64,000 nt of DNA from Cloacibacterium normanense (lineage in GTDB: Bacteria; Bacteroidota; Bacteroidia; Flavobacteriales; Weeksellaceae), in the NCBI RefSeq assembly GCF_002943105.1, contig NZ_PTPZ01000006.1:62001-126000 (forward strand). The letters are read 5' to 3'. Shown here in pieces: positions 1 through 64,000 of this stretch. Numbering within the stretch: position 1 is the stretch's first letter; each line of letters begins with the position of its first letter. The position numbers and the translations under genes are program-made. Under the pieces are notes generated by a model, which did no database searches, was not told where the DNA came from, and saw only the letters and a list, made by a program, of their open reading frames with translations.

Positions 1-1
1 A

Positions 2-97
2 ACAATTAGTACTGATGGCTTATCTAAAGGAATTTATCTTATAAAAGCAACGAAAGATAACGGCGAAGTTTTAACTTCTAAACTTATCGTTAACTAA
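2..97 (+). CDS. C-terminal end of a secreted protein with a type IX sorting domain (partial)
   Basis: The reading frame is open from the left edge and ends at TAA 95-97. The last residues read GIYLIKATKDNGEVLTSKLIV-N. This G-x-Y-hydrophobic pattern followed by a short strand and a K-(L/V)-(I/V)-(V/K) end is typical of the type A C-terminal signal (Por secretion tail, TIGR04183) used by the Bacteroidetes type IX secretion system. The parent protein is therefore probably exported through T9SS and cut at its tail. Nothing can be said about its main domain, which lies outside the window. Confidence 0.75.
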   Translation, partial: TISTDGLSKGIYLIKATKDNGEVLTSKLIVN

Positions 98-120
98 AGT
101 TTTATTTCATGATGTATTTT

Positions 121-151
121 AACGCTCGTTTTTATTAACGAGCGTTTTTTT
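121..151 (+). terminator. Rho-independent terminator
   Basis: The perfect 10-bp arms AACGCTCGTT (121-130) and AACGAGCGTT (137-146) are followed by a T tract. It ends the transcript of the T9SS cargo gene and lies 13 bases upstream of the next -7 box. Confidence 0.9.
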
Positions 152-163
152 TATAAAAAGTCG

Positions 164-171
164 TATATTTG
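164..171 (+). promoter_or_regulatory. Bacteroidetes -7 box of the propeller/HTH gene
   Basis: TATATTTG matches the Bacteroidetes -7 consensus TAnnTTTG exactly. It ends only 9 bases before the ATG at 181, so the transcript should start at or next to the start codon. The TTG at 169 lies inside this box and cannot be the start. No clear -33 TTTG is visible because the upstream region is the terminator T tract. Confidence 0.65.
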
Positions 172-180
172 AAATACTTC

Positions 181-2883
181 ATGTACAAGAGATACTTCAC
201 ATATTTTTTATTTCTTATTTCTATTTTTTCTGGGGGACAAGTCATCGCAGAAAAAGGGATTCCTTTTATTAAAAATTATCTTCCTGAAGATTATGGAAAC
301 CACGGTAAAATCTGGGAAATAAAGTCCGCACAGAATGGTCTCGTTTACATGGCTTCTGAAAACGGTTTATTAGAATTTGACGGTAAAAAATGGAACCGTT
401 TCCGAGATTACAAAGGATACACTCGTTCGCTTTTTTTAGCCAATGATTCTACTATTTATACCGGTGCAGACATGGATTTTGGGATTTGGAGAAAAAATAA
501 ATTCCAAAAATTTGATTATCAATCGCTTTATCCTTACAACAGAAAAATCGGTGGCGTAAATGAAGAGTTCTGGGGAACTTACGCTTATCAAAATCAAATT
601 GTTTTTGTTTCTCATCAGAACTTATATCAATATTCCAACAAGAAAATCACCAAAATTCCTGCTCCTGTTCGTTTTTTTGAAAGTTTTCAAGTAAAAGGCA
701 GAATCTTTTTAGCCGATGAGAAAAAAGGTCTTTATGAATATGTGAATAACCAATTGGAGCTCTTGTTTTCTTATCCAAATGATAAAAATTTAGAAATTTC
801 AGGGATTTATATTGAGCAAAACGGTACCATTATTATCGTGACGAGAAGTTCTGGAATTTACACCTTCCAAAACGGAAAATTACAAACAGTTACTCTAGAA
901 ATCAGTTCAGAAATTATCAAAAATAAGGTTTTTAGTTTTACCTATTTTGACGAAAAATATTGGGCTTTTGGTACGATTCTCAATGGTTTATATATTACTG
1001 ACCATCAAGGAAAAATCATTCAGCATCTCAATAAAGACAAGGGAATGCCCAATAATACCATCCTCAGTTTGCATTATCAAAAAAATGGAAAAATATGGAT
1101 GGGATTAGATTATGGGTTATCTTATTCTGATATCAAAAACAACGTTACTTACTTTTATAACACCAATACCAATTTCGGAACAGGTTACACCGCTGCTTTA
1201 GATGGAGATTCTTTTTATTTAGGCACTAATCAAGGACTTTATAGTGCTTCTTGGAACGCCATGAATAACAGCAAAGACGCCAATCCTTTCCGCATTATTA
1301 ATGGAGCAGAAGGACAAGTTTGGACTTTGCAAAAAGTAGGCAATATCATTCTCTTCGGTCATGACAGCGGTTTATTTGAAATAGAAAATGGTCAACTGAA
1401 TAAAATCTACAATGAACCAGGCGTTATGAGCATTTTGTCTTATAGCGATGACATTTTACTTACCGGAAATTACAACGGAATTTCTATTTTCAAAAAAGAA
1501 GGCAACTCATGGAAATTCGTCAAAAAAATGAAGGTAATTCTTGGCGCCATTAATCAAATTGTGAAGGAAAACAATCGTACACTCTGGGTAAATATCCCCA
1601 ATTACGGGTTTATACGATTTGTGATGGATGCTCAGTTTAATCCTATCACCAAAACCATTATTAATCCTAAAAAATTTAAAGGATATTTCCCTTATCTTTT
1701 CAAAGATCATTTGGGAATTCATATTCTTACCAATAAATCAGAATATTTATATAGTAATTCTACCCAACAGTTTAAATTGATAAAAAAACAAGTTCATCTA
1801 AAAAACATTAATAATAGATTTACGGGATTTTATCTTCCTCTTGCACTTAATTCAGAATACGGTTTTTACTCCATTCATAATGGTTTTGCCCTTGAAAAAA
1901 CAATAAAACAAAAACAAAATTATCCTTTTTATTCAGAGTTGCTTTTCAGAAAAAGTCAAGCTTTTAACAATCAAGAAACTAAAGATTTATATCGTGGTTC
2001 GGAGGTTCCTTATCGTTTTAATAACGTGAAATTTTCTTTTATTCATCCTCATGAAACGGCAATTCAATATCAATATTATTTAAAAGGATTTTCTGACGAT
2101 TGGAGCAATTTTAGCGAACAGAACGAAATTGAGTTTTTAGGACTAAGAGAAGGAAGTTATATTTTATTTGTAAAAGCCAAAAAAGGGGAGCAAATTTCTT
2201 CTGTAAAAAGTTTTTCGTTTATCATTAATGCACCTTGGTACAGAACTTATTGGAGCTATTTTTTCTACCTTCTTTTGTTATATGCTACTTTTGTTTTTTT
2301 GAAAAAAATTCACTTAAAAAGATTAGCTAAACAGAAAAAAATATTTTTAGAAAAAGAGAAAAAAGCACTAGAAGAACAAGCGGAAAAACACCGCCAAGAA
2401 ATGCTTTTAGAAAAACAAAAGCAATTGGAGCTAGAACAAAATAAACTCAAAGAAGAGATTAAAAATAAGACGATTGAACTCGCTACCAAAGCAAAAGATG
2501 ATGATGATAAAAATAGAATTTTGCAAACCATTAATGAAAAAATAGGTGAAGCTGAAAGTAACCCTAATATTCTTAAACTAAAATTAGGTGAAATCCGAAG
2601 AATGGTACAAAATTATCTAGAAACAGAAGACCATACCTTCGAAATTCAAATGGATGAGTTGCATCAAGAGTTTTTCAAAGCCATGAAGAAAAGATTCCCA
2701 AATCTTTCTATCTATGACCTCAGATTATGTGCTTATCTCAAAATTGGTCTCAATTCTAAAGAAATGGCTGATATTTTTCAGGTTCTTCCTTCGAGTATTA
2801 ATGTTAGTCGCTCTAGATTAAGAAAAAAACTGAATTTATCGCCAGATGAAGATTTATATGAATTTTTAAATTCTGTAGAATAA
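181..2883 (+). CDS. Triple-tyrosine/propeller membrane protein with C-terminal HTH
   Basis: About 900 residues. A signal or anchor segment (about 1-24) is followed by propeller-type repeats of the kind NGLVYMASENGLLEFDG and NGKIWMGLDYGLSYSD up to about residue 600, then a Y_Y_Y-like domain (YQYYLKGFSDDWS, about 620-690). Next come one membrane helix (TYWSYFFYLLLLYATFVFL, about 700-720), a charged coiled coil, and a C-terminal LuxR-like HTH (LRLCAYLKIGLNSKEMADIF). The architecture resembles the sensor half of hybrid two-component systems, but there is no histidine kinase or receiver domain: the HTH is joined directly to the membrane sensor. It probably senses a periplasmic ligand and acts on DNA from the membrane (inference). 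The start is ATG 181, because a -7 box covers the alternative TTG at 169. Small envelope genes follow on the same strand. Confidence 0.85.
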   Translation: MYKRYFTYFLFLISIFSGGQVIAEKGIPFIKNYLPEDYGNHGKIWEIKSAQNGLVYMASENGLLEFDGKKWNRFRDYKGYTRSLFLANDSTIYTGADMDFGIWRKNKFQKFDYQSLYPYNRKIGGVNEEFWGTYAYQNQIVFVSHQNLYQYSNKKITKIPAPVRFFESFQVKGRIFLADEKKGLYEYVNNQLELLFSYPNDKNLEISGIYIEQNGTIIIVTRSSGIYTFQNGKLQTVTLEISSEIIKNKVFSFTYFDEKYWAFGTILNGLYITDHQGKIIQHLNKDKGMPNNTILSLHYQKNGKIWMGLDYGLSYSDIKNNVTYFYNTNTNFGTGYTAALDGDSFYLGTNQGLYSASWNAMNNSKDANPFRIINGAEGQVWTLQKVGNIILFGHDSGLFEIENGQLNKIYNEPGVMSILSYSDDILLTGNYNGISIFKKEGNSWKFVKKMKVILGAINQIVKENNRTLWVNIPNYGFIRFVMDAQFNPITKTIINPKKFKGYFPYLFKDHLGIHILTNKSEYLYSNSTQQFKLIKKQVHLKNINNRFTGFYLPLALNSEYGFYSIHNGFALEKTIKQKQNYPFYSELLFRKSQAFNNQETKDLYRGSEVPYRFNNVKFSFIHPHETAIQYQYYLKGFSDDWSNFSEQNEIEFLGLREGSYILFVKAKKGEQISSVKSFSFIINAPWYRTYWSYFFYLLLLYATFVFLKKIHLKRLAKQKKIFLEKEKKALEEQAEKHRQEMLLEKQKQLELEQNKLKEEIKNKTIELATKAKDDDDKNRILQTINEKIGEAESNPNILKLKLGEIRRMVQNYLETEDHTFEIQMDELHQEFFKAMKKRFPNLSIYDLRLCAYLKIGLNSKEMADIFQVLPSSINVSRSRLRKKLNLSPDEDLYEFLNSVE

Positions 2884-2916
2884 ATTCTAAGAAATTCATT
2901 AACTTTAAAAGAAAAA

Positions 2917-3381
2917 ATGAAAGCCTTTTTTTCTTTTGTAGTACTCATTTCATTTTTGGTTTCTTGCCAAAATAAATCTTCTGAAAAAGAATCAGAACGC
3001 ATTAAAACAGATACTATTCTCCAAAAAAATGGTCAGGTTTTGAGTTATACCTTTTTTGATAAACAACTCTTTAAAATGAAGCGAGACCGCAGTGTATATA
3101 GTGATGCTTACCAAAAAAGGATTGCTAAATTAGTTGAATATTATCTGGATAAAAATAACCAAACTGGTGTACAATTTCAACTTAAAAATCCTGAAGCGAA
3201 GTTGGGTTATTCTGTAGAAGAAACCGATTGGGAAGGCGTACTTTATACCCAAATTGGCCTTTTTACGATGGGAAAATCCAATATGAAAACATTTCAATGG
3301 TTATTTTACAATGCAAAAACCCAAGAACTCTATGAGTTTGACGTTCCGCAAAATACACCTATCTTATTTAAGTACCGATAA
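2917..3381 (+). CDS. Small lipoprotein of unknown function
   Basis: 154 residues. The N-terminus MKAFFSFVVLISFLVSC is a lipoprotein signal peptide with a lipobox ending at Cys17, so the mature protein is probably anchored to a membrane. The rest is a polar domain with no motif I recognise (for example GVQFQLKNPEAKLGYSVEE and TDWEGVLYTQIGLFTMG). It starts 33 bases after the propeller/HTH gene and is followed 12 bases later by a two-helix membrane protein, so the three probably share a transcript. No function is proposed. Confidence 0.7.
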   Translation: MKAFFSFVVLISFLVSCQNKSSEKESERIKTDTILQKNGQVLSYTFFDKQLFKMKRDRSVYSDAYQKRIAKLVEYYLDKNNQTGVQFQLKNPEAKLGYSVEETDWEGVLYTQIGLFTMGKSNMKTFQWLFYNAKTQELYEFDVPQNTPILFKYR

Positions 3382-3393
3382 TTTTTAAAATAT

Positions 3394-3786
3394 ATGAAAA
3401 TCAAACAACTACAAAGCATTTTAGACCAGCAACCTTCTGTTTCTGGAAACACTTATTTTATCTTCATTGTTTGGGGAATATCTTGGCTGTTTGCACTGGT
3501 CTTTTTACTCTTGGGCATTGGACTTTTGCTCGAAAGTTTGCTTCATTATAAAATATTTTTAGATACAGTCGCCCAAAAATTACATCTTGTGCTTACTGAT
3601 GAACAGCGCTGGAACATTTCTACGAGTCTGGGATGGCTCTCATTGATTCTCGCTTTTGTTTTTGGAGCGATGATTTATATCTGCAAAATGGTTTTGGTGA
3701 GAAATCACTTCATTATTCAGTTAGAAGAATGGCTTATTTCTGAAATAAAAGAAGTAAAAATAAATCGCAAAATTTCAAAAAAATAA
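3394..3786 (+). CDS. Two-helix membrane protein of unknown function
   Basis: 130 residues. There are two strong hydrophobic stretches, about 22-48 (YFIFIVWGISWLFALVFLLL) and about 78-101 (LGWLSLILAFVFGAMIYICK), separated by a polar loop and followed by a basic tail ending KINRKISKK. The likely topology is two membrane helices with a cytoplasmic tail. I do not recognise the family. It lies between a lipoprotein and a holin-family protein with short gaps (12 and 28 bases), consistent with one operon. Confidence 0.65.
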   Translation: MKIKQLQSILDQQPSVSGNTYFIFIVWGISWLFALVFLLLGIGLLLESLLHYKIFLDTVAQKLHLVLTDEQRWNISTSLGWLSLILAFVFGAMIYICKMVLVRNHFIIQLEEWLISEIKEVKINRKISKK

Positions 3787-3814
3787 CTAAATTTACTCTT
3801 ATAAATACCAAATT

Positions 3815-4159
3815 ATGAACACTATTATTAAACTTATCATTACCGCTGTTGTGGCTTATTTATTGCCCAATGTTCTCAGTGGAGTACATGTTACTACTTT
3901 CTCTGCAGCGATTATTTTTGCTATTGTATTAGGACTTTTGAATTTATTTGTAAAACCTATTTTGCATTTATTTTCTTTTCCAATTACGCTTTTAACTTTA
4001 GGATTATTTGCTTTGGTTATTAATGCCATCATTATACTTTTGGCAGACCGTTTTACAGACGGCATTCAGATTGATGGATTCTGGTGGGCACTTATTTTCA
4101 GTGTGGCTTTATCTATCATCACTTCTGTTTTAGAAAGCATCTTCATCAGCAAAGAATAA
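3815..4159 (+). CDS. Phage holin family IV-like membrane protein (PF04020)
   Basis: 114 residues, almost entirely hydrophobic with three to four membrane segments (IIKLIITAVVAYLLPNVL; FSAAIIFAIVLGLLNLFV; SFPITLLTLGLFALVINAI; FWWALIFSVALSIITSVL). The pattern LGLLNLFVKPIL-(x)-LFSFPITLLTLGLF is characteristic of PF04020, a widespread chromosomal family. Despite the family name these proteins are usually not part of a prophage, and there are no phage genes nearby. It is probably the last gene of the operon, since a terminator hairpin follows at 4185. Confidence 0.85.
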   Translation: MNTIIKLIITAVVAYLLPNVLSGVHVTTFSAAIIFAIVLGLLNLFVKPILHLFSFPITLLTLGLFALVINAIIILLADRFTDGIQIDGFWWALIFSVALSIITSVLESIFISKE

Positions 4160-4184
4160 ATTCATTTCATTTTAAATATGATTC

Positions 4185-4216
4185 AAACCTCAAGAAATTG
4201 AGGTTTTTCTTTTTTC
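4185..4216 (+). terminator. Rho-independent terminator after the holin-family gene
   Basis: Arms AAACCTCAA (4185-4193) and TTGAGGTTT (4198-4206) with a GAAA tetraloop, followed by a T-rich run. Confidence 0.85.
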
Positions 4217-4323
4217 TAAAAATTTTGAAAATCCTCTTCAAAATTCTGTAAAACATTTTATCTCCGGCTTTTACATCTTTACAAAAATTTAAAACAACAC
4301 CATCACCTTAAAAATATAAAGTC

Positions 4324-4767
4324 ATGAGCAGAATATTATTTATTTTATTATTTCTTATTTTCGGAAAATTGAGTGCTACCAATCCTGATGATCTTTTGGG
4401 AACTTGGATGAGCACAGATAATAGTGTAAAAGTAGAAGTATATAAAGTCAATAATCAATTTAAAGCCAAAGTTCTTTGGTTTAATCATCTTTTGAGCGAA
4501 AGCAAAACGCCCATGCATTTGTCTTTAGATACGAATAATCCCAATCCTGCATTGAGAAATAGAAAAATTCTTGGCATGGAAATTTTAGATGGATTGCGCT
4601 ATGATGCTCAGAAAAAAGAATGGGTTAATGGAAAAATTTATGACGCTTCTAGCGGAAGATATTGGAGTTCTTGTGCCAAATTGCTCCAAAACGGAACATT
4701 AAAAGTTCGCGGTTTCTGGAAGGTAGAATGGATAGGAAAATCTATATCTTTTAGAAAAGTATCTTAA
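4324..4767 (+). CDS. DUF2147 domain protein, exported
   Basis: 147 residues. A signal peptide (MSRILFILLFLIFGKLSA) precedes a single lipocalin-like domain with the DUF2147 hallmarks: DDLLGTWMSTDNSVKVEVYK near the start, ILGMEILDGLRYD in the middle, then WVNGKIYDASSGRYWSSCAKL and GTLKVRGFWKVEWIGKSISF at the end. DUF2147 proteins are periplasmic; their ligand is not firmly known. The gene stands alone between a terminator on its left and a shared terminator on its right. Confidence 0.85.
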   Translation: MSRILFILLFLIFGKLSATNPDDLLGTWMSTDNSVKVEVYKVNNQFKAKVLWFNHLLSESKTPMHLSLDTNNPNPALRNRKILGMEILDGLRYDAQKKEWVNGKIYDASSGRYWSSCAKLLQNGTLKVRGFWKVEWIGKSISFRKVS

Positions 4768-4801
4768 AAAAAGACCTCCTAAAATGGGAGGTCTTTTTTG
4801 A
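4767..4801. terminator. Bidirectional terminator between convergent genes
   Basis: The hairpin arms AAAGACCTCC and GGGAGGTCTTT are flanked by an A run on the left and a T run on the right. It can therefore end both the DUF2147 transcript and the convergent fadD transcript. Confidence 0.85.
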
Positions 4802-4802
4802 T

Positions 4803-6575
4803 TTATGCTCTGTCGTATAATTTTTCGTAAAGGTTAAAGAATTTTTCTTTTACCGCTTTACGTTTTAGTTTCATCGTTGGAGTAAGTAAACCATCTTCAA
4901 TCGTCCAAAGTGTAGGCGTAAGTTCTATTTTCTTGATTTGCTCCCATTTTCCTAAAGTAGCATTCAGCAAATTAATATCTTTCATAATTCTTGCTTTTAG
5001 CTCAGGAGAATTCGCCATTTCTTCTGGAGTTTTGCCTATTTTAAGATGTTTTCTCTCTGCCCAAAGCTTTGCAAAAGCATAGTCTGGTTGTACTAAAGCA
5101 CACGGCATTTTTTCGCCGTCACCTACTACCATAATTTGCTCGATAAATTTAGAACCTTTCGCTAAATTTTCTAAAACTTGAGGCGCAACATATTTTCCAC
5201 CAGAAGTTTTGAACATTTCTTTTTTACGGTCTGTAATGTGTAAGAAACCTTCTTCGTCTATATGACCAATGTCTCCCGTCATGAAGTAACCATCTTCTGT
5301 AAATGCTTCTTTGGTTTTTTCGTCGTCTTTATAATATCCTTGGAAAACAGAAGGTCCTTTTACGGTGATTTCTCCATCTGCTTGGATTTTTACATCTAAG
5401 TTGTCTAAAACATGACCTACAGTTCCTATTTTCACTCTTTCGAAAGAATTTACCGCAATTACTGGTGAAGTTTCTGTAAGCCCGTAACCTTCTAAAATAG
5501 GAATTCCAGCACCGTGGAAACTTCTGTTCAGTTTGGTAGATAGAGCAGCAGAACCACTTACTAAAGTAATCATATTGCCTCCTAAACCTTCTCTCCATTT
5601 AGAGAACACCAATTTATCAGCAATTCTGTGTTTTAGAGATTTAGGTTTCTTCATGTCATAATTCTCAAGCAATGACAATGCCCAATAGAAAATTTTGGTT
5701 TTTAAACCACCAGCTGCAGCTCCTTTGTCTACAATTTTATCATATACTTTTTCTACCAATCTTGGTACTACCGTCATGTAATGAGGTTTCACTTCTTTTA
5801 CGTTATCCCCAATTTTATCAATACTTTCTGCAAAGTGAATCGAAAAACCGTTGTACATAAATAGATAAGAAATCATTCTCTCAAAAATATGACAGATAGG
5901 TAAAAAGCTTAATACTTTAGTATCTGTGTATTCTAATTTCCAATTTCTAGGAATTCTGTGATCAGAAGCCAACACATTTGCTACAATGTTTCTGTGTGTA
6001 AGCATTACACCTTTTGGTCTACCTGTAGTTCCAGAAGTGTAAATTAAAGTTGCTAAATCATCTGGTTGAATCGTTTTAGCAATGTCTTCTACTTCTTGTT
6101 GATTGTCATCATTTTCTCCCAAATCGAGCACTTCCTTCCAGTTTGCAGCTCCAGGAATGTCATCAAAAGTAAAAATTCCTTTCAAACTTTCTACTTGAGG
6201 TTTTACTTGAAGTAATTTTTCGTACAAATCTTTATCTGAAACAAAAACGTATTTTATTTCCGCATTATTAAAGATGTAAATATAATCTTCAATAGAAATA
6301 GTAGGATATACAGGAACGTCTATTGCACCAATTTGCAAAATTCCCAAATCCATAATGTGCCATTCTGTGCGGTTATTCGTAGAAATTAACCCGATTTTAT
6401 CTCCTGGTTTAATCCCTAATTTTAACAGTCCTCTGGAAATTTTATTTCCTTGATTCACATATTCTTTTGTAGAAGTTTTTGTCCAAACTCCATTATATTT
6501 GGTCACCAAAGCATCCTCTTTCGGGAATTTGTATAGCGCATGATGAGCAAAGTCAAACAATCTTGTAACTGACAT
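4803..6575 (-). CDS. fadD: Long-chain fatty acid--CoA ligase
   Basis: 590 residues, full length for the AMP-forming acyl-CoA synthetase family. Visible motifs: the P-loop-like AMP motif LIYTSGTTGRPKGVMLTH (about 177-194), GYGLTETSP, and TGDIGHIDEEGFLHITDRKKEM ahead of GGKYVAPQ. It activates fatty acids to acyl-CoA with ATP, probably at the inner membrane, and feeds beta-oxidation or lipid synthesis. It is divergent from an acyl-CoA dehydrogenase gene with 122 bases between the two starts, which fits a shared control region. The symbol follows the function; the sequence is closer to the FAA-type eukaryotic-like ligases than to E. coli FadD. Confidence 0.9.
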   Translation of the reverse strand: MSVTRLFDFAHHALYKFPKEDALVTKYNGVWTKTSTKEYVNQGNKISRGLLKLGIKPGDKIGLISTNNRTEWHIMDLGILQIGAIDVPVYPTISIEDYIYIFNNAEIKYVFVSDKDLYEKLLQVKPQVESLKGIFTFDDIPGAANWKEVLDLGENDDNQQEVEDIAKTIQPDDLATLIYTSGTTGRPKGVMLTHRNIVANVLASDHRIPRNWKLEYTDTKVLSFLPICHIFERMISYLFMYNGFSIHFAESIDKIGDNVKEVKPHYMTVVPRLVEKVYDKIVDKGAAAGGLKTKIFYWALSLLENYDMKKPKSLKHRIADKLVFSKWREGLGGNMITLVSGSAALSTKLNRSFHGAGIPILEGYGLTETSPVIAVNSFERVKIGTVGHVLDNLDVKIQADGEITVKGPSVFQGYYKDDEKTKEAFTEDGYFMTGDIGHIDEEGFLHITDRKKEMFKTSGGKYVAPQVLENLAKGSKFIEQIMVVGDGEKMPCALVQPDYAFAKLWAERKHLKIGKTPEEMANSPELKARIMKDINLLNATLGKWEQIKKIELTPTLWTIEDGLLTPTMKLKRKAVKEKFFNLYEKLYDRA

Positions 6576-6656
6576 ACTTTACGGTTTTTGATTTTTGTAA
6601 AAATAATACTTTTTCTTAATTAACAAATAGTTAATATCAATTTTCGTTGAAATACC

Positions 6657-6673
6657 TAAAAAATGTATATTTA
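6657..6673 (+). promoter_or_regulatory. Candidate -7 region of the acyl-CoA dehydrogenase gene
   Basis: TATATTTA lies about 25 bases before the ATG at 6698, with a TTG about 16 bases upstream (6647-6649). It is close to the TTTG-N-TAnnTTTG consensus but has A instead of G at the last position. Confidence 0.4.
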
Positions 6674-6697
6674 CGGCAATTAATTTTAATACAAAAA

Positions 6698-7840
6698 ATG
6701 GATTTTAATTTAACAGAAGAACAACTGATGATTCAGCAAGCAGCGAGAGATTTCGCGCAGACTGAACTTTTGCCTGGCGTAATAGAAAGAGACGAACACC
6801 AGAAGTTTCCTTATGAACAAGTAAAGAAAATGGGAGAACTAGGATTCCTAGGAATGATGGTAGACCCAAAATACGGTGGAGCAGGAATGGATAGTATTTC
6901 TTATGTTTTGGCAATGGAAGAAATTGCAAAAGTAGACGCTTCTGCAGCTGTAGTAATGTCAGTAAACAATTCTTTGGTTTGTGCTGGTCTAGAAAAATTC
7001 GCTTCTGAAGAACAAAAACAAAAGTATTTAGTTCCTTTAGCAAAAGGTGAAGTCATCGGTGCATTTGCACTTTCTGAACCAGAAGCTGGTTCTGATGCTA
7101 CTTCTCAAAAAACCACTGCCATAGATATGGGAGACCATTATCTATTAAACGGTACTAAAAACTGGATTACCAATGGTGGAAACGCTCAATATTACATTGT
7201 GATTGCACAAACTGATGTGGAGAAAAAACACAAAGGAATCAATGCTTTCATCGTAGAAAAAGGATGGGAAGGTTTTGTAATTGGTAAAAAAGAAGAAAAA
7301 TTAGGAATCAGAGGTTCTGATACACATTCATTAATGTTTACAGACGTAAAAGTTCCTAAGGAAAATAGAATCGGTGAAGATGGATTTGGTTTCAATTTCG
7401 CCATGGCTGTTTTGAATGGTGGTAGAATTGGTATTGCTTCTCAAGCTTTAGGTATTGCTTCTGGAGCTTATGAATTGGCACTTAAATACGCTAAAGAAAG
7501 AAAAGCTTTCGGTACAGAAATCATTAATCACCAAGCAATTGCTTTCAAATTAGCAGATATGCACGTGAATATTATGGCGGCAAGAATGCTTTGTTATAAA
7601 GCTGCTGCTGAAAAAGATGCAGGTCTAGATATTTCAGAATCTGGAGCAATGGCAAAACTATACGCTTCTCAAGTAGCAATGGATACTACCATTGAAGCAG
7701 TACAAGTTCACGGTGGTTATGGTTATGTAAAAGAATATCACGTAGAAAGAATGATGCGTGATGCTAAAATTACTCAGATTTACGAAGGAACTTCAGAAAT
7801 TCAGAAAATTGTAATTTCTAGAAGTATTGCTAAGAAATAA
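6698..7840 (+). CDS. Acyl-CoA dehydrogenase
   Basis: 380 residues, the normal length of short/medium-chain acyl-CoA dehydrogenases. It begins MDFNLTEEQLMIQQAARDFA. FAD-binding signatures are FALSEPEAGSDATSQKT and YYIVIAQTD, and GGYGYVKEYHVERMMRDAK is the C-terminal signature. The catalytic glutamate lies in IYEGTSEIQ near residue 363. It oxidises acyl-CoA to trans-2-enoyl-CoA and passes electrons to ETF (etfBA is at 45.7 kb). A longer frame opens at a TTG 51 bases upstream, but the MDFNLTEEQ start is the family start and the TTG serves better as the -33 element. The exact chain-length or branched-chain specificity cannot be read from the sequence. Confidence 0.92.
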   Translation: MDFNLTEEQLMIQQAARDFAQTELLPGVIERDEHQKFPYEQVKKMGELGFLGMMVDPKYGGAGMDSISYVLAMEEIAKVDASAAVVMSVNNSLVCAGLEKFASEEQKQKYLVPLAKGEVIGAFALSEPEAGSDATSQKTTAIDMGDHYLLNGTKNWITNGGNAQYYIVIAQTDVEKKHKGINAFIVEKGWEGFVIGKKEEKLGIRGSDTHSLMFTDVKVPKENRIGEDGFGFNFAMAVLNGGRIGIASQALGIASGAYELALKYAKERKAFGTEIINHQAIAFKLADMHVNIMAARMLCYKAAAEKDAGLDISESGAMAKLYASQVAMDTTIEAVQVHGGYGYVKEYHVERMMRDAKITQIYEGTSEIQKIVISRSIAKK

Positions 7841-7864
7841 TTGGCAAATTCTTTTCAAAATATG

Positions 7865-7895
7865 AAAGTCGGACAAGCAATTGTTCGACTTTTTG
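7865..7895 (+). terminator. Rho-independent terminator
   Basis: Arms AAAGTCGGACAA (7865-7876) and TTGTTCGACTTT (7881-7892), with one wobble pair and a GCAA loop, followed by T residues. It ends the acyl-CoA dehydrogenase transcript. Confidence 0.85.
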
Positions 7896-7930
7896 TTTTC
7901 CTATTTATCAAATTTTTATACATTTATTCT

Positions 7931-9004
7931 ATGAAAAAATTAAGTCTTTTTACAGTTTTGTTTTCTTTAAGTTTTTCAGCTCAAGTTCCCACGCTTACTG
8001 ATGAAATCGCATTTCAATTGTCTGAAAAACCAGTACATTGCATCAATCAAGAATACCCCAATAAAACCGCGCATGTTATCAATAATGAAATTGATGTAAA
8101 ACTGACTCCCAAAGAATTGCATCCTAGTTTTTATGGCTGTTTTGATTGGCATTCATCGGTTCATGGACATTGGATGCTCGTAAAACTACTCAAAGACAAA
8201 CCTTTTCTCAAAAATAAAGAAGAAATTGTAAAAATTTTGGACGGTTCTTTTCAAGCGGAAAAAATAAAAACCGAAGCAGAATATTTCCATAAATATCAAG
8301 TGGCAAAAGGTTTTGAGAGAACTTACGGTTGGGCTTGGTTGCTTCAATTAGATGCAGAATTGGCGAGTTGGGATAATTCTCAAGCGAAAATTTGGCATCA
8401 GAATTTAAAACCTCTCACTGATGAAATCGTAAAATTGTGGAAAGAATATTTACCGAAACAAACGTATCCCAATAGAACAGGAGTTCATCCTAACACTGCA
8501 TTTGCGCTAAGTTTTGCCATAGATTGGGCAAGAACGGTTGGCGAAAAAGATTTTGAAAATCAACTCATCGAAAAAGCAAAATATTTCTATCTAAAAGACG
8601 AAAAAACGCCTGCTTATCTGGAACCAGACGGAAGTGATTTCTTCTCGCCAAGCTTAGAAATTGCTGATTTGATGACTAGAATTCTTCCGCAAGATGAATA
8701 TGTAAAATGGTTTAATAAATTCTACGAAAAAAGAAGTATTGAGAATGTTTCACAGATTCCTGTAATTTCGGATATTAATGATTATCAAACCGTTCATTTG
8801 GTTGGTTTAAGTTTTACTAGAAGTTGGTGTATGAAAAACATTGCTCAAGTTTTACCTAAAAATCACCGACACAAAAAACATTTCGAGGAAACTTCTGCCA
8901 AATTTTTAGAAAATGCTTTACCATTGGTTTTTAAAGGAAATTATGGAGGCGACCATTGGTTGGCTAGTTTTGCGGTGTATGCGCTTTCGATGAGTAATGA
9001 GTAA
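7931..9004 (+). CDS. DUF2891 family protein, exported
   Basis: 357 residues from ATG 7931. The start follows a terminator and gives a good signal peptide (MKKLSLFTVLFSLSFSAQ). The longer frame from 7841 would run through the terminator and is rejected. Family features include HPSFYGCFDWHSSVHGHWML, GWAWLLQLDAELASWD and GGDHWLASFAVYAL, which fit an alpha/alpha-barrel protein of the DUF2891 family. Several conserved His, Trp and Asp residues suggest an enzyme acting on carbohydrate or a similar substrate in the periplasm, but this is inference. The stop overlaps a 7-bp tandem repeat and the possible start of the next gene. Confidence 0.85.
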   Translation: MKKLSLFTVLFSLSFSAQVPTLTDEIAFQLSEKPVHCINQEYPNKTAHVINNEIDVKLTPKELHPSFYGCFDWHSSVHGHWMLVKLLKDKPFLKNKEEIVKILDGSFQAEKIKTEAEYFHKYQVAKGFERTYGWAWLLQLDAELASWDNSQAKIWHQNLKPLTDEIVKLWKEYLPKQTYPNRTGVHPNTAFALSFAIDWARTVGEKDFENQLIEKAKYFYLKDEKTPAYLEPDGSDFFSPSLEIADLMTRILPQDEYVKWFNKFYEKRSIENVSQIPVISDINDYQTVHLVGLSFTRSWCMKNIAQVLPKNHRHKKHFEETSAKFLENALPLVFKGNYGGDHWLASFAVYALSMSNE

Positions 9005-9011
9005 TGAGTAA
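8991..9011. repeat. Three tandem copies of a 7-bp word at a gene junction
   Basis: TGAGTAA is repeated three times without interruption. The stop of the DUF2891 gene (9002-9004) and a possible ATG (9004-9006) of the next gene both lie inside the array. Confidence 0.9.
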
Positions 9012-9015
9012 TTTT

Positions 9016-9723
9016 ATGAAAATAGCAACATTAAACATAGATTGGGCAAAAATTTATAACTCTCCAAATCATTTTCTAAAAATTGAAAAATTTCTTAATC
9101 AACAAGATTTTGATTTTTTTATTTTAACAGAAGCTTTAGCTCTTAATTTAAAGAATTATAATTTTTGTTATTTTTCAGAACAAATACCTCAAAATGTTGA
9201 TTATGAAAATTTGAATTATTCCCAATATTTAAATGGAGAAAAAGCATTTAGAACAATTATTTATTCAAAATTTCCTTCTAGGAAGAAATATCAAGTTAGT
9301 GATAATAAAACAAGTTTAGCGCTTGAATTTGAAACAGAATTTGGTGACATTGTAATTTATGCAACAATTATTGGGACATGGTTTAATAAACTACCTTTTG
9401 CAAAAAAGGAGCTTGAAAATTGTGTCACAGATTGTGAAAATATATACAAGACCAATCAAAATTTATTGATTGTTGGAGATTTGAACACTTCATTTCTTGA
9501 AAATGAAATGCAATATTGCATTAATAAAGAAACTACTAAAACTATAGAAAATCTTATTGACAAACTAAGTTTATATAATACCACGAAAAACCTTAAGAAA
9601 AATATTGACCACATCATTATTCCACAAAATTTAACATCAAAAATTTTAGAAAGCAATGTCTTTGTTGAAGCAGGAATTTTAAGTGATCATCAAGGAATTT
9701 ACATATGTTTGGATTCAGTTTAA
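9016..9723 (+). CDS. Endonuclease/exonuclease/phosphatase family protein
   Basis: About 235 residues from ATG 9016 (MKIATLNIDWAK); an ATG at 9004 would add four residues. The EEP-fold signature residues can be followed in order: Asn in TLNIDW, Glu in ILTEAL, GDLNTS (about residue 155), DHII, and the final SDHQGIY. These proteins are Mg-dependent phosphodiesterases or nucleases. With no signal peptide it is probably cytoplasmic. The gene looks clearly richer in A and T than its neighbours (many AAT, TTT, ATT codons) and follows a tandem repeat, both of which fit recent acquisition (inference). The substrate is unknown. Confidence 0.8.
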   Translation: MKIATLNIDWAKIYNSPNHFLKIEKFLNQQDFDFFILTEALALNLKNYNFCYFSEQIPQNVDYENLNYSQYLNGEKAFRTIIYSKFPSRKKYQVSDNKTSLALEFETEFGDIVIYATIIGTWFNKLPFAKKELENCVTDCENIYKTNQNLLIVGDLNTSFLENEMQYCINKETTKTIENLIDKLSLYNTTKNLKKNIDHIIIPQNLTSKILESNVFVEAGILSDHQGIYICLDSV

Positions 9724-9797
9724 ATATTTTTATCGGCAAAAAATATCCAAATTTTAGAGAAAAAGTGTTTTTTGACGATATTGGAAAAAACTAAAAA

Positions 9798-9828
9798 AAT
9801 CCTTCAGAATTTTCTGAAGGATTTTAAT
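9798..9828. terminator. Bidirectional terminator
   Basis: Arms AAATCCTTCAGAA (9798-9810) and TTCTGAAGGATTT (9811-9823), flanked by A and T runs. It sits between the convergent EEP gene and the DUF4349-like gene. Confidence 0.85.
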
Positions 9829-9855
9829 TTTTAAATATTTTAATTCTTTAATTTT

Positions 9856-11025
9856 TCATTTCTCTTTCGGCATATATTTAGAAATATCGTCATCGTTTTT
9901 ATTTTCCTCAGCATTGGTTGGTTCTGTATTTTGAGGCGTTTCTGCTGATGGTTTTAATGCTTCCGCTGCTTTTATTTTTTCTCTTTCTAAAGCCAATCGT
10001 CTTTGGAATTCTTCTTCGCGTTTTTTCTTATTTCTTTTTGCCACGAAATACCAAACAATTCCTCCGATTAAAAATATTGGCCAAAACGGAATAAGCGCTA
10101 AAAATAATCCACCCAAAACCGCAAATCCTTTCATAAATGCATTAGAAGATTTATCCCCGAAAGTTTCATCTTTTTGTTCGTCATTCAGAATGTTTAAATC
10201 CTCTGCATTATTGGTTTCTGGAGTATTGTCTACCAAAGTGAGTTCCACATCGCACATTTGGCTTCCTACATAATCATTGCCTTGCACTTCTGTATTTTTA
10301 GATTCTACATTTCCCAGACTGCTCATTTTATTCACCAATTCATTAAAATTACTCAATGGTACTTTTACGGTCAAATATTGTTTGGCAATTCCTTCGTTTT
10401 CGGTATAATTTTCTGTGATAATATCTGCATTGTACGTGCTCAATTCTTGATTTAACAGGGATTTTGCAGCAGCCAAATCTTCTACCGAAACTTGCAATCT
10501 CGTGGTTTTCGAAATAGGGTAGAGTTCACGCTGAGGAACTGGTTGATTCTGAACTTGATTTTGATTTTGAATCTCTGGTTCAGATTGGTTTTGTGTATTA
10601 TTTTTAGAAGTTTGTTTCAAAATTTTATTGGCCGTTTCAGCAATGACCACAGCAGCATTGTCGCCACTTTTTATGGCATTATTCGCTGAATCAATCGCTT
10701 TTCTAATGTCTTGTGCTTGTTGGCTTTTGTTATCTAATTTTTTAAATTCCCTGTTGAGGGAATCTATGTTTACATTTCCTTTTTTAATGGCATCTTCTAT
10801 GATTTCTTTATGCTTATTAATTTCTGGAAGGATTACTTTTCCTACCGTACTGTTAGAATCATTGACAATTTTAGAAATAGAATCGAGGGTTTGATAACTT
10901 TCTTTTGCTTGGTTAAAAAGGCTATCTGCTGTTTTAAAGGAATCAGCTGTTTGTTGAATATCGGTTTTATTACAAGCTACCAATAATAGAGTAGCAATAA
11001 AAAGACTAAAAATTGTTTTCTTCAT
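9856..11025 (-). CDS. DUF4349-like lipoprotein
   Basis: 389 residues from the ATG at 11025. The start is chosen because it gives a lipoprotein signal peptide MKKTIFSLFIATLLLVAC; the upstream extension to 11139 has no such signal. After the lipobox Cys comes a coiled-coil region (about 20-130), a Q/N/P-rich linker, then a domain matching DUF4349 (TTRLQVSVEDLAAAKSLL, YLTVKVPLSNFNELVNKM, LGNVESKNTEVQGNDYV). One or two membrane helices follow (FAVLGGLFLALIPFWPIFLI) and a charged tail. DUF4349 proteins are envelope proteins of unknown role. The family call rests on the RLxVxVxD...VP..F...L pattern and is moderately sure. Confidence 0.7.
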   Translation of the reverse strand: MKKTIFSLFIATLLLVACNKTDIQQTADSFKTADSLFNQAKESYQTLDSISKIVNDSNSTVGKVILPEINKHKEIIEDAIKKGNVNIDSLNREFKKLDNKSQQAQDIRKAIDSANNAIKSGDNAAVVIAETANKILKQTSKNNTQNQSEPEIQNQNQVQNQPVPQRELYPISKTTRLQVSVEDLAAAKSLLNQELSTYNADIITENYTENEGIAKQYLTVKVPLSNFNELVNKMSSLGNVESKNTEVQGNDYVGSQMCDVELTLVDNTPETNNAEDLNILNDEQKDETFGDKSSNAFMKGFAVLGGLFLALIPFWPIFLIGGIVWYFVAKRNKKKREEEFQRRLALEREKIKAAEALKPSAETPQNTEPTNAEENKNDDDISKYMPKEK

Positions 11026-11150
11026 TTTAATAGTTTTGTTGATGCCAAACTTAATACAAAAAATGTTCCCTAAAAATAGGTAAAAAATCGTATTTACATT
11101 AAATTTTTGAAAATCAATGAATTGTAAAATAATTTTCAAAATTTTTACAA

Positions 11151-11180
11151 AAAAAATCCTCAGAAAAAATCTGAGGACTT
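11151..11180 (-). terminator. Terminator of the small lipoprotein gene
   Basis: On the minus strand the arms TCCTCAGA and TCTGAGGA (11157-11164 and 11170-11177) are followed by six T residues. Confidence 0.85.
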
Positions 11181-11198
11181 GTATTGAGAAATATACTT

Positions 11199-11705
11199 TT
11201 AGTTACTTTCTTGAACAGAAGCTTTACCACTGAATTCACCATTTACGGTTTTGCCAGAAGCTGTTTTAAAAGAAAAACTTACCGTAAAATTATCTGTAGA
11301 ATTTCTTTTCACAGTACATGTTCCTTGTGTTAAGTCGTTATAATTTTGCATAGCAGAACCTGTAGTTTCAGCATAACTGCTTAACCAATCATCTAATTTT
11401 CTAGAAGTACTTGTTAAGGTATAAGTACCATCCATAGACTGATTGTAAGGGAAATAAATGGCTAAAGATGCCATTTTCGTTGAAGTTCCCGCAGTGTTAA
11501 TGAGCGTAATGGTGTAAAAATTCTCTTCTGAAGCATCACTTGCTTTGAAACCCATTACAGCAGCACTAGAAACAGCGAGTTTACTGCCATTATCTACCTG
11601 AATGTAATTGGAAGAAGAAGAACCTTCATCATCGTCTCTACTACAAGAAATGAACACAAAAGAAAATGCTAATAATAGCATTGAAAGGGAAATTAGTTTT
11701 TTCAT
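11199..11705 (-). CDS. Small lipoprotein of unknown function
   Basis: 168 residues. The signal peptide MKKLISLSMLLLAFSFVFISC ends in a lipobox Cys, followed by a short Asp/Ser-rich linker (SRDDDEGSSSS) and one beta-rich domain (FYTITLINTAGTSTKMASLAIYF ending in KTVNGEFSGKASVQ). Small lipoproteins with this layout are common in Flavobacteriia and are usually at the outer membrane; no activity can be assigned. It has its own promoter and terminator. Its leader holds the palindrome TTACGGCCGTAA. Confidence 0.7.
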   Translation of the reverse strand: MKKLISLSMLLLAFSFVFISCSRDDDEGSSSSNYIQVDNGSKLAVSSAAVMGFKASDASEENFYTITLINTAGTSTKMASLAIYFPYNQSMDGTYTLTSTSRKLDDWLSSYAETTGSAMQNYNDLTQGTCTVKRNSTDNFTVSFSFKTASGKTVNGEFSGKASVQESN

Positions 11706-11720
11706 GGTTATTGATTTTAA

Positions 11721-11759
11721 TTACGGCCGTAAAGATAATATAAATTGGCTTTTTACAAA
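11721..11759 (-). promoter_or_regulatory. Promoter of the small lipoprotein gene with palindrome in the leader
   Basis: On the minus strand a TTTG (11756-11759) is followed by 18 bases and TATCTTTA (11730-11737), close to the Bacteroidetes consensus. Just downstream is the perfect palindrome TTACGGCCGTAA (11721-11732), well placed as an operator over the transcript start. Confidence 0.6.
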
Positions 11760-11791
11760 AAAAAATCTCCAAGTTTCCTTGAAGATTTTTA
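11757..11791 (-). terminator. Terminator of prfC
   Basis: On the minus strand the arms AATCTTCAAG and CTTGGAGATT (one mismatch) are followed by a run of nine T residues. The T run also forms the -33 element of the next promoter. Confidence 0.75.
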
Positions 11792-11826
11792 TCATGTATT
11801 ATTTCTTATCATTCTAAAGAGAATAA

Positions 11827-13422
11827 TTATTTTGCGTGATTCCATTCACTGATGAAGTGTAATTTTACATTCGGGAATTTTTCTTGAGTCATGTGAATCG
11901 TAAAAGCAGAATCTGCTAAAAACACTAACTGACCATGATTATCTCTTGCCATAAAACGCTGTTTTAATCTTGCAAATTCTTTGAATTCTTCAGATTTTTC
12001 GTCGGCTTCAATCCAACACGCTTTATGAATTCCGATAGGTTCATACGTGCATTTTGCGCCATATTCATGCTCTAATCTGTATTGGATTACTTCGTACTGA
12101 AGCGCACCCACTGTTCCAATAATTTTTCTGCCGTTCATTTCTAATGTAAACAATTGCGCCACACCTTCATCCATTAATTGGTCAATACCTTTCGCCAATT
12201 GTTTAGCTTTTAAAGGATCATCATTATTGATATAACGGAAATGTTCTGGTGAGAATCTCGGGATTCCTTTGAACTGTAATTTTTCACCAGCAGTTAAAGT
12301 ATCTCCAATTCTGAAACTTCCAGTATCGTGTAAACCTACAATATCTCCAGGAAAACTTTCGTCTACCACTTCTTTTTTGTCTGCAAAGAAAGCATTCGGT
12401 GAAGAAAACTTCATTTTTTTACCTTCTCTTACTAGAAGATAGTTTTCATTTCTCTTAAAAGTTCCAGAAACAATTTTCACGAAAGCCAATCTATCACGGT
12501 GTTTTGGATCCATATTGGCATGAATTTTAAAGACAAATCCTGTAAAATTTTTCTCTTCTGGTTTTACCAATCTAAGGTCAGATTCTTTGGGTTGAGGCAT
12601 TGGTGCAATTTCTACAAACGCATCTAGCAATTCTCTTACCCCAAAATTATTCAAAGCAGAACCAAAAAACACCGGTTGTTGTTCACCAGTAAGATATTGT
12701 TCTCTATCGAAATCTGGATAAACTGATTCTATAAGTTCTAGTTCGTCTCTTAAAGTAGCTGCAGCTTTTTCACCTATGATTTCATCTACTGAACTGTCAT
12801 TGATATCATTGATGACGATGGTTTCGCCTACTTTTTGTTTCTTTTCTTCAAGAAACAACTGAATGTTTTTCTCCCAAATATTATAAATTCCTTGGAAATC
12901 ACTTCCCATACCAATCGGAAGCGAAAGCGGAACTACTTTTAAGCCTAATTTTTGTTCAACTTCATCCAGCAAATCAAATGCATCTTTACCTTCTCTATCG
13001 AGTTTGTTGATGAAAACCAACATAGGGATTTTACGCATTCTACAAACTTCTACGAGTTTTTCAGTTTGCTCTTCCACACCTTTTGCTACGTCTATTACTA
13101 CAATTACAGAATCTACCGCAGTAAGCGTTCTGTACGTATCTTCCGCAAAATCTTTGTGACCGGGCGTATCGAGAATGTTGATTTTCTTTCCTTTGTATTC
13201 AAATGCTAAAACCGAAGTCGCCACCGAAATCCCTCTTTGTCTTTCGATTTCCATAAAGTCGGAAGTTGCTCCTTTTTTAATTTTATTCGATTTTACAGCA
13301 CCTGCTTCCTGAATTGCTCCTCCGAAAAGAAGTAATTTCTCCGTCAAAGTAGTTTTTCCAGCATCTGGGTGAGAGATAATCCCGAAAGTTTTACGTTTTG
13401 ATATTTCTTGTAATAAACTCAT
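11827..13422 (-). CDS. prfC: Peptide chain release factor 3
   Basis: 531 residues, the usual RF3 length. The GTPase motifs are in order: G1 HPDAGKTT (about 16-23), the switch region RGISVATS, G3 DTPGHKDF (about 86), and G4 NKLDREG (about 140). The C-terminal part carries VGALQYEVIQYRLEHEYG, typical of RF3. It recycles RF1/RF2 from the ribosome after termination, using GTP. The ATG at 13422 (MSLLQEISKRKTF) is preferred over the TTG at 13443. It stands alone and is transcribed away from the CPBP protease gene. Confidence 0.95.
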   Translation of the reverse strand: MSLLQEISKRKTFGIISHPDAGKTTLTEKLLLFGGAIQEAGAVKSNKIKKGATSDFMEIERQRGISVATSVLAFEYKGKKINILDTPGHKDFAEDTYRTLTAVDSVIVVIDVAKGVEEQTEKLVEVCRMRKIPMLVFINKLDREGKDAFDLLDEVEQKLGLKVVPLSLPIGMGSDFQGIYNIWEKNIQLFLEEKKQKVGETIVINDINDSSVDEIIGEKAAATLRDELELIESVYPDFDREQYLTGEQQPVFFGSALNNFGVRELLDAFVEIAPMPQPKESDLRLVKPEEKNFTGFVFKIHANMDPKHRDRLAFVKIVSGTFKRNENYLLVREGKKMKFSSPNAFFADKKEVVDESFPGDIVGLHDTGSFRIGDTLTAGEKLQFKGIPRFSPEHFRYINNDDPLKAKQLAKGIDQLMDEGVAQLFTLEMNGRKIIGTVGALQYEVIQYRLEHEYGAKCTYEPIGIHKACWIEADEKSEEFKEFARLKQRFMARDNHGQLVFLADSAFTIHMTQEKFPNVKLHFISEWNHAK

Positions 13423-13486
13423 TTCTAAATTTTGAAGTTGCAAAAATCGTGATTTTTATTGAGATTTGAAAATATTGGTTTATTTC

Positions 13487-13503
13487 CACGCAAAGGCGCA
13501 AAA
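13487..13503. repeat. Solitary CGCAAAG-word repeat
   Basis: The stretch ACGCAAAGGCGCAA has the same words as the ends of the GxxExxY element at 36.7-37.2 kb. It stands alone here with no partner in inverse orientation, so it may be a leftover end. Confidence 0.6.
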
Positions 13504-13520
13504 AACTTTCAGCTTCCTAC

Positions 13521-13549
13521 TTGTAGCTTCACTCATTTTTCTATCTTTG
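13521..13549 (+). promoter_or_regulatory. Promoter of the CPBP protease gene
   Basis: TTG (13521-13523), 18 bases, then TATCTTTG (13542-13549), an exact -7 match. The predicted leader is about 60 bases. Confidence 0.75.
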
Positions 13550-13616
13550 AACAAAATAAGTTTTTAGAAATTTTTCTTTAGATTTTTTTTGAACACCCAT
13601 CAACTTATAACCATTT

Positions 13617-14456
13617 ATGAGTATAGACAATACAAAATACAGGAATTATATTTTTGATTTCAAAGCGGCGGCAGCTTTATTTGCTGGACTATTTATTGGC
13701 ATCATGGTTTTAGGTTTGTATACGCTTTTTGCTTATTTTATTCTAAAGCAAGACTATCCAGAAATACAGAGCAGCATGGTATTTTTTATTGTGAGTTATC
13801 TCTGCACAGTGCTTTTTCCGATTATAGGTTTTGATGTTTTCGTGATGAAGAGTCATGGAAAAAAGCTCAATTTTAACATGCAAACCAGACCTTTTCATGT
13901 TTATCTTATGATTTTCCCTATGATGCTAGGAATGATGTTGGTTTCTGAATTTTTAGTTTCAAGAATTCCTATTGAAGGAGAGTTTTTTGGTCCTTTGTAT
14001 GATCAAATGTCTGATGCTTTTAGCACCATCGCTACAGATACTGCGGGAATCTATCTGCTTACGGTACTTTTTGCGCCCATTTTAGAAGAAATTCTCTTTA
14101 GAGGTATCATTCAAAAAGGATTGATTAATAAAGGTGTAAAACCAGCAAAAGCGATTATTTTTTCAGCTTTAGCCTTTGGAATTTTTCATCTTAATCCTTG
14201 GCAAACAGTCAATGCATTTTTATTAGGATTGGTTTTAGGCGTAGTTTATTACAAGACAAAATCCTTATTAATGCCCATTTTATTGCATGCTTTTAATAAT
14301 TTTATTTCTGCCTATTTATTACTGAATGGAAATTCAGAAAGCGTGACTGAAAACTTACATCTTCCAGAATATTATGGTCTAATAGTAGGAATTGTACTTT
14401 TGTCTGTTTCTTATTATTTATTCATGTACCGAAATAGAATTTATTACAGAGAATAA
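13617..14456 (+). CDS. CPBP family intramembrane metalloprotease
   Basis: 279 residues with about seven membrane helices. The CPBP (Abi/CAAX-protease-like, PF02517) motifs are clear: PILEEILFRGIIQ (about 158-170) with the paired glutamates, FGIFHLNPWQ (about 187) with the first His, and HAFNNFISA (about 222) with the second His. These residues coordinate zinc in this family. In bacteria such proteins process membrane peptides or act in immunity or stress; the substrate here is unknown. Monocistronic, with a strong promoter. Confidence 0.9.
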   Translation: MSIDNTKYRNYIFDFKAAAALFAGLFIGIMVLGLYTLFAYFILKQDYPEIQSSMVFFIVSYLCTVLFPIIGFDVFVMKSHGKKLNFNMQTRPFHVYLMIFPMMLGMMLVSEFLVSRIPIEGEFFGPLYDQMSDAFSTIATDTAGIYLLTVLFAPILEEILFRGIIQKGLINKGVKPAKAIIFSALAFGIFHLNPWQTVNAFLLGLVLGVVYYKTKSLLMPILLHAFNNFISAYLLLNGNSESVTENLHLPEYYGLIVGIVLLSVSYYLFMYRNRIYYRE

Positions 14457-14502
14457 GCGCTAAAAATTTAAAAATTATAAATCTTATATTTAATATTACA
14501 TA

Positions 14503-15072
14503 ATGGAAATCCTCGTTGCCACGCACAACTTACACAAGAAAGAAGAAATTCAACAGATTTTAGGCGAAAAATACCACATTACTTCACTTACTGATTATCA
14601 TATTCACGACGAAATAATAGAAGACGGAAATTCTTTCCACGAAAACGCTTTGATTAAAGCCAAATTCTGCTTTGAAAAAACTGGAAAACCCAGTTTAGGA
14701 GACGATTCTGGATTGGTAGTTCCGGCGCTTGATGGAAGACCTGGAATTTATTCTGCTCGTTACGCAGGAAATCATGATTTTGATAAAAACATGACCAAAG
14801 TTCTAGAAGAAATGCAAGACAAAAATGATAGAGAAGCTTATTTTATTACGGTTTTATGCTTGTATAACGAACATGGAGCAGAATACTTTGAAGGTAGAGT
14901 TTATGGTGATTTAAGCAAAGAAAAAAGCGGCAATAAAGGTTTTGGGTATGACCCGATTTTCATTCCCAAAAATCATGAAATTTCTTTTGCAGATATGCCT
15001 GCAGAACAAAAAAATGCCATGAGTCACCGCAAAAATGCTTTAGATAAATTTCTTGCATTTTTAGAAAAATAG
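14503..15072 (+). CDS. rdgB: XTP/dITP diphosphatase (non-canonical purine NTP pyrophosphatase)
   Basis: 189 residues, full length for the Ham1/RdgB family. Motifs: MEILVATHNLHKKEEI at the N-terminus, GNSFHENALIKAKF, SLGDDSGLVVPALDGRPGIYSARYAG (substrate and metal site, about 66-91), KSGNKGFGYDPIF, and the C-terminal SHRKNALDKF. It hydrolyses ITP, dITP and XTP to monophosphates and keeps deaminated purines out of nucleic acids. ATG start. Confidence 0.95.
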   Translation: MEILVATHNLHKKEEIQQILGEKYHITSLTDYHIHDEIIEDGNSFHENALIKAKFCFEKTGKPSLGDDSGLVVPALDGRPGIYSARYAGNHDFDKNMTKVLEEMQDKNDREAYFITVLCLYNEHGAEYFEGRVYGDLSKEKSGNKGFGYDPIFIPKNHEISFADMPAEQKNAMSHRKNALDKFLAFLEK

Positions 15073-15092
15073 TTTTTATAAAAAAAAACTTC

Positions 15093-15118
15093 CACAGATT
15101 CCACAGATTTCACAGATT
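15093..15118. repeat. Three tandem CACAGATT words
   Basis: CACAGATT occurs at 15093, 15102 and 15111 with a 9-base period, in the gap between rdgB and rnz. No inverted partner is seen nearby, so it looks like a solitary end of the word-repeat elements described in the findings. Confidence 0.85.
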
Positions 15119-15136
15119 AATAAATAGTTTTCTACT

Positions 15137-15167
15137 TTTGATATTAGAATAATTTTCACGAAATTTG
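15137..15167 (+). promoter_or_regulatory. Candidate promoter of rnz
   Basis: TTTG (15137-15140), 19 bases, then GAAATTTG (15160-15167); only the first base of the -7 box differs from consensus. Confidence 0.5.
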
Positions 15168-15204
15168 CAGACTTTAAACCTCTAAAAATCATCATTTAAG
15201 CATT

Positions 15205-16119
15205 TTGAGTACCTATTTAACAATTCTCGGCTATAACTCAGCAATTCCTACTGTGAAATCTGCACCTACTGCGCAATTTCTAGAAATGGAAGAGCGTTGT
15301 TTCCTCATCGATTGTGGTGAAGGAACGCAAGTTCAATTGAGAAAAGCTAAAGCCAAATTTTCTAAAATTAATCACATTTTTATCTCACACCTTCATGGCG
15401 ACCATGTTTTTGGTTTGCCGGGATTGATTTCTAGTTTTAGACTTTTGGGTAGAGAAACGCCACTTCATGTGTACGGTCCAAAAGGCATTAAAGAAATGAT
15501 GGAAACCATTTTTAGAATTACCGAAACGCAACAAGGTTTTGAGGTTGTTTTCCATGAACTTTCTTCTAAAAAATCTGAAAAAGTCTATGAAGATAATCGA
15601 GTAGAGGTTTTTACCATTCCATTAGACCATAGAATTTACTGTAACGGCTATCTTTTTAAGGAAAAACCAAAAGAAAGACACCTCAATATGCAGGAAATTT
15701 CTAAATATCCTGAAATTGAAATCTGTGATTATCATAATTTAAAACGCGGCAAAGATATTCAGTTGAGTGACGGTTATATTCTCAAAAATGAAAATTTAAC
15801 GAAACCAGCAGAACCTTCTGTTTCTTATGCTTTTTGCAGTGATACTCGATATTTAGAGAGCATCATTCCGATTATTAAAAATGTAGACGTGTTGTATCAC
15901 GAAGCTACTTTTTTACATGATTTAAAGAAAATGGCAGATTACACAGGGCATACAACTGCTCTAGAAGCTGCGAAAATTGCCAGAAAAGCCAATGTTAAAA
16001 AATTAATTTTAGGGCATTTTTCTAATCGCTACAATGACTTGTCGGTTTTTCTCAGTGAAGCCTGTGAAATTTTCCCTGAAACTTATCTTCCAGAGCAATT
16101 GGAAGCCGTTAAAATTTAA
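15205..16119 (+). CDS. rnz: Ribonuclease Z
   Basis: 304 residues. The metallo-beta-lactamase fold begins LTILGYNSAIPT, with the zinc motif FISHLHGDHVFGLPGL (HxHxDH, about 62-77). Further ligands are in CSDTRYLE and the final HFSNRYNDL. It removes the 3' trailer of tRNA precursors. The start is a TTG; family members begin at this point, and a candidate promoter 40 bases upstream supports it. It is followed by an intergenic word-repeat region and then the TIGR02757 gene. Confidence 0.93.
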   Translation: MSTYLTILGYNSAIPTVKSAPTAQFLEMEERCFLIDCGEGTQVQLRKAKAKFSKINHIFISHLHGDHVFGLPGLISSFRLLGRETPLHVYGPKGIKEMMETIFRITETQQGFEVVFHELSSKKSEKVYEDNRVEVFTIPLDHRIYCNGYLFKEKPKERHLNMQEISKYPEIEICDYHNLKRGKDIQLSDGYILKNENLTKPAEPSVSYAFCSDTRYLESIIPIIKNVDVLYHEATFLHDLKKMADYTGHTTALEAAKIARKANVKKLILGHFSNRYNDLSVFLSEACEIFPETYLPEQLEAVKI

Positions 16120-16214
16120 GATTTACGATTTTTGATTTATAATTTTTATTTCGCAGTTAGAGTTTAACTCTAATCAGTCTGCAAAATTTCAAACATCAAA
16201 CATCCATCATCCCA
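16120..16214. repeat. Intergenic 7-bp word repeats around a palindrome
   Basis: On the left GATTTAC, GATTTTT, GATTTAT and AATTTTT follow each other with a 7-base period (16120-16147). On the right TTTCAAA, CATCAAA, CATCCAT, CATCCCA (16187-16214), read on the minus strand, give GATGTTT-like words. Between them lies the palindrome TTAGAGTT-T-AACTCTAA (16157-16173). Confidence 0.6.
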
Positions 16215-16220
16215 CAAATT

Positions 16221-16991
16221 ATGATGAACGAACAAGAAATCTTTGAATTTCTCAATCAAAAAGCCGAAAAATATAATCATGTAGATTTTATTGAATTAGA
16301 CCCTATTTCTATTCCGCATCAGTTTTCTTTGAAACAAGACATAGAAATTTCAGGATTTTTCGCAGCTACAATCGCTTGGGGAAATAGAAAATCCATCATT
16401 ACATCAGCTCAAAAAATCATCCAATTCATGGGAAATTCTCCGTATGATTTCGTGATGAATGTAACCCAAAAAGATTTCAAAAAATTAGAAAATAAGGCGG
16501 TTCATAGAACTTTCTCAGCAGAAGATTTCGAGCAGTTTATATTGAATTTGAAAAGCGTTTACATTGAATTTGAAAGTTTAGAGCAGTTATTTCTTTTAAA
16601 AGAACACGAAGAAAATTATTATCATGCTATCGAAAGATTTAGAACTCGTTTTTTAGGAGAAATTCCGCACAGAAGTCATAAACACGTGAGTTCACCTTAT
16701 AAAAATTCTGCTTCAAAAAGATTGGTCATGTTTCTGCGATGGATGGTTCGTCAAGATAAAAAAGGCGTAGATTTTGGCATTTGGAAAAACCTTTCTCCTC
16801 AATATTTATCCATTCCATTAGATGTTCACACCGCGAATATTTCCAGAAAATTAGGAATTTTACAAAGAACTCAAAACGATTGGAAAGCCGTAGAAGAACT
16901 TGACCAAATCATCAGAAAATACAATCCACAAGATCCTGCTGTATACGATTATGCTCTTTTCGGGATTGGCGTTTCTAATGAGTTATTATAA
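16221..16991 (+). CDS. TIGR02757 family protein
   Basis: 256 residues. Family features include EISGFFAATIAWGNRKSII near residue 35-55, KRLVMFLRWMVRQDKKGVDFG near 170-190, and the C-terminal LSIPLDVHTANISRKLGIL with LDQIIRKYNPQDPAVYDYALFGIG. The last block resembles the helix-hairpin-helix glycosylase fold, so a nucleic acid role is possible, but the function is unknown. ATGATG at the start leaves a one-residue ambiguity. It converges on mgtE with only 9 bases between the stops and no clear hairpin. Confidence 0.85.
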   Translation: MMNEQEIFEFLNQKAEKYNHVDFIELDPISIPHQFSLKQDIEISGFFAATIAWGNRKSIITSAQKIIQFMGNSPYDFVMNVTQKDFKKLENKAVHRTFSAEDFEQFILNLKSVYIEFESLEQLFLLKEHEENYYHAIERFRTRFLGEIPHRSHKHVSSPYKNSASKRLVMFLRWMVRQDKKGVDFGIWKNLSPQYLSIPLDVHTANISRKLGILQRTQNDWKAVEELDQIIRKYNPQDPAVYDYALFGIGVSNELL

Positions 16992-17000
16992 AAAATATTT

Positions 17001-18350
17001 CTAAATGTGGAGGAGTGCTTTTGCGATAGCAAAATAGATTAAAACTCCTAAAATATCATTAGAAGTGGTGATAAAAGGACCTGTAGCAATTGCGGGGTCT
17101 ATTTTATTTTTCTCCAGAACAATAGGAACAATGGTTCCAATAATCGCCGCTACCATAATTACTGCTAAAAGAGAGATAGAAATGGTCACAGAAACCATCA
17201 AATCATTATGGTTAATCAATAAATTGAATCCAAAAATAATTAAAGAAAGTATCATTCCTGAAGCTGCAGAAACGCTTACTTCCTTGAATAAAGTTTTAAA
17301 AGTATCTTTTCCTAAAGTGTTATTTGCTAAACCTTGTACAATAATTGCCGAAGCTTGAACTCCAATATTTCCCGCAGTTGCCGCAATCAGCGGAACGAAA
17401 AACATCAATGCAGGAATGTCGTGCATCGCATTTTGATTGCTTTGCAACACTCTAGAACCAATTAAACCACCTACCATTCCAATGAATAGCCAAGGTAATC
17501 TCGCTTTGGTTAAATGAAAAATGGTATCACTAGAGTCAACGTCTTGAGAAATCCCCGATGCTAACTGGTAATCTTTTTCTGCTTCTTCGGTAATAAAGTC
17601 GATAACGTCATCTACCGTAATTCTTCCGACTAATTTTCCTAATTTATCAACAACAGGAACTTCGAACAAGTCATATTTCTGCATAAAACGCGCTACTTCT
17701 TCAGCAGATTCAGTGTCTTTAACGTATTGAATTTTAGAGTTATAAACATCTGAAACTCGAGTAGAAGATGAAGTGGTTAATAATTTTTTGAGACTTAACA
17801 ACCCGAGTAATTTTTCGGAATCATCTACTACATAAATAGAGTAGACTTCTTCCATTTCTTCGGCTTGTTTACGCATCTCTTTGACCGCAGAAATAATAGA
17901 AAGATTCTGATTCACTTTTACCAATTCGGTTGCCATTAAACCACCTGCAACATCTTCATCATAACGCAAAAGTTCTACAATATTCTGTGCGTGCTCCTCG
18001 TCATTTAAGTGCTGAATAACTTCATCTTGTTGATATTCAGGCAATTCTGCAATAATATCTGCCGCATCATCGGAATCTATTTCGTTGATGATATTATCTG
18101 CAATCTCTTTGGTAGAGAAGTTTTTTAGGAATTTTTTACGCGCGTCTTCGTCTATATAGAGTAGTACTTCTGCAGAGCGCTCATTATCCATAATTTCGTA
18201 AAGAAATTTTTGATCTTCTTCTTCTAGAATTTCAAAAATCTTGGCAATATCTACCGCTTCTACTTCCGAAATGGCTTCAGAAACAGCTTTTACATTTCTT
18301 TCCTCGATGAGAAACTGTAAGGTGTGAGATATTTTTTGCTCTTCAATCAC
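17001..18350 (-). CDS. mgtE: Magnesium transporter MgtE
   Basis: About 449 residues. The N-terminal helical MgtE domain (EVEAVDIAKIFEILEEED ... YDEDVAGGLMAT) is followed by two CBS domains (about 135-250) and five C-terminal membrane helices (PALMFFVPLIAATAGNIGVQ; ASGMILSLIIFGFNLL; VAAIIGTIVPIVLEKNKIDP). It carries Mg2+ inward and is gated by the Mg-binding N and CBS domains. The frame opens at TTG 18395, but a -7 box (18385-18392) lies just downstream of that TTG, so I place the start at GTG 18350. It is divergent from the coiled-coil membrane protein gene. Confidence 0.93.
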   Translation of the reverse strand: MIEEQKISHTLQFLIEERNVKAVSEAISEVEAVDIAKIFEILEEEDQKFLYEIMDNERSAEVLLYIDEDARKKFLKNFSTKEIADNIINEIDSDDAADIIAELPEYQQDEVIQHLNDEEHAQNIVELLRYDEDVAGGLMATELVKVNQNLSIISAVKEMRKQAEEMEEVYSIYVVDDSEKLLGLLSLKKLLTTSSSTRVSDVYNSKIQYVKDTESAEEVARFMQKYDLFEVPVVDKLGKLVGRITVDDVIDFITEEAEKDYQLASGISQDVDSSDTIFHLTKARLPWLFIGMVGGLIGSRVLQSNQNAMHDIPALMFFVPLIAATAGNIGVQASAIIVQGLANNTLGKDTFKTLFKEVSVSAASGMILSLIIFGFNLLINHNDLMVSVTISISLLAVIMVAAIIGTIVPIVLEKNKIDPAIATGPFITTSNDILGVLIYFAIAKALLHI

Positions 18351-18384
18351 AGAAATTAATTGGGATAAAAAGTTAGAATTTTTG

Positions 18385-18392
18385 CAAAAATA
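18385..18392 (-). promoter_or_regulatory. -7 box of mgtE
   Basis: TATTTTTG on the minus strand matches TAnnTTTG exactly. It excludes the TTG at 18395 as the translation start. Confidence 0.55.
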
Positions 18393-18458
18393 CAAAATAA
18401 GAGTTCAAAAATTCACATTAATAATCATTAAAGTCAAATTTTAGTCGATTTTTAATCG

Positions 18459-18466
18459 TAATTTTG
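18459..18466 (+). promoter_or_regulatory. -7 box of the DUF1003-like gene
   Basis: TAATTTTG matches TAnnTTTG exactly and ends 17 bases before ATG 18484. Confidence 0.55.
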
Positions 18467-18483
18467 TCAAAAAATTAAGCAAA

Positions 18484-19011
18484 ATGAAGTTTAGAGAACT
18501 TAAAACAGAAAATAGTACGATGCTCGATAAAATGGCAGACAGCGTTATCATTTGGATTGGTTCTACCTCTTCATTGGTCTTTCACACTTTACTATTTATC
18601 ACCAGTTTTTTACTTCCGCTATTTAAAGTAGTAGAATTCGAAGAAATGCTTTTGGTTCTCACCACGATTGTGTCTTTAGAAGCGATTTACTTGTCTATTT
18701 TCATTCAAATGTCTGTGAACAAGAGCAATAAACACATAGAAGTGATTAAGGAAGATGTAAACGAAATTCAGGAAGACATTGATGAAATCCAAGAAGACAT
18801 CGATGAAATTCAGGAAGACATTGACGAAATTCAAGAAGATATCGACGAGATTGCTGATGATGAAGACGAAGATGAACACAAAGAAAAAGCTCAAAAAGTA
18901 ATTCTCAAGAGCAATGTCTCTAATAACAAGCAAGAAATCAAGGAATTAAAAGCTAAAATTCACGATTTACAATCGAAATTAGAAGAGTTAATTCAGAAAG
19001 ATTTCAATTAA
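18484..19011 (+). CDS. DUF1003-like membrane protein with heptad-repeat coiled coil
   Basis: 175 residues. The N-terminal half has two membrane helices (SSLVFHTLLFITSFLLPLF and MLLVLTTIVSLEAIYLSIF) and the polar turn QMSVNKSNKHIEV, which resembles DUF1003 proteins. The C-terminal half is a long coiled coil in which EIQEDID is repeated four times, followed by EIADDED and a further predicted coil. The heptads are encoded by 21-bp DNA repeats, so copy number may vary between strains and change the coil length. The function is unknown. The stop overlaps the convergent ksgA stop by 4 bases, with no terminator between them. Confidence 0.75.
   Translation: MKFRELKTENSTMLDKMADSVIIWIGSTSSLVFHTLLFITSFLLPLFKVVEFEEMLLVLTTIVSLEAIYLSIFIQMSVNKSNKHIEVIKEDVNEIQEDIDEIQEDIDEIQEDIDEIQEDIDEIADDEDEDEHKEKAQKVILKSNVSNNKQEIKELKAKIHDLQSKLEELIQKDFN
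18763..18846 (+). repeat. Four 21-bp tandem repeats inside a gene
   Basis: Units at 18763, 18784, 18805 and 18826 each encode EIQEDID; they differ only at a few third positions (CAG/CAA, GAT/GAC, ATT/ATC). Degenerate heptads flank the array. Confidence 0.95.
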
Positions 19012-19781
19012 TTTTTTGCAGCTTTCCATTCTTTCGTGAAGTTGATAAAATCTACTACACTCAGTTCTTCTGCACGTTTATCCATAAAAGCATGAGATTT
19101 TAACACTTCTGGAATATCTAGAGATTTCAGTGCGTTGCTCAGTTTTTTCCTTCTTTGACCAAAACCCGTTTTTACAATTTGTTTGAAAAGAATTTCATTG
19201 CCTTCCAAACCTTCTTTTCTGTTTCTGGTAAGTTTGATGACTCCAGATTTTACTTTTGGAGGTGGGTTAAAAACGTTTTCGTGAACGGTAAAGAGATATT
19301 TCACATCATAATACGCTTGAACCAAAACCGACAAAATTCCATAATCTTTGGTTCTAGGAACCGCAGCTGTACGTTCTGCCACTTCCTTTTGGAACATCCC
19401 TACCATTTCTGGAATCTGCTGATAATTTTCTATAATCTTAAAAAGAATCTGAGACGAAATATTGTAGGGAAAATTGCCAATTACCGCCACTTCACCAGAG
19501 AAAACATCACTTAAATTAATTTTGAGAAAATCACCTGTAAAATGTTTATTTTCAAGTTTTTGATAATGTAATTTCAGATATTCTATGGATTCTATGTCTA
19601 TTTCTGCAACGTAAGTTTCCGTAGGTTTTTCGAGGAGATATTTGGTTAAAACACCTGTTCCAGGACCTACTTCTAATACATAATGATATGGTTGAAAGTC
19701 AAGACCTTCTACGATTTTTTTGGCAATATTTTCATCAGTTAAAAAATGCTGACCAAGATGTTTTTTTGCTTTTACGTTCAA
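19008..19781 (-). CDS. rsmA: 16S rRNA (adenine(1518)-N6/adenine(1519)-N6)-dimethyltransferase
   Basis: 257 residues (also called KsgA). Motifs: KKHLGQHFLTDENIAKKIV at the start, the SAM motif VLEVGPGTGVLTKYLLE (about 35-51), and the catalytic GNFPYNISSQ (about 103-112). The C-terminal helical domain has FGQRRKKLSNALKSL. It dimethylates two adenines near the 3' end of 16S rRNA late in 30S assembly. It starts at a TTG that matches the family start. It is divergent from ftsX. Confidence 0.95.
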   Translation of the reverse strand: MNVKAKKHLGQHFLTDENIAKKIVEGLDFQPYHYVLEVGPGTGVLTKYLLEKPTETYVAEIDIESIEYLKLHYQKLENKHFTGDFLKINLSDVFSGEVAVIGNFPYNISSQILFKIIENYQQIPEMVGMFQKEVAERTAAVPRTKDYGILSVLVQAYYDVKYLFTVHENVFNPPPKVKSGVIKLTRNRKEGLEGNEILFKQIVKTGFGQRRKKLSNALKSLDIPEVLKSHAFMDKRAEELSVVDFINFTKEWKAAKN

Positions 19782-19870
19782 AATTTTTAAGATTTTTTAA
19801 CACAGTTTTGTGTTTGTTCAGGGGCAAATTTCGGAGTTTTTTTTCTATTTTAGCAGAAAATTTTTTATTG

Positions 19871-20770
19871 ATGGCAAAATTAGCAGAAGATTTAAACAAG
19901 AAAAGGCTCCGTTCTAGCAACATTACCGTATCCATTAGTATTGCATTGGTATTATTTTTAGTAGGACTTTTTGGGTTGATATTGATAAATGCTCAAAAAT
20001 ATTCGGATTATATCAAGGAGCAATTGGTGGTAGAAGCTTATTTTGATGACTATATAGACCCTAGAGATTCTGCGAAAGCAGAGCAGTTGCAAAAATTAAC
20101 TTACGAAAGAATAAAATTACAGCCTTTTGTGAAAAAAGCTAAATTTATTTCTAAGCAAGAAGCCACTGAACTTGCCAAAAAACAATTGGGTATAGAAACA
20201 GATGCACTTTTTGAAGGAGATATTTTTCCACCATCTGTAGAAGTTACCTTGAAACCAGAATACGTAGATCCTGAAAAAATAAATGATGTTGTAAAAAAAC
20301 TGAATGAAGTAGAAGGCGTAAAAGAAGTGAAAAACGACAGTAAATTGACGATTGAAGTTTACAATAACCTGAATAGAATTTTGACTTGGATTTTGGCATT
20401 TTCTATCTTATTCTTAATCGTAGCAATGGTGTTGATTAACAATTCTATCCGTTTAAAAATATTCTCTAAACGTTTCATTATCAAAACCATGCAATTGGTA
20501 GGTGCAAAACGCAGATTCATCTTAAAACCATTTGTAAAAGAAGCGGTAATCTTAGGAATTATCGGTGCTATTATTGGTTTAACAGCATTATTCACTGGTT
20601 GGTATTTCTTTACCAGCGAAATCGGGACTCCATTTGTACAAGACACCAATCAATACATTTGGTTAGTCGCAATCGTATTTGGAGTGGGAATTCTTATTAC
20701 CGTCATCAGTACAGTTTTTGCAACTTGGAGATTCTTAGCATCTAGTGTAGATGATTTATATTACTCATAG
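19871..20770 (+). CDS. ftsX: Cell division protein FtsX-like ABC permease
   Basis: 299 residues from ATG 19871. One N-terminal membrane helix (SISIALVLFLVGLFGLILI) precedes an extracytoplasmic domain (about 50-170), followed by three helices (ILTWILAFSILFLIVAMVL; EAVILGIIGAIIGLTALFTG; WLVAIVFGVGILITVISTVFA). This is the FtsX layout: with the ATPase FtsE it regulates cell-wall hydrolases at the septum. ftsE is not adjacent. The upstream extension to 19688 would overlap ksgA antisense and is rejected. DUF3098 follows after 12 bases. Confidence 0.92.
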   Translation: MAKLAEDLNKKRLRSSNITVSISIALVLFLVGLFGLILINAQKYSDYIKEQLVVEAYFDDYIDPRDSAKAEQLQKLTYERIKLQPFVKKAKFISKQEATELAKKQLGIETDALFEGDIFPPSVEVTLKPEYVDPEKINDVVKKLNEVEGVKEVKNDSKLTIEVYNNLNRILTWILAFSILFLIVAMVLINNSIRLKIFSKRFIIKTMQLVGAKRRFILKPFVKEAVILGIIGAIIGLTALFTGWYFFTSEIGTPFVQDTNQYIWLVAIVFGVGILITVISTVFATWRFLASSVDDLYYS

Positions 20771-20782
20771 AAAATTTTAAAA

Positions 20783-21058
20783 ATGTCTAAAAAACAAACT
20801 ATAGAAAAGTCTGAATCCCAGCACAATCCTTTTTATTTTGGCAAAAAAAACTATCAACTCATGTTGGTAGGATTGGCTTTAATTTTAGCAGGATTTCTTT
20901 TAATGCTCGGTCCAGATGCTAATACAGTCGACGGAAAACTAGATCCTAATGCTTGGAATGAAGACATTTTCTCCATCAGAAGAATCAGAATAGCGCCGTT
21001 ATTGGTGATTGCTGGATTTGTAGTTCAGGTTTTCGCTATTCTTAAAAGAAACAAATAA
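20783..21058 (+). CDS. DUF3098 domain-containing membrane protein
   Basis: 91 residues with two membrane helices (YQLMLVGLALILAGFLLML and IAPLLVIAGFVVQVFAIL). The segment between them, DPNAWNEDIFSIRRIR, is typical of DUF3098, a short Bacteroidetes family. It follows ftsX by 12 bases and is probably co-transcribed with it, so a role at the division site or envelope is possible but unproven. Confidence 0.85.
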   Translation: MSKKQTIEKSESQHNPFYFGKKNYQLMLVGLALILAGFLLMLGPDANTVDGKLDPNAWNEDIFSIRRIRIAPLLVIAGFVVQVFAILKRNK

Positions 21059-21079
21059 AAACATTTAAAAAAACTAAAG

Positions 21080-21122
21080 AATTAAAAGATTTGAATTGGT
21101 ATTTGAATCTTTTAATTTTTTT
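21080..21122 (+). terminator. Rho-independent terminator after the ftsX operon
   Basis: Perfect arms AATTAAAAGATT (21080-21091) and AATCTTTTAATT (21106-21117) followed by T residues. Confidence 0.75.
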
Positions 21123-21137
21123 ATCACAATACAGTTT

Positions 21138-21953
21138 ATGGATTTAATCAGAGCAATTATTATTGCAATTGTAGAAGGTCTTACCGAATATTTACCCGTT
21201 TCTTCTACCGCACACATGATTTTCACGAGTTCTTATTTTGGAATTCAAGAAGATGAATTTGTTAAAATGTTTCAAGTTTCTATTCAGTTTGGAGCTATTT
21301 TGGCGGTAGTTTTTTTGTATTGGAAGAAATTTTTTGATTTTAAAAACATTAAATTCTATTTAAAATTGGCAGTTGCCGTTTTACCAGCTTTGGTTCTAGG
21401 AAAATTATTTGATGATAAAATAGAAACGGTATTAGAAAAACCAATTCCCATTGCAGTTGTTCTGATTGTAGGTGGTATTATTTTACTTTTTATCGACCAG
21501 ATTTTCACCAAACATACGATAGATGATGAAAAAGATATTACTTTCAAAAAAGCATTAACAATTGGCTTTTGGCAATGTCTAGCGATGATGCCAGGAACGA
21601 GTAGAAGTGCGGCTTCTATCATTGGTGGAATGCAACAAAACCTTACCAGAAAGGCTGCCGCAGAGTTTTCATTCTTTTTGGCAGTTCCTACTATGTTAGC
21701 GGTTACCTTTTATTCGATTTTTGTAAAAGATTGGAATCATAATGGAGTGGAGCAAAAAGGTTACGAAATGATTTTTGCGACTCCAGAAAACACGATGAGT
21801 TTTTTCGTGGGGAATTTGGTAGCATTTGTAGTAGCGGTTATTGCGATTAAGTTTTTCATTGGTGTTTTGACCAAATACGGCTTCAAACCTTGGGGTTGGT
21901 ATAGAATTATTGCAGGGATTTTATTGTTGATTTATTTTGGTTGGGTGAAGTAA
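21138..21953 (+). CDS. uppP: Undecaprenyl-diphosphate phosphatase
   Basis: 271 residues from ATG 21138, seven to eight membrane helices. The two BacA/UppP signatures are present: IVEGLTEYLPVSSTAHMI (about 11-28) and MPGTSRSAASIIGGM (about 152-166). It dephosphorylates undecaprenyl diphosphate so that the lipid carrier can be reused in peptidoglycan synthesis, and it can confer bacitracin tolerance. truB follows after 21 bases. Confidence 0.95.
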   Translation: MDLIRAIIIAIVEGLTEYLPVSSTAHMIFTSSYFGIQEDEFVKMFQVSIQFGAILAVVFLYWKKFFDFKNIKFYLKLAVAVLPALVLGKLFDDKIETVLEKPIPIAVVLIVGGIILLFIDQIFTKHTIDDEKDITFKKALTIGFWQCLAMMPGTSRSAASIIGGMQQNLTRKAAAEFSFFLAVPTMLAVTFYSIFVKDWNHNGVEQKGYEMIFATPENTMSFFVGNLVAFVVAVIAIKFFIGVLTKYGFKPWGWYRIIAGILLLIYFGWVK

Positions 21954-21974
21954 TTTCATTTTATACTTTTTACA

Positions 21975-22670
21975 TTGAACGCAGAAGATTTTTTAAACGG
22001 ACAAGTACTTTTGGTGGACAAGCCTTTGGATTGGACCAGTTTTCAGGCTGTTAATAAATTGAAGTACAAACTCAAAAGAGAGTTCCATCTTCCTAAAAAA
22101 TTTAAAATAGGTCATGCTGGAACGCTTGATCCTAGAGCAACTGGCTTATTGATTGTCTGCACCGGAAAATTCACCAAGAAAATTCCAGAAATTCAAGATG
22201 CGCCAAAAGAATACATCGCCGAAATTAAAATTGGCGTACAAACAGAATCTTACGACACCGAAAAACCAGAAATCCTTCACACCGATTATTCACACATTAC
22301 AGAAAATTTCATAAAGGAAATTTTGGCAAAATTTGTAGGAGAAATTGAACAAAAACCGCCTGTTTTTTCAGCGATAAAAATAGATGGAAACCGCGCTTAT
22401 GATTTAGCAAGAGCTGGTCAAGAAGTAGAAATGAAATCTAGGAAAACAACCATTCATTATCTCAATAACATCGAAATTCATCTTCCTTTTGTCACTTTTA
22501 CCGTAGGTTGTAGCAAAGGAACGTACATCAGAAGTTTGGCTCACGATATTGGTCAAAATTTAGGAGTTGGTGCTTATCTTACTCAACTCAGAAGAACCAA
22601 AATAGGAGAGTACCATGTAGAAAATGCCCACGCAGAAATTTTGGAAAATGAGTTTAGATTTTCTGATTAA
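21975..22670 (+). CDS. truB: tRNA pseudouridine(55) synthase
   Basis: 231 residues. The N-terminus NAEDFLNGQVLLVDKPLDWTSF and the catalytic motif KIGHAGTLDPRATGLLI with Asp52 identify TruB. CSKGTYIRSLAHDIG lies near residue 175-190. It makes the universal pseudouridine 55 in the T-loop of tRNA. The start is a TTG in the usual family position. It follows uppP closely and precedes another pseudouridine synthase, rluF, by 10 bases. Confidence 0.95.
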   Translation: MNAEDFLNGQVLLVDKPLDWTSFQAVNKLKYKLKREFHLPKKFKIGHAGTLDPRATGLLIVCTGKFTKKIPEIQDAPKEYIAEIKIGVQTESYDTEKPEILHTDYSHITENFIKEILAKFVGEIEQKPPVFSAIKIDGNRAYDLARAGQEVEMKSRKTTIHYLNNIEIHLPFVTFTVGCSKGTYIRSLAHDIGQNLGVGAYLTQLRRTKIGEYHVENAHAEILENEFRFSD

Positions 22671-22680
22671 CATTTAAATT

Positions 22681-23412
22681 TTGCAAAAATTTGTGGAAAC
22701 GCGTATCAATAAATATTTATCAGAAGTAGGTTTTTGTTCGAGAAGAGAAGCCGATAAACTTTTGGAACAAGGAAGAATTACCATCAATGGCAAAAAGCCA
22801 GAATTAGGAACTAAAGTTTCTGATGCTGATGAAATTTGCGTAGATGGCAAAAACATCAAAAAAACAGAAGAAAAACACATTTATATCGCATTTAACAAAC
22901 CCATCGGAATTGTTTGCACCACAGATACCAAACGTGAAAAAAATAACATCGTAGATTACATCAATCACCCGAAAAGAATTTTCCCCATCGGTAGACTTGA
23001 TAAACCTAGTGAAGGATTGATTTTATTGACTTCTGACGGTGATATTGTGAATAAAATTTTACGCGCCAGAAACAACCACGAAAAAGAATACATTGTACGT
23101 GTAGACAAACCCATTACACCCAAATTTCTAGAAAAAATGCGCAATGGTGTTCCGATTTTAGACACCGTAACCAAAAAATGCGAAGTAGAACAAATCGATA
23201 CTTTGCAATTTAGAATTGTACTTACACAAGGTTTAAACCGCCAAATCAGAAGAATGTGCGAATATCTAGGCTACGAAGTAAAAAAACTGAAGCGCATTAG
23301 AATAATGAACATCAAACTGGATTTACCCATAGGAAAATGGAGATATTTAACCGATGCTGAAATGAAAGAACTGGCTCAACTTCTCCAAGATTCTAGTAAA
23401 ACGGTGGATTAA
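22681..23412 (+). CDS. rluF: 23S rRNA pseudouridine(2604) synthase RluF
   Basis: 243 residues. An S4 RNA-binding domain ([26 protein letters not shown]) is followed by the RsuA/RluB-type catalytic domain with [19 protein letters not shown], where Asp107 is the expected nucleophile. [20 protein letters not shown] is the family motif near residue 180. The length and the IVCTTDTK segment favour RluF over RluB. The frame begins at a TTG; a GTG at 22693 is an equally possible start (4 residues shorter). It is probably in one operon with uppP and truB. Confidence 0.9.
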
Positions 23413-23414
23413 AA

Positions 23415-24197
23415 TTATTCTAAAATTTCTACCATAAGTTCTAATAATTCTTTTTTCAATTTGAAATAAGATTTGCTCATGGTTTCTTGGTATTTCCCTA
23501 GAGCTTTGTCTAAAATCTGTATTTCTGAATCGTTATACTTATTGTGTTCGAAGTAAATAAAATCTGCATCCACATATTCTCTTAGCACTTCTTGGTCTTC
23601 TTCTTCCATATACATGGCAAAAGTAGAAGATAAAAGCTCTGTAACTTTCTTTTTGAAAATCTTTTCTTTAGAAACCATTATGTTTCTGTTTCTCATAATC
23701 GTTTCGAAATCAAGTCTTTGAGACATAAAATTGATATACGGAACAAACTCTTGAAAAGCATTATAATACTCATCAAAATCTTTATCTGTTTGTGTAAAAC
23801 GGGTTGCCAATTCAGAAAATTTTTCTTTCTGTTCATGCGAAGCTTTATGCAAAAGATACTTTAAAATAGCATCATCATTTTCTTTGATTTTTTGGTCAAC
23901 TTGTTCTTCTCTTTGTTTTAGAATTTTCAGGACTTTTGGTGTTTGACTTTTGGTGAATTTTGCACCGTCATAATCAAAGGTTTTCAATTTATACGTTCCA
24001 TTTTGAATCATTTCTAAGACTTTAGCATCGTTTTCTAATGCATTTTTTTCAAAGACAAGGCTTACTTTTTCGTCTGAGAAAAAATCTTGAGCTACGACCT
24101 CATCTATAGTAGACGTTTCATTTTCAAGATTTTCGAAAATTGGATTTTTAAAATCATAATAAGAATTAAAAATCTTATGGAAGGACTTTTCATTCAC
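23415..24197 (-). CDS. Detached C-terminal part of an M48 metallopeptidase
   Basis: 260 codons from a GTG. It lies in the same reading frame as the M48 gene upstream and is separated from it only by TAA 24210-24212 plus four sense codons (Y K S I). The start of the fragment, KSFHKIFNSYYDFKNPIFENLEN, looks like the continuation of the M48 protein, whose Flavobacteriia relatives, as I recall, are about 650-700 residues long. The rest is helical and charged with no catalytic motif. It is either translated from its own GTG or silent. Seen alone it would be called hypothetical. Confidence 0.7.
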   Translation of the reverse strand: MNEKSFHKIFNSYYDFKNPIFENLENETSTIDEVVAQDFFSDEKVSLVFEKNALENDAKVLEMIQNGTYKLKTFDYDGAKFTKSQTPKVLKILKQREEQVDQKIKENDDAILKYLLHKASHEQKEKFSELATRFTQTDKDFDEYYNAFQEFVPYINFMSQRLDFETIMRNRNIMVSKEKIFKKKVTELLSSTFAMYMEEEDQEVLREYVDADFIYFEHNKYNDSEIQILDKALGKYQETMSKSYFKLKKELLELMVEILE

Positions 24198-24209
24198 TAT
24201 GCTTTTATA

Positions 24210-25463
24210 TTACTCTCTGAATTCTTCCTCGGAAAGAAATTCTTCTGTATGCGTAAGCATATTATACTCGAAGAGTTTATTGGTAAATTTCTCTGCGTAT
24301 TTATCAAAATGCTTCAAAATGTTTTTAGAAATCCTATTGTCTACCTTTTCAGAAGGAATATTGAGTTTTTTGATGGCTTCAATTCTTTGTTTTATGGTTG
24401 GGTGAGAAGCCCATTGATCTTCAATTTGAAGCTTAGATTTATTATACCTTTCTATTTCATTAATATTGATATACGGCAAATCATTTTTAATTTCATGGTT
24501 ATTTTCTTGAGCAAAAAAATGTAACAATGTAGTCTGATTTTGGTAGATATTTTTGGTGTCGGCTTTTACATTTTTGTCAAGGTAAAAATTCATCGCATTA
24601 GAAAGCGCCGATTCTGAAAGGTCTAGTCTTAGAAGAGCAGAGGTTTTAACATCGGCACCTACCACATACGTAGCGATTGCATCTGCATTAAATTCCATCT
24701 GTCTGCTTAGCGACATGTGTTTCAGATATAAAAAATCATAAAACTTAGTCAACACCCATTGTATTCCTTCAATAATCCACGCTGCCAATCTTGTAAAAAG
24801 TGCAATTATAGCATGAGTACTCGCAAAACTTTCCATAGAATCTGCAAAGCCTTTGTTATTGTACAGCATGTCGTAAATCATTTTATTGGCTTGATTTACA
24901 TAGCTTCCTACCTTCATGCTTTTTTGAGAAAAATGTCCAAATTCATGTGCAAGAATCGCTTTTAATTCACTTACCGTAGTGGTATTGATTAAGCCCATTC
25001 CTATAGTAAGATTTTTTCTTACTGGGAAAAACATGCTCCAAAAAGGAGAGTTGTAGTTTACAAAAGCATTTACATCATTAGATAAAAACAGTTTTTTAGG
25101 TTGATCTGTTCCTACTTCTTGTACCACTTCATCTATTAATTTGAAAAATTCAGGTTCTTGATTTCTTTTGATTTCGATAAATGCGCTGGTATCATTTTTC
25201 TGAAAATTAAAAATAAATTTAACCAAGAAAATCAAAATGAAAACCGCCATTCCTATTAATCCACCAGAAAGCAAAATGACCAAATAATTAAATCTAAAAT
25301 TTACAATGATTTCAAATACTAAATAGCCAATAGCAGCGACTAATATTAGTGCCAAAGTGATTAATACTAAATAAACTAAAAAGAATAAAATGATGTAGAG
25401 AATAGCCTTGGTTACTTGTTTTTTATACTCCGAAGAGATAGGAGGTAATGTTTTTTTAGACAT
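24210..25463 (-). CDS. M48 family metallopeptidase, truncated by an in-frame TAA
   Basis: 417 residues. Two N-terminal helices (YIILFFLVYLVLITLALILVA and YLVILLSGGLIGMAVFILIF) are followed by the zinc motif ELKAILAHEFGHFSQ (HExxH, about residue 170), and the third ligand region RQMEFNADAIATYVVG lies about 80 residues later. The peptidase core is therefore complete. After SHPTIKQRIEAIKKL the chain ends at FLSEEEFRE and a TAA, but the same frame continues open for another 264 codons. The missing part is the family's C-terminal region. The enzyme would be a membrane-bound protease of HtpX/Ste24 type; whether the short form works is unknown. Confidence 0.85.
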   Translation of the reverse strand: MSKKTLPPISSEYKKQVTKAILYIILFFLVYLVLITLALILVAAIGYLVFEIIVNFRFNYLVILLSGGLIGMAVFILIFLVKFIFNFQKNDTSAFIEIKRNQEPEFFKLIDEVVQEVGTDQPKKLFLSNDVNAFVNYNSPFWSMFFPVRKNLTIGMGLINTTTVSELKAILAHEFGHFSQKSMKVGSYVNQANKMIYDMLYNNKGFADSMESFASTHAIIALFTRLAAWIIEGIQWVLTKFYDFLYLKHMSLSRQMEFNADAIATYVVGADVKTSALLRLDLSESALSNAMNFYLDKNVKADTKNIYQNQTTLLHFFAQENNHEIKNDLPYININEIERYNKSKLQIEDQWASHPTIKQRIEAIKKLNIPSEKVDNRISKNILKHFDKYAEKFTNKLFEYNMLTHTEEFLSEEEFRE

Positions 25464-25684
25464 TGGTTTAATGATTATTTTTTTGTTTTTTTACTAAAGG
25501 AACATAAAATCAAATTCTAGAAAAGATTTTTTTGAAAAAAGAGTAGAGTACTCTGAGGAATTATGTGGTATTTCCCATTTTTAAAATTTTTTAAGAAATC
25601 TTAAAAATAAGAAAGGAGAATTTCTAAGATCTCATGGTTATTGTTTTACAGAGTAAAAATAATAAAAAAGTGGAAAATAAAAAA

Positions 25685-25741
25685 GACTGATGGCAAAACT
25701 TCTTTGCTTTTCTCAAAGCATTGTCGTTTCTGTCATCAGTC
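25685..25741 (-). terminator. Long hairpin with T run after a ruined gene
   Basis: On the minus strand GACTGATG and CATCAGTC (25734-25741 and 25685-25692) enclose an inner stem CTTTG/CAAAG and are followed by TTTTTTATTTT. The stop codon of the pseudogene overlaps the hairpin base. Confidence 0.6.
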
Positions 25742-25961
25742 CGGAAACATTGCCTCTGCAACCTTTATTGCTTCAACTCCCGAAAAATGTTTAATTGCAT
25801 CTTTTTAAATTCTATCCGCAGATATTTCTAAAAATTTTGCCATTTTTCATTAAAACATATTCCATTGCTCGGGCAATTTTATCAACTTGAATTTGGGTTG
25901 AGCTATTTTCTTGTCAAACACTTCTGTATTCTTCTGAAAAACAACCAAAGTCTACGTTGAC
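25736..25961 (-). pseudogene. Degraded gene fragment of unknown family
   Basis: On the minus strand the translation reads like protein for about 75 codons but is broken three times: VNVDFGCFSEEYRSV, TGA, QENSSTQIQVDKIARAME then YVLMKNGK, a frame change, AKFLEISADRI, TAA, KDAIKHFSGVEAIKVAEAM, FPD and TGA. The stretches have normal amino acid composition, unlike chance AT-rich translation. I do not recognise the family. The surrounding 25464-26356 has no intact gene. Further upstream on the same strand short gene-like pieces occur (for example YLYINKQVKLLGRKM near 26.15 kb), so the remnant may be longer. Existence as a former gene is inference. Confidence 0.5.
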
Positions 25962-26350
25962 TATTTTTAAGTCTTACTTTAAGAATCTAAGTTTCTTTAT
26001 CTTTTTGTTTCAAAATTCTTGTGAGAAAATTTTAAAAAACTATTTATTAATAAATTAAACTTTGTTCTTTTTTTGGTATCAAAATCAAGTTTGAAGAAAC
26101 TTCACAACTCTCATTTTTCTACCTAAAAGTTTGACTTGTTTATTGATGTAAAGGTAGCGTAGAAATTTACTTTTTATAGACTAATTTGCTTTCTGTTTAC
26201 TCACTTTAAGATATGATTTATGCACAATCATTTTCATCTAAAAGTCTTTATTGATAGACGTTTGTAATTTTATGCACAAAACAAACACTTAGGTAGTCAT
26301 GTAAAAATGTATTAGTTTTTAATTTTCAATAGATTGAAAAGTTATCAATT
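25962..26350. other. Gene-poor stretch
   Basis: No open frame of note and no recognisable RNA. It holds a short inverted repeat CTACCT/AGGTAG (about 26119-26157) and scraps of possible former coding sequence on the minus strand. Confidence 0.5.
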
Positions 26351-26356
26351 ACCAGA

Positions 26357-26731
26357 TTACTCCATTCTTTTTACAGGCTCTAAATTTTTCAATTCTTCCT
26401 CAGTAAAAAGTCTGTAAATAATTTTAAAAGTCTTTCCTAATGGTGTTTCCAGAGAAAAACCGCCTGGTCCGAAACCTTCTGTAACATCTAGCGTGAAATG
26501 TGAAAATTTCCAATATTCAAATAAATCTCTATCGATCCAAAATTCAAAACCATCTACCAAACCAATCATGGCATCATTGGTTCTTACGTAGAAACCTCCT
26601 TTTTCAAAACATTGAGGTTGTGTTCCTTCGCAGCAACCCCCAGCTTGGTAAAACATTAAATCACCGTGTTTTTCTTTTAGCGTTTTAATGACTTCCAACG
26701 CTTTTTCTGTTACGTCTAAACTTTTTACCAT
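26357..26731 (-). CDS. DUF779 domain-containing protein
   Basis: 124 residues. The hallmark MFYQAGGCCEGTQPQC near residue 28-43 contains the Cys pair and later Cys, and DGFEFWIDRDLFEYW with DVTEGFGPGGFSLE completes the DUF779 pattern. This family is regularly found next to acetaldehyde dehydrogenases, as here, with the ALDH gene 76 bases upstream. The Cys-rich patch suggests metal or redox chemistry, but the function is unknown. A terminator lies between the two genes, so expression may depend on readthrough or its own promoter. Confidence 0.9.
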   Translation of the reverse strand: MVKSLDVTEKALEVIKTLKEKHGDLMFYQAGGCCEGTQPQCFEKGGFYVRTNDAMIGLVDGFEFWIDRDLFEYWKFSHFTLDVTEGFGPGGFSLETPLGKTFKIIYRLFTEEELKNLEPVKRME

Positions 26732-26749
26732 TTCTAAATTTTTTTTATA

Positions 26750-26787
26750 AAATTAAAAAAAGGAATGCTGATGAACAACATTCCTTA
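26750..26787 (-). terminator. Terminator after the aldehyde dehydrogenase gene
   Basis: On the minus strand the arms AAGGAATG and CATTCCTT are followed by TTTTT. It lies between ALDH and DUF779 and would reduce DUF779 expression. Confidence 0.7.
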
Positions 26788-26807
26788 AAGTTTAAATCAC
26801 AAGTGAA

Positions 26808-28313
26808 CTAGAAAAATCCTAGTTTATTTTTGTTGTAAGAAATCAACATGTTTTTTGATTGTCTGTAATGATCAAGCATCATTTTGTGGTTTTCTCTACC
26901 AATACCAGATTGTTTGTAACCGCCAAAAGGTGCACCAGCTGGATATGCGTGATATTGGTTTACCCAAACTCTACCAGCTTTTATCGCTCTAGGAACTCTG
27001 TATAATTCATGTGCATCTCTCGTCCAAACTCCAGCTCCAAGTCCATACATAGTATCGTTCGCAATTTCTATCGCTTCTTCTGTAGATTTAAAAGTAGTTA
27101 CCGCTAAAACTGGCCCAAAAATCTCTTCTTGGAAGATTCTCATCTTGTTGTGCCCTTTAAAAATGGTTGGCTGAATGTAATATCCACCTTCTAAATCTCC
27201 ACCTAGATGATTCACTTCTCCACCACAAAGCAATTCCGCACCTTCTTCTTTGCCTAATTTGATGTAAGAAAGAATTTTATCTTTTTGAATTTGTGAAGCT
27301 TGAGCTCCCATCATTACGGTTGGGTCAAGAGGATTTCCTGTTTTGATGGCTTTAGTTCTTTCTACCACTCTTTCTAAGAATTTATCAGCTATAGATTCAT
27401 GAACCAATAATCTAGAAGGACAAGTACAGATTTCACCTTGATTTAGAGCAAATAATACCGCTCCTTCAATGGCTTTGTCAAAAAATTCATCATCTGCATC
27501 CATCACAGAAGGGAAGAAGATGTTTGGAGATTTTCCTCCCAATTCTAAAGTCACTGGAATAATATTTTCTGTAGCATATTGCATTACCATTCTACCTGTA
27601 GCTGTAGAACCAGTAAACGCTGCTTTTGCCACTTTTGGATTGGTTACTAAAGTTCTTCCTAACTCAGCGCCAAAACCATTGACAATATTCACCACACCTG
27701 CAGGAAGTAAATCTTCAATTAGCTCCATTAAAACCATAATAGAAATAGGCGTACTTTCTGCTGGTTTCAGAACTACGCAGTTTCCTGCAGCTAGAGCAGG
27801 AGCAAGTTTCCAAACCGCCATTAGAATAGGGAAGTTCCAAGGAATAATTTGTGCAATTACCCCAATTGGTTCGTGTACGATAATAGAAACGGTGTCTTTG
27901 TCTAACTCAGAAATAGAACCTTCTTCAGCTCTTATTACACTTGCAAAATATCTGAAATGATCTACTGCTAAAGGTAAATCCGCTGCTAATGTCTCTCTTA
28001 CAGCTTTACCATTATCTACAGTTTCTACTGCAGCGATATAAGGTAGATTTTCCTCAATTCTATCCGCAATTTTATTCAAAATAATGCTGCGTTCTGTCGC
28101 AGAAGTTTCGCTCCATGTTTTGAAAGCTTCAGATGCAGCATCTACAGCCATTTCTATGTCTTGTTTCGCAGAATGTGCAGCTTTTGCCATAACTTTTCCA
28201 TCAAGTGGAGAAAGCACTTCGAAATACTGTCCTGTAGAAGGAGCAGTCCATTTTCCGTTAATGTAGTTGTCGTATTTTTCTTTTAAAACCGGACGATTGA
28301 TGTGTGTTGACAT
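26808..28313 (-). CDS. Aldehyde dehydrogenase (acetaldehyde dehydrogenase-like)
   Basis: 501 residues, full length for the NAD(P)-dependent family. Motifs: [23 protein letters not shown] (cofactor), [10 protein letters not shown], the catalytic Glu in [13 protein letters not shown] (about 260), and the catalytic Cys region [14 protein letters not shown] (about 295-308). The Cys in EICTCPSR is characteristic of the ExaC/AldB group that oxidises acetaldehyde and other small aldehydes to acids. A divergent AraC regulator and DUF779 complete a common gene set. A 16-bp palindrome lies in its promoter region. Confidence 0.93.
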
Positions 28314-28353
28314 AATTTGTTGAATTTTTAATTTTCAGCCAAATTATCTTAAA

Positions 28354-28369
28354 CATGACAAATGTCATG
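28354..28369. promoter_or_regulatory. Palindromic operator candidate between ALDH and the AraC gene
   Basis: CATGACA-AA-TGTCATG has perfect 7-bp arms. It lies 41 bases upstream of the ALDH start, near the expected -33 region of the minus-strand promoter. Confidence 0.55.
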
Positions 28370-28438
28370 GTAAAATCGTCTCAAATAATAGTATAATAGT
28401 GTTTTGAAAATATTGATTATAATACTTTAATATAAATC

Positions 28439-28468
28439 TTGTTTGATTGAAAAATTATTATATATTTA
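28439..28468 (+). promoter_or_regulatory. Promoter of the AraC-family regulator gene
   Basis: TTG (28439-28441), 19 bases, then TATATTTA (28461-28468), close to the Bacteroidetes consensus; leader about 35 bases. Confidence 0.55.
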
Positions 28469-28508
28469 GCCAAATTGATTATTTTATCAAAAATATCATT
28501 CATAGTTT

Positions 28509-29453
28509 ATGATACGAGAAGACAAACATTTGCTCTATACCCCTGAATTAACGGGACATGAGCAATTACAAAATATAATAGAAAACAAGACTACTTTCAC
28601 CTTAAATAATTGTGAATTTTCTTTGTATGAAACGCACAAGAAGACAGAAGATGTTAAACTAAAGTTTAATGATTTGACTTTTACAGCGATGTTACGAGGG
28701 AAAAAGCACATGAAATTGGAAAATAAATCTGAGTATTTTGATTATTTTCCTGGTGAAACGGTTTTAGTTTCTCCCGGTGAAACAATGGTCATCGATTTTC
28801 CAGAGGCAGACGAAACTCCTTCACAATGTATTGCATTAAGTTTCAGTCCAGATTTTGTAGAAGAATCTTTGCATTATCTCAATACCAAATTGATGAAAGT
28901 AGACGAAAGCACTTGCTGGAGAATTTCTAGCGAAGAATTTTATCTGTTCAACAGTTTACCACTTGCTTCTGCAACCAATAATCTCATGAGAATTGCCATG
29001 GAAGATAACATGAATAAGGATATTATGGCAGATTTGGCGCTGAAAGAATTATTGGTGAGATTGATGCAAACTCAAGCAGGAAAACTCATTGAAAACGATT
29101 ACAAAACCCTGAAAACTTCAAACCGATTGGCTTTTATCATAGACTATATTAAAAACAATCTTCATCAAAAATTAAGTATTGAACATTTGGCAAAATTGGC
29201 TTTCGTAAGCAAATCTAATTTCTTTAAACTTTTTAAATACGAACTCGGAACGTCTCCAAATGAATATATTCTTCAGCAAAGAATAAAACGTGCTAAAGAA
29301 TTGCTCAAAGAAAACCAAAGCATTAAAGAAGTAGCTTTTGCGACTGGTTTTTCTGATACCAATCATCTCATCAAAACCTTTAAAACTTTTGAAGGTATTA
29401 CTCCGAAAAATTATCAACGAAATTTATTTTCAGAATATAAAATCGTTTCTTAA
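28509..29453 (+). CDS. AraC family transcriptional regulator
   Basis: 314 residues. The N-terminal sensing domain (about 1-190) contains a cupin-like strand pattern (YFDYFPGETVLVSPGETMVIDF). The C-terminal pair of HTH motifs is clear: KLSIEHLAKLAFVSKSNFFKLFK and SIKEVAFATGFSDTNHLIKTF, ending GITPKNYQ. It is divergent from the ALDH gene with 195 bases between starts, so it most likely activates ALDH in response to an aldehyde or alcohol (inference). Confidence 0.9.
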   Translation: MIREDKHLLYTPELTGHEQLQNIIENKTTFTLNNCEFSLYETHKKTEDVKLKFNDLTFTAMLRGKKHMKLENKSEYFDYFPGETVLVSPGETMVIDFPEADETPSQCIALSFSPDFVEESLHYLNTKLMKVDESTCWRISSEEFYLFNSLPLASATNNLMRIAMEDNMNKDIMADLALKELLVRLMQTQAGKLIENDYKTLKTSNRLAFIIDYIKNNLHQKLSIEHLAKLAFVSKSNFFKLFKYELGTSPNEYILQQRIKRAKELLKENQSIKEVAFATGFSDTNHLIKTFKTFEGITPKNYQRNLFSEYKIVS

Positions 29454-29463
29454 ATAAACAAAA

Positions 29464-29495
29464 AACCGCTTCAAGAAATTTGAAGCGGTTTTTTT
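29464..29495. terminator. Bidirectional terminator
   Basis: Arms AACCGCTTCAA and TTTGAAGCGGTT with A and T runs on both sides, between the convergent AraC gene and fadE. Confidence 0.9.
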
Positions 29496-29518
29496 GAATA
29501 TAATTGAATTAACAAATT

Positions 29519-31294
29519 TTAGTAAGAATTTTTCTCTACAAAATGCTTAGCAATTTTCTCAGTTAACGCGATTACGTTTGGCTGATTGGTATATTTTGTA
29601 AATCTTCTAAGACCAGAAAGCATCATTCTTTGCTCATCTCCATCAGCAAAAGAAACAATTCCTTCTTTAGCAGAAGTAATTACAGCTTCTACCGCTTTGT
29701 AAAGGTTTAATTGTGCCATTGCTGCTTCTATAGAATCTGGACCGAAGTTTTTCTCAACTCTTAGAATTGCAGATTCTGCCATATAGATTTGGTTCAAGAT
29801 TTCTGAAGCATTGATTAACAAGTGTTGTTGTTTTTCAATCTCCATCATGTATTTCTGAAGTGCAGCACCAGAAACCATTAAGAATACTTTCTTAAGATTT
29901 GCGATGATTGCTTTTTCTTCTGACATAAATTCTGAATAATCAGGCGTTTCGAAAGAAGGAATACCCATTAATTCTTTACCCACTGCCATTGCAGGAGACA
30001 TTAAATCGATTTCGCCTTTAAAAGCTCTCTTAATTAACATTCCTACAGAAAGAAGTCTGTTGATTTCGTTTGTACCTTCATAAATTCTAGAAATTCTGGC
30101 ATCTCTCCAAGCTGCTTCCATTGGTGTGTCTTCAGAGAATCCCATACCTCCAAAAATCTGAATTCCTTCATCTGCTGCTTTTTGAGCGATGTCTGAAACA
30201 TATACTTTAAGGATAGAACATTCTACCGCGAATTCTTCTACACCTTTTAACTCAGCTTCTTGATGAGACATTCCACCAGCAACAAGTGCATCAATTTTAT
30301 CTTGAATATCTTGAGCCGCTCTATAAGATCCAGCTTCTGAAACGAAAGTAGCAGTAGCCATTTCCGCTAATTTTTTTCTAATGGCTCCGAAAGTAGAAAT
30401 AGGAGTATTGAACTGTTTTCTTTCGTTCGCATAGTTTACAGAAAGGTTGAAAATTCTTCTCTGTGCATCTAAACAAGCTGCAGCCAATTTAATTCTACCT
30501 ACATTTAATGCATTTAAAGCGATTTTGAAACCATTGTTTCTTTCACCCAAAAGACATTCTACAGGAACTTTCATATCATTGAAGAAAACCTGACGAGTAG
30601 AAGAAGCTCTAATCCCTAATTTGTGCTCTTCTTCACCGAAAGTAAGGCTTTCAGGATTTTCTAGTTCGCTTCTATTTACTACGAAACCAGTGATATTTTT
30701 GTCATCATCAATTTTAGCAAAGAATGTGAATGTATCTGCAAAACCTGCGTTAGAAATCCACATTTTTTGACCATTAATGATATAATGTTTACCATCTTCA
30801 GACAATTTAGCTTTTGTTTTTCCAGAGTTTGCATCAGAACCAGCATCTGGCTCAGTTAAACAGTATGCTCCGAATTTAGTTCCAGCTGCTAAATCTGGTA
30901 AATATTTTTGTTTTTGAGCTTCGGTTCCGTATAATAGGATAGGAAGCGTACCAATTCCAGTGTGTGCTCCATAAGCAGTTGCCAATGAACCAGTTGCGCC
31001 AGAAATGTAATCACAAGCAATCATAGTAGATACAAAACCAAGACCAAGACCTCCGTAATTTTCAGGAACTGCGATTCCTAAGAATCCCATTTCACCGATT
31101 TGTTTCATACACTCTTCAGTGAATGCGTAGTCTTTTTTCTCGAAACGCTCTTTGTTAGGAACTACAACTTTGTCAATAAATTCTCTTGCAGAGTCGCGAA
31201 GCATTTTTTGTTCCTCAGAAAAATCTTCCATCGTGAAGATATTCTTAGCTTCTATTTCTTTTATTAGGAATTCTCCTCCTTTTAATGTGCTCAT
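29519..31294 (-). CDS. fadE: Acyl-CoA dehydrogenase, long form
   Basis: 591 residues. The N-terminal 400 residues are a normal acyl-CoA dehydrogenase (CLTEPDAGSDANSGKTKA; MWISNAGFADTFTFF; IQIFGGMGFSEDTPMEAAWRDARISRIYEGTNEINRL with the catalytic Glu). A helical C-terminal extension of about 170 residues follows, as in B. subtilis FadE (594 residues). It is the last gene of a marR-fadN-fadA-fadE operon whose order fadN-fadA-fadE equals that of B. subtilis. Electrons go to ETF. The gap to fadA (121 bases) holds an inverted set of 7-bp words. Confidence 0.93.
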   Translation of the reverse strand: MSTLKGGEFLIKEIEAKNIFTMEDFSEEQKMLRDSAREFIDKVVVPNKERFEKKDYAFTEECMKQIGEMGFLGIAVPENYGGLGLGFVSTMIACDYISGATGSLATAYGAHTGIGTLPILLYGTEAQKQKYLPDLAAGTKFGAYCLTEPDAGSDANSGKTKAKLSEDGKHYIINGQKMWISNAGFADTFTFFAKIDDDKNITGFVVNRSELENPESLTFGEEEHKLGIRASSTRQVFFNDMKVPVECLLGERNNGFKIALNALNVGRIKLAAACLDAQRRIFNLSVNYANERKQFNTPISTFGAIRKKLAEMATATFVSEAGSYRAAQDIQDKIDALVAGGMSHQEAELKGVEEFAVECSILKVYVSDIAQKAADEGIQIFGGMGFSEDTPMEAAWRDARISRIYEGTNEINRLLSVGMLIKRAFKGEIDLMSPAMAVGKELMGIPSFETPDYSEFMSEEKAIIANLKKVFLMVSGAALQKYMMEIEKQQHLLINASEILNQIYMAESAILRVEKNFGPDSIEAAMAQLNLYKAVEAVITSAKEGIVSFADGDEQRMMLSGLRRFTKYTNQPNVIALTEKIAKHFVEKNSY

Positions 31295-31314
31295 ATTATT
31301 ATTTTTTTATTCTG

Positions 31315-31405
31315 TATAATGTAAAATGTATAAAGTACAAAGTACATTTGGTTAATTTATTTTTTTTGAAATTTTAAAAGATACATTGTACATCGTACAT
31401 TGTAC
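31315..31405. repeat. Inverted sets of 7-bp words between fadA and fadE
   Basis: On the plus strand TATAATG, TAAAATG, TATAAAG, TACAAAG and TACATTT run in a 7-base period (31315-31349). The other end (31381-31405), read on the minus strand, gives TACAATG, TACGATG, TACAATG and TAT. The two sets face each other across 31 bases. Confidence 0.8.
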
Positions 31406-31415
31406 TTTCTACGAT

Positions 31416-32600
31416 TTAAAGAAGTTCAATTACACTTGCAGCGCCTTGTCCTGTTCCTACACACATAGAAACCATTCCGTATTTCACGCCTCTTAATTTC
31501 ATTTCGTCAAGAAGTTGAACCGTCAATTTAGTTCCTGTACAACCTAGAGGGTGACCAAGAGCGATTGCTCCACCATTTACATTTAATATTTCTGGGTTTA
31601 AATCCAATTCTTTTTTAATGGCAACTGACTGAGAAGCAAAGGCTTCGTTCAATTCAATTAAACCAATATCTTGAAGAGAAAGCCCTGCTTGTTTTAGCGC
31701 TTTTGGAATGGCGTAAATTGGGCCAACTCCCATAATTCTAGGCTCTAAACCAACAGCTGCATAAGAAACTAGTCTTGCGATAGGTTCAAGATTCAATTCT
31801 TTTACCATTTCTTCTGACATTACTACTACGAAAGCAGCACCATCAGACATCTGAGAAGAGTTTCCTGCTGTAACAGAACCTCCAGCAGCAAAAACTGGTC
31901 TTAATTTTGCCAAACCTTCGATAGAAGTATCTGCTCTAGGACCTTCGTCTACTGAGAAATCAAATTTTTTGGTTTGAACTTTTTGATTTTCGTCTAAGAA
32001 ATTATATTCTACAGGAATTGGAACGATTTGTTTGGCGAATTTTCCTTCAGCAATAGCTTTCAAAGCTTTTTGATGAGATTCAAAAGCAAATTGGTCTTGT
32101 TCTTCTCTTGTAATTTTATATTGCTTAGCAACTTCTTCTGCAGTATAACCCATTCCCCAATAATAATCTGGGTTAGATTTTGCGTAATGACTTTCTGGAA
32201 CTGGTTTATAACCGCCCATTGGAATGAAAGACATAGATTCTGCACCTCCTGCAATAATACAATCTGCCATTCCTGCTTGAATTTTAGCAGAAGCAATCGC
32301 AATCGCTTCAGAACCAGATGCACAATATCTGTTTACGGTAACTCCTGGAACTTTATCGGTATTTAATCCCATTAAAGAAATCAAACGTGCCACGTTTAAG
32401 CCTTGTTCTGCTTCTGGCATTGCGTTACCAACGATTAAATCGTCGATTCTATCTTTATCTAGCTGAGGCAAATCTGCCATCAATTTTTCTATCACTTTTG
32501 CAGCCATTACATCTGGTCTGGTAAATCTTAAACTTCCTTTCGGAGCTTTACCTACCGCTGTTCTGTAACCTGCTACTATATATGCTGTTTTATTTGACAT
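31416..32600 (-). CDS. fadA: Acetyl-CoA C-acyltransferase (3-ketoacyl-CoA thiolase)
   Basis: 394 residues. Thiolase motifs: VNRYCASGSEAIAIAS with the active-site Cys near residue 90, NGGAIALGHPLGCTGTKL with the catalytic His, and MCVGTGQGAASVIE with the second Cys. It cleaves 3-ketoacyl-CoA with CoA to acetyl-CoA and a shortened acyl-CoA. It lies between fadN and fadE. The 131-base gap to fadN holds two identical small hairpins. Confidence 0.95.
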   Translation of the reverse strand: MSNKTAYIVAGYRTAVGKAPKGSLRFTRPDVMAAKVIEKLMADLPQLDKDRIDDLIVGNAMPEAEQGLNVARLISLMGLNTDKVPGVTVNRYCASGSEAIAIASAKIQAGMADCIIAGGAESMSFIPMGGYKPVPESHYAKSNPDYYWGMGYTAEEVAKQYKITREEQDQFAFESHQKALKAIAEGKFAKQIVPIPVEYNFLDENQKVQTKKFDFSVDEGPRADTSIEGLAKLRPVFAAGGSVTAGNSSQMSDGAAFVVVMSEEMVKELNLEPIARLVSYAAVGLEPRIMGVGPIYAIPKALKQAGLSLQDIGLIELNEAFASQSVAIKKELDLNPEILNVNGGAIALGHPLGCTGTKLTVQLLDEMKLRGVKYGMVSMCVGTGQGAASVIELL

Positions 32601-32622
32601 ATTTTTTAAATTTTAAATTTTG

Positions 32623-32709
32623 ATTTCGCCACTTCGTGGCTTTTTTATTTATGGCTTTTAATTTCATCGGGCTTTACCTGATGCTATTTTATTTCGCCAC
32701 TTCGTGGCT
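32623..32709. repeat. Two identical hairpins and a third inverted repeat between fadN and fadA
   Basis: TTTCGCCACTTCGTGGCT occurs twice (from about 32625 and 32692); each contains the stem GCCAC-TTC-GTGGC. Between them CATCGGG-CTTTA-CCTGATG forms another stem with one wobble. In the operon's direction the RNA would carry three small hairpins. Confidence 0.8.
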
Positions 32710-32731
32710 CAAAACTTGATTTTTAAGATTT

Positions 32732-35125
32732 TTAGTTTCTTAGCGGTTTCCCTTTTTGTAACATAAACTGAATTCTTTCTAGTGTTTTTCTTTCACCACA
32801 CAATTGTAAGAATGCTTCTCTTTCAAGATTCAATAAATATTGTTCTGTAACTACAGTTGGCTCAGAAAGATTACCACCTACCATTACATAAGCTAATTTA
32901 TCTGCAATTTTCTTATCGTGTTCAGAAATGTAATTTCCAGTTACCATTTGGTCTGTTCCTACGTAGAACATTCCTAATGCACCTTGCCCAAGAACTTTTA
33001 CTTTTTGAGGAATTGGTTGTGTATAACCTTGTTCTGCCAATAATTTAGCCACTTTTTTAGCTTCAGCAATTTGTCGGTTTTTGTTTACTACCACGATGTC
33101 TTTATGATTTTCAAGAATTCCCATATCGAAAGCTTCGTAAGCAGAAGTTGCCACTTTTCCCATTGCGATATTCATAAAAGCATCACGCATTCTATTGGTT
33201 TTCACATCATCTGCAACAAATTCTTTAGAAGTTCTTAAAGCAAATTCTTTAGTACCACCACCACCAGGAATTACACCAACTCCCGTTTCTACTAAACCAA
33301 TGTATGTTTCAGCTGCAGCAACTACTTTATCAGCGTGCATTGTCATTTCGCAACCACCACCTAAAGTCATTCCGAAAGGTGCAACTACCACAGGAACAGA
33401 AGAATAACGAACTCTCATCATCGATTTTTGAAAATAAGCAATTGCCATATTCAGATCGTCCCAATCTTGTTCGATTGCCATCATCAAAATCATCGCTAAA
33501 TTAGCTCCAACAGAGAAATTAGCACCTTGATTTCCTATCACTAAACCATCATATTCTTTTTCTGCTAAATCAATTGCTCTATTTAAACCATCAAGAACTT
33601 CACCTCCTAAAGAATTCATTTTGGAACGAATTTCAAAGTTGATGATTCCGTCTCCTAAATCTTGGATTGCAGAACCAGAATTGCTCCACAATGTTTTATT
33701 TTTTCTAATATTATCAAGAATAATGAAAGCTTCTTGACCAGGAATATTATTGTAATTTCCAGAATTTTTGTCGAAGAAAATGCTTTGACCTTCTTCATTT
33801 ACTTTGTAGAAAGATTCTACTGATTTCACCCATTCTGAAACAGTGAAACCTGCTTCTGTAGCCAATTCAATGCCTTTTTGAACACCTACAGCATCCCAAA
33901 TTTCGAAAGGACCGTTTTCCCAACCGAAACCTGCTTTCATCGCATCGTCTACTTTGTAAAGCTCGTCTGAAATTTCAGGAATTTTGTGAGAAACATAAGC
34001 GAAAAGAGCACCAAGAGATTTTCTGTATAAATCGCCTGCTTTGTCTTTACCACCAATTAAAACTTTGAATCTGTCAATTGGTTTATCAATATTTTTAGTG
34101 AGTTCAAGAGTAGCAAAATTTGCTTTTCCTTGATTTTCGTATTGATAAGAATCTAAATTAAGACCGTGAATTTCTGATTTTCCATCAGCATTTTTCACTT
34201 TTTTATAGAAACCTTGTTCCGTTTTAGACCCTAACCATTTGTTTTCCATCATCATATTGATGTAATCTGGAAGAACAAAAGTTCCTTTAAATTGTTCATC
34301 TTCTACACCAGAAGCATGAACACCGTTTGCTACGTGAACCAAAGTATCTAAACCTACCACGTCTGCAGTTCTGAAAGTTGCAGATTTAGGTCTACCAATA
34401 ACTGGACCTGTTAATTTATCAACTTCAGTTACATTAAGACCAATAGATTTTACATTGTGAAGTAAATTCATCATCGAAAAAACTCCAATTCTGTTTGCAA
34501 TGAACGCAGGAGTATCTTTTGCTAAAACAGTAGTTTTTCCTAAGAATTTAGCGCCATATTCCATGTAGAATTTCACGATTTCAGCATCGGTGTCATTGGT
34601 AGGAATAATTTCTAAAAGCGGTAAATATCTTACCGGGTTAAAGAAGTGCGTTCCTGCAAAATATTTTTTGAAATCATCACTTCTTCCTTCTACCAACATA
34701 TTAATTGGAATACCAGAAGTATTAGAAGATACCAAAGTTCCAGGTTTACGGAATTGTTCGATTTTTTCGTAAACAGACTTTTTAATGTCTAATCTTTCTA
34801 CTACCACCTCGATAATCCAATCTGTATTTTTGATTTTTTGCAAATCGTCATCAAAATTTCCTACAGAGATTCTTTCTGCAAACTCCTTTTTATAAAGTAG
34901 AGCAGGGCTGGCTTTTACTAATTTAGCCAAACTTTCTGTAGCAATTCTGTTTCGTACTGCTTTGTCTTCTTTGGTAAGATCTTTTTTCTGTTCAGCTTCT
35001 GTTAATTCAAACGGAACAATATCCAGAAGGAGAACTTCTACGCCAATGTTTGCAAAGTGCGCAGCAATTCCGCTTCCCATAATTCCTGAACCAAGAACTG
35101 TAACGTGTTTAATTCGTCTTTTCAT
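32732..35125 (-). CDS. fadN: 3-hydroxyacyl-CoA dehydrogenase / enoyl-CoA hydratase
   Basis: 797 residues. The order of domains is dehydrogenase first and hydratase second. The N-terminal NAD site is VLGSGIMGSGIAAHFANIGVEVLLLD (about 10-35), with FFNPVRYLPLLEIIP and AFIANRIG further on; the crotonase part is at about 510-700 (GANFSVGANLAM; PFGMTLGGGCEMTMHAD; VETGVGVIPGGGGTKE). This is the FadN arrangement of B. subtilis and the reverse of E. coli FadB. It hydrates enoyl-CoA and oxidises the 3-hydroxyacyl-CoA. It starts 13 bases after marR. Confidence 0.94.
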   Translation of the reverse strand: MKRRIKHVTVLGSGIMGSGIAAHFANIGVEVLLLDIVPFELTEAEQKKDLTKEDKAVRNRIATESLAKLVKASPALLYKKEFAERISVGNFDDDLQKIKNTDWIIEVVVERLDIKKSVYEKIEQFRKPGTLVSSNTSGIPINMLVEGRSDDFKKYFAGTHFFNPVRYLPLLEIIPTNDTDAEIVKFYMEYGAKFLGKTTVLAKDTPAFIANRIGVFSMMNLLHNVKSIGLNVTEVDKLTGPVIGRPKSATFRTADVVGLDTLVHVANGVHASGVEDEQFKGTFVLPDYINMMMENKWLGSKTEQGFYKKVKNADGKSEIHGLNLDSYQYENQGKANFATLELTKNIDKPIDRFKVLIGGKDKAGDLYRKSLGALFAYVSHKIPEISDELYKVDDAMKAGFGWENGPFEIWDAVGVQKGIELATEAGFTVSEWVKSVESFYKVNEEGQSIFFDKNSGNYNNIPGQEAFIILDNIRKNKTLWSNSGSAIQDLGDGIINFEIRSKMNSLGGEVLDGLNRAIDLAEKEYDGLVIGNQGANFSVGANLAMILMMAIEQDWDDLNMAIAYFQKSMMRVRYSSVPVVVAPFGMTLGGGCEMTMHADKVVAAAETYIGLVETGVGVIPGGGGTKEFALRTSKEFVADDVKTNRMRDAFMNIAMGKVATSAYEAFDMGILENHKDIVVVNKNRQIAEAKKVAKLLAEQGYTQPIPQKVKVLGQGALGMFYVGTDQMVTGNYISEHDKKIADKLAYVMVGGNLSEPTVVTEQYLLNLEREAFLQLCGERKTLERIQFMLQKGKPLRN

Positions 35126-35138
35126 TATAAATATAGGT

Positions 35139-35591
35139 TTATTTTTTATTGTTCATATCATTAGCAATTTTCAAAATGTCTCCCATGACTTCTTTGAAAA
35201 CAGCGAATTTTTCTGGGTCTATTTTTTCTACCACTTTTTTATTAAATCCTACCACAACCTCTTTTGAAAGGTTTCTAGATTTAAGACCTTTGTCTGTCAA
35301 TTTAATAATTACTTCTCTTTTATCAGAAGTTGTTTTTTCTTTGTAGATATAACCATTATCTTCTAAAAGCTTGATAATTCTAGTCAAAGAAGTAGGCTCA
35401 ATAGCCATTTTAGGACCAAGATTAGTACTTCTTGTTCCTTCTTTTGGATCGATTTTAAGTAGCGTTAAAGCTTGTACAGCCGTAGAATTATGCATAGAAG
35501 CTTGTTCGGAGTACATTTTACTCACTGCCAACCAAACTGATTTAAGCATTAAGTCTACATTTTCTACTTTTTCTTTAGTCTTAGTTTCCAT
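35139..35591 (-). CDS. MarR family transcriptional regulator of the fad operon
   Basis: 150 residues. A winged-helix domain is visible: LTLLKIDPKEGTRSTNLGPKMAIEPTSLTRIIKLLEDNGYIYKEK (HTH), TTSDKREVIIKLTDKGL (wing), flanked by dimerisation helices. As first gene of the fadNAE operon and 13 bases before fadN it is the obvious candidate repressor. Two copies of TATGCGTGCATA sit on either side of the -7 box, and a third related copy is in front of etfBA. The inducer is probably an acyl-CoA (inference from the target genes). Confidence 0.92.
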   Translation of the reverse strand: METKTKEKVENVDLMLKSVWLAVSKMYSEQASMHNSTAVQALTLLKIDPKEGTRSTNLGPKMAIEPTSLTRIIKLLEDNGYIYKEKTTSDKREVIIKLTDKGLKSRNLSKEVVVGFNKKVVEKIDPEKFAVFKEVMGDILKIANDMNNKK

Positions 35592-35604
35592 TTTTAAAAA
35601 ATGT

Positions 35605-35616
35605 TATGCGTGCATA
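35605..35616. promoter_or_regulatory. Operator 1 of the fad operon
   Basis: TATGCGTGCATA, palindromic except for the centre GT. It lies 1 base downstream of the -7 box (minus strand) and so covers the transcript start. Confidence 0.75.
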
Positions 35617-35617
35617 G

Positions 35618-35625
35618 CAAATATA
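35618..35625 (-). promoter_or_regulatory. -7 box of the marR-fadNAE operon
   Basis: TATATTTG on the minus strand is an exact match to TAnnTTTG. It lies exactly between the two operator copies. Confidence 0.75.
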
Positions 35626-35630
35626 AAAAA

Positions 35631-35652
35631 AATACTATGCGTGCATAGTATT
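35631..35652. promoter_or_regulatory. Operator 2 of the fad operon
   Basis: AATACTATGC-GT-GCATAGTATT has perfect 10-bp arms and the same core as operator 1. The centres are 31 bases apart, about three helical turns. It covers the -33 region. Confidence 0.8.
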
Positions 35653-35756
35653 TTTTATTACAAACGGATAACTTATTGATTATGTGACAATTAATTATTA
35701 TGCAAAGAATAAGAGAAAGAATTTGAAAATGAGAAATTTCAAACGAAAAACGCTGA

Positions 35757-36680
35757 TTATAAGCAATTTCTAATTGATAACAGTATTTCGTCAATAGATT
35801 GACAAGAAAACCTATTATTTTGGTAAAAAATCTCCCAAAATACACCCTGAAATTCTATTTTAAAACCAGAAAGGTCTCTTTTAAAGTTTTTTTGCAAAGC
35901 TGAGTACAACATTTCTTTTTCTAAAAATGGAGCTATAATTTCAGGTGAAACAAAGTCTTCATTGATGGTAAAAAGTCGAGGATTGGTCAATAAATCATTC
36001 TTCAAGAGAATGTCTTCCGCCAAACCTTCTTGGAGCTTTTGGTCATTAATAAACCAAATTTTATCAGCAAATTCTTTAGCCAATCGCCAATCGTGAGAAG
36101 AAAAAAGAATGATTTTATTGTGGTTTTTAGCTAAATCTCTCAACAATTTTAAGATGATGATTTTATTTTCTTCGTCTAAATGAGTTGTAGGTTCATCTAA
36201 AATAATCATAGGAGAATTCTGTGCTAAAGCTCTTCCAATAAAGGCTTTTTGAAGATTTCCATCTGACAATTTCTGCAACTGAATATTTCTATATTCTTCC
36301 AGCTTTAGCTGAGAAATAATGTTGTTGACATGTTCTACATCTTCATTTTCCAATTGATAATAAAAAGGCAAATGGATGAATTTTCCAAGGGAAATTAAAT
36401 CTTCTGTGGTGTAATTTGCAGGAATTTGAGATTTTGCAAAAACCACTGCTATTTGTTCTGCAATTTCTTTATCTGAAAGTTTCTCTATATTTTTTTGATG
36501 TATCAAAATCTCACCATTTAATGTAGAAATCTGATGAAGTATACTTTTAATCAATGTGGTTTTACCCACACCATTATTACCAATCAGCAAACAAACATCA
36601 CCGTAATCCAATGACGCATTAACCTCTGAAATAAGAGGTTTTTGGTAACCAATTGTTGTATTTTTTATTTGTAAAAACAT
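35757..36680 (-). CDS. ABC transporter ATP-binding protein, iron/siderophore type
   Basis: 307 residues from ATG 36680. Walker A GNNGVGKTTL (about 35), signature LSDGNLQKAFIGRALAQ, Walker B MIILDEPTTHLD and the switch His in SSHDWRLA are all present. It resembles FecE/BtuD proteins that power uptake of iron complexes or B12, and the FecCD-type permease of the same system lies upstream on the same strand. About 50-60 extra C-terminal residues (EKEMLYSALQKNF ... GVFWEIFYQNNRF) exceed the usual length; their role is unknown. The upstream frame to 36707 is made of repeat sequence and is rejected. A GxxExxY element separates it from the permease. Confidence 0.88.
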   Translation of the reverse strand: MFLQIKNTTIGYQKPLISEVNASLDYGDVCLLIGNNGVGKTTLIKSILHQISTLNGEILIHQKNIEKLSDKEIAEQIAVVFAKSQIPANYTTEDLISLGKFIHLPFYYQLENEDVEHVNNIISQLKLEEYRNIQLQKLSDGNLQKAFIGRALAQNSPMIILDEPTTHLDEENKIIILKLLRDLAKNHNKIILFSSHDWRLAKEFADKIWFINDQKLQEGLAEDILLKNDLLTNPRLFTINEDFVSPEIIAPFLEKEMLYSALQKNFKRDLSGFKIEFQGVFWEIFYQNNRFSCQSIDEILLSIRNCL

Positions 36681-36687
36681 TTTTTTT

Positions 36688-37232
36688 AACGCAAAGGCGC
36701 AATTCAATTTTTTATAAGTGTTACGTTTTTAAGGCGCAAGAAAATCAAAGATTTTCATTTTTTATAAACCATTAACAACTCTTTTTACTCCGTCTTTAAA
36801 TATATCTGTTCTAAAATTAAGAATTAATCCTAATTTGCAATTTGTCAATTTTAAATAAGTCAATATCTGTGCTTTATGAACATCATTTATGAAGTCAACC
36901 GTTTTTATTTCTAGTATAAGTTTATCCTCAATAATAATATCAATTCTATAGGCATTTTCAATTCTTAATTCTTCATAGATGATGGGAAGTATTCTTTGTT
37001 TTTCTACCTTTAATCCAGTTTTTTTCAATTCATAAAACAAACATTCTTCATAAACATTTTCAAATAATCCTGCTCCAAATTTCCTGTGAATTTTTAATCC
37101 TAAATCAAAAACAATTTTTGATAATTCATTTTCTGTCATAGTTTTGTTATTAGTTTTTATTGAATTGTCATCTTAGATGACTTGCGTCTTAAATGCGCTT
37201 TGCAGATAAAACTTATTTTGCGACTTTGCGTT
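36688..37232. mobile_element. GxxExxY element A with inverted terminal word repeats (candidate)
   Basis: 545 bp. Outer ends AACGCAAAGGCGCAA (36688-36702) and, inverted, AACGCAAAGTCGCAA (37218-37232) match at 14 of 15 positions. Inner copies TTTAAGGCGCAAG (36728-36740) and TTTAAGACGCAAG (37181-37193, inverted) lie 40 and 39 bases further in. Next to each inner copy is a small hairpin with different sequence but the same shape. The GxxExxY gene lies between. The element separates a permease gene from its ATPase gene, which suggests insertion. No transposase is present and no target duplication was found. Confidence 0.6.
36762..37139 (-). CDS. GxxExxY protein (PDDEXK_3 family)
   Basis: 125 residues. 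It has the name-giving GLFENVY (Gly24, Glu27, Tyr30) and the nuclease-like core RIDIIIEDKLILEIK with Asp67, Glu77 and Lys79, which fits the D-(x)n-ExK pattern of the PD-(D/E)XK superfamily. The family (TIGR04256/PF13366) has no established function known to me. The gene fills most of a 545-bp unit bounded by inverted word repeats, inside an ABC-transporter operon and on the same strand. Confidence 0.9.
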   Translation of the reverse strand: MTENELSKIVFDLGLKIHRKFGAGLFENVYEECLFYELKKTGLKVEKQRILPIIYEELRIENAYRIDIIIEDKLILEIKTVDFINDVHKAQILTYLKLTNCKLGLILNFRTDIFKDGVKRVVNGL

Positions 37233-37237
37233 TAGTT

Positions 37238-38209
37238 TTATTTTTTCTTCAAAATCATCATCAGAATTACAGGTACTCCAAACAAACTCGTAATGACATT
37301 AATTGGGAATTGAGAAATCTCTGAAATAATAGAGAAAAACTCCATAATAAAAACTCCCAAAATCATGTTCAAAATCCATTGCTGCCACAATTTTGCAGGC
37401 GAATAAATCATTCTGCTAAAATGAGGAACTACGATTCCTATAAACAAAATTGGCCCTAAAAACGCCGTAACAGATGCAGAAAGTAGGGAAGAAGCAATGA
37501 TGACAAAATATTTCAGTTGCTCTAAATTTACCCCTAAACTTTTAGCATATTGATTTCCTAAACTATTCCCGATGAGCGGTTTTATGCTTTTGAAACTTAA
37601 AAACAATCCAATTAATACTACAATAAATAGCACCCAAAGTTGATTTCTGGTCACTTGATTATTCGCACCAAAACTCCATAAAATATAGTTTTTCAGACTT
37701 TGATTTTCTGCATATAATTGTAAGATAGAAACTACTGCTCCTGCTAAAGCAGAAACCAAGAAACCAAAAATAATCAGATATGATTTATCTTGAAATTTTC
37801 TAGAAAAAATCAATAAAATACTCATCAGCAAAAGGCTTCCAAGAATTGCAGAAATACTGATGAAACCATTTTGCAAAAATTCTGGTAAAGTAAAATCTTG
37901 AGAAAAAAAGATATAAAAAGCTACGCTTAAACTCGCCACTGAAGTTATCCCAAGAACCGAAGGTCCCGCTAATGGATTTTGAAAATATTCTTGCAAAAGA
38001 AATCCAGAAGTAGGAATAGAAACGCCTGCTAGAAACATCGCTAAAACACGATTCATTCTGAGTTCTGCAATTTGTGAGTTCTGAGCATTGCCATCAAAAA
38101 AATCTGCTAAACCTAGTTTTATGAAACCTATATTTAAATTGATGAGAATCGTAATCACCACCAATGAAAATAGGAAAATAAGAATGGTTTTGAAAGTTTT
38201 ATTGTTCAC
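37238..38209 (-). CDS. FecCD family ABC transporter permease
   Basis: 323 residues, about nine membrane helices. Family signatures: RMNRVLAMFLAGVSIPTSGFLLQEYFQNPLAGPSVLGI (about 52-90) and LGPILFIGIVVPHFSRMI (about 250-268). It forms the channel for iron-siderophore, heme or cobalamin import with the ATPase at 35.8-36.7 kb. The solute-binding lipoprotein is not adjacent. It starts at a GTG. Downstream, the GxxExxY element now lies between it and the ATPase gene, which in related loci normally follows directly. Confidence 0.92.
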   Translation of the reverse strand: MNNKTFKTILIFLFSLVVITILINLNIGFIKLGLADFFDGNAQNSQIAELRMNRVLAMFLAGVSIPTSGFLLQEYFQNPLAGPSVLGITSVASLSVAFYIFFSQDFTLPEFLQNGFISISAILGSLLLMSILLIFSRKFQDKSYLIIFGFLVSALAGAVVSILQLYAENQSLKNYILWSFGANNQVTRNQLWVLFIVVLIGLFLSFKSIKPLIGNSLGNQYAKSLGVNLEQLKYFVIIASSLLSASVTAFLGPILFIGIVVPHFSRMIYSPAKLWQQWILNMILGVFIMEFFSIISEISQFPINVITSLFGVPVILMMILKKK

Positions 38210-38265
38210 AGATTTTATTTAAAAACTTCACAAATTTAACTGAAAAAAATCTATGAAAAAGAAAA

Positions 38266-38339
38266 CTCTCACTGATTTTGCAAATTTTGCAGATTTTTTT
38301 GAGTCTATTCATCTGCTTTATCAGCCCCATCTGCGAGAG
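38266..38339. repeat. Short element made of two facing 29-bp word-repeat ends
   Basis: CTCTCACTGATTTTGCAAAT... (38266-38294) faces CTCTCGCAGATGGGGCTGAT... (38311-38339, read on the minus strand). Both are 29 bp long, begin CTCTCnC, and contain GCAGAT-like words every 9 bases; they share 19 positions. Only 16 bases lie between them, so this looks like an element without a gene. Confidence 0.65.
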
Positions 38340-38346
38340 AAATATT

Positions 38347-38901
38347 TTATTTAAAAGAATTCAGTTTTGCATCTAAATCTTCTTTGCTCATCATTCCTAC
38401 TGTTTCTATTTCTTTATCACCTTTTTTAATCACGGTAAAAGGAATAGAACCACCATCCCAAGTCTTGGTAATCGTAGTGAAATAATCTGGTGCAATCATA
38501 GAAGCATCGAAAAGAACTACATTTTTTCTGATATCATATTCATCTGCAAAATCACTTACAGCTGTGTTCCAATCTTCTTTAGCATCTACACTTACAAAGG
38601 TAAATTTCACTGGTTTTCCTTTTAGTTCTTCCATTTTTTCTTTGAAATGCGGAATCTCTTTCATACAAGGTCCACACCAAGTTGCAAAGAAATTGGTTAC
38701 ATAAATGGTGTCATTTTTTTTTGGTGCAACCATTGCTTTTAATTGTTCTTGATTTACTTCAGGCAAAGCATTAACAGTAGTTACAGCTGAGCTATCTACT
38801 GTTTCATTGGTTGTTTCTTCTGTTAATTGATCTGGAGCTTCGTTCTTTTTACAAGAAAATAGTGCGGTTAATATAAGTGTGGAAAAGATTAATTTTTTCA
38901 T
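38347..38901 (-). CDS. TlpA/ResA-like thioredoxin-fold lipoprotein
   Basis: 184 residues. The signal peptide MKKLIFSTLILTALFSC has a lipobox, followed by an acidic linker and a thioredoxin fold with the active site FFATWCGPCMKEIP (CGPC, about residue 72-78). The cis-Pro region is GGSIPFTVIKKG. It probably reduces disulphides or supports cytochrome c maturation on the periplasmic side. An exact -7 box TATATTTG lies upstream on the minus strand (38953-38960). Confidence 0.88.
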   Translation of the reverse strand: MKKLIFSTLILTALFSCKKNEAPDQLTEETTNETVDSSAVTTVNALPEVNQEQLKAMVAPKKNDTIYVTNFFATWCGPCMKEIPHFKEKMEELKGKPVKFTFVSVDAKEDWNTAVSDFADEYDIRKNVVLFDASMIAPDYFTTITKTWDGGSIPFTVIKKGDKEIETVGMMSKEDLDAKLNSFK

Positions 38902-38952
38902 AAATATTAATTGTTTATTTTTGTTATGGAATTGATTATTGAGTCGATTTTA

Positions 38953-38960
38953 CAAATATA
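38953..38960 (-). promoter_or_regulatory. -7 box of the TlpA-like gene
   Basis: TATATTTG on the minus strand, exact match, about 50 bases before the start codon. Confidence 0.55.
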
Positions 38961-38984
38961 ATAAAATCAAAATGCTTCTTTTGA

Positions 38985-38992
38985 TATATTTG
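38985..38992 (+). promoter_or_regulatory. -7 box of the SanA-like gene
   Basis: TATATTTG on the plus strand, exact match, 26 bases before the TTG at 39019. With the minus-strand box at 38953 it forms a compact divergent promoter pair. Confidence 0.55.
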
Positions 38993-39018
38993 TTACCAAC
39001 GAATTTAGAATTATTTTA

Positions 39019-39654
39019 TTGAGAATCCTTTTAGACATATTTAAAAAATTTTTCTTGTTGATAGAAATAGGATTTTTGCTGATGATATTGGCAAACTTCT
39101 GGGTATTTTCTCTCACCGAAGGAAGAACGTATACTAAAATTTCTAAAATTCCGCCAAGAGAAGTAGCACTGGTTTTAGGAACATCCCCCAAAACGATGGC
39201 AGGAAATGCCAATCCATATTTCATTTCTAGAATGGATGCTACTGCGCTACTTTATCATCATGGAAAAATCAAAAAAATCATTGTAAGTGGCGAAAAAAGT
39301 AAAGGCTATAACGAACCAAAAGCCATGAAAAATTTCTTGATTTATCAAGGTGGAGTTCCCGAAAACATTATTCTAGAAGACCCAAAAGGTTTTAACACTC
39401 GCGAAAGCATTCTAAGATGCAAAAATGAATACCAACAAAAAAACGTAATCATTGTTTCACAAGGATTTCATAACCTTAGAGCTTTATTTTTTGCAAGAAA
39501 CATTGGTATGAACGCATTAGGATTTGATGCCCAAGACGTTACTAAATATCAGAGTTATTACAGAAATCACTTTAGAGAATTTCTCGCAAGAGTACAAGCT
39601 GTAGTATATTATATTTTTGGAATTTCCAATGAAGAAGAACATCTGAAAAAATAG
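39019..39654 (+). CDS. SanA/YdcF-like membrane-anchored protein (DUF218)
   Basis: 211 residues. One N-terminal helix (LLIEIGFLLMILANFWVFSL) precedes a DUF218 domain: VALVLGTSPK, IKKIIVSGEKSKGYNEPKAM, GVPENIILEDPKGFNTRES, VIIVSQGFHNLRALFFARN. E. coli SanA belongs here and is linked to envelope permeability and vancomycin tolerance; the reaction is unknown. The start is a TTG downstream of an exact -7 box. Confidence 0.87.
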   Translation: MRILLDIFKKFFLLIEIGFLLMILANFWVFSLTEGRTYTKISKIPPREVALVLGTSPKTMAGNANPYFISRMDATALLYHHGKIKKIIVSGEKSKGYNEPKAMKNFLIYQGGVPENIILEDPKGFNTRESILRCKNEYQQKNVIIVSQGFHNLRALFFARNIGMNALGFDAQDVTKYQSYYRNHFREFLARVQAVVYYIFGISNEEEHLKK

Positions 39655-39707
39655 GGTTTCTGACCAAAAAAGAACGCATCAATCAACCAATTATTTAGGA
39701 ATTTAGC

Positions 39708-39715
39708 TAAATTTG
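39708..39715 (+). promoter_or_regulatory. -7 box of the udk operon
   Basis: TAAATTTG, exact TAnnTTTG match, ending 17 bases before the udk ATG. Confidence 0.6.
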
Positions 39716-39732
39716 TAAAAAATATATTTTTA

Positions 39733-40350
39733 ATGTTAGTAATAGGTATTGCAGGTGGAACTGGTTCTGGTAAAACCACCGTAGTGAATAATATTTTGCA
39801 ACAATTGAATGCAGAAGGTGTAAATGTACTTTCTCAAGACAATTATTACCATGATAATCACCAATTATCGCTCTCAGAAAGAGAAGCGCTGAATTATGAC
39901 CATCCAAAATCAATCGATTTTGAATTATTGGTAAAACATGTAAAAGCGCTTAAAAGAGGAGAAAACATAGAACAACCTTTGTATTCTTTCGTTACGCATT
40001 CTAGAACTGGAGATCACGTTACTGTAGAACCTAAAAACGTTTTAATTGTAGAAGGAATTTTGGTTTTGACTAATCAGGAACTTTTAAAGGAATTCGATCT
40101 TAAAGTATTTGTACACGCAGATTCAGACGAAAGATTAATCAGAAGAATTAGACGTGATACACAAGAACGCGGCAGAGATTTACATGAAGTTCTTCACCGT
40201 TATCAAACTACGCTGAAACCAATGCACCAAGAGTTTATAGAGCCTTCTAAAAACGAAGCAGACCTTATTGTTCCTAACATGAGAAAAAATTCTGTAGCTA
40301 TTGATTTTCTTTCTACAGTCATTAACAATTCTCTTAAAAAAGCCTATTAA
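39733..40350 (+). CDS. udk: Uridine kinase
   Basis: 205 residues. The P-loop IGIAGGTGSGKTTVVNNIL (about 4-22), YYHDNHQLSLSERE, NYDHPKSIDFELL, VLIVEGILVLTNQELL and the lid RRIRRDTQERGRDLHEVL identify the kinase that makes UMP/CMP from uridine/cytidine in pyrimidine salvage. Its TAA overlaps the ATG of the next gene (TAATG), so translation of the two is probably coupled. Confidence 0.95.
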   Translation: MLVIGIAGGTGSGKTTVVNNILQQLNAEGVNVLSQDNYYHDNHQLSLSEREALNYDHPKSIDFELLVKHVKALKRGENIEQPLYSFVTHSRTGDHVTVEPKNVLIVEGILVLTNQELLKEFDLKVFVHADSDERLIRRIRRDTQERGRDLHEVLHRYQTTLKPMHQEFIEPSKNEADLIVPNMRKNSVAIDFLSTVINNSLKKAY

Positions 40351-40709
40351 TGAAGGAACTAATTAAAGATATTCAGAAAAAATCTCCGAGTTGGCGTTTC
40401 GTTCAGAAATACCTTCTCAATAAATATTTTATTACCATTTTTCTTTTTTTGGTATGGATGATTTTTTTTGATTCCACATCTTGGTTAGTCATCAAAGATT
40501 TAAACAAAGAAATAGACAAATACGAAGAACAACTCTCGTATTACAAGTCAGAATATCATAAAAATGATGCTTTCTACAAAAAGCTCATGAACAACAAAGC
40601 AGAAAAAGAAAAGTTTGCGCGAGAAAATTATTTCATGAAAAAGAAAAATGAAGAAATTTTCATTCTCGTGGTAGACAGTTCTGCCATTAAGCAAAAAGAA
40701 GAAGAATAA
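40350..40709 (+). CDS. Septum formation initiator family protein (DivIC/FtsB-like)
   Basis: 119 residues. A short cytoplasmic N-terminus and one membrane helix (YFITIFLFLVWMIFFDS, about 27-45) are followed by a periplasmic coiled coil (DLNKEIDKYEEQLSYYKSEY) and a terminal segment AEKEKFARENYFMKKKNEEIF, the usual DivIC/FtsB end. It links FtsL and FtsQ/DivIB in the divisome. The start codon overlaps the udk stop. Confidence 0.88.
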   Translation: MKELIKDIQKKSPSWRFVQKYLLNKYFITIFLFLVWMIFFDSTSWLVIKDLNKEIDKYEEQLSYYKSEYHKNDAFYKKLMNNKAEKEKFARENYFMKKKNEEIFILVVDSSAIKQKEEE

Positions 40710-40772
40710 ATAAATTATCTTGAATTTCGAATGTCGAAAAACATTTGAACATAAAACAAAAAACCATACATT

Positions 40773-41930
40773 ATGTTTGCTCAAGTTACCCTTCAGGATT
40801 GGGAAAATCTGGTCAAAAAACAATTGAAAACAGAAGATATTTATGCCGTTCTTACCAAAGAAAACTTGGAAGGCATTTCTGTAAAACCTTATTATGCCGA
40901 CACTGATTTTGTCTTAAAAAACCTTCCAAAAGTAGAAGAATCTACGCATTTGGTTGCTAAATATCAAGATAATTTAGAAGAACATGCTTATGCGTTTTTA
41001 CTTGAGCATAATGTAGAACATTTGACCGAAAAAACGCTTTTCGTGGCCAATAAAGATTTGGCAGGACACATTTCTCTTGCAGATGATAATCAATATATTT
41101 CTTTGATAAATGTTTTTGAAAATCAAGAAATTAACACGCAATTAGCGGAAGAATTATTATCTAAAAATTTCAAAAGAAATATTGCGGTAGATACTACTTT
41201 CTATCAAAATGCTGGAGCTTCTATCACGCAACAATTGGCTTTAGCATTAGCAAAAGCAAAAGATTTGGCAGAAGTTTTTGGAGCTGAAATTTTAGAAAAA
41301 TTGGTTTTCAAATTTGCAGTAGGGGGAAATTATTTCTTTGAAATTGCAAAAATCAGAGCTTTTAAAATCCTTTTCAATCAACTTTCTAAAGAATTCGGAC
41401 TAGACAGCATTCCTTACATTTTCACAGAAACTTCTCTAAGAAATAAAGCTAAAAACGACGAAGAAAATAACCTTATTCGTTCTACGCTAGAACTTTCCGC
41501 TGCTATGATTGCTGGTTCTGATGCGGTTTATAGCAATGATTTTAAAGTACAAAATTCTAATTCACTTTCAGAGGAAATTTCATTTAAACAACAAATTGTT
41601 TTGGCATACGAAAGTATTATTAATGTTTTTGACGATGCTGCCAACGGAAGTTATTATATTGAAGAAATTACCCATCAATTTGCAGAAAACGCTTGGAAAT
41701 TATTCTTAGAAATCGAAAATTCTGGTGGTTTTATAGAAAATCTAAAATCTGGAAAAATTGCTGAAATGATCTATCAACAGGCAATTGCAGAACAAAATTG
41801 GGTAGAAGAAGGGAAAATAAAACTCATTGGTGTAAATCTTTATCCAAAACTAGAAAAAACCAAATCTGTAGAACAACTTTATAATCCTCAGGAAATAAAA
41901 CCAGTAAGATGGGCTGAAATGTTTGAGTAA
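40773..41930 (+). CDS. mutA: Methylmalonyl-CoA mutase small subunit
   Basis: 385 residues. The N-terminus DWENLVKKQLKTEDIYAVLTK...GISVKPYYAD and the central VDTTFYQNAGASITQQLALALAKAKDLAEVFG follow the substrate-domain (TIM barrel) pattern of the mutase, without a B12-binding domain. It pairs with the large catalytic subunit to convert succinyl-CoA and methylmalonyl-CoA. In many Bacteroidetes the large-subunit gene follows directly. Here a GxxExxY element comes next and the large subunit is not in the window. Confidence 0.9.
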   Translation: MFAQVTLQDWENLVKKQLKTEDIYAVLTKENLEGISVKPYYADTDFVLKNLPKVEESTHLVAKYQDNLEEHAYAFLLEHNVEHLTEKTLFVANKDLAGHISLADDNQYISLINVFENQEINTQLAEELLSKNFKRNIAVDTTFYQNAGASITQQLALALAKAKDLAEVFGAEILEKLVFKFAVGGNYFFEIAKIRAFKILFNQLSKEFGLDSIPYIFTETSLRNKAKNDEENNLIRSTLELSAAMIAGSDAVYSNDFKVQNSNSLSEEISFKQQIVLAYESIINVFDDAANGSYYIEEITHQFAENAWKLFLEIENSGGFIENLKSGKIAEMIYQQAIAEQNWVEEGKIKLIGVNLYPKLEKTKSVEQLYNPQEIKPVRWAEMFE

Positions 41931-41932
41931 TC

Positions 41933-42488
41933 GCCACTAATGCACGAATATTTTTTAAAAAAAAATTGTTTTTAATTCCACTAATTCACAAATTGAAAAA
42001 CTAATATATGGGTATCATTCATAAGGATGAGTCATATCAAATTATTGGAATTTGTATGGAAGTTCACAATAATTTGGGAGCAGGTTTTTCAGAAATTGTT
42101 TATAAAGATGCTTTGGAATTAGAATTCAAGAATGCTAAAATTGAATACTCTAGAGAAAAAGAATATGCAGTAAACTACAAAGGCATTATCCTTTCTCATA
42201 AATTTTATGCAGATTTTGTCATATTTGATAAAATTATACTTGAAGTTAAAGGGAAAAATAAAATAGTTGATGAAGATATTGCACAATGTATTAATTATTT
42301 AAAAGTATCTGGAAATAATTTGGCTCTTTTGGTAAATTTTGGCGAACCAAAACTTAATTATAAAAGAATAGTTCTTTAGTCAAAATTTATTATAAAAATC
42401 AAATAAATTAAATATAATTTGCGCATTTGTGGCATAAAAAATAAACTTTGAATCAAGAAAAATTAAATAAAATTCGTGTATTCGTGGC
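41933..42488. mobile_element. GxxExxY element B with inverted word repeats (candidate)
   Basis: 556 bp, nearly the same length as element A. Four copies of a 17-base word gCCACnAATnCaCrAAT are present: 41933-41949 and 41977-41993 on the plus strand, 42417-42433 and 42472-42488 on the minus strand, facing the first pair. The enclosed gene is a GxxExxY homologue. The right outer copy lies inside the first codons of the methyltransferase gene. The words are unrelated to those of element A although the plan is the same. Confidence 0.6.
42008..42379 (+). CDS. GxxExxY protein (PDDEXK_3 family)
   Basis: 123 residues. GFSEIVY (Gly26, Glu29, Tyr32) gives the family motif, and FYADFVIFDKIILEVKG supplies Asp69, Glu79 and Lys81 of a PD-(D/E)XK-like site. 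By eye it is only distantly similar to the other copy at 36.8 kb (shared VH/IH-NLGAG/KFGAG, VYxxxL, I-LE-K, LALLVNFG/LGLILNFR). The two are therefore not recent duplicates, although both sit in elements of the same layout. The function is unknown; a nuclease activity is suggested by the fold. Confidence 0.9.
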   Translation: MGIIHKDESYQIIGICMEVHNNLGAGFSEIVYKDALELEFKNAKIEYSREKEYAVNYKGIILSHKFYADFVIFDKIILEVKGKNKIVDEDIAQCINYLKVSGNNLALLVNFGEPKLNYKRIVL

Positions 42489-43599
42489 AAAATATAAAGA
42501 TGCAGATTTGCATTCTTTGTTATTGAAAAAATCTCCATTTCCTGAGGTTTCTATACAAGAATTGGTTCAGCAAATCAAAGGTAGAAAAGTAGCAGAGAAA
42601 AAGTTTCCTTTTTTGAATCAAGAAAACATTATTTTCCCGCCAAATCTTAATCTAGAACAGGCTTCATCACAAGACACCGCAGACTTCAAAAAACAGTTTT
42701 TTAAAGGGAAAAAATTCATTGATTTAACTTGTGGTTTTGGAATTGACGCTTATTTTTTTTCTCAAAATTTTGAAGAAATTACTTTAATAGAGCAGAATAC
42801 AGAGCTTTTGGACATCGTAAAACACAATTGGGAAGTTCTCGGAAGAAAAGCGAATTTCATTAACCAAAAATTAGAAGATTTTCTAGAAAACAATTCGGAT
42901 AAATTTGATTTGATTTACTTAGACCCTGCAAGAAGAGATAATCATAACAGAAAAGTATTTCTTTTAGAGGATTTGTCGCCTAATATTATTGAAATTCAAG
43001 AGCATTTAAGTGACATTTCACCTGAAATTTTAATAAAACTGTCACCGCTGATTGATATTCAGCATTTGGTTTCTTCGCTTCAAAATATTCATAAAATATG
43101 GATTATTGCGGTCAAAAATGAAGTAAAAGAAGTTTTGGTTTATCTCAAGAAAACAGAAAATCAACCAGAAATCTTCTGCATCAATTTACAATCTTCAGAA
43201 CCTGAATTTCACTTTAATTTAGATGATGAAAAACATTGTAAATCAGAATTTTCAATTCCAAAAAAATATATTTACATTCCAAATAATTCCGTATTAAAAT
43301 CTGGAGCTTTTAATTTAGTTTCAGAGAAATTTGGTTTGAGAAAATTACATCAGAACACACATATTTATACTTCCGAAGAAAAGATAGAATATTTCCCTGG
43401 AAGAATTTTTGAGACAGAAGAAATCAATTCAAAAGCGATTAAAAAGGGTGAACAATTTAATATCATCACCAAAAATTTCCCTTTAAAACCTGAAGAAATC
43501 AAGAAAAAATACAAAATAAAAGACGGAGGAAACCAATACCTTATCGCGGTAAAATCTCTTTCTGGAAATCATTTCCTAGTAGGAAAACTTCTTGATTAA
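42448..43599 (+). CDS. Class I SAM-dependent methyltransferase, THUMP-like
   Basis: 383 residues. The SAM motif is FIDLTCGFGIDAYFFSQ (about 90-106), then EEITLIEQN, and the catalytic-type LIYLDPARRDNHNRKVFLLEDLSPN (about 152-176). A C-terminal THUMP-like segment ends NQYLIAVKSLSGNHFLV. The target is probably a nucleic acid, unknown in detail. There is no in-frame ATG near the start; TTG 42448 is used. Residues IRVFVAK at positions 9-15 are encoded by the right end of GxxExxY element B, so the N-terminus may have been remodelled by that element. Confidence 0.85.
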   Translation: MNQEKLNKIRVFVAKYKDADLHSLLLKKSPFPEVSIQELVQQIKGRKVAEKKFPFLNQENIIFPPNLNLEQASSQDTADFKKQFFKGKKFIDLTCGFGIDAYFFSQNFEEITLIEQNTELLDIVKHNWEVLGRKANFINQKLEDFLENNSDKFDLIYLDPARRDNHNRKVFLLEDLSPNIIEIQEHLSDISPEILIKLSPLIDIQHLVSSLQNIHKIWIIAVKNEVKEVLVYLKKTENQPEIFCINLQSSEPEFHFNLDDEKHCKSEFSIPKKYIYIPNNSVLKSGAFNLVSEKFGLRKLHQNTHIYTSEEKIEYFPGRIFETEEINSKAIKKGEQFNIITKNFPLKPEEIKKKYKIKDGGNQYLIAVKSLSGNHFLVGKLLD

Positions 43600-43616
43600 G
43601 AAAATTTTAAGTTTTT

Positions 43617-43647
43617 TTTGTGGTAAACTCAATATTTCTTACTTTTG
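43617..43647 (+). promoter_or_regulatory. Promoter of the small lipoprotein gene
   Basis: TTTG (43617-43620), 19 bases, then TACTTTTG (43640-43647): an exact match to the Bacteroidetes consensus in both boxes and in spacing. Leader about 25 bases. Confidence 0.8.
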
Positions 43648-43676
43648 GAAAAATTTATAAACGTAATAATTTAGAT

Positions 43677-43898
43677 ATGAAAAAATTGGTATTTGCTGTA
43701 GCTGCAGCGTCTTTTTTAGTTTCTTGTGGTTTACCTGAAGGAGGAAACAAGGGAGTTTTGAAAAAAACTGAAGATGTAGTAAGATATGACGATGAAAATG
43801 CTGAAGCGCCTACTTACAAAGAAAAAACAGACTCTGCTACTGTAGTAGAACAACCAGCTGCAGCAGAAGTTAAGGTAGATAGCACTGCAAAAAAATAA
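43677..43898 (+). CDS. Very small lipoprotein
   Basis: 73 residues from ATG 43677. The start gives a lipoprotein signal peptide MKKLVFAVAAASFLVSC; the frame upstream to 43620 lies in the promoter and is rejected. The mature part is about 55 residues, acidic and Ala/Val-rich with no fold evident (EAPTYKEKTDSATVVEQPAA). It has its own promoter and terminator, so it may be abundant. Function unknown. Confidence 0.75.
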   Translation: MKKLVFAVAAASFLVSCGLPEGGNKGVLKKTEDVVRYDDENAEAPTYKEKTDSATVVEQPAAAEVKVDSTAKK

Positions 43899-43920
43899 GA
43901 TATTTTCTCATACAAAATAC

Positions 43921-43948
43921 ATGTCTTGCAATTGCGAGACATTTTTTA
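43921..43948 (+). terminator. Terminator overlapping the next promoter
   Basis: Arms ATGTCTTGC (43921-43929) and GCGAGACAT (43934-43942) with an AATT loop, followed by TTTTTT. Confidence 0.85.
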
Positions 43949-43954
43949 TATTTA
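43926..43954 (+). promoter_or_regulatory. Promoter of the dipeptidase gene inside the terminator
   Basis: TTG (43926-43928) lies in the left arm of the terminator hairpin. After 18 bases TATATTTA (43947-43954) follows the T run; ATG is 17 bases further. Confidence 0.5.
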
Positions 43955-43970
43955 CTAAAATTTTAAAACA

Positions 43971-45353
43971 ATGTCGGACACACAAAGTTATATCCAACAA
44001 AACAAGCAACGTTTTCTAGACGAATTGATAGAATTATTGAAGATTGCTTCTATTTCTGCAGACCCAGCTTACAATCAAGATGTGCTCAATTGTGCTGATG
44101 CTGTGGCAAAACACCTTGCCAATGCAGGAGCAGATCAAGTAGAAATCTGCGAAACCAAAGGTTATCCTGTGGTTTATGGTGAAAAAATCATCAATCCAGA
44201 ATTACCAACTGTTTTAGTCTATGGTCACTATGATGTTCAACCTGCAGATCCATTAGAATTGTGGGAAAGCGGACCATTTGAACCAGTGGTTAAAAAGACA
44301 GAACTTCATCCAGAAGGTGCGATTTTTGCAAGAGGAAGTGCAGATGATAAAGGCCAATTCTTCATGCACGTAAAAGCTTTTGAAGCAATGATGAAAACCA
44401 ATTCTCTACCTTGTAATATTAAATTCATTATTGAAGGAGAAGAAGAAGTAGGTTCTGTAAGTTTAGCTGGATTTTTAGAAGAAAATAAAGAAAAACTTTC
44501 TTGTGATGTTATCTTAATTTCAGACACGCATATTTATTCTAACGAACAACCAACGGTGACTACTGGTCTTAGAGGTTTAAGTTATATGGAAGTAGAAGTA
44601 GAAGGTCCGAACAGAGATTTACACTCGGGATTATATGGTGGTGCTGTTCCTAATCCAATTAATGTTTTAGCCGAAATGATTGCTAAACTTCATGATGAAG
44701 AAGGGAGAATTACCATTGATGGTTTTTATGATAATGTAGAAATCGTTTCTGCGGAAGACAGAGCAGAAATGAATAAATTAAAAGACAACCCAGAAGAATT
44801 CAAAAAATCAATTGGATTAAGTGGAGTAGAAGGTGAAACTGGTTATACTACCCTAGAGAGAACTTCTATAAGACCAACTCTTGATGTAAACGGAATTTGG
44901 GGAGGATATACAGGTGAAGGCGCTAAAACCGTCATTCCTAGTAAAGCATTTGCTAAAATTTCTATGAGATTGGTTCCTTATCAAACAGACGAAGAAATTA
45001 CTGAAAAATTCACGAAATATTTTGAAAAAATAGCTCCAGCTTCTGTTAAGGTAAAAGTTACGCCTCATCACGGTGGAATGCCTTACGTTTTACAAAGCAA
45101 TACCAAAGAATTCCAAGCGGCCAAAAAAGCGATGGAAAAAGCCTTTGGTAAAGAAGTTTTACCATATAGAAGTGGCGGAAGTATTCCTATTACTTCTCTT
45201 TTTGAGAAAATTTTAGGAGCAAAATCAGTTTTAATGGGCTTTGGTTTAGATTCTGATGCGATTCACTCGCCAAATGAACACTACGGATTGTATAATTTCT
45301 ACAAAGGAATAGAAAGTATTCCATATTTCTTTGAATTTTATACTCAACAATAA
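43971..45353 (+). CDS. M20 family dipeptidase
   Basis: 460 residues, full length. Metal-site motifs: VLVYGHYDVQPADPLELW (His and Asp ligands, about 83-100), FARGSADDKGQFFMH, IEGEEEVGSVSL (catalytic Glu and ligand), and SDTHIYSNEQPTVTTGLRG. The dimerisation domain occupies about 215-370 and the last His ligand is in SDAIHSPNEHYGLYN. It hydrolyses dipeptides in the cytoplasm. A terminator follows. Confidence 0.92.
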   Translation: MSDTQSYIQQNKQRFLDELIELLKIASISADPAYNQDVLNCADAVAKHLANAGADQVEICETKGYPVVYGEKIINPELPTVLVYGHYDVQPADPLELWESGPFEPVVKKTELHPEGAIFARGSADDKGQFFMHVKAFEAMMKTNSLPCNIKFIIEGEEEVGSVSLAGFLEENKEKLSCDVILISDTHIYSNEQPTVTTGLRGLSYMEVEVEGPNRDLHSGLYGGAVPNPINVLAEMIAKLHDEEGRITIDGFYDNVEIVSAEDRAEMNKLKDNPEEFKKSIGLSGVEGETGYTTLERTSIRPTLDVNGIWGGYTGEGAKTVIPSKAFAKISMRLVPYQTDEEITEKFTKYFEKIAPASVKVKVTPHHGGMPYVLQSNTKEFQAAKKAMEKAFGKEVLPYRSGGSIPITSLFEKILGAKSVLMGFGLDSDAIHSPNEHYGLYNFYKGIESIPYFFEFYTQQ

Positions 45354-45363
45354 ATTTTAAGTT

Positions 45364-45396
45364 AATCCTCAGTCGAAAAGATTGAGGATTTTTTAT
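45364..45396 (+). terminator. Rho-independent terminator after the dipeptidase gene
   Basis: Arms AATCCTCA (45364-45371) and TGAGGATT (45383-45390) followed by T residues. Confidence 0.85.
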
Positions 45397-45511
45397 TTCT
45401 GGTTAAAATTTGAGAATTAACTCCACTTTTTTGGGAAAGAAAAAACAATTAATTTGTGGTAATTTTTAATGATTTCAAAAATTATTTCCGAAATAAAATC
45501 TCAAAATTTCC

Positions 45512-45539
45512 TTTGTTTCAGGCAATTATCGTATATTTA
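45512..45539 (+). promoter_or_regulatory. Candidate promoter of etfBA
   Basis: TTTG (45512-45515), 16 bases, then TATATTTA (45532-45539). The gene-free stretch 45397-45717 otherwise holds only the operator at 45566. A small open frame at 45469-45675 lacks coding features. Confidence 0.45.
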
Positions 45540-45565
45540 TGCATTGAATATAAATATTTTTAGAG

Positions 45566-45583
45566 TATTATGCATGCATAATA
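45566..45583. promoter_or_regulatory. Operator upstream of etfBA, same core as the fad operators
   Basis: TATTATGCA-TGCATAATA is a perfect 18-bp palindrome. Its core TATGCATGCATA differs from the fad operators (TATGCGTGCATA) at one base. It lies about 26 bases downstream of the candidate -7 box. Confidence 0.75.
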
Positions 45584-45717
45584 TATTTTTATTTAAATTA
45601 GCAAACATTCAAATAAGAAAAATTGAACCTTATGAAATCGCCGTGATTACCAAAACTAATTATAATGATGAATGAGCGATTGCATATGACCTTAAAAAAA
45701 ACAATAAAATTCTACAT

Positions 45718-46464
45718 ATGAAAATATTAGTTTGTATTAGTAGTGTTCCAGATACTACTTCTAAAATTAACTTTACTGCAGATAAATCTGCTTTTGACAA
45801 AAACGGAATTCAGTGGGTAATTAATCCTTACGACGAATTTGCTCTTACAAAAGCTGTAAAATTACAAGAATCTCAAGGCGCTACAGTGACCATCGCTACT
45901 GTAGGTGACGCTGCCACTGAAGCTGTAATGAGAAAAGCTCTTGCTATCGGTGCAAATGACGCAATAAGAGTAAACGCTGAACCAAAAGACAGTATTACCG
46001 TAGCTAAAGAATTGGCTAAAATTGTAGAAGAAGGTGGTTATGACTTGGTACTTTGCGGTAAAGAATCTATTGATTATAATGGTGCTGCAGTTCCAGCAAT
46101 GATTGCTCAATTACTTAATAGACCTTTCGTAAACGCTTGCGTAGGTTTAGAAGTAAACGGTGCAGAAGCTACTGCAGTGAGAGAAATTGAGGGAGGAAAA
46201 GAAACTTTAACTGTAAAAATTCCTGCTGTAATCGCTGGTCAAAAAGGTATGGTAGAAGAAAAAGACCTTATTATTCCTAACATGAGAGGAATTATGTCTG
46301 CTAGAACTAAACCTTTAACCGTAAAAGAACCAACTGAAACTGATGTTAAAGTAAGTGCAGTATCTTTTGATGCTGTTCCGGCAAGAGCTCAAGTAAAACT
46401 AGTTTCTGCGGATAATCTAGACGAATTGGTAAGATTACTTCACGAAGAAGCAAAAGTTATTTAA
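45718..46464 (+). CDS. etfB: Electron transfer flavoprotein subunit beta
   Basis: 248 residues. The N-terminus MKILVCISSVPDT, followed by WVINPYDEFALTKAVKLQES, is typical of EtfB, as are DLVLCGKESIDYNGAAVPAMIAQLL and the C-terminal KGMVEEKDLIIPNMRGIMSARTKPL. It binds AMP and contacts acyl-CoA dehydrogenases, several of which are encoded in this window. Together with EtfA it takes electrons to the quinone pool. A palindromic operator shared with the fad operon is found 135 bases upstream of its start. Confidence 0.95.
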   Translation: MKILVCISSVPDTTSKINFTADKSAFDKNGIQWVINPYDEFALTKAVKLQESQGATVTIATVGDAATEAVMRKALAIGANDAIRVNAEPKDSITVAKELAKIVEEGGYDLVLCGKESIDYNGAAVPAMIAQLLNRPFVNACVGLEVNGAEATAVREIEGGKETLTVKIPAVIAGQKGMVEEKDLIIPNMRGIMSARTKPLTVKEPTETDVKVSAVSFDAVPARAQVKLVSADNLDELVRLLHEEAKVI

Positions 46465-46479
46465 CAAATTATTAATCTA

Positions 46480-46540
46480 TTTGAAATTTGAAATTTGAAA
46501 TTCAAAAAATCTCAAATCTTAAATCTCAAATCTCAAATCT
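46480..46540. repeat. Inverted sets of 7-bp words between etfB and etfA
   Basis: Left: TTTGAAA three times in tandem plus TT (46480-46502). Right: AAATCTC, AAATCTT, AAATCTC, AAATCTC, AAATCT (46507-46540), which on the minus strand read as GAGATTT words. The two sets are inverted relative to each other (GAAATTT against GAGATTT). Confidence 0.85.
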
Positions 46541-46549
46541 TTTTAAATT

Positions 46550-47497
46550 ATGTCAATTTTTGTATATACCGAAAATATTTCAGGAGCATATAAAAAAGCA
46601 GCTCTAGAAGCTGTTTCTTACGCAAAAACAGTTGCAGATATGTCTGGAACTGATGTAGTAGCGGTAAGCATTAATCCTACAGATGCTGCAGATGTTCTTT
46701 ACAAATACGGAGCTTCTAAAGTGGTCACTCTAAAAAGTGACGCACTTAAAAGTTTCAACCCAAAAGCTTATGCAGAAGCTCTTGCTACTGTAGTAGATGG
46801 AGTAGTAGTTTTTCCGCATTCTACAGATGCTAGTTCTGTAGCTCCTATGCTTGCTGTGATTAAAAACGCTTCATTATTAACTAATGTAGTTTCTGCTCCA
46901 GTTGCTGTTTCTCCATTCGAAGCGAAGAGAAAATCTTTCTCTGGAAAAGCTTTTATGGATGCTAAAGCTCATGGTGAAAATGTAGTGGTTACTGTTTCTC
47001 AAAACTCTTTCGGAGTAAAAGAAAATCCAGTAGCAGGTTCTGAAGAAGTAAAAGAAGTTTCTGTTTCTGCAGAAGGTCTTACAGTAGTGAACCAAGAAAA
47101 ATCTTCAGGAAAATTAGACCTTAAAGAAGCTGAAGTTGTAGTTTCTGCAGGTAGAGGGATGAAAGGTCCTGAAAACTGGGGAATGATTGAAGAATTAGCT
47201 AATGTTTTAGGTGCAGCTACTGCTTGTTCTAAACCAGTTTCTGATATCGGTTGGAGATCTCACTCAGAACACGTAGGACAAACCGGTAAAGCCATTGCTC
47301 CTAATTTATACATAGCAGTAGGTATTTCTGGTGCTATTCAGCACTTGGCTGGTGTAAACTCTTCTAAAACCATCGTAGTGATTAATAATGATGCAGAAGC
47401 ACCATTCTTTAAATCTGCTGATTATGGAGTAGTAGGAGATGCTTTCCAAATTATTCCTGCACTAACAGAAAAAATTAAAGCATTAAAAGGACACTAA
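46550..47497 (+). CDS. etfA: Electron transfer flavoprotein subunit alpha
   Basis: 315 residues. The FAD-binding C-terminal half is clear: SAGRGMKGPENWGMIEELANVLGAATACSKPVSDIGW (about 200-235), HVGQTGKAIAPNLYIAVGISGAIQHLAGV, and INNDAEAPFFKSADYGVVGDAFQIIPAL. With EtfB it forms the soluble flavoprotein that accepts electrons from acyl-CoA dehydrogenases. The 85-base gap to etfB holds word repeats, yet the pair is surely one operon. Confidence 0.96.
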   Translation: MSIFVYTENISGAYKKAALEAVSYAKTVADMSGTDVVAVSINPTDAADVLYKYGASKVVTLKSDALKSFNPKAYAEALATVVDGVVVFPHSTDASSVAPMLAVIKNASLLTNVVSAPVAVSPFEAKRKSFSGKAFMDAKAHGENVVVTVSQNSFGVKENPVAGSEEVKEVSVSAEGLTVVNQEKSSGKLDLKEAEVVVSAGRGMKGPENWGMIEELANVLGAATACSKPVSDIGWRSHSEHVGQTGKAIAPNLYIAVGISGAIQHLAGVNSSKTIVVINNDAEAPFFKSADYGVVGDAFQIIPALTEKIKALKGH

Positions 47498-47521
47498 AAT
47501 ATCATCCTTTTTAAAAATATC

Positions 47522-47550
47522 AATCCGAGATTTTTATCTCGGATTTTTTT
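47522..47550 (+). terminator. Rho-independent terminator after etfA
   Basis: Arms AATCCGAGAT (47522-47531) and ATCTCGGATT (47536-47545) with T run. Confidence 0.9.
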
Positions 47551-47677
47551 GTCGTTGCAGAAGCCAAAATTTTTTATTTCTTTTGAAGAATAAATGAATT
47601 TCTCATTATATAAAAAGTAAAACCAATTTTATCATCAAAACTTGTGAAATAAATCATCTGAAGGCAGTGATAAAATT

Positions 47678-47711
47678 TTAAATATCAAATGTTAAATTTT
47701 AAAAATTAAAG
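47678..47711. repeat. Tandem 7-bp words upstream of the bifunctional nuclease gene
   Basis: TTAAATA, TCAAATG, TTAAATT, TTAAAAA and TTAAAG run in a 7-base period directly up to the -7 box at 47712. AT-rich, so chance periodicity is possible. Confidence 0.5.
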
Positions 47712-47719
47712 TATATTTG
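47712..47719 (+). promoter_or_regulatory. -7 box giving a probably leaderless transcript
   Basis: TATATTTG is an exact match and ends 5 bases before ATG 47725, so transcription should begin at the start codon. Confidence 0.6.
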
Positions 47720-47724
47720 TATTC

Positions 47725-48324
47725 ATGGATTATAAACAACTAATCATACGCGGAATATCTTATAGCCAAACTCAATCTGGAGCTTATGCACTGCTTCTGG
47801 AACATGAAGAAACTGGCGTAAAACTACCTGTAGTAATTGGTAATTTTGAGGCTCAATCTATTTCTTTAGGTTTAGAAAAAGACTTGCGACCACCTCGTCC
47901 ACTCACGCATGATTTATTTACCAAATTTGTAAATTCTACGCACTACACGCTAGAATCGGTAATTATTTATCAAATTATTGACGGTGTTTTCTTTTCTAAT
48001 CTCAATTTTAAAAATACAGAAAACGGAGAAGAACTTATTTTAGATGCCAGAACTTCTGATGCCGTAGCAATGGCAGTACGTTTTGATGCCCCAATCTATA
48101 CTACAGAACAAGTATTGAACGAAGCTGGAATTCTTCTAGAAATTGACAATAACAATGAATTGCCAGAACCTGAAACTGCTTCAGAAAGCGAAACTTCTGA
48201 CCTCAGAAAACTCAGCACAGAAGAATTACAAATTTTATTAGACGATGCTGTGAGAGAAGAAGACTATGATACCGCTATGGAAATCCAAGAAGAACTCAAA
48301 AGACGAAATAAAAAAATTGACTAG
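47725..48324 (+). CDS. Bifunctional nuclease family protein (DUF151) with UVR motif
   Basis: 199 residues. The BFN/DUF151 domain covers about 1-135: GAYALLLEHEETGVKLPVVIGNFEAQSISLGLEK, RPLTHDLFTKFV, LDARTSDAVAMAVRFDAPIY. The tail has a UvrB/UvrC-type motif (LQILLDDAVREEDYDTAMEIQEELKRR). Family members in plants and bacteria have been reported with RNase/DNase activity; the role here is unknown. The -7 box is so close that the mRNA should be leaderless. Confidence 0.9.
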   Translation: MDYKQLIIRGISYSQTQSGAYALLLEHEETGVKLPVVIGNFEAQSISLGLEKDLRPPRPLTHDLFTKFVNSTHYTLESVIIYQIIDGVFFSNLNFKNTENGEELILDARTSDAVAMAVRFDAPIYTTEQVLNEAGILLEIDNNNELPEPETASESETSDLRKLSTEELQILLDDAVREEDYDTAMEIQEELKRRNKKID

Positions 48325-48403
48325 CGCTAAAAATTAAAATTAAATAATAAACTCTGAAAACACTCAACGGTCTAAAATACCGTAAAAGAAAAAATTACTA
48401 CTT

Positions 48404-49723
48404 ATGAATATTAAATTTAGATTGACACTGCTCAGTTTTCTACAATTTTTTGTTTGGGGAGCTTGGCTTACTACCTTAGGAACTTATGGCTTTGGTATAA
48501 AAAAATGGTCAGGAGAAGAATTCGGAATTGTATTTATGACATTAGGAATTGCTTCGATATTTATGCCTGCTATAATTGGTATGATTGCAGACCGATGGAT
48601 CAACGCTGAAAAAATTTATGGAATACTACATATCCTTTATGGTATAACATTAGTTTTTCTAGCTAAGACTGATAACCCTACAACTTTCTTTTGGATTTTA
48701 TTATTTGCCATGTTTTTTTACATGCCAACTATATCCTTATCTAATTCTCTATCCTATACAATATTAAAGAATAATAATTACGATGTGGTTAAGGTTTTCC
48801 CTCCAATTAGAGTTTGGGGAACAATAGGTTTTATTGCCGCAATGTGGATAACTAATATTTTCAGTGATAACTTGTCACCATTAAACTTTGGAGTAGAAGC
48901 AGGAGAGAAATTAGCATCAATAACAGGAAACATAATAAATGCTAATCAATTTTATATTGCATCATTTGTTGCTATAATTTTAGGCATATATTCGTTTACA
49001 ATGCCTAAATGTCCTCCTCAAAATGTAAATAGCAATAGCTCATTATTTGAAAAATTAGGACTTAATGCATTTAGTTTATTTAAAGACTATAAAATGGCAC
49101 TATTCTTTGCTTTCTCAATGCTTTTGGGAGCTGCATTACAATTAACAAACATGTATGCGGACACATTCTTAAAAGACTTTAAAAATATAGCGGAATATGC
49201 TAATTCTACCGTTGTACAATACTCAACTATGATTGTATCAATTTCTCAAATTTCTGAAACTTTATTCATTTTAACGATTCCTTTTTTCCTGAAAAAATTT
49301 GGTATTAAGAAAGTGATGCTAATGAGTATGGTAGCTTGGGTGATTAGATTTGGATTCTTCTCTTTTGGTTCTCCAGATGGTTTTGGTTTATTGTTAATAA
49401 TATTGTCAAATATTGTTTACGGAATGGCCTTTGACTTTTTCAATATTTCTGGCTCACTTTTCGTAGAAACATCTACAGATTCTAAAATACGTTCTTCTGC
49501 ACAAGGTTTATTTATGATGATGACTAATGGCTTTGGAGCAATTTCTGGAAGCTATTTAAGTGGAGTAATCATTAGCAAATTTTTCACAGATGTTGCAGGA
49601 GTTAAAGACTGGCACGGAATATGGCTTACTTTTGCAATATATGCATTAATAATAACTGTTCTTTTTGGCATTATGTTTAAACACAAGCACAATCCAGAAG
49701 CAATAGGAAACGTATCTCATTAA
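48404..49723 (+). CDS. Nucleoside:proton symporter family (NupG-like) MFS transporter
   Basis: 439 residues with 12 predicted membrane helices. The start FRLTLLSFLQFFVWGAWLTTLGTYGFG, then MPAIIGMIADRWINAEKIYGILH and FPPIRVWGTIGFIAAMW, is the NupG/XapB pattern; FVETSTDSKIRSSAQGLFMMMTNGFG is the matching C-terminal region. It imports nucleosides with protons, feeding salvage (udk is nearby in the window). It is followed by a strong terminator. The gene looks somewhat richer in A/T than its neighbours. Confidence 0.88.
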   Translation: MNIKFRLTLLSFLQFFVWGAWLTTLGTYGFGIKKWSGEEFGIVFMTLGIASIFMPAIIGMIADRWINAEKIYGILHILYGITLVFLAKTDNPTTFFWILLFAMFFYMPTISLSNSLSYTILKNNNYDVVKVFPPIRVWGTIGFIAAMWITNIFSDNLSPLNFGVEAGEKLASITGNIINANQFYIASFVAIILGIYSFTMPKCPPQNVNSNSSLFEKLGLNAFSLFKDYKMALFFAFSMLLGAALQLTNMYADTFLKDFKNIAEYANSTVVQYSTMIVSISQISETLFILTIPFFLKKFGIKKVMLMSMVAWVIRFGFFSFGSPDGFGLLLIILSNIVYGMAFDFFNISGSLFVETSTDSKIRSSAQGLFMMMTNGFGAISGSYLSGVIISKFFTDVAGVKDWHGIWLTFAIYALIITVLFGIMFKHKHNPEAIGNVSH

Positions 49724-49747
49724 TCTAAATCATTGATTATAAACATA

Positions 49748-49779
49748 AAACACACTTTTTAAAAAGTGTGTTTTTTTTT
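49748..49779 (+). terminator. Rho-independent terminator after the nucleoside transporter gene
   Basis: Arms AAACACACTTTTT (49748-49760) and AAAAAGTGTGTTT (49761-49773), continued T run. A TACTTTG -7-like box of the next gene follows at once. Confidence 0.9.
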
Positions 49780-49826
49780 GTACTTTGGCGAAAAGAATTT
49801 TAAAATTTAAATCTCTATTAAATATC

Positions 49827-51005
49827 ATGAAAGAAGTATTTATCGTTTCAGCAGCAAGAACACCTATGGGAAGTTTTCTAGGAAGTTTATCTAGCATTCC
49901 TGCCCCTAAATTAGGTTCAATTGCTATCAAAGGAGCGTTAGACAAAATTAATCTTGACACAAAACACGTTCAAGAAGTTTATATGGGTAATGTTTTACAA
50001 GCTGGAGAAGGTCAAGCTCCTGCTCGTCAAGCTGCATTAGGCGCTGGTTTATCAAACGAAACACCTTCTACCACAATCAATAAAGTATGTGCTTCTGGGA
50101 TGAAAGCCGTAATGATGGCTTCACAATCAATTAAATCTGGCGACCAAGACGTAATCGTAGCTGGCGGAATGGAAAACATGAGCCAAGTTCCGCATTATTA
50201 TAACGCGAGAAATGCTGTAAAATTGGGGGATGTAAAAATGCAAGACGGAATGTTAGTTGACGGTTTGACTGATGTTTACAACAAAATTCACATGGGAGTT
50301 TGTGCAGAAAAATGTGCAGCAGAATATGAATTCTCAAGAGAAGACCAAGACAACTTCGCAATTCAGTCTTATAAAAGAAGTGCAGAAGCTTGGGCTTCTG
50401 GTAAATTTAAAGAGGAAATCGTACCTGTAGAAATTCCACAGAGAAAAGGAGAACCTATTATTTTCGCAGAAGACGAAGAATATAAAAATGTAAATTTTGA
50501 TAGAATTGGAACTTTGCCTACTGTTTTCCAAAAAGAAAATGGAACGGTAACGGCTGCTAATGCTTCTACCTTAAATGACGGCGCTTCTGCATTGGTTTTA
50601 ATGTCAAAAGAAAAAATGGAAGAATTGGGCTTAAAACCTTTGGCAAAAATCGTTTCTTATGCAGATGCTGCTCACGAACCTGAATGGTTTACAACAGCTC
50701 CTGCAAAAGCATTACCAATCGCTCTTAAAAAAGCTGGTTTAGAAGTTTCTGACATTGATTTCTTCGAATTTAATGAAGCTTTTTCAGTAGTTGGTTTGGC
50801 CAACAATAAAATTTTAGGTTTAGACGAATCTAAGGTAAATGTAAATGGTGGTGCCGTTTCATTAGGACATCCTCTAGGAAGTTCTGGTGCTAGAATTATC
50901 GTTACACTCATTAATGTTTTAAAACAAAACAATGGCAAATATGGCGCTGCTGCAATCTGTAATGGAGGTGGTGGTGCTTCTGCAATTGTGATTGAGAATT
51001 TATAA
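49827..51005 (+). CDS. Acetyl-CoA C-acetyltransferase (thiolase)
   Basis: 392 residues from ATG 49827, where the thiolase N-terminus [19 protein letters not shown] begins. The active-site Cys is in [16 protein letters not shown] (about 88), the catalytic His in [18 protein letters not shown] (about 348), and the second Cys in [16 protein letters not shown] (about 378). Sequence features ([26 protein letters not shown]) fit a biosynthetic-type acetyl-CoA acetyltransferase better than the fadA-type enzyme at 31.4 kb. It stands alone between two terminators. Confidence 0.92.
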
Positions 51006-51027
51006 TTTTCTCATCTTACAAATGATT

Positions 51028-51078
51028 AACCATTAAGATTTATTGATTTTTTAGTCAATTTCTTAATGGTTTTTTTAT
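51028..51078 (+). terminator. Rho-independent terminator after the thiolase gene
   Basis: Arms AACCATTAAGA (51028-51038) and TCTTAATGGTT (51061-51071) with an inner TTGA/TCAA pair and a T run. Confidence 0.8.
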
Positions 51079-51083
51079 TTTTG
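51076..51083 (+). promoter_or_regulatory. -7 box of the UMF1 transporter gene in the terminator T run
   Basis: TATTTTTG, exact match, starts within the T run of the preceding terminator and lies 30 bases before the ATG. Confidence 0.6.
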
Positions 51084-51113
51084 TGTAATAATTCCCTTTT
51101 ACGGAAAAAAACT

Positions 51114-52637
51114 ATGAAACAAAATATCAAAAATAACCCTAAAATCATGAAAGCTTGGGCTTTCTACGATTGGGCGAATTCTGTTTATTCACTGGTAATT
51201 ACCTCTACCATTTTTCCTATTTACTATTCTATTATTACTACTGCTTACGAAAAAAGCGAGTACGTAACCGAAACAGGAAAATGGATAAAAGTTCCAGTGA
51301 GAAATATGATTAATATTTTCGGAAAAGATTATCAACCAGATGCTGTTTATGGCTATTCGCTTACCATTTCGTTTTTGATTGTGGTTATTCTTTCGCCGAT
51401 TTTATCATCTTTAGCAGATACCATTGGAAATAAAAAGTCTTTCTTGCAATTTTTCGCTTATTTAGGAGCAACTTCTTGTATGGGATTGGCGATGTTTACC
51501 AATATGAATAACGTCTTCTTAGGATTGCTTTTCAGTATTACAGCGAGTGTAGGTTTCTGGGGAAGTTTGGTTTTCTACAATTCCTTTTTGCCAGATATTG
51601 CTACGCCAGATAAACAAGATGCACTTTCTGCAAAAGGTTACGTTTATGGTTACATTGGTTCTGTAATTTTAGTGGTGATTTGTTTGGCATTGATAATGTT
51701 TTTTGCGGATACTCCAAAAGAAGCACTTTTATACACTAGAATTTCATTCTTATTCACGGGAGCTTGGTGGTTTGGATTCTCTCAATACACCTTCAAACAT
51801 TTACCTCAATTTGGTGAAGTAAAAGACCAATTACCAAAAGATTTAGTATTGCTGAATCTAAAAAATATTTTCCAAAATCATAAAAGTAACGGTGGCTTTA
51901 TCGAAGTTTTAAAAGACAATATTATCTTCTACATTGAAATCGTGAAAGAAAGTTTTAGAGAATTGTATAAAGTTGGTGCACAATTATTTAGAACCGCTAA
52001 TCTTAAGTATTTTTTAGCAAGTTTCTTCTTTTACAGTGTGGGAATGCAGACCATTTTCTTAATGGCCACATTATTCGGAAAGAGTGAAATCAACCTTGAA
52101 CAAGGAAAACTGATTATGACCTTGTTAATCATTCAAATTGAAGCGATTATTGGTGCAATTTTCTTCTCAAGATTATCCAAAAGAATAGGCAATAAAAATG
52201 TGATTAGCATTACCATTATTTTATGGATTTTTGCTTGTCTTTCTGCTTATTTCCTCAAAAAAGAAAATCCAAATGTAGAGTATCAATTTTACGGAATTGC
52301 AGCCATCATCGGTTTGGTAATGGGCGGAATTCAGTCGATGTCTCGTTCTACCTACAGTAGACTTTTACCAAAAGATTCTATGGATAACACTACATATTTC
52401 AGCTTTTATGATGTATTAGAAAAGATAGCAATTATTTTAGGAACATTTATTTTTGCTCTATTGATTGATAATTATGATGCAATAAGATTGTTCTTCTTAC
52501 AAGAAACTTCATTCCAATTGCCTACCACTTCAGGAATGAGATTTGCAGCACTTTCCATGTCTGTTTTCTTTGCATTAGGATTGTTCTTCATTAGATTTTT
52601 GAAATTCAACAAAATATCAGACAAAGAAACTTTGTAA
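51114..52637 (+). CDS. UMF1 (Atg22-like) family MFS transporter
   Basis: 507 residues from ATG 51114, 12 membrane helices. The hallmark KAWAFYDWANSVYSLVITSTIFPIYY lies at about 12-37, then SFLIVVILSPILSSLADTIGNKKSFL, SVGFWGSLVFYNSFLPDIA, and GLVMGGIQSMSRSTYSRLLPKDS near 405. Eukaryotic Atg22 exports amino acids from vacuoles; bacterial members have no proven substrate. Own promoter and terminator. Confidence 0.9.
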   Translation: MKQNIKNNPKIMKAWAFYDWANSVYSLVITSTIFPIYYSIITTAYEKSEYVTETGKWIKVPVRNMINIFGKDYQPDAVYGYSLTISFLIVVILSPILSSLADTIGNKKSFLQFFAYLGATSCMGLAMFTNMNNVFLGLLFSITASVGFWGSLVFYNSFLPDIATPDKQDALSAKGYVYGYIGSVILVVICLALIMFFADTPKEALLYTRISFLFTGAWWFGFSQYTFKHLPQFGEVKDQLPKDLVLLNLKNIFQNHKSNGGFIEVLKDNIIFYIEIVKESFRELYKVGAQLFRTANLKYFLASFFFYSVGMQTIFLMATLFGKSEINLEQGKLIMTLLIIQIEAIIGAIFFSRLSKRIGNKNVISITIILWIFACLSAYFLKKENPNVEYQFYGIAAIIGLVMGGIQSMSRSTYSRLLPKDSMDNTTYFSFYDVLEKIAIILGTFIFALLIDNYDAIRLFFLQETSFQLPTTSGMRFAALSMSVFFALGLFFIRFLKFNKISDKETL

Positions 52638-52658
52638 ATCTTTAGATAATATATTCAC

Positions 52659-52688
52659 AAGAACCTCAAATTTGAGGTTCTTTTTTTA
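52659..52688 (+). terminator. Rho-independent terminator
   Basis: Perfect arms AAGAACCTCAAA and TTTGAGGTTCTT followed by seven T residues. Confidence 0.9.
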
Positions 52689-52733
52689 TGCGGAAATCTT
52701 ACGATTGATAAACTTTTTCAGAGAATAATTCCG

Positions 52734-52741
52734 TATTTTTG
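52734..52741 (+). promoter_or_regulatory. -7 box of uvrA
   Basis: TATTTTTG, exact TAnnTTTG match, 32 bases before the uvrA ATG. Confidence 0.6.
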
Positions 52742-52773
52742 TAAGTCTTGATTTTTTTGACGAGATTGACATT

Positions 52774-55605
52774 ATGAGTACAGAAAAAGAATACATCGAA
52801 ATATACGGAGCCAGAGAACACAATCTTAAAAACATCAATGTTAAAATTCCTAGAAATGAATTGGTTACCATTACGGGACTTTCAGGTTCTGGGAAATCTT
52901 CTTTGGCTTTTGACACCATTTTTGCAGAAGGACAAAGACGTTATATCGAAACTTTCTCTGCATATGCTCGTCAGTTTTTGGGCGGTTTAGAGCGTCCAGA
53001 TGTGGACAAAATCGAAGGACTTTCTCCTGTAATTGCCATCGAACAAAAGACTACCAATAAAAATCCACGTTCAACGGTAGGAACCGTTACAGAATTATAT
53101 GACTTTCTGCGTTTGCTTTTCGCTAGAGTTTCAGATGCTTATTCTTTGGAAACTGGTCAAAAAATGGTGAGCTACACAGAAGAACAAATTCTAGAAACCA
53201 TCAAAGAAAATTATAAAGGCGAAAAAGTATTGCTTCTCGCTCCAGTTGTACGTTCCAGGAAAGGACATTATCACGAACTTTTTGTACAATTGGCTAAAAA
53301 AGGGTATTCACAAGCCAGAATTGATGGAGAATTACAAGATATAGAATATGATTTAAAGTTAGACCGTTATAAAACTCACGATATAGAAGTGGTAATAGAC
53401 CGATGGATTATCGGCGAAAATGCCACGGAAACCAGAATGGCAAAATCGCTGAAAACGGCATTGCAAATGGGAGAAGGAGTAGTGATGGTTCAGAAATTAG
53501 GCGCAACAGACTATCAATATTTTTCTAAAAATTTGATGGATGCACACAGCGGAAATGCTTTGCCTATTCCAGAGCCAAACACGTTTTCTTTCAACTCACC
53601 AAAGGGAAGTTGCCCAACTTGTAAAGGTCTCGGAACCATCAAAAAAATCAATGAAGAATTTTTGGTAGAAAACCCTAATTTTTCCATCAATCAAGGCGCT
53701 TTATTACCTCTAGAAGTTTTGAAAGGAAACAAATGGCTTCTCACTCAAATTAAAAACATTTTAGAGATTTTCGGGCTAGGTTTAAATACTTCTTTCAATG
53801 AAATTCCTCGTGAAGCTGTAGATTATATTTACTACGGTTGCCAAAAAGAATTCACTGCTGACTTGAAATACGCGGGAATTTCTAAGAAAATAAAAATCAA
53901 TTTTGAAGGGTTGGTTCCTTATCTCAGTCAAGTAATTGAAGATAAAGAAAACTACGACGCAGTAGTGCTTGAAAGACAATTTACCACCGAAGAAACTTGT
54001 CCAGAATGTAACGGAGCAAGACTTCAAAAAAGCAGTTTAGCTTTTAAAGTTGATGGAAAAAACATTGCTGAAATCAATGCTTTGAGTTTGTTGGATTTGA
54101 AAGATTGGATTCAAGAAGTTAAAGAAAAATTCAGCGAAAAAAATAAAATTATTGCCAACGAAATTCTAAAAGAAATAGAAACCAGATTGAAGTTTTTATT
54201 AGACGTCGGTTTAGATTATTTAAGCTTGAGTAGAAGTTCTAGAACGCTTTCTGGTGGAGAATCTCAGAGAATTAGACTCGCTACGCAAATTGGTTCTCAA
54301 CTCGTAAATGTATTGTATATTTTAGATGAACCAAGCATTGGTTTACATCAAAGAGACAACGAAAGACTCATCAATTCATTGAAAAATCTTCGTGATATTG
54401 GCAATTCTGTTCTCGTAGTAGAACATGATAAAGACATGATTCTAGAAGCCGATTACGTTCTCGATATCGGTCCTAGAGCTGGAAAACACGGCGGTGAAAT
54501 TCTTTGGCAAGGAAAATCTAAAGATTTAATCAAAGCCAATACAATCACGGCAGATTATCTCACGGGTAAAAGAAGCATAGAAATCCCTAAAGAAAGAAGA
54601 AAAGGAAACGGAAAATTTCTAAAATTAAAAGGCGCAACAGGAAATAACCTGAAAAACGTAAACCTAGAAGTTCCTTTAGGAAAATTAGTGGTGGTAACAG
54701 GAATTTCAGGAAGTGGAAAATCTTCTTTGATTAACGGAACGCTTTATCCAATTCTCAATAAACATTTTTACAGAGCGGTTCAAGAACCTTTGCCTTACAA
54801 AAAATTTGAAGGCATCGAAAATATCGACAAAATTGTAGATGTTGACCAAACTCCGATTGGAAGAACACCACGTTCTAATCCTGCAACTTACACTGGAATG
54901 TTCACCGATATTAGAAACCTTTTTGCAGAATTGCCAGAATCTAAAATTCGTGGTTACAAAGCGGGAAGATTCTCTTTCAACGTAAAAGGTGGAAGATGCG
55001 AAACGTGTCAAGGTGGCGGTTTAAAAGTCATAGAAATGAACTTTTTACCTGATGTTTACGTGCATTGCGAAACCTGTAACGGAAAACGTTTCAACAGAGA
55101 AACTTTGGAAGTTCGCTACAAAGGAAAATCAATTTCTGATGTTTTGGGAATGACCATTGATGAAGCGGTAGATTTCTTCCAACCGATTCCTAAAATTTAT
55201 GCAAAAGTAAAGACTTTACAGGATGTTGGTTTGGGATACATTACACTTGGCCAACAATCTACCACACTAAGTGGAGGAGAAGCTCAACGTATAAAATTGG
55301 CGACAGAACTTGCCAAAAAACAAACAGGAAACACGCTTTATATTCTGGATGAACCTACAACAGGTTTGCATTTTGAAGATGTAAAAATCTTGATGGAAGC
55401 TATCAATCAGCTGGTAGAATTAGGCAATTCTTTTATTATTATTGAACATAATTTAGACGTAATAAAATTAGCAGACCACATTATAGACATCGGTCCAGAA
55501 GGTGGAAAACACGGTGGAGAAATTATTGCAACAGGAACTCCTGAAGAATTGATAAAATCAAAAAAATCTTTGACTGCTAAATTTTTGAAAAAGGAAATGG
55601 AATAA
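52774..55605 (+). CDS. uvrA: Excinuclease ABC subunit A
   Basis: 943 residues, full length. Two ABC modules are visible: Walker A GLSGSGKSSLAFDT (about 33) and GISGSGKSSLINGT (about 640), and signatures LSGGESQRIRLATQIGS and LSGGEAQRIKLATELAK. Zinc-finger Cys pairs occur in CPTCKGLG, CPECNGARL, CETCQGGG and CETCNGKRF. It scans DNA for bulky lesions and loads UvrB in nucleotide excision repair. Single gene; GNAT acetyltransferase follows 43 bases later. Confidence 0.97.
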   Translation: MSTEKEYIEIYGAREHNLKNINVKIPRNELVTITGLSGSGKSSLAFDTIFAEGQRRYIETFSAYARQFLGGLERPDVDKIEGLSPVIAIEQKTTNKNPRSTVGTVTELYDFLRLLFARVSDAYSLETGQKMVSYTEEQILETIKENYKGEKVLLLAPVVRSRKGHYHELFVQLAKKGYSQARIDGELQDIEYDLKLDRYKTHDIEVVIDRWIIGENATETRMAKSLKTALQMGEGVVMVQKLGATDYQYFSKNLMDAHSGNALPIPEPNTFSFNSPKGSCPTCKGLGTIKKINEEFLVENPNFSINQGALLPLEVLKGNKWLLTQIKNILEIFGLGLNTSFNEIPREAVDYIYYGCQKEFTADLKYAGISKKIKINFEGLVPYLSQVIEDKENYDAVVLERQFTTEETCPECNGARLQKSSLAFKVDGKNIAEINALSLLDLKDWIQEVKEKFSEKNKIIANEILKEIETRLKFLLDVGLDYLSLSRSSRTLSGGESQRIRLATQIGSQLVNVLYILDEPSIGLHQRDNERLINSLKNLRDIGNSVLVVEHDKDMILEADYVLDIGPRAGKHGGEILWQGKSKDLIKANTITADYLTGKRSIEIPKERRKGNGKFLKLKGATGNNLKNVNLEVPLGKLVVVTGISGSGKSSLINGTLYPILNKHFYRAVQEPLPYKKFEGIENIDKIVDVDQTPIGRTPRSNPATYTGMFTDIRNLFAELPESKIRGYKAGRFSFNVKGGRCETCQGGGLKVIEMNFLPDVYVHCETCNGKRFNRETLEVRYKGKSISDVLGMTIDEAVDFFQPIPKIYAKVKTLQDVGLGYITLGQQSTTLSGGEAQRIKLATELAKKQTGNTLYILDEPTTGLHFEDVKILMEAINQLVELGNSFIIIEHNLDVIKLADHIIDIGPEGGKHGGEIIATGTPEELIKSKKSLTAKFLKKEME

Positions 55606-55648
55606 AATTTCACCTTTAAAATAAAATAAACCTAATCGTAGATAAAAA

Positions 55649-56140
55649 ATGAACTACCAAATCCGTGAAATGCTTCCAGATGATGGAACGAGAGTTTTAG
55701 AAATTTTCAAACAGGGAATTGATGGCGGCAATGCTACTTTTGACAAAGAAGTTCCAAGTTGGGAAACTTGGGACAATAAATATTTCAAAGTTTGTAGATT
55801 GATTTTAGAAGACGAAAATGGAGTAGTACAAGGTTGGGCTGCCATTCAACCTATTTCTGCAAGAGTTTGCTATAAAGGCGTAGCAGAAGTAAGCATTTAT
55901 CTCGATAATTCAGTTCATGGAAAAGGTTTCGGCGAAATGTTGCTCCATAAATTAATAGAAGAAACAGAAGAACATCATTTTTGGACTTTACAATCTGGGA
56001 TTTTTCCAGAAAATGTAACGAGTATTAAAATTCACGAAAAATTAGGCTTCAGAATCATTGGAAGAAGAGAAAAAATCGCTGAAATGAACGGTATTTGGAG
56101 AGATGTAATTCTTTTAGAAAGAAGAACAAATAAATTCTAA
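55649..56140 (+). CDS. GNAT family N-acetyltransferase, phosphinothricin acetyltransferase-like
   Basis: 163 residues. The start NYQIREMLPDDGTRVLEIFKQGIDGGNATFDKEVPSWETW and the central GWAAIQPISARVCYKGVAEVSIYLDNSVHGKGFGEMLL (acetyl-CoA binding, about 62-100) match the Pat/YncA subgroup. The end GFRIIGRREKIAEMNGIWRDVILLER is also typical. Such enzymes acetylate amino groups of small molecules such as methionine analogues; the true substrate is unknown. It may be read together with uvrA. Confidence 0.9.
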   Translation: MNYQIREMLPDDGTRVLEIFKQGIDGGNATFDKEVPSWETWDNKYFKVCRLILEDENGVVQGWAAIQPISARVCYKGVAEVSIYLDNSVHGKGFGEMLLHKLIEETEEHHFWTLQSGIFPENVTSIKIHEKLGFRIIGRREKIAEMNGIWRDVILLERRTNKF

Positions 56141-56222
56141 AAACGTTAAAGTTTTCATAAGAAATAAGATTTTGGCAAAGCTTTTGTTTTATAGAAAGTA
56201 TCAACCCCAAAATCTTAAAGAA

Positions 56223-56594
56223 ATGAAAAATATATTTAAAATATTCGGCGCTTTAGCACTCACAATAACTGTAGTTTCTTGTGGTTCTAGTAATGTTTAC
56301 GGAGATAATGGAAGAGTTTATAGAGCTCCAGATGGTAGAGTTTACAGACAAGGCGAAATTTATAGAGCACCTAATGGTGATGTTTACCGAAATGGTGTTT
56401 TAATCAGAAGTGGTTCTTCTACGGTAATCATTGTAGATGACAGACCACAAAATTTACCTCCTGGACAAATGAAAAAAGTCTATGGAACCAAATCTGCTAA
56501 AGTTTTCGCGCCTGGTCAACAAAAGAATGATCGTTATTACTATGATGAACACGGCAAAAAAAGAAAAATCAAGCACAAAAAGAATCACCGATAA
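56223..56594 (+). CDS. Repeat-containing small lipoprotein
   Basis: 123 residues from ATG 56223, with the lipobox signal peptide MKNIFKIFGALALTITVVSC. The mature part has short repeats of the type GRVYRAPDGRVYRQGEIYRAPNGDVYRNG, then a Pro-rich linker and a very basic tail (YYYDEHGKKRKIKHKKNHR). The basic tail could bind peptidoglycan, LPS or nucleic acid, but this is a guess. A terminator hairpin follows at 56622. Confidence 0.75.
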   Translation: MKNIFKIFGALALTITVVSCGSSNVYGDNGRVYRAPDGRVYRQGEIYRAPNGDVYRNGVLIRSGSSTVIIVDDRPQNLPPGQMKKVYGTKSAKVFAPGQQKNDRYYYDEHGKKRKIKHKKNHR

Positions 56595-56621
56595 AAACAG
56601 AGATTAAATATTGATAATGAG

Positions 56622-56650
56622 AGCCCGAATTTTCGGGCTTTTTTATTTTT
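56622..56650. terminator. Terminator between convergent genes
   Basis: Arms AGCCCGAA and TTCGGGCT followed by TTTTTATTTTT on the plus strand. Confidence 0.85.
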
Positions 56651-57119
56651 ATGAAATTCCTTTTTCTATATTTCTATTTAAATATACTTTATAATCAGGA
56701 GTTTCCACTGCATATTCTGTATGCATGAAAGGCGAAGTTAGAATAAAATCTGCGGTAGAGGCATCACATGCTACGATAATATTCCAAACGGCACAGATTC
56801 TTAAAAATGCCTTCACATCTGGATCATGAGGCTGTGCTTCCATAGGATCCCAAAAGAAAATAACGATATCTATTTTTCCTTCGGCAATCATTGCACCGAG
56901 TTGTTGATCTCCACCAAGTGGTCCACTCATTACTCTGTGAACAGGAACGCCTAATTCATTTTCTATCAATTTACCCGTGGTTCCCGTAGCAATTAATTGA
57001 TGTTGTTGAATCACTTCACTGTGTTTTTTTACCCATTCAAGTAATTCATCTTTTTTATGGTCGTGAGCAATAAGCGCTATTGTTTTTTGAGGAGAAAGCA
57101 ATCTTACATTTTTAGTCAT
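56649..57119 (-). CDS. mgsA: Methylglyoxal synthase
   Basis: About 156 residues from ATG 57119 (an ATG at 57128 would add three). Motifs: [29 protein letters not shown] (phosphate binding), [45 protein letters not shown] with the catalytic Asp residues. It turns dihydroxyacetone phosphate into methylglyoxal when phosphate is short. The frame upstream to 57164 runs into the terminator of the peroxiredoxin gene and is rejected. Confidence 0.95.
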
Positions 57120-57146
57120 TTCATACATTTTTGAACAAGTAAATTT

Positions 57147-57176
57147 ACAAAAAAAGCAGAACAAAATGTTCTGCTT
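57147..57176 (-). terminator. Terminator of the peroxiredoxin gene
   Basis: On the minus strand the arms AAGCAGAACA and TGTTCTGCTT (57154-57176) are followed by seven T residues. Confidence 0.88.
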
Positions 57177-57200
57177 TGGTATTAATTGTATTTTAATATT

Positions 57201-57833
57201 TTAGTTTTGGCTAAGATATTCTGCAGTTGCATTTCTATTAGCATTCATTGCTGCTTTACCTTCTTGCCAGTTTGCTGGACAAACTTCTCCGTATTTTTGA
57301 ACGTGAGTGTAAGCATCAATTAATCTTAAATATTCAGCTACGTTTCTTCCAAGAGGCATATCATTTACGCTTTCGTGGAAAACTTTTCCTTCTTCATCAA
57401 TTAAATAAGTTGCTCTGTACGTTACGTTAGACCCAGAAAAAGTTTCGTTTCCTTCTTCATCATATTCGAAATCTTGGTCTACAATTCCTAAAATATTAGC
57501 CAATTGTCTATGTGTATCAGCTAGAAGTGGATAAGTCACTCCTTCGATTCCTCCCATATTTTTTGGAGTAGATAACCATGCGAAGTGTACCTCGTTTGTG
57601 TCACAAGAAGCACCAATAACCATAGTGTTTCTGTTTTTAAATTCTTCTAAAGCAGCTTGAAAAGCGTGTAATTCTGTTGGACAAACAAAAGTAAAGTCTT
57701 TTGGATACCAAAATAATAAAACTTTTGATTGATTTTTTACTGCTTCTTCTAAAACGTTAATTCTTAAATTTTCTCCTGATTTAGAGATTGCGTCTACCGT
57801 TACATTTGGAAATTTTCTTCCTACTAATGCCAT
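57201..57833 (-). CDS. 2-Cys peroxiredoxin
   Basis: 210 residues. The peroxidatic site is WYPKDFTFVCPTELHAF (Cys about 51) and the resolving site GEVCPANWQEGK (Cys about 185). It belongs to the AhpC/TSA group and reduces H2O2 and organic peroxides, with thioredoxin or AhpF as donor. No ahpF is adjacent. An exact -7 box TAATTTTG lies upstream on the minus strand (57869-57876). Confidence 0.95.
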   Translation of the reverse strand: MALVGRKFPNVTVDAISKSGENLRINVLEEAVKNQSKVLLFWYPKDFTFVCPTELHAFQAALEEFKNRNTMVIGASCDTNEVHFAWLSTPKNMGGIEGVTYPLLADTHRQLANILGIVDQDFEYDEEGNETFSGSNVTYRATYLIDEEGKVFHESVNDMPLGRNVAEYLRLIDAYTHVQKYGEVCPANWQEGKAAMNANRNATAEYLSQN

Positions 57834-57868
57834 TTTTTGTTGTTTTTTACTATTATATTTTCAGACTG

Positions 57869-57876
57869 CAAAATTA
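57869..57876 (-). promoter_or_regulatory. -7 box of the peroxiredoxin gene
   Basis: TAATTTTG on the minus strand, exact match to TAnnTTTG, 35 bases upstream of the ATG. Confidence 0.6.
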
Positions 57877-57934
57877 ATCAATTTTAAAATTTTTAAAATG
57901 AGAAACCGATAATTTTTTTCTATGACTCCTAAAA

Positions 57935-57968
57935 AGCAAAAAATCTTCAGCTTTTGACTGAAGATTTT
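57935..57968 (-). terminator. Terminator of the aminotransferase gene
   Basis: On the minus strand AAAATCTTCAG and CTGAAGATTTT pair around a 7-base loop and T residues follow. Confidence 0.85.
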
Positions 57969-57989
57969 AAGGATATTTTTAAAAATTTG

Positions 57990-59189
57990 TTAATGAATTT
58001 CTGCTTCTGTTAAAGCTTTTTTAATTCTACTCATCGCTTCTTTTAATTCTTCTTCAGAAGCTGCATAAGAGAATCTGATACAATTAGCATCACCAAAACT
58101 TACGCCTCCTACACAAGCTACATGTGCTTTTTCTAATAAAAACATCGCAAAATCATCAGAATTATTGATGAGAACACCGTCAATCGTTTTCCCGATGTAA
58201 TAAGAAATATCAGGGAAGAAATAGAAGGCAGCTTTTGGCAAATTAACTTTAAATCCTGGAATATCTTTTATCAATTCAAAAACCAAATTTCTTCGTTTTT
58301 CAAAACTTTCTACCATGAAATGATATTCACTCGGATCTGTTTCTAAACCTGTAATCGAAGCTCTTTGCGCAACCGTATTCGCGCCAGAAGTCATTTGTCC
58401 TTGAACCTTATCACAAGCTTTGGCTAACCATTCTGGACAAGCGCTATAACCAATTCTCCAACCGGTCATTGCAAATGCTTTAGACATTCCGTTGATGACT
58501 GCAGTTTGTTCATAAACTTGTGGGAATTCTGCAATAGAAGTGTGTTTTCCATCGTAATTGATGTATTCGTAGATTTCATCAGAAATAATCGTTACATAAG
58601 GATATTTCGCAACTACATTGGCTATTTTTTCTAGTTCATCTTTCGTATAATAACTACCAGAAGGATTACAAGGCGAACTATAAAGAATCACTTTGGTTTT
58701 TGGAGTAATTGCTGCTTCCAGTTGTTCAGCAGTCATTTTAAACTCTGTGTCAATATTCGTTTCTATAAAAACAGAAGTTCCGCCCATCATTTTCACCATT
58801 TCGTCATAAGAAACCCAATAAGGAGCTGGTAAAATCACCTCGTCACCATCATTTACTACTGCTGCTAAAACATTAAGAATAGACTGTTTTGCACCGTTTG
58901 AAACACATATTTGAGTCGGTTTATAATCCAGATGATTATCTCTTTTCAACTTTTTAGCAATCGCTTGTCTCAATTCTAAAAATCCTGGAACAGGCGAATA
59001 ATGAGAGAAATTTTGATTAATAGCATCAAAAGCAGCTTGTTTGATATTTGCAGGAACATCAAAATCTGGCTCACCAAGAGTTAACGAAATCACATCTATT
59101 CCCGCAGCTTTCATTTCACGGGCTTTATTGCTCATTACGAAAGTTTGAGAATAACTTAATCTGTTTAATCTATCTGACAGTTTATTCAT
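57990..59189 (-). CDS. Pyridoxal phosphate-dependent aminotransferase, aspartate aminotransferase type
   Basis: 399 residues from ATG 59189 (MNKLSDRLNRLSYSQTF); the TTG-led extension to 59207 is rejected because the -7 box is at 59205. Fold type I class I motifs: ISLTLGEPDFDVP, VSNGAKQSILNV, PAPYWVSYDEMV, LYSSPCNPSGSYY, SDEIYEYINYDG, and the PLP lysine in INGMSKAFAMTGWRIGY (about 238). It most likely transfers amino groups between aspartate and 2-oxoglutarate; related substrates are possible. Confidence 0.92.
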   Translation of the reverse strand: MNKLSDRLNRLSYSQTFVMSNKAREMKAAGIDVISLTLGEPDFDVPANIKQAAFDAINQNFSHYSPVPGFLELRQAIAKKLKRDNHLDYKPTQICVSNGAKQSILNVLAAVVNDGDEVILPAPYWVSYDEMVKMMGGTSVFIETNIDTEFKMTAEQLEAAITPKTKVILYSSPCNPSGSYYTKDELEKIANVVAKYPYVTIISDEIYEYINYDGKHTSIAEFPQVYEQTAVINGMSKAFAMTGWRIGYSACPEWLAKACDKVQGQMTSGANTVAQRASITGLETDPSEYHFMVESFEKRRNLVFELIKDIPGFKVNLPKAAFYFFPDISYYIGKTIDGVLINNSDDFAMFLLEKAHVACVGGVSFGDANCIRFSYAASEEELKEAMSRIKKALTEAEIH

Positions 59190-59204
59190 TTTTACGATTT
59201 TTAG

Positions 59205-59212
59205 CAAAGATA
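59205..59212 (-). promoter_or_regulatory. -7 box of the aminotransferase gene
   Basis: TATCTTTG on the minus strand, exact match, 15 bases before the ATG at 59189; short leader. Confidence 0.65.
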
Positions 59213-59256
59213 AATTTTAAAGTATAAATTCCGAAAGATTTCCGCGATAAATTCTT

Positions 59257-59264
59257 TATTTTTG
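59257..59264 (+). promoter_or_regulatory. -7 box of rsmG
   Basis: TATTTTTG, exact match, 19 bases before the rsmG ATG; divergent from the aminotransferase promoter. Confidence 0.6.
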
Positions 59265-59283
59265 TTGAAATATTAGAACGCAT

Positions 59284-59919
59284 ATGTCTTCAGAAATTAT
59301 TTTAAAATATTTCCCAAATTTAACAGACCAACAAAAATCTCAGTTTCAACAACTTGAAACGCTTTATAAAGACTGGAACGAAAAAATTAACGTGATTTCG
59401 AGAAAAGATATTGATGAATTCTACGAAAGACACGTTCTTCATTCATTGGGAATTGCAAAAATTATGGAATTTGCAGATGGAACCAAGGTTCTAGACATAG
59501 GAACTGGCGGTGGTTTCCCGGGAATTCCTTTGGCTATTTTATTTCCAAATGTAGAATTTACTTTGGTAGATTCTATTGGCAAAAAAATTACGGTAGTGAA
59601 TGCAGTTGCCGAAAGTCTTGGTTTAAAAAATGTAAAAGCCTATCACGAAAGAGCCGAAAAAATAAAAGACAAATTTCATTTTGTAGTGAGCAGAGCAGTT
59701 ACACAAATGCCTGTTTTCTTGCGTTGGTTAAAGGGAAAATTCGAAAAAGAACAATTCAACCCAAAACATAATGGCGTTTTATACTTAAAAGGTGGTGATT
59801 TAGGAGAAGAACTTGCTGGAATAAAATGTGAAATTTACCATCTGAAAGACCAATTCGAAGAAGAGTTTTTTGACACTAAAAAAGTAGTATATTTATCCAA
59901 AGGAAATTTTAATTCATAA
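59284..59919 (+). CDS. rsmG: 16S rRNA (guanine(527)-N7)-methyltransferase
   Basis: 211 residues. GidB/RsmG motifs: NEKINVISRKDIDEFYERHVLHSLGI (about 33-58), the SAM motif KVLDIGTGGGFPGIPLAI (about 69-86), LVDSIGKKITVVNAVAESLGL, and VVSRAVTQMP. It methylates G527 of 16S rRNA. A lipoprotein, a DUF922 protein and a nuclease follow on the same strand with tiny gaps. Confidence 0.95.
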   Translation: MSSEIILKYFPNLTDQQKSQFQQLETLYKDWNEKINVISRKDIDEFYERHVLHSLGIAKIMEFADGTKVLDIGTGGGFPGIPLAILFPNVEFTLVDSIGKKITVVNAVAESLGLKNVKAYHERAEKIKDKFHFVVSRAVTQMPVFLRWLKGKFEKEQFNPKHNGVLYLKGGDLGEELAGIKCEIYHLKDQFEEEFFDTKKVVYLSKGNFNS

Positions 59920-59931
59920 AAACTAAAATCA

Positions 59932-60348
59932 ATGAAGAAAATTTTTAACCTCAGTATAATCGCTTTATTAGCTGGATTTATCGCTGTTTCTTGTGATAGA
60001 AATGACGAAGATGAAATTCAAAATGTAGAAGCCATCAAAATAGACAGCGTGAAAATTGCACAAGACACGATGGATGTTTTCACCATTCAAATCATCAAAA
60101 CGTATTCTACTTATCCTAGCGCTTGTGATGATTTTTTTGGATATGATTACATCAGAAATGGTTTAGAAAGAAATGTGGTAGCTTATTCTTACACCATTAA
60201 CGGAACTTGTACTCAAGCAACAAGAGTTGGAGTAAATGGTTTCAACTTTAGACCAGAAGAAAAAGGGATTTACACTTTCAAATTTTGGAACGGAAAAGAC
60301 AGCAGCAACCAAAACATTTGGATTGAGAAAACAATTGTAGTAGAGTAG
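59932..60348 (+). CDS. Small lipoprotein of unknown function
   Basis: 138 residues. The signal peptide MKKIFNLSIIALLAGFIAVSC has a lipobox, followed by an acidic linker (DRNDEDEIQNVE) and a beta-rich domain with conserved-looking Cys (YPSACDDFFGYDY and INGTCTQATRVG) that could form a disulphide in the periplasm. It starts 12 bases after rsmG and ends 1 base before the DUF922 gene. No function known. Confidence 0.7.
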   Translation: MKKIFNLSIIALLAGFIAVSCDRNDEDEIQNVEAIKIDSVKIAQDTMDVFTIQIIKTYSTYPSACDDFFGYDYIRNGLERNVVAYSYTINGTCTQATRVGVNGFNFRPEEKGIYTFKFWNGKDSSNQNIWIEKTIVVE

Positions 60349-60349
60349 T

Positions 60350-60886
60350 ATGAAGAAGATTTTTAGCCTTATTTTATTGTTTTGTTTTTTAACTGTTTTT
60401 TCTCAAAAATTAGTCTGGAAAGAAGGAACAAAACTTAATTGGAGCCTTTTTAAATCATCTGAAAACAAAATGAAAAGTGACAGCACCATTGTCAGTTATT
60501 CTTCTTGTGGACTAAGTTACACCGCTTTTAAAGACAAAGCCAATAATAAAATGAAGGTGAGAATAGATGCTACTTTTGACCCAAGCAAATCTTGGAAGCA
60601 TACTATTAAGACCAAAAATCTCAATATCAATCATGAACAAGGCCATTTTGATATCGCCGAAATTTACGCTAGAAAACTGAGAAAAGAATTTCTGGAAAAT
60701 GTAAAAACGGAGAAAGATTACCAACTGAAATTTAAGTTGATTTATCAGGTAATGTATGGCGAATTTCTCGATTATCAAAACTATTATGATAAAATTACCA
60801 AACGTGGAACCAACGCCGAAAAACAAAATGAGCTAGATGAAGAAATTAAAGCTGAACTCAAAAAACTAGAACGCTATAAAAACTAA
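60350..60886 (+). CDS. DUF922 family putative zinc protease, exported
   Basis: 178 residues. The signal peptide (MKKIFSLILLFCFLTVFS) is followed by KLNWSLFKSS and CGLSYTAFKDK, and a zincin-like motif NHEQGHFDIAEIYARKL (HExxH, about residue 95) with the helix continuing to Lys/Arg-rich coils. DUF922 proteins are predicted metalloproteases of the envelope; activity is not proven. Its TAA overlaps the ATG of the nuclease gene (TAATG), so the two are translationally coupled. Confidence 0.82.
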   Translation: MKKIFSLILLFCFLTVFSQKLVWKEGTKLNWSLFKSSENKMKSDSTIVSYSSCGLSYTAFKDKANNKMKVRIDATFDPSKSWKHTIKTKNLNINHEQGHFDIAEIYARKLRKEFLENVKTEKDYQLKFKLIYQVMYGEFLDYQNYYDKITKRGTNAEKQNELDEEIKAELKKLERYKN

Positions 60887-63582
60887 TGCTACACCAAAAA
60901 TTTTTACAAAAAGTCATCTCAGAAATACTCGAAAAATCTTCGGATTTATCGGGTTTTTCATTTATAATTCCAGGGAAAAGACCCGTAGTTTTTATTAAAG
61001 AAATTTTAAAAGAAAAAAACTATAACGGGCTCCTCCCAGAGTTTTTTACGATTGATGAATTAGTTCACAAAATAAGCCAAAAACAAGAAATCAAAGGCAT
61101 TGCACTTTGGCTTTTTGCCTATCAAACCTATACTCAACTTTATCAAGATGAAGATCTTGCTACATTTTTAAAATGGTTCCCTACATTGCAAAAAGATTGG
61201 GATGATATGCTGAAATTCCATGGAAATGATAAAGAAATTCTGGAATGGATGCTTGCTGAAGAGCGCATCAAAAACTGGGGCGAAAATTTGGGCGATGAAG
61301 AAGGCGCAAGAAAGAGAAATCTCAATTTTTGGCGAAAAATGAATGCTTTTCTTCCTTTTTTACAAGAAAAATTAGAGGAACAGCAATTGGCTACTTCGGG
61401 AATGATTCATCTTTACACTAGAGAAAATTTAGAAAATTATTGTAAAAATTTCAATCTTAGAGCAGTTTTTATTGGGTTTAATGCATTTACTCCAGTTGAA
61501 GAAAAATTAGTCAGAACGCTTTTACAATGGGACAAAGCAGATATTTTCTTTCATGCAGATGAATACTATTTCCATGACGAAAGACAAGAAGCAGGGAAAT
61601 TTCTCCGCGAATACAAAACTTGGAAAGAATTCAATGATTCTAGAGATTTCAACTGGATTGAAAATGAATTCATTGAACCTAAAAATATAAAAGTTTATGA
61701 AGTTTCAGGAAATATTGCTCAAACCAAAGTTTTGCCAGAAATTCTTTCAGAAATTCACACAGAAAATTCTGATTATCAAAATACTGCAGTAGTTTTATTG
61801 GATGAAAATTTGCTTCCTGCAACGTTAGATTCTCTCGCATCTGTTGAAAAACTGAACATTACAATGGGCTTTCCGTTGAAAAATTTGGCATTTTCAAACG
61901 CGATGAAAAAACTGTTTCATCTTCATAAACAACTAGAAAAAAATGCTTCTTCGTATTATTACAATGATATTTTGCCGATTTTAGATGAACTTCCAAAGAA
62001 TTTTAAAGACGAAAATATCATCAAAAACTTCGTTGCAACCTTAGAAGAAAGAAACATCGTTTATATTTCTAAAAAGCAATTAAGCGAATTATTGAACGGA
62101 CTTTCTTTCTATAATTTGTTTGAAAAACAAGACGCTGAAACTTTACTTAATACTTTAATTGATTTTTGTAAAAATTTAAAATACAATGAAATAGACAATG
62201 TGCAATATGAAAACATTTCTCATTTTGAGAAGAGTTTCATCATCATCAAGAATCAACTTTCTCCATATCAATATCAAGTAAAAATCGAAACATTGGAAGT
62301 GTTGATTAATCAGCTTATTAATTCAGAATCGATAGATTTTGTGGGAGAACCTTTAGAAGGTTTACAATTGATGGGACTTTTGGAAACACGATTGTTGAAT
62401 TTTGAAAATATCATTCTTCTTTCTGCCAACGAAGGAAAATTACCGCTCGGAAATTCGCAGAATACTTATCTTCCGTTTGATGTAAGAAAGCAGTTTAATT
62501 TGCATACTTTCTTAGAAAATGATGGAATTTATGCCTATCACTTTTACCGATTTTTACAAAATGCCAAAAATATTTATTTGCTTTACAATGCTCTCGGTTC
62601 TGGCGTAAATACAGGCGAAAAAACGAGATTCATTACCCAAATTGAAATGGAATCTCAACACAAAATAGAACATATCATCATCGAAAACACTTCCGAACCG
62701 ATTAATCAAGAACCCATTACGATTGAAAAAACACCTGCTGTTCTTGAAAAATTAGAAGAATGGAAGCAGAAGGTTTCGCCATCACATTTGGTAACCTATC
62801 TTTATAATCCTATTGATTTTTATTTGGATAAAATTCTCAACACCAGAGAAACTACAGAAATTGAAGAAGAACTTTCTCAACGAAATTATGGAACTTTAGT
62901 GCACAATGCTTTAGAATATTTATACGGAAAAATAATTGGTAAAATATTAAAAGTTAATGATTTAGAAATTTCACTTCAACAAGTAGATGAATCAATTGAC
63001 AAAGCGATTGAAAGACTAAAACATCAACCAGAATTCTACGAAAAAGGAATGAATTTCGTTCACAAACAAATAGCCAAAAGAGTAGTAGAATCTGTTTTGA
63101 ATTATGATTTAGAGTTGGTTAAAAACGGGAATGCTTTGGAAATTGTAGCTTTAGAAAGAAAAATTGAGAATATTGCTTTTAAAATTGATGAAAATAATCA
63201 AGTGATTTTCTACGGATTTATTGATAGAATTGATATTCTGAACGGAACTTTAAGAATCATTGATTATAAAACCGCAAAGCCTAAAAACCTAAAAATCAAA
63301 ATAAAAGAAGACAAAATTGAAAATCTTTTCTTTGATGACAAATACAAACAAGCGATGCAATTGTGCATGTATCAATATTGTATTTCTCAAATAGATGAGT
63401 TTAAAAATCGCGAATTAGAAACAGGAATTTGGAGTTTTGCAGAGGTGAATAACGGCGTACAAAAAGTAGAATTTACTGAGGATAATTTTGAAGATTCTTT
63501 AGTTTCTGTAAAAAACTTAATTCTAGAAATCCTGAATCCCGAAATTCCATTTACAGAAAAAGTTCATGAAAGCTGGAATTGA
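60886..63582 (+). CDS. PD-(D/E)XK nuclease family protein, AddB-like
   Basis: 898 residues. The N-terminal 600 residues look like an inactive helicase region (FIIPGKRPVVFIKEIL at the start, ILLSANEGKLPLGNSQNTYLPFDVRK near 520). The last 250 form a RecB/Cas4-type nuclease domain: SPSHLVTYLYNPIDFYLDKIL, RNYGTLVHNALEYLYGK, and the catalytic FIDRIDILNGTLRIIDYKTAKPK (Asp...DYK). This is the layout of AddB-type subunits in double-strand break repair. The AddA partner is not in the window. The start overlaps the stop of the DUF922 gene. Confidence 0.85.
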   Translation: MLHQKFLQKVISEILEKSSDLSGFSFIIPGKRPVVFIKEILKEKNYNGLLPEFFTIDELVHKISQKQEIKGIALWLFAYQTYTQLYQDEDLATFLKWFPTLQKDWDDMLKFHGNDKEILEWMLAEERIKNWGENLGDEEGARKRNLNFWRKMNAFLPFLQEKLEEQQLATSGMIHLYTRENLENYCKNFNLRAVFIGFNAFTPVEEKLVRTLLQWDKADIFFHADEYYFHDERQEAGKFLREYKTWKEFNDSRDFNWIENEFIEPKNIKVYEVSGNIAQTKVLPEILSEIHTENSDYQNTAVVLLDENLLPATLDSLASVEKLNITMGFPLKNLAFSNAMKKLFHLHKQLEKNASSYYYNDILPILDELPKNFKDENIIKNFVATLEERNIVYISKKQLSELLNGLSFYNLFEKQDAETLLNTLIDFCKNLKYNEIDNVQYENISHFEKSFIIIKNQLSPYQYQVKIETLEVLINQLINSESIDFVGEPLEGLQLMGLLETRLLNFENIILLSANEGKLPLGNSQNTYLPFDVRKQFNLHTFLENDGIYAYHFYRFLQNAKNIYLLYNALGSGVNTGEKTRFITQIEMESQHKIEHIIIENTSEPINQEPITIEKTPAVLEKLEEWKQKVSPSHLVTYLYNPIDFYLDKILNTRETTEIEEELSQRNYGTLVHNALEYLYGKIIGKILKVNDLEISLQQVDESIDKAIERLKHQPEFYEKGMNFVHKQIAKRVVESVLNYDLELVKNGNALEIVALERKIENIAFKIDENNQVIFYGFIDRIDILNGTLRIIDYKTAKPKNLKIKIKEDKIENLFFDDKYKQAMQLCMYQYCISQIDEFKNRELETGIWSFAEVNNGVQKVEFTEDNFEDSLVSVKNLILEILNPEIPFTEKVHESWN

Positions 63583-63607
63583 TAAAAAAATATAATCAAC
63601 AAATAAA

Positions 63608-63640
63608 ATGGAGCGTTTAATAACGCTCCATATTTTTCTT
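63608..63640. terminator. Bidirectional terminator overlapping the end of the E2 gene
   Basis: Perfect arms ATGGAGCGTT (63608-63617) and AACGCTCCAT (63622-63631). The E2 stop codon 63617-63619 lies in the loop, and the last codons (MERY) form one arm. Confidence 0.85.
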
Positions 63641-64000
63641 AATCTCTGTTAAGAATTTGGATGCAAGAGCGCCATCTACAATTCTGTGATCATAGCTTAA
63701 AGACAAAGTCATCACCGATTGAGGCAATATTTTCTCTTCGCCGTTTTCTTCTATAATCCAAGCTCTTCTCAGTATATTTCCTAAAGCGAGAACTGAAACT
63801 TGCGGTCTAGAAATAATAGGCGTTCCGCTTTCTGAACCGAACATTCCTGTATTAGAAACCGTGAAAGTAGTATCTTGAATATCATCTGGTTTTAGTTTTC
63901 CATTTTTAGCTCTGGTTCCTATTTCTGAAACCTGTCGAGCAATGTCTACAACCGATAAATTCTGCGCATTTTTAATATTCGGAACGATGAGATTACCGTC
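63617..64000 (-). CDS. 2-oxo acid dehydrogenase E2 component, dihydrolipoyl acyltransferase (C-terminal part)
   Basis: 128 codons, open to the right edge. The catalytic domain is recognised from VPNIKNAQNLSVVDIARQV, SNTGMFGSESGTPIISRPQVSVLALG, and the active site SLSYDHRIVDGALASKFL (His and Asp of HxxxDG). It transfers the acyl group from lipoate to CoA in a pyruvate or branched-chain 2-oxo acid dehydrogenase complex; the visible part does not decide which. The lipoyl and E3-binding domains lie outside the window. Confidence 0.93.
   Translation of the reverse strand, partial: DGNLIVPNIKNAQNLSVVDIARQVSEIGTRAKNGKLKPDDIQDTTFTVSNTGMFGSESGTPIISRPQVSVLALGNILRRAWIIEENGEEKILPQSVMTLSLSYDHRIVDGALASKFLTEIKKNMERY

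Follow-up and report, generated by a model that had tools for sequence, protein, structure and literature searches.

Short words facing inward often flank GxxExxY genes and covary with the encoded PD-(D/E)XK protein

The window analysed here, a stretch of 64,000 nucleotides from Cloacibacterium normanense, carries two short GxxExxY genes, each enclosed by words that are repeated on both sides (here denoted unit 1 and unit 2). The features of unit 2 are:

41933..41949, plus strand: outer left word GCCACTAATGCACGAAT, starting 2 bp past the stop codon of the upstream methylmalonyl-CoA mutase-like gene
41977..41993, plus strand: inner left word TCCACTAATTCACAAAT
42008..42379, plus strand: GxxExxY gene, 123 aa, PD-(D/E)XK nuclease (TIGR04256, PF13366)
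42417..42433, minus strand: inner right word, minus-strand reading GCCACAAATGCGCAAAT
42472..42488, minus strand: outer right word, minus-strand reading GCCACGAATACACGAAT, within the 5' end of a methyltransferase ORF

The pattern CCACNAATNCRCNAAT has exactly four matches in the window, at 41934 and 41978 on the plus strand and at 42417 and 42472 on the minus strand, whereas 100 dinucleotide shuffles of the window gave no match at all (mean 0.00, maximum 0). A looser form, allowing up to 3 mismatches, gave 5 matches with 4.43 expected, a number that is not significant; the best four of these five are the four unit-2 words. The first-pass annotation had described four copies, two per side and facing inward, and its coordinates, directions and length of 556 bp all held. 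The outer right word lies inside the methyltransferase ORF (42448-43599) and is therefore not intergenic; a relative with an empty gap (genome G006) has other codons there. Rfam families were absent from the whole window at gathering thresholds.

Unit 1 lies 5 kb upstream of unit 2 on the opposite strand, with the following features:

36688..36702, plus strand: outer left word AACGCAAAGGCGCAA
36730..36740, plus strand: inner left word TAAGGCGCAAG
36765..37139, minus strand: GxxExxY gene, 125 aa
37181..37191, minus strand: inner right word, plus-strand reading CTTGCGTCTTA
37218..37232, minus strand: outer right word, plus-strand reading TTGCGACTTTGCGTT

Its outer word ACGCAAAGNCGCAA matches at 36689 (plus) and 37218 (minus), with inner copies near 36730 and 37181. 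The proteins of the two units are 32% identical over 95 residues. As had been proposed, both units are built on one plan, in which outer and inner words face the GxxExxY gene; the accompanying claim that the two words are unrelated did not hold, as both are tandem CRCNAAK-like words of period 8, a case of the CRCNRRK grammar at 8-12 bp described below. A third GxxExxY gene, on another contig of the source genome, has its own different word (TTTAACACATTAGTCATATTAGAG / GAACACATGAG). Elsewhere in the window we noticed a one-sided triple array CACAGATTCCACAGATTTCACAGAT at 15090-15118, soon after a stop codon and of the CACAGAT type that also occurs at the unit-2 site of G003, and a lone copy of word 1, ACGCAAAGGCGCAA, at 13488-13501, whose exact partner is absent nearby in the window.

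The unit-2 protein is assigned to TIGR04256 (GxxExxY) at 3.7e-38, and its scores lie far above the curated cut-offs of TIGR04256 (130.5 bits vs 35) and of PF13366, PDDEXK_3 (119.6 vs 22), the latter being its only Pfam match. Across 45 aligned sequences the residues that never vary include G24, G26, E29, D69, E79, K81, Q93 and Y97, so that the D...ExK core of PD-(D/E)XK enzymes (D69, E79, K81) is kept. The QxxxY motif is a signature of the RecB family. An AF2 model (pLDDT 94.3) has an alpha/beta core; its best structural match in the PDB is 4ic1, SSO0001 (E 1e-4), which we take to be Cas4, followed by phage-type exonucleases and AdnA. TM-scores of about 0.5-0.6 (by query) point to a shared fold, not close kinship, and a search of the PDB by sequence returned no relatives. 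GxxExxY proteins thus resemble Cas4/RecB nucleases in fold and in the ExK and QxxxY residues. Cas4 has the cysteines of an Fe-S cluster, whereas GxxExxY proteins have 1.6 cysteines on average and no cysteine among the invariant residues, and the unit-2 protein has only 123 aa. PADLOC found a weak likeness to Cas4 in unit 1 (1.9e-4) and none in unit 2, and PADLOC and PHROGs together gave weak nuclease likeness and nothing more. The Rpn or PDDEXK_2 "recombination-promoting nucleases" are likewise small PD-(D/E)XK proteins, annotated as transposase-like, and belong to a Pfam family other than that of GxxExxY; we know of no word arrays associated with them.

PF13366 genes are present in six of seven genomes of the genus and in 75 of 148 genomes drawn evenly across the phylum. 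A first sample of 160 loci from these two sets yielded 164 genes or gene fragments in 157 loci. The 250-bp left flank of each gene was aligned to the reverse complement of its right flank, and a score of at least 14 was taken as the threshold. Inverted matches reached this score at 82 of 161 genes, compared with 1 of 161 mispaired flanks and 0 of 40 control ORFs. Direct repeats did so at 44 of the 161 genes, as expected where both flanks each hold an inverted pair. In a second sample, a scan of named genomes from which 80 loci were kept (mostly Bacteroidota, many of them metagenome bins), the corresponding counts were 47 of 79 genes, 4 of 79 mispaired flanks and 4 of 265 control ORFs. The test proposed in the first-pass annotation was thereby run in a near form, its controls being mechanical ORFs and mispaired flanks rather than proven small intergenic genes, and did not refute the proposal, inverted words being enriched beside GxxExxY genes.

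The counts of 82/161 and 47/79 include fragments of broken genes below 90 aa (4 and 9, respectively), and in the former two overlapping fetches were counted double; restricted to proteins of 90 aa or more and cleared of duplicates, the counts become 80/153 and 44/68. Pooled, the flanks of 124 of 221 GxxExxY genes are linked by inverted repeats, where 20 mispairings gave a mean of 4.8 and a maximum of 9, and 97 of 221 genes fall below the threshold. The loci are largely best-scoring matches, not randomly drawn, and some orthologues in the genus set are not independent. One locus (L256, score 8.0), wrongly taken for a duplicate, stands outside the pooled, covariation, orientation and 7-mer counts, and with it the pooled figure is 124/222. 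Among scored loci labelled well outside Bacteroidota (L250, which looks mis-binned, omitted), 8 of 13 passed: Dojkabacteria, two Planctomycetota, Lentisphaerae, Acetobacteraceae, Chloroflexi, Alphaproteobacteria and "Hatepunaea". Those that failed were two loci of the Verrucomicrobia group, Zetaproteobacteria, one Gammaproteobacteria and one cyanobacterial locus. In a hold-out of seven plasmids, three passed (Bacteroides, Bernardetia, Gemmatirosa); the plasmids of Fusobacteria, Sphingomonas, Prevotella and Treponema scored below 14, and by eye the flanks of the Fusobacteria, Prevotella and Treponema plasmids hold other short repeats.

Two further observations concern the labels and surroundings of single loci. 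A Rhizobium-labelled bin (L250, probably mis-binned) and a Sphingobacterium-labelled bin (L264) both show the unit and flanks of a Flavobacterium-type site. On a Sphingomonas plasmid (L408) the neighbours of a GxxExxY gene are fabD and fabG, and only one of its sides bears words.

Enriched 7-mers beside the gene were counted with no preset motif, the top ones being CGCAAAG (15-fold) and CACAGAG (25-fold) with their shifted forms, followed by CACAAAG, CACAGAT, CGCAGAG, CGCAGAT, CGCTAAG, CACGGAG and CACGAAG. Their common grammar is CRCNRRK, with start-to-start distances mostly of 8-12 bp (mode 9), and the last letter is almost fixed within an array (G-G 368, T-T 114, mixed 26). A minority of ends fits the grammar poorly, for example the ATTAAG type (L051, L053) and the TTGTCTGAATCAGAAT type (L190). 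Using this grammar, which was derived from the same loci, we counted 10-12 inward word dyads per kb within 50 bp of the gene vs 0.07-0.21 per kb at 800-1200 bp; dyads faced inward on both sides at 87 of 223 genes and outward on both sides at 15 of 223. The inward word plan is therefore a property of the GxxExxY family beyond the two units of the window. Convergence of unrelated words on one plan was considered and rejected, because the abundant words share grammar and spacing. It had been argued that common descent of the DNA alone hardly explains the shared plan; since the words are variants of one grammar, it is enough to assume a single inherited system whose protein and word diverged together.

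Word type follows protein type. In 24,393 gene pairs whose flanks showed no detectable homology, similar words were found in 1% at 35-40% protein identity, 24% at 60-70% and 44% at 70-85% (n=143), compared with 0-1% in distal control flanks throughout the identity bins. The correlation of word and protein similarity (Pearson 0.28) exceeded anything in 300 permutations (at most 0.03). A protein that reads its word would be expected to show such covariation. The earlier suggestion that GxxExxY proteins act on, or are maintained by, their ends thus gains from the covariation and from the flank enrichment, and loses the unrelated words on which it had been built. Word number, in turn, depends on the gene: the pattern CRCARAGNNCRCARAG has 705 matches in the 75 genomes with a PF13366 gene vs 66 in the 73 genomes without (25 and 30 for the reversed-pattern controls), and when gene presence was permuted within 12 mixed families, 0 of 20,000 permutations reached the observed association. 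Three or more words despite absence of the gene were found in 5 of the 73 genomes (G051 12, G143 11, G113 9, G045 4, G030 3).

Words also occur in pairs that enclose no gene. Word 2 has 7-18 exact matches in six genomes of the genus and none in G006, with 0 or 1 for the reversed-pattern control. Genomes with the matching gene type hold 9 (G000), 9 (G001) and 13 (G005) copies, those at the gene itself included, and genomes without it hold 7 (G002), 8 (G003) and 18 (G004), no fewer than the carriers. Word 1 has 5-12 matches in all seven genomes of the genus (control 0), among them 6 copies in G006, which has no PF13366 gene. These copies indicate that the pairs outlive, or do not need, the cognate gene. 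Neighbouring copies at most 200 bp apart in the genus face inward in 15/19 and 8/11 cases, a few of which belong to gene-bearing units. The gene-less inward pairs are about 40-165 bp long and, in the loci read, intergenic as judged by eye and uncounted; in several gene-less copies of word 1 a short hairpin is enclosed by both outer and inner words, the plan of unit 1 minus the gene. Tandem arrangements were seen as well: whole gene-less units follow each other with a period of about 210-230 bp at L402 and L403 (G018), and at L046 (G002), about 1900-2410, tandem gene-less word units adjoin a gene-bearing unit.

Empty, gene-less and gene-bearing states of the same site are found in near relatives. 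The flanks of the unit-2 gap in G003 and G006 are 91-96% identical to the window; in G003 the gap is filled by a different GxxExxY type and its CCCACAGATTTCACAGA words, and in G006 it measures 77 bp and contains no word. We surveyed 21 gaps with both flanks, and 6 further loci with the left flank only. A GxxExxY gene occupies 5 of the 21 gaps, being of the window type in G000 and in G164 (where an inverted word pair lies on either side of the gene), of the CACAGAT type in G003 and G018, and of the unit-1 type in G187. The last (L200), from another genus, encodes a protein 74% identical to that of unit 1 and has CGCAAAG words. Word remnants only were found in G004 and G178, 12 gaps are short (36-94 bp) and have no word pair, and 2 have other content. 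At this one site, therefore, a single family has three GxxExxY types or none. A gene-less site likewise holds a word-1 pair in G000 and an ATTAAG-type array in G001, G002, G003 and G006. At Flavobacterium-type orthologous sites, CCGCAAGG arrays were recognised by eye on the 5' side in 10 of 10 and on the 3' side in 9 of 10 (L278 unclear).

The cleanest site carries gene and words in G002, a gene-less pair with the same left arm in G003 and a truncated gene in G005; it is empty in G000 and G001 up to the outermost word (CTTATATCTTACGAAC in G001), at which the break lies, and holds other hairpins in G006 and G004. Its flanks in G002 are 92-96% identical to those of G000, G001, G003 and G006, and 78-85% identical to those of G005 and G004. 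As the unit is also present in the diverged G005, it may have been lost from G000 and G001; with one genome per species, the filled and empty states could record either insertion or excision.

Inverted ends, gene-less derivatives and filled and empty sites are features that GxxExxY units share with insertion sequences and their MITEs. The units could accordingly be very small ordinary transposons of about 500 bp, with GxxExxY as the transposase, the arrays as multi-site terminal repeats and the gene-less pairs as MITEs. Such a reading would suit the long identical ends of some gene-bearing units (51 bp in L227, 44 bp in L282), the end plan common to gene-less pairs and gene units, the one filled/empty site and a tandem pair of GxxExxY genes in G098 (L096), 99.2% identical and about 740 bp apart. 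Against it, all protein pairs above 83% identity in the sample have homologous flanks (orthologues, overlapping fetches and the G098 pair). A recently active gene-bearing transposon was rejected on this count, as no copy above 83% protein identity lies at unrelated flanks among the sampled genes; in contrast to an insertion sequence, gene-bearing copies have not multiplied at unrelated sites in this sample. The gene is under strong purifying selection and mostly inherited in place: dN/dS in 26 orthologue pairs, which share species, had a median of 0.07 over the 23 defined values, one of them 0.51, with dS = 0 in the other three. Of 72,556 plasmid records, 7 contain a relative of one member protein (L221), and none of 50,697 phage records does. 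A simple test for target-site duplications in 36 strong-ended units found none in 28, 3-5 bp in 7 and 10 bp in one (L043, for which an orthologous empty site was searched and not found), and a duplication as a general feature is not supported by this test; the L046 site has a possible 5-bp duplication, (C/T)TTAT. Unlike insertion sequences and MITEs, the units show no consistent target-site duplication by the simple test, and the protein does not have a classical transposase fold. We consider an ordinary transposon unlikely.

Another enzyme might instead mobilise the word pairs, GxxExxY being cargo or persisting where pairs accumulate, and the pairs that persist in genomes without the matching gene type would fit this. 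The words, however, lie closest to the gene and face it from both sides, their type tracks the protein and their number tracks gene presence within families, and we regard the proposal as quite unlikely.

The arrays could also be regulatory or RNA elements (operator, terminator or mRNA hairpin) bound by a GxxExxY regulator, with no mobility. Four gene-less pairs folded as single strands gave long hairpins (z -4.6 to -12.3), and in some relatives the same gap is occupied by a simple terminator-like hairpin instead. Between the arms of 15 word-2 pairs (some of them orthologous), the free N positions matched in 17 of 45 cases, with a permutation mean of 20.8; in that set the word rather than the stem appears to be kept, and stem pairing as a conserved feature was ruled out for the word-2 set only, a pair in another genus (L397) forming a near-perfect stem. 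The unmatched arms, the swapping of word families at sites and the invariance of D69, E79 and K81 all speak against a purely regulatory role, which we judge improbable. In the few neighbourhoods looked at we found no CRISPR genes, and one plasmid copy adjoins radA. A defence or self-marking system, in which the Cas4-like enzyme would attack incoming DNA and the words would label or process the cell's own, would draw on the weak PADLOC likeness of unit 1 and on the fold. We judge it very improbable; no partner gene recurs in those few neighbourhoods.

A closer parallel is provided by REPINs and RAYTs. RAYT enzymes are described as encoded by short genes that pass vertically, are seldom or never found on plasmids and are tied to their repeat, and REPINs as inverted repeat doublets, hairpin-capable and intergenic, the repeats being commoner where the RAYT gene is present (PMC8049555, PMC8266576, PMC3116915; see also PMC3733652); the exact function of RAYTs is given as unknown (PMC8049555). 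GxxExxY genes are likewise short, mostly vertically inherited, rare on plasmids and situated beside their repeat, and their words form intergenic, hairpin-capable inverted doublets that are commoner in gene-bearing genomes. The two differ in the enzyme, which is of the HUH/Y1 type in RAYTs and of the PD-(D/E)XK, Cas4/RecB-like type in GxxExxY, where an H-hydrophobic-H motif occurs in 3 of 248 proteins. They differ also in the repeat, a palindrome tagged with GTAG or CGTC in REP and a tandem 7-mer, CRCNRRK, here; neither tag is present among the 40 enriched 7-mers listed. In the open literature GxxExxY and PF13366 have incidental mentions only, TIGR04256 is unmentioned and six word strings gave unrelated matches only; open titles and abstracts on repeats, REPINs and nucleases do not link the nuclease with the words, and with most subscription papers outside this search, a description elsewhere is possible.

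We think it probable that GxxExxY and its words constitute a word-specific repeat system resembling REPIN/RAYT, with a Cas4/RecB-type nuclease in place of the HUH enzyme. In the mechanism we propose, the GxxExxY gene would be a stable, mostly vertically inherited enzyme gene that itself mostly stays put. The nuclease may recognise its own 7-bp word (CRCNRRK, every 8-12 bp), either as duplex or as extruded hairpin, and its cutting of the words would lead to copying, exchange or loss of inverted pairs between intergenic gaps. Gene-less inward pairs would in this way spread to other gaps and also be lost or swapped there, presumably by way of a hairpin or of single-stranded DNA, with a possible benefit to the host.

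There is perhaps an even chance that GxxExxY proteins form a cross-phylum class of domesticated PD-(D/E)XK enzymes, each dedicated to one variant of a single 7-bp grammar, that copy or exchange inverted word pairs among intergenic gaps. A REPIN/RAYT-like lifestyle would then have arisen independently a second time, and the code that links protein to word would be readable. The link to word arrays gives the named family TIGR04256 a substrate hypothesis that can be tested directly. If true, it would account for a class of intergenic repeats found here in several phyla, and the recognition code of a very small nuclease could be read from the natural pairs of protein and word.
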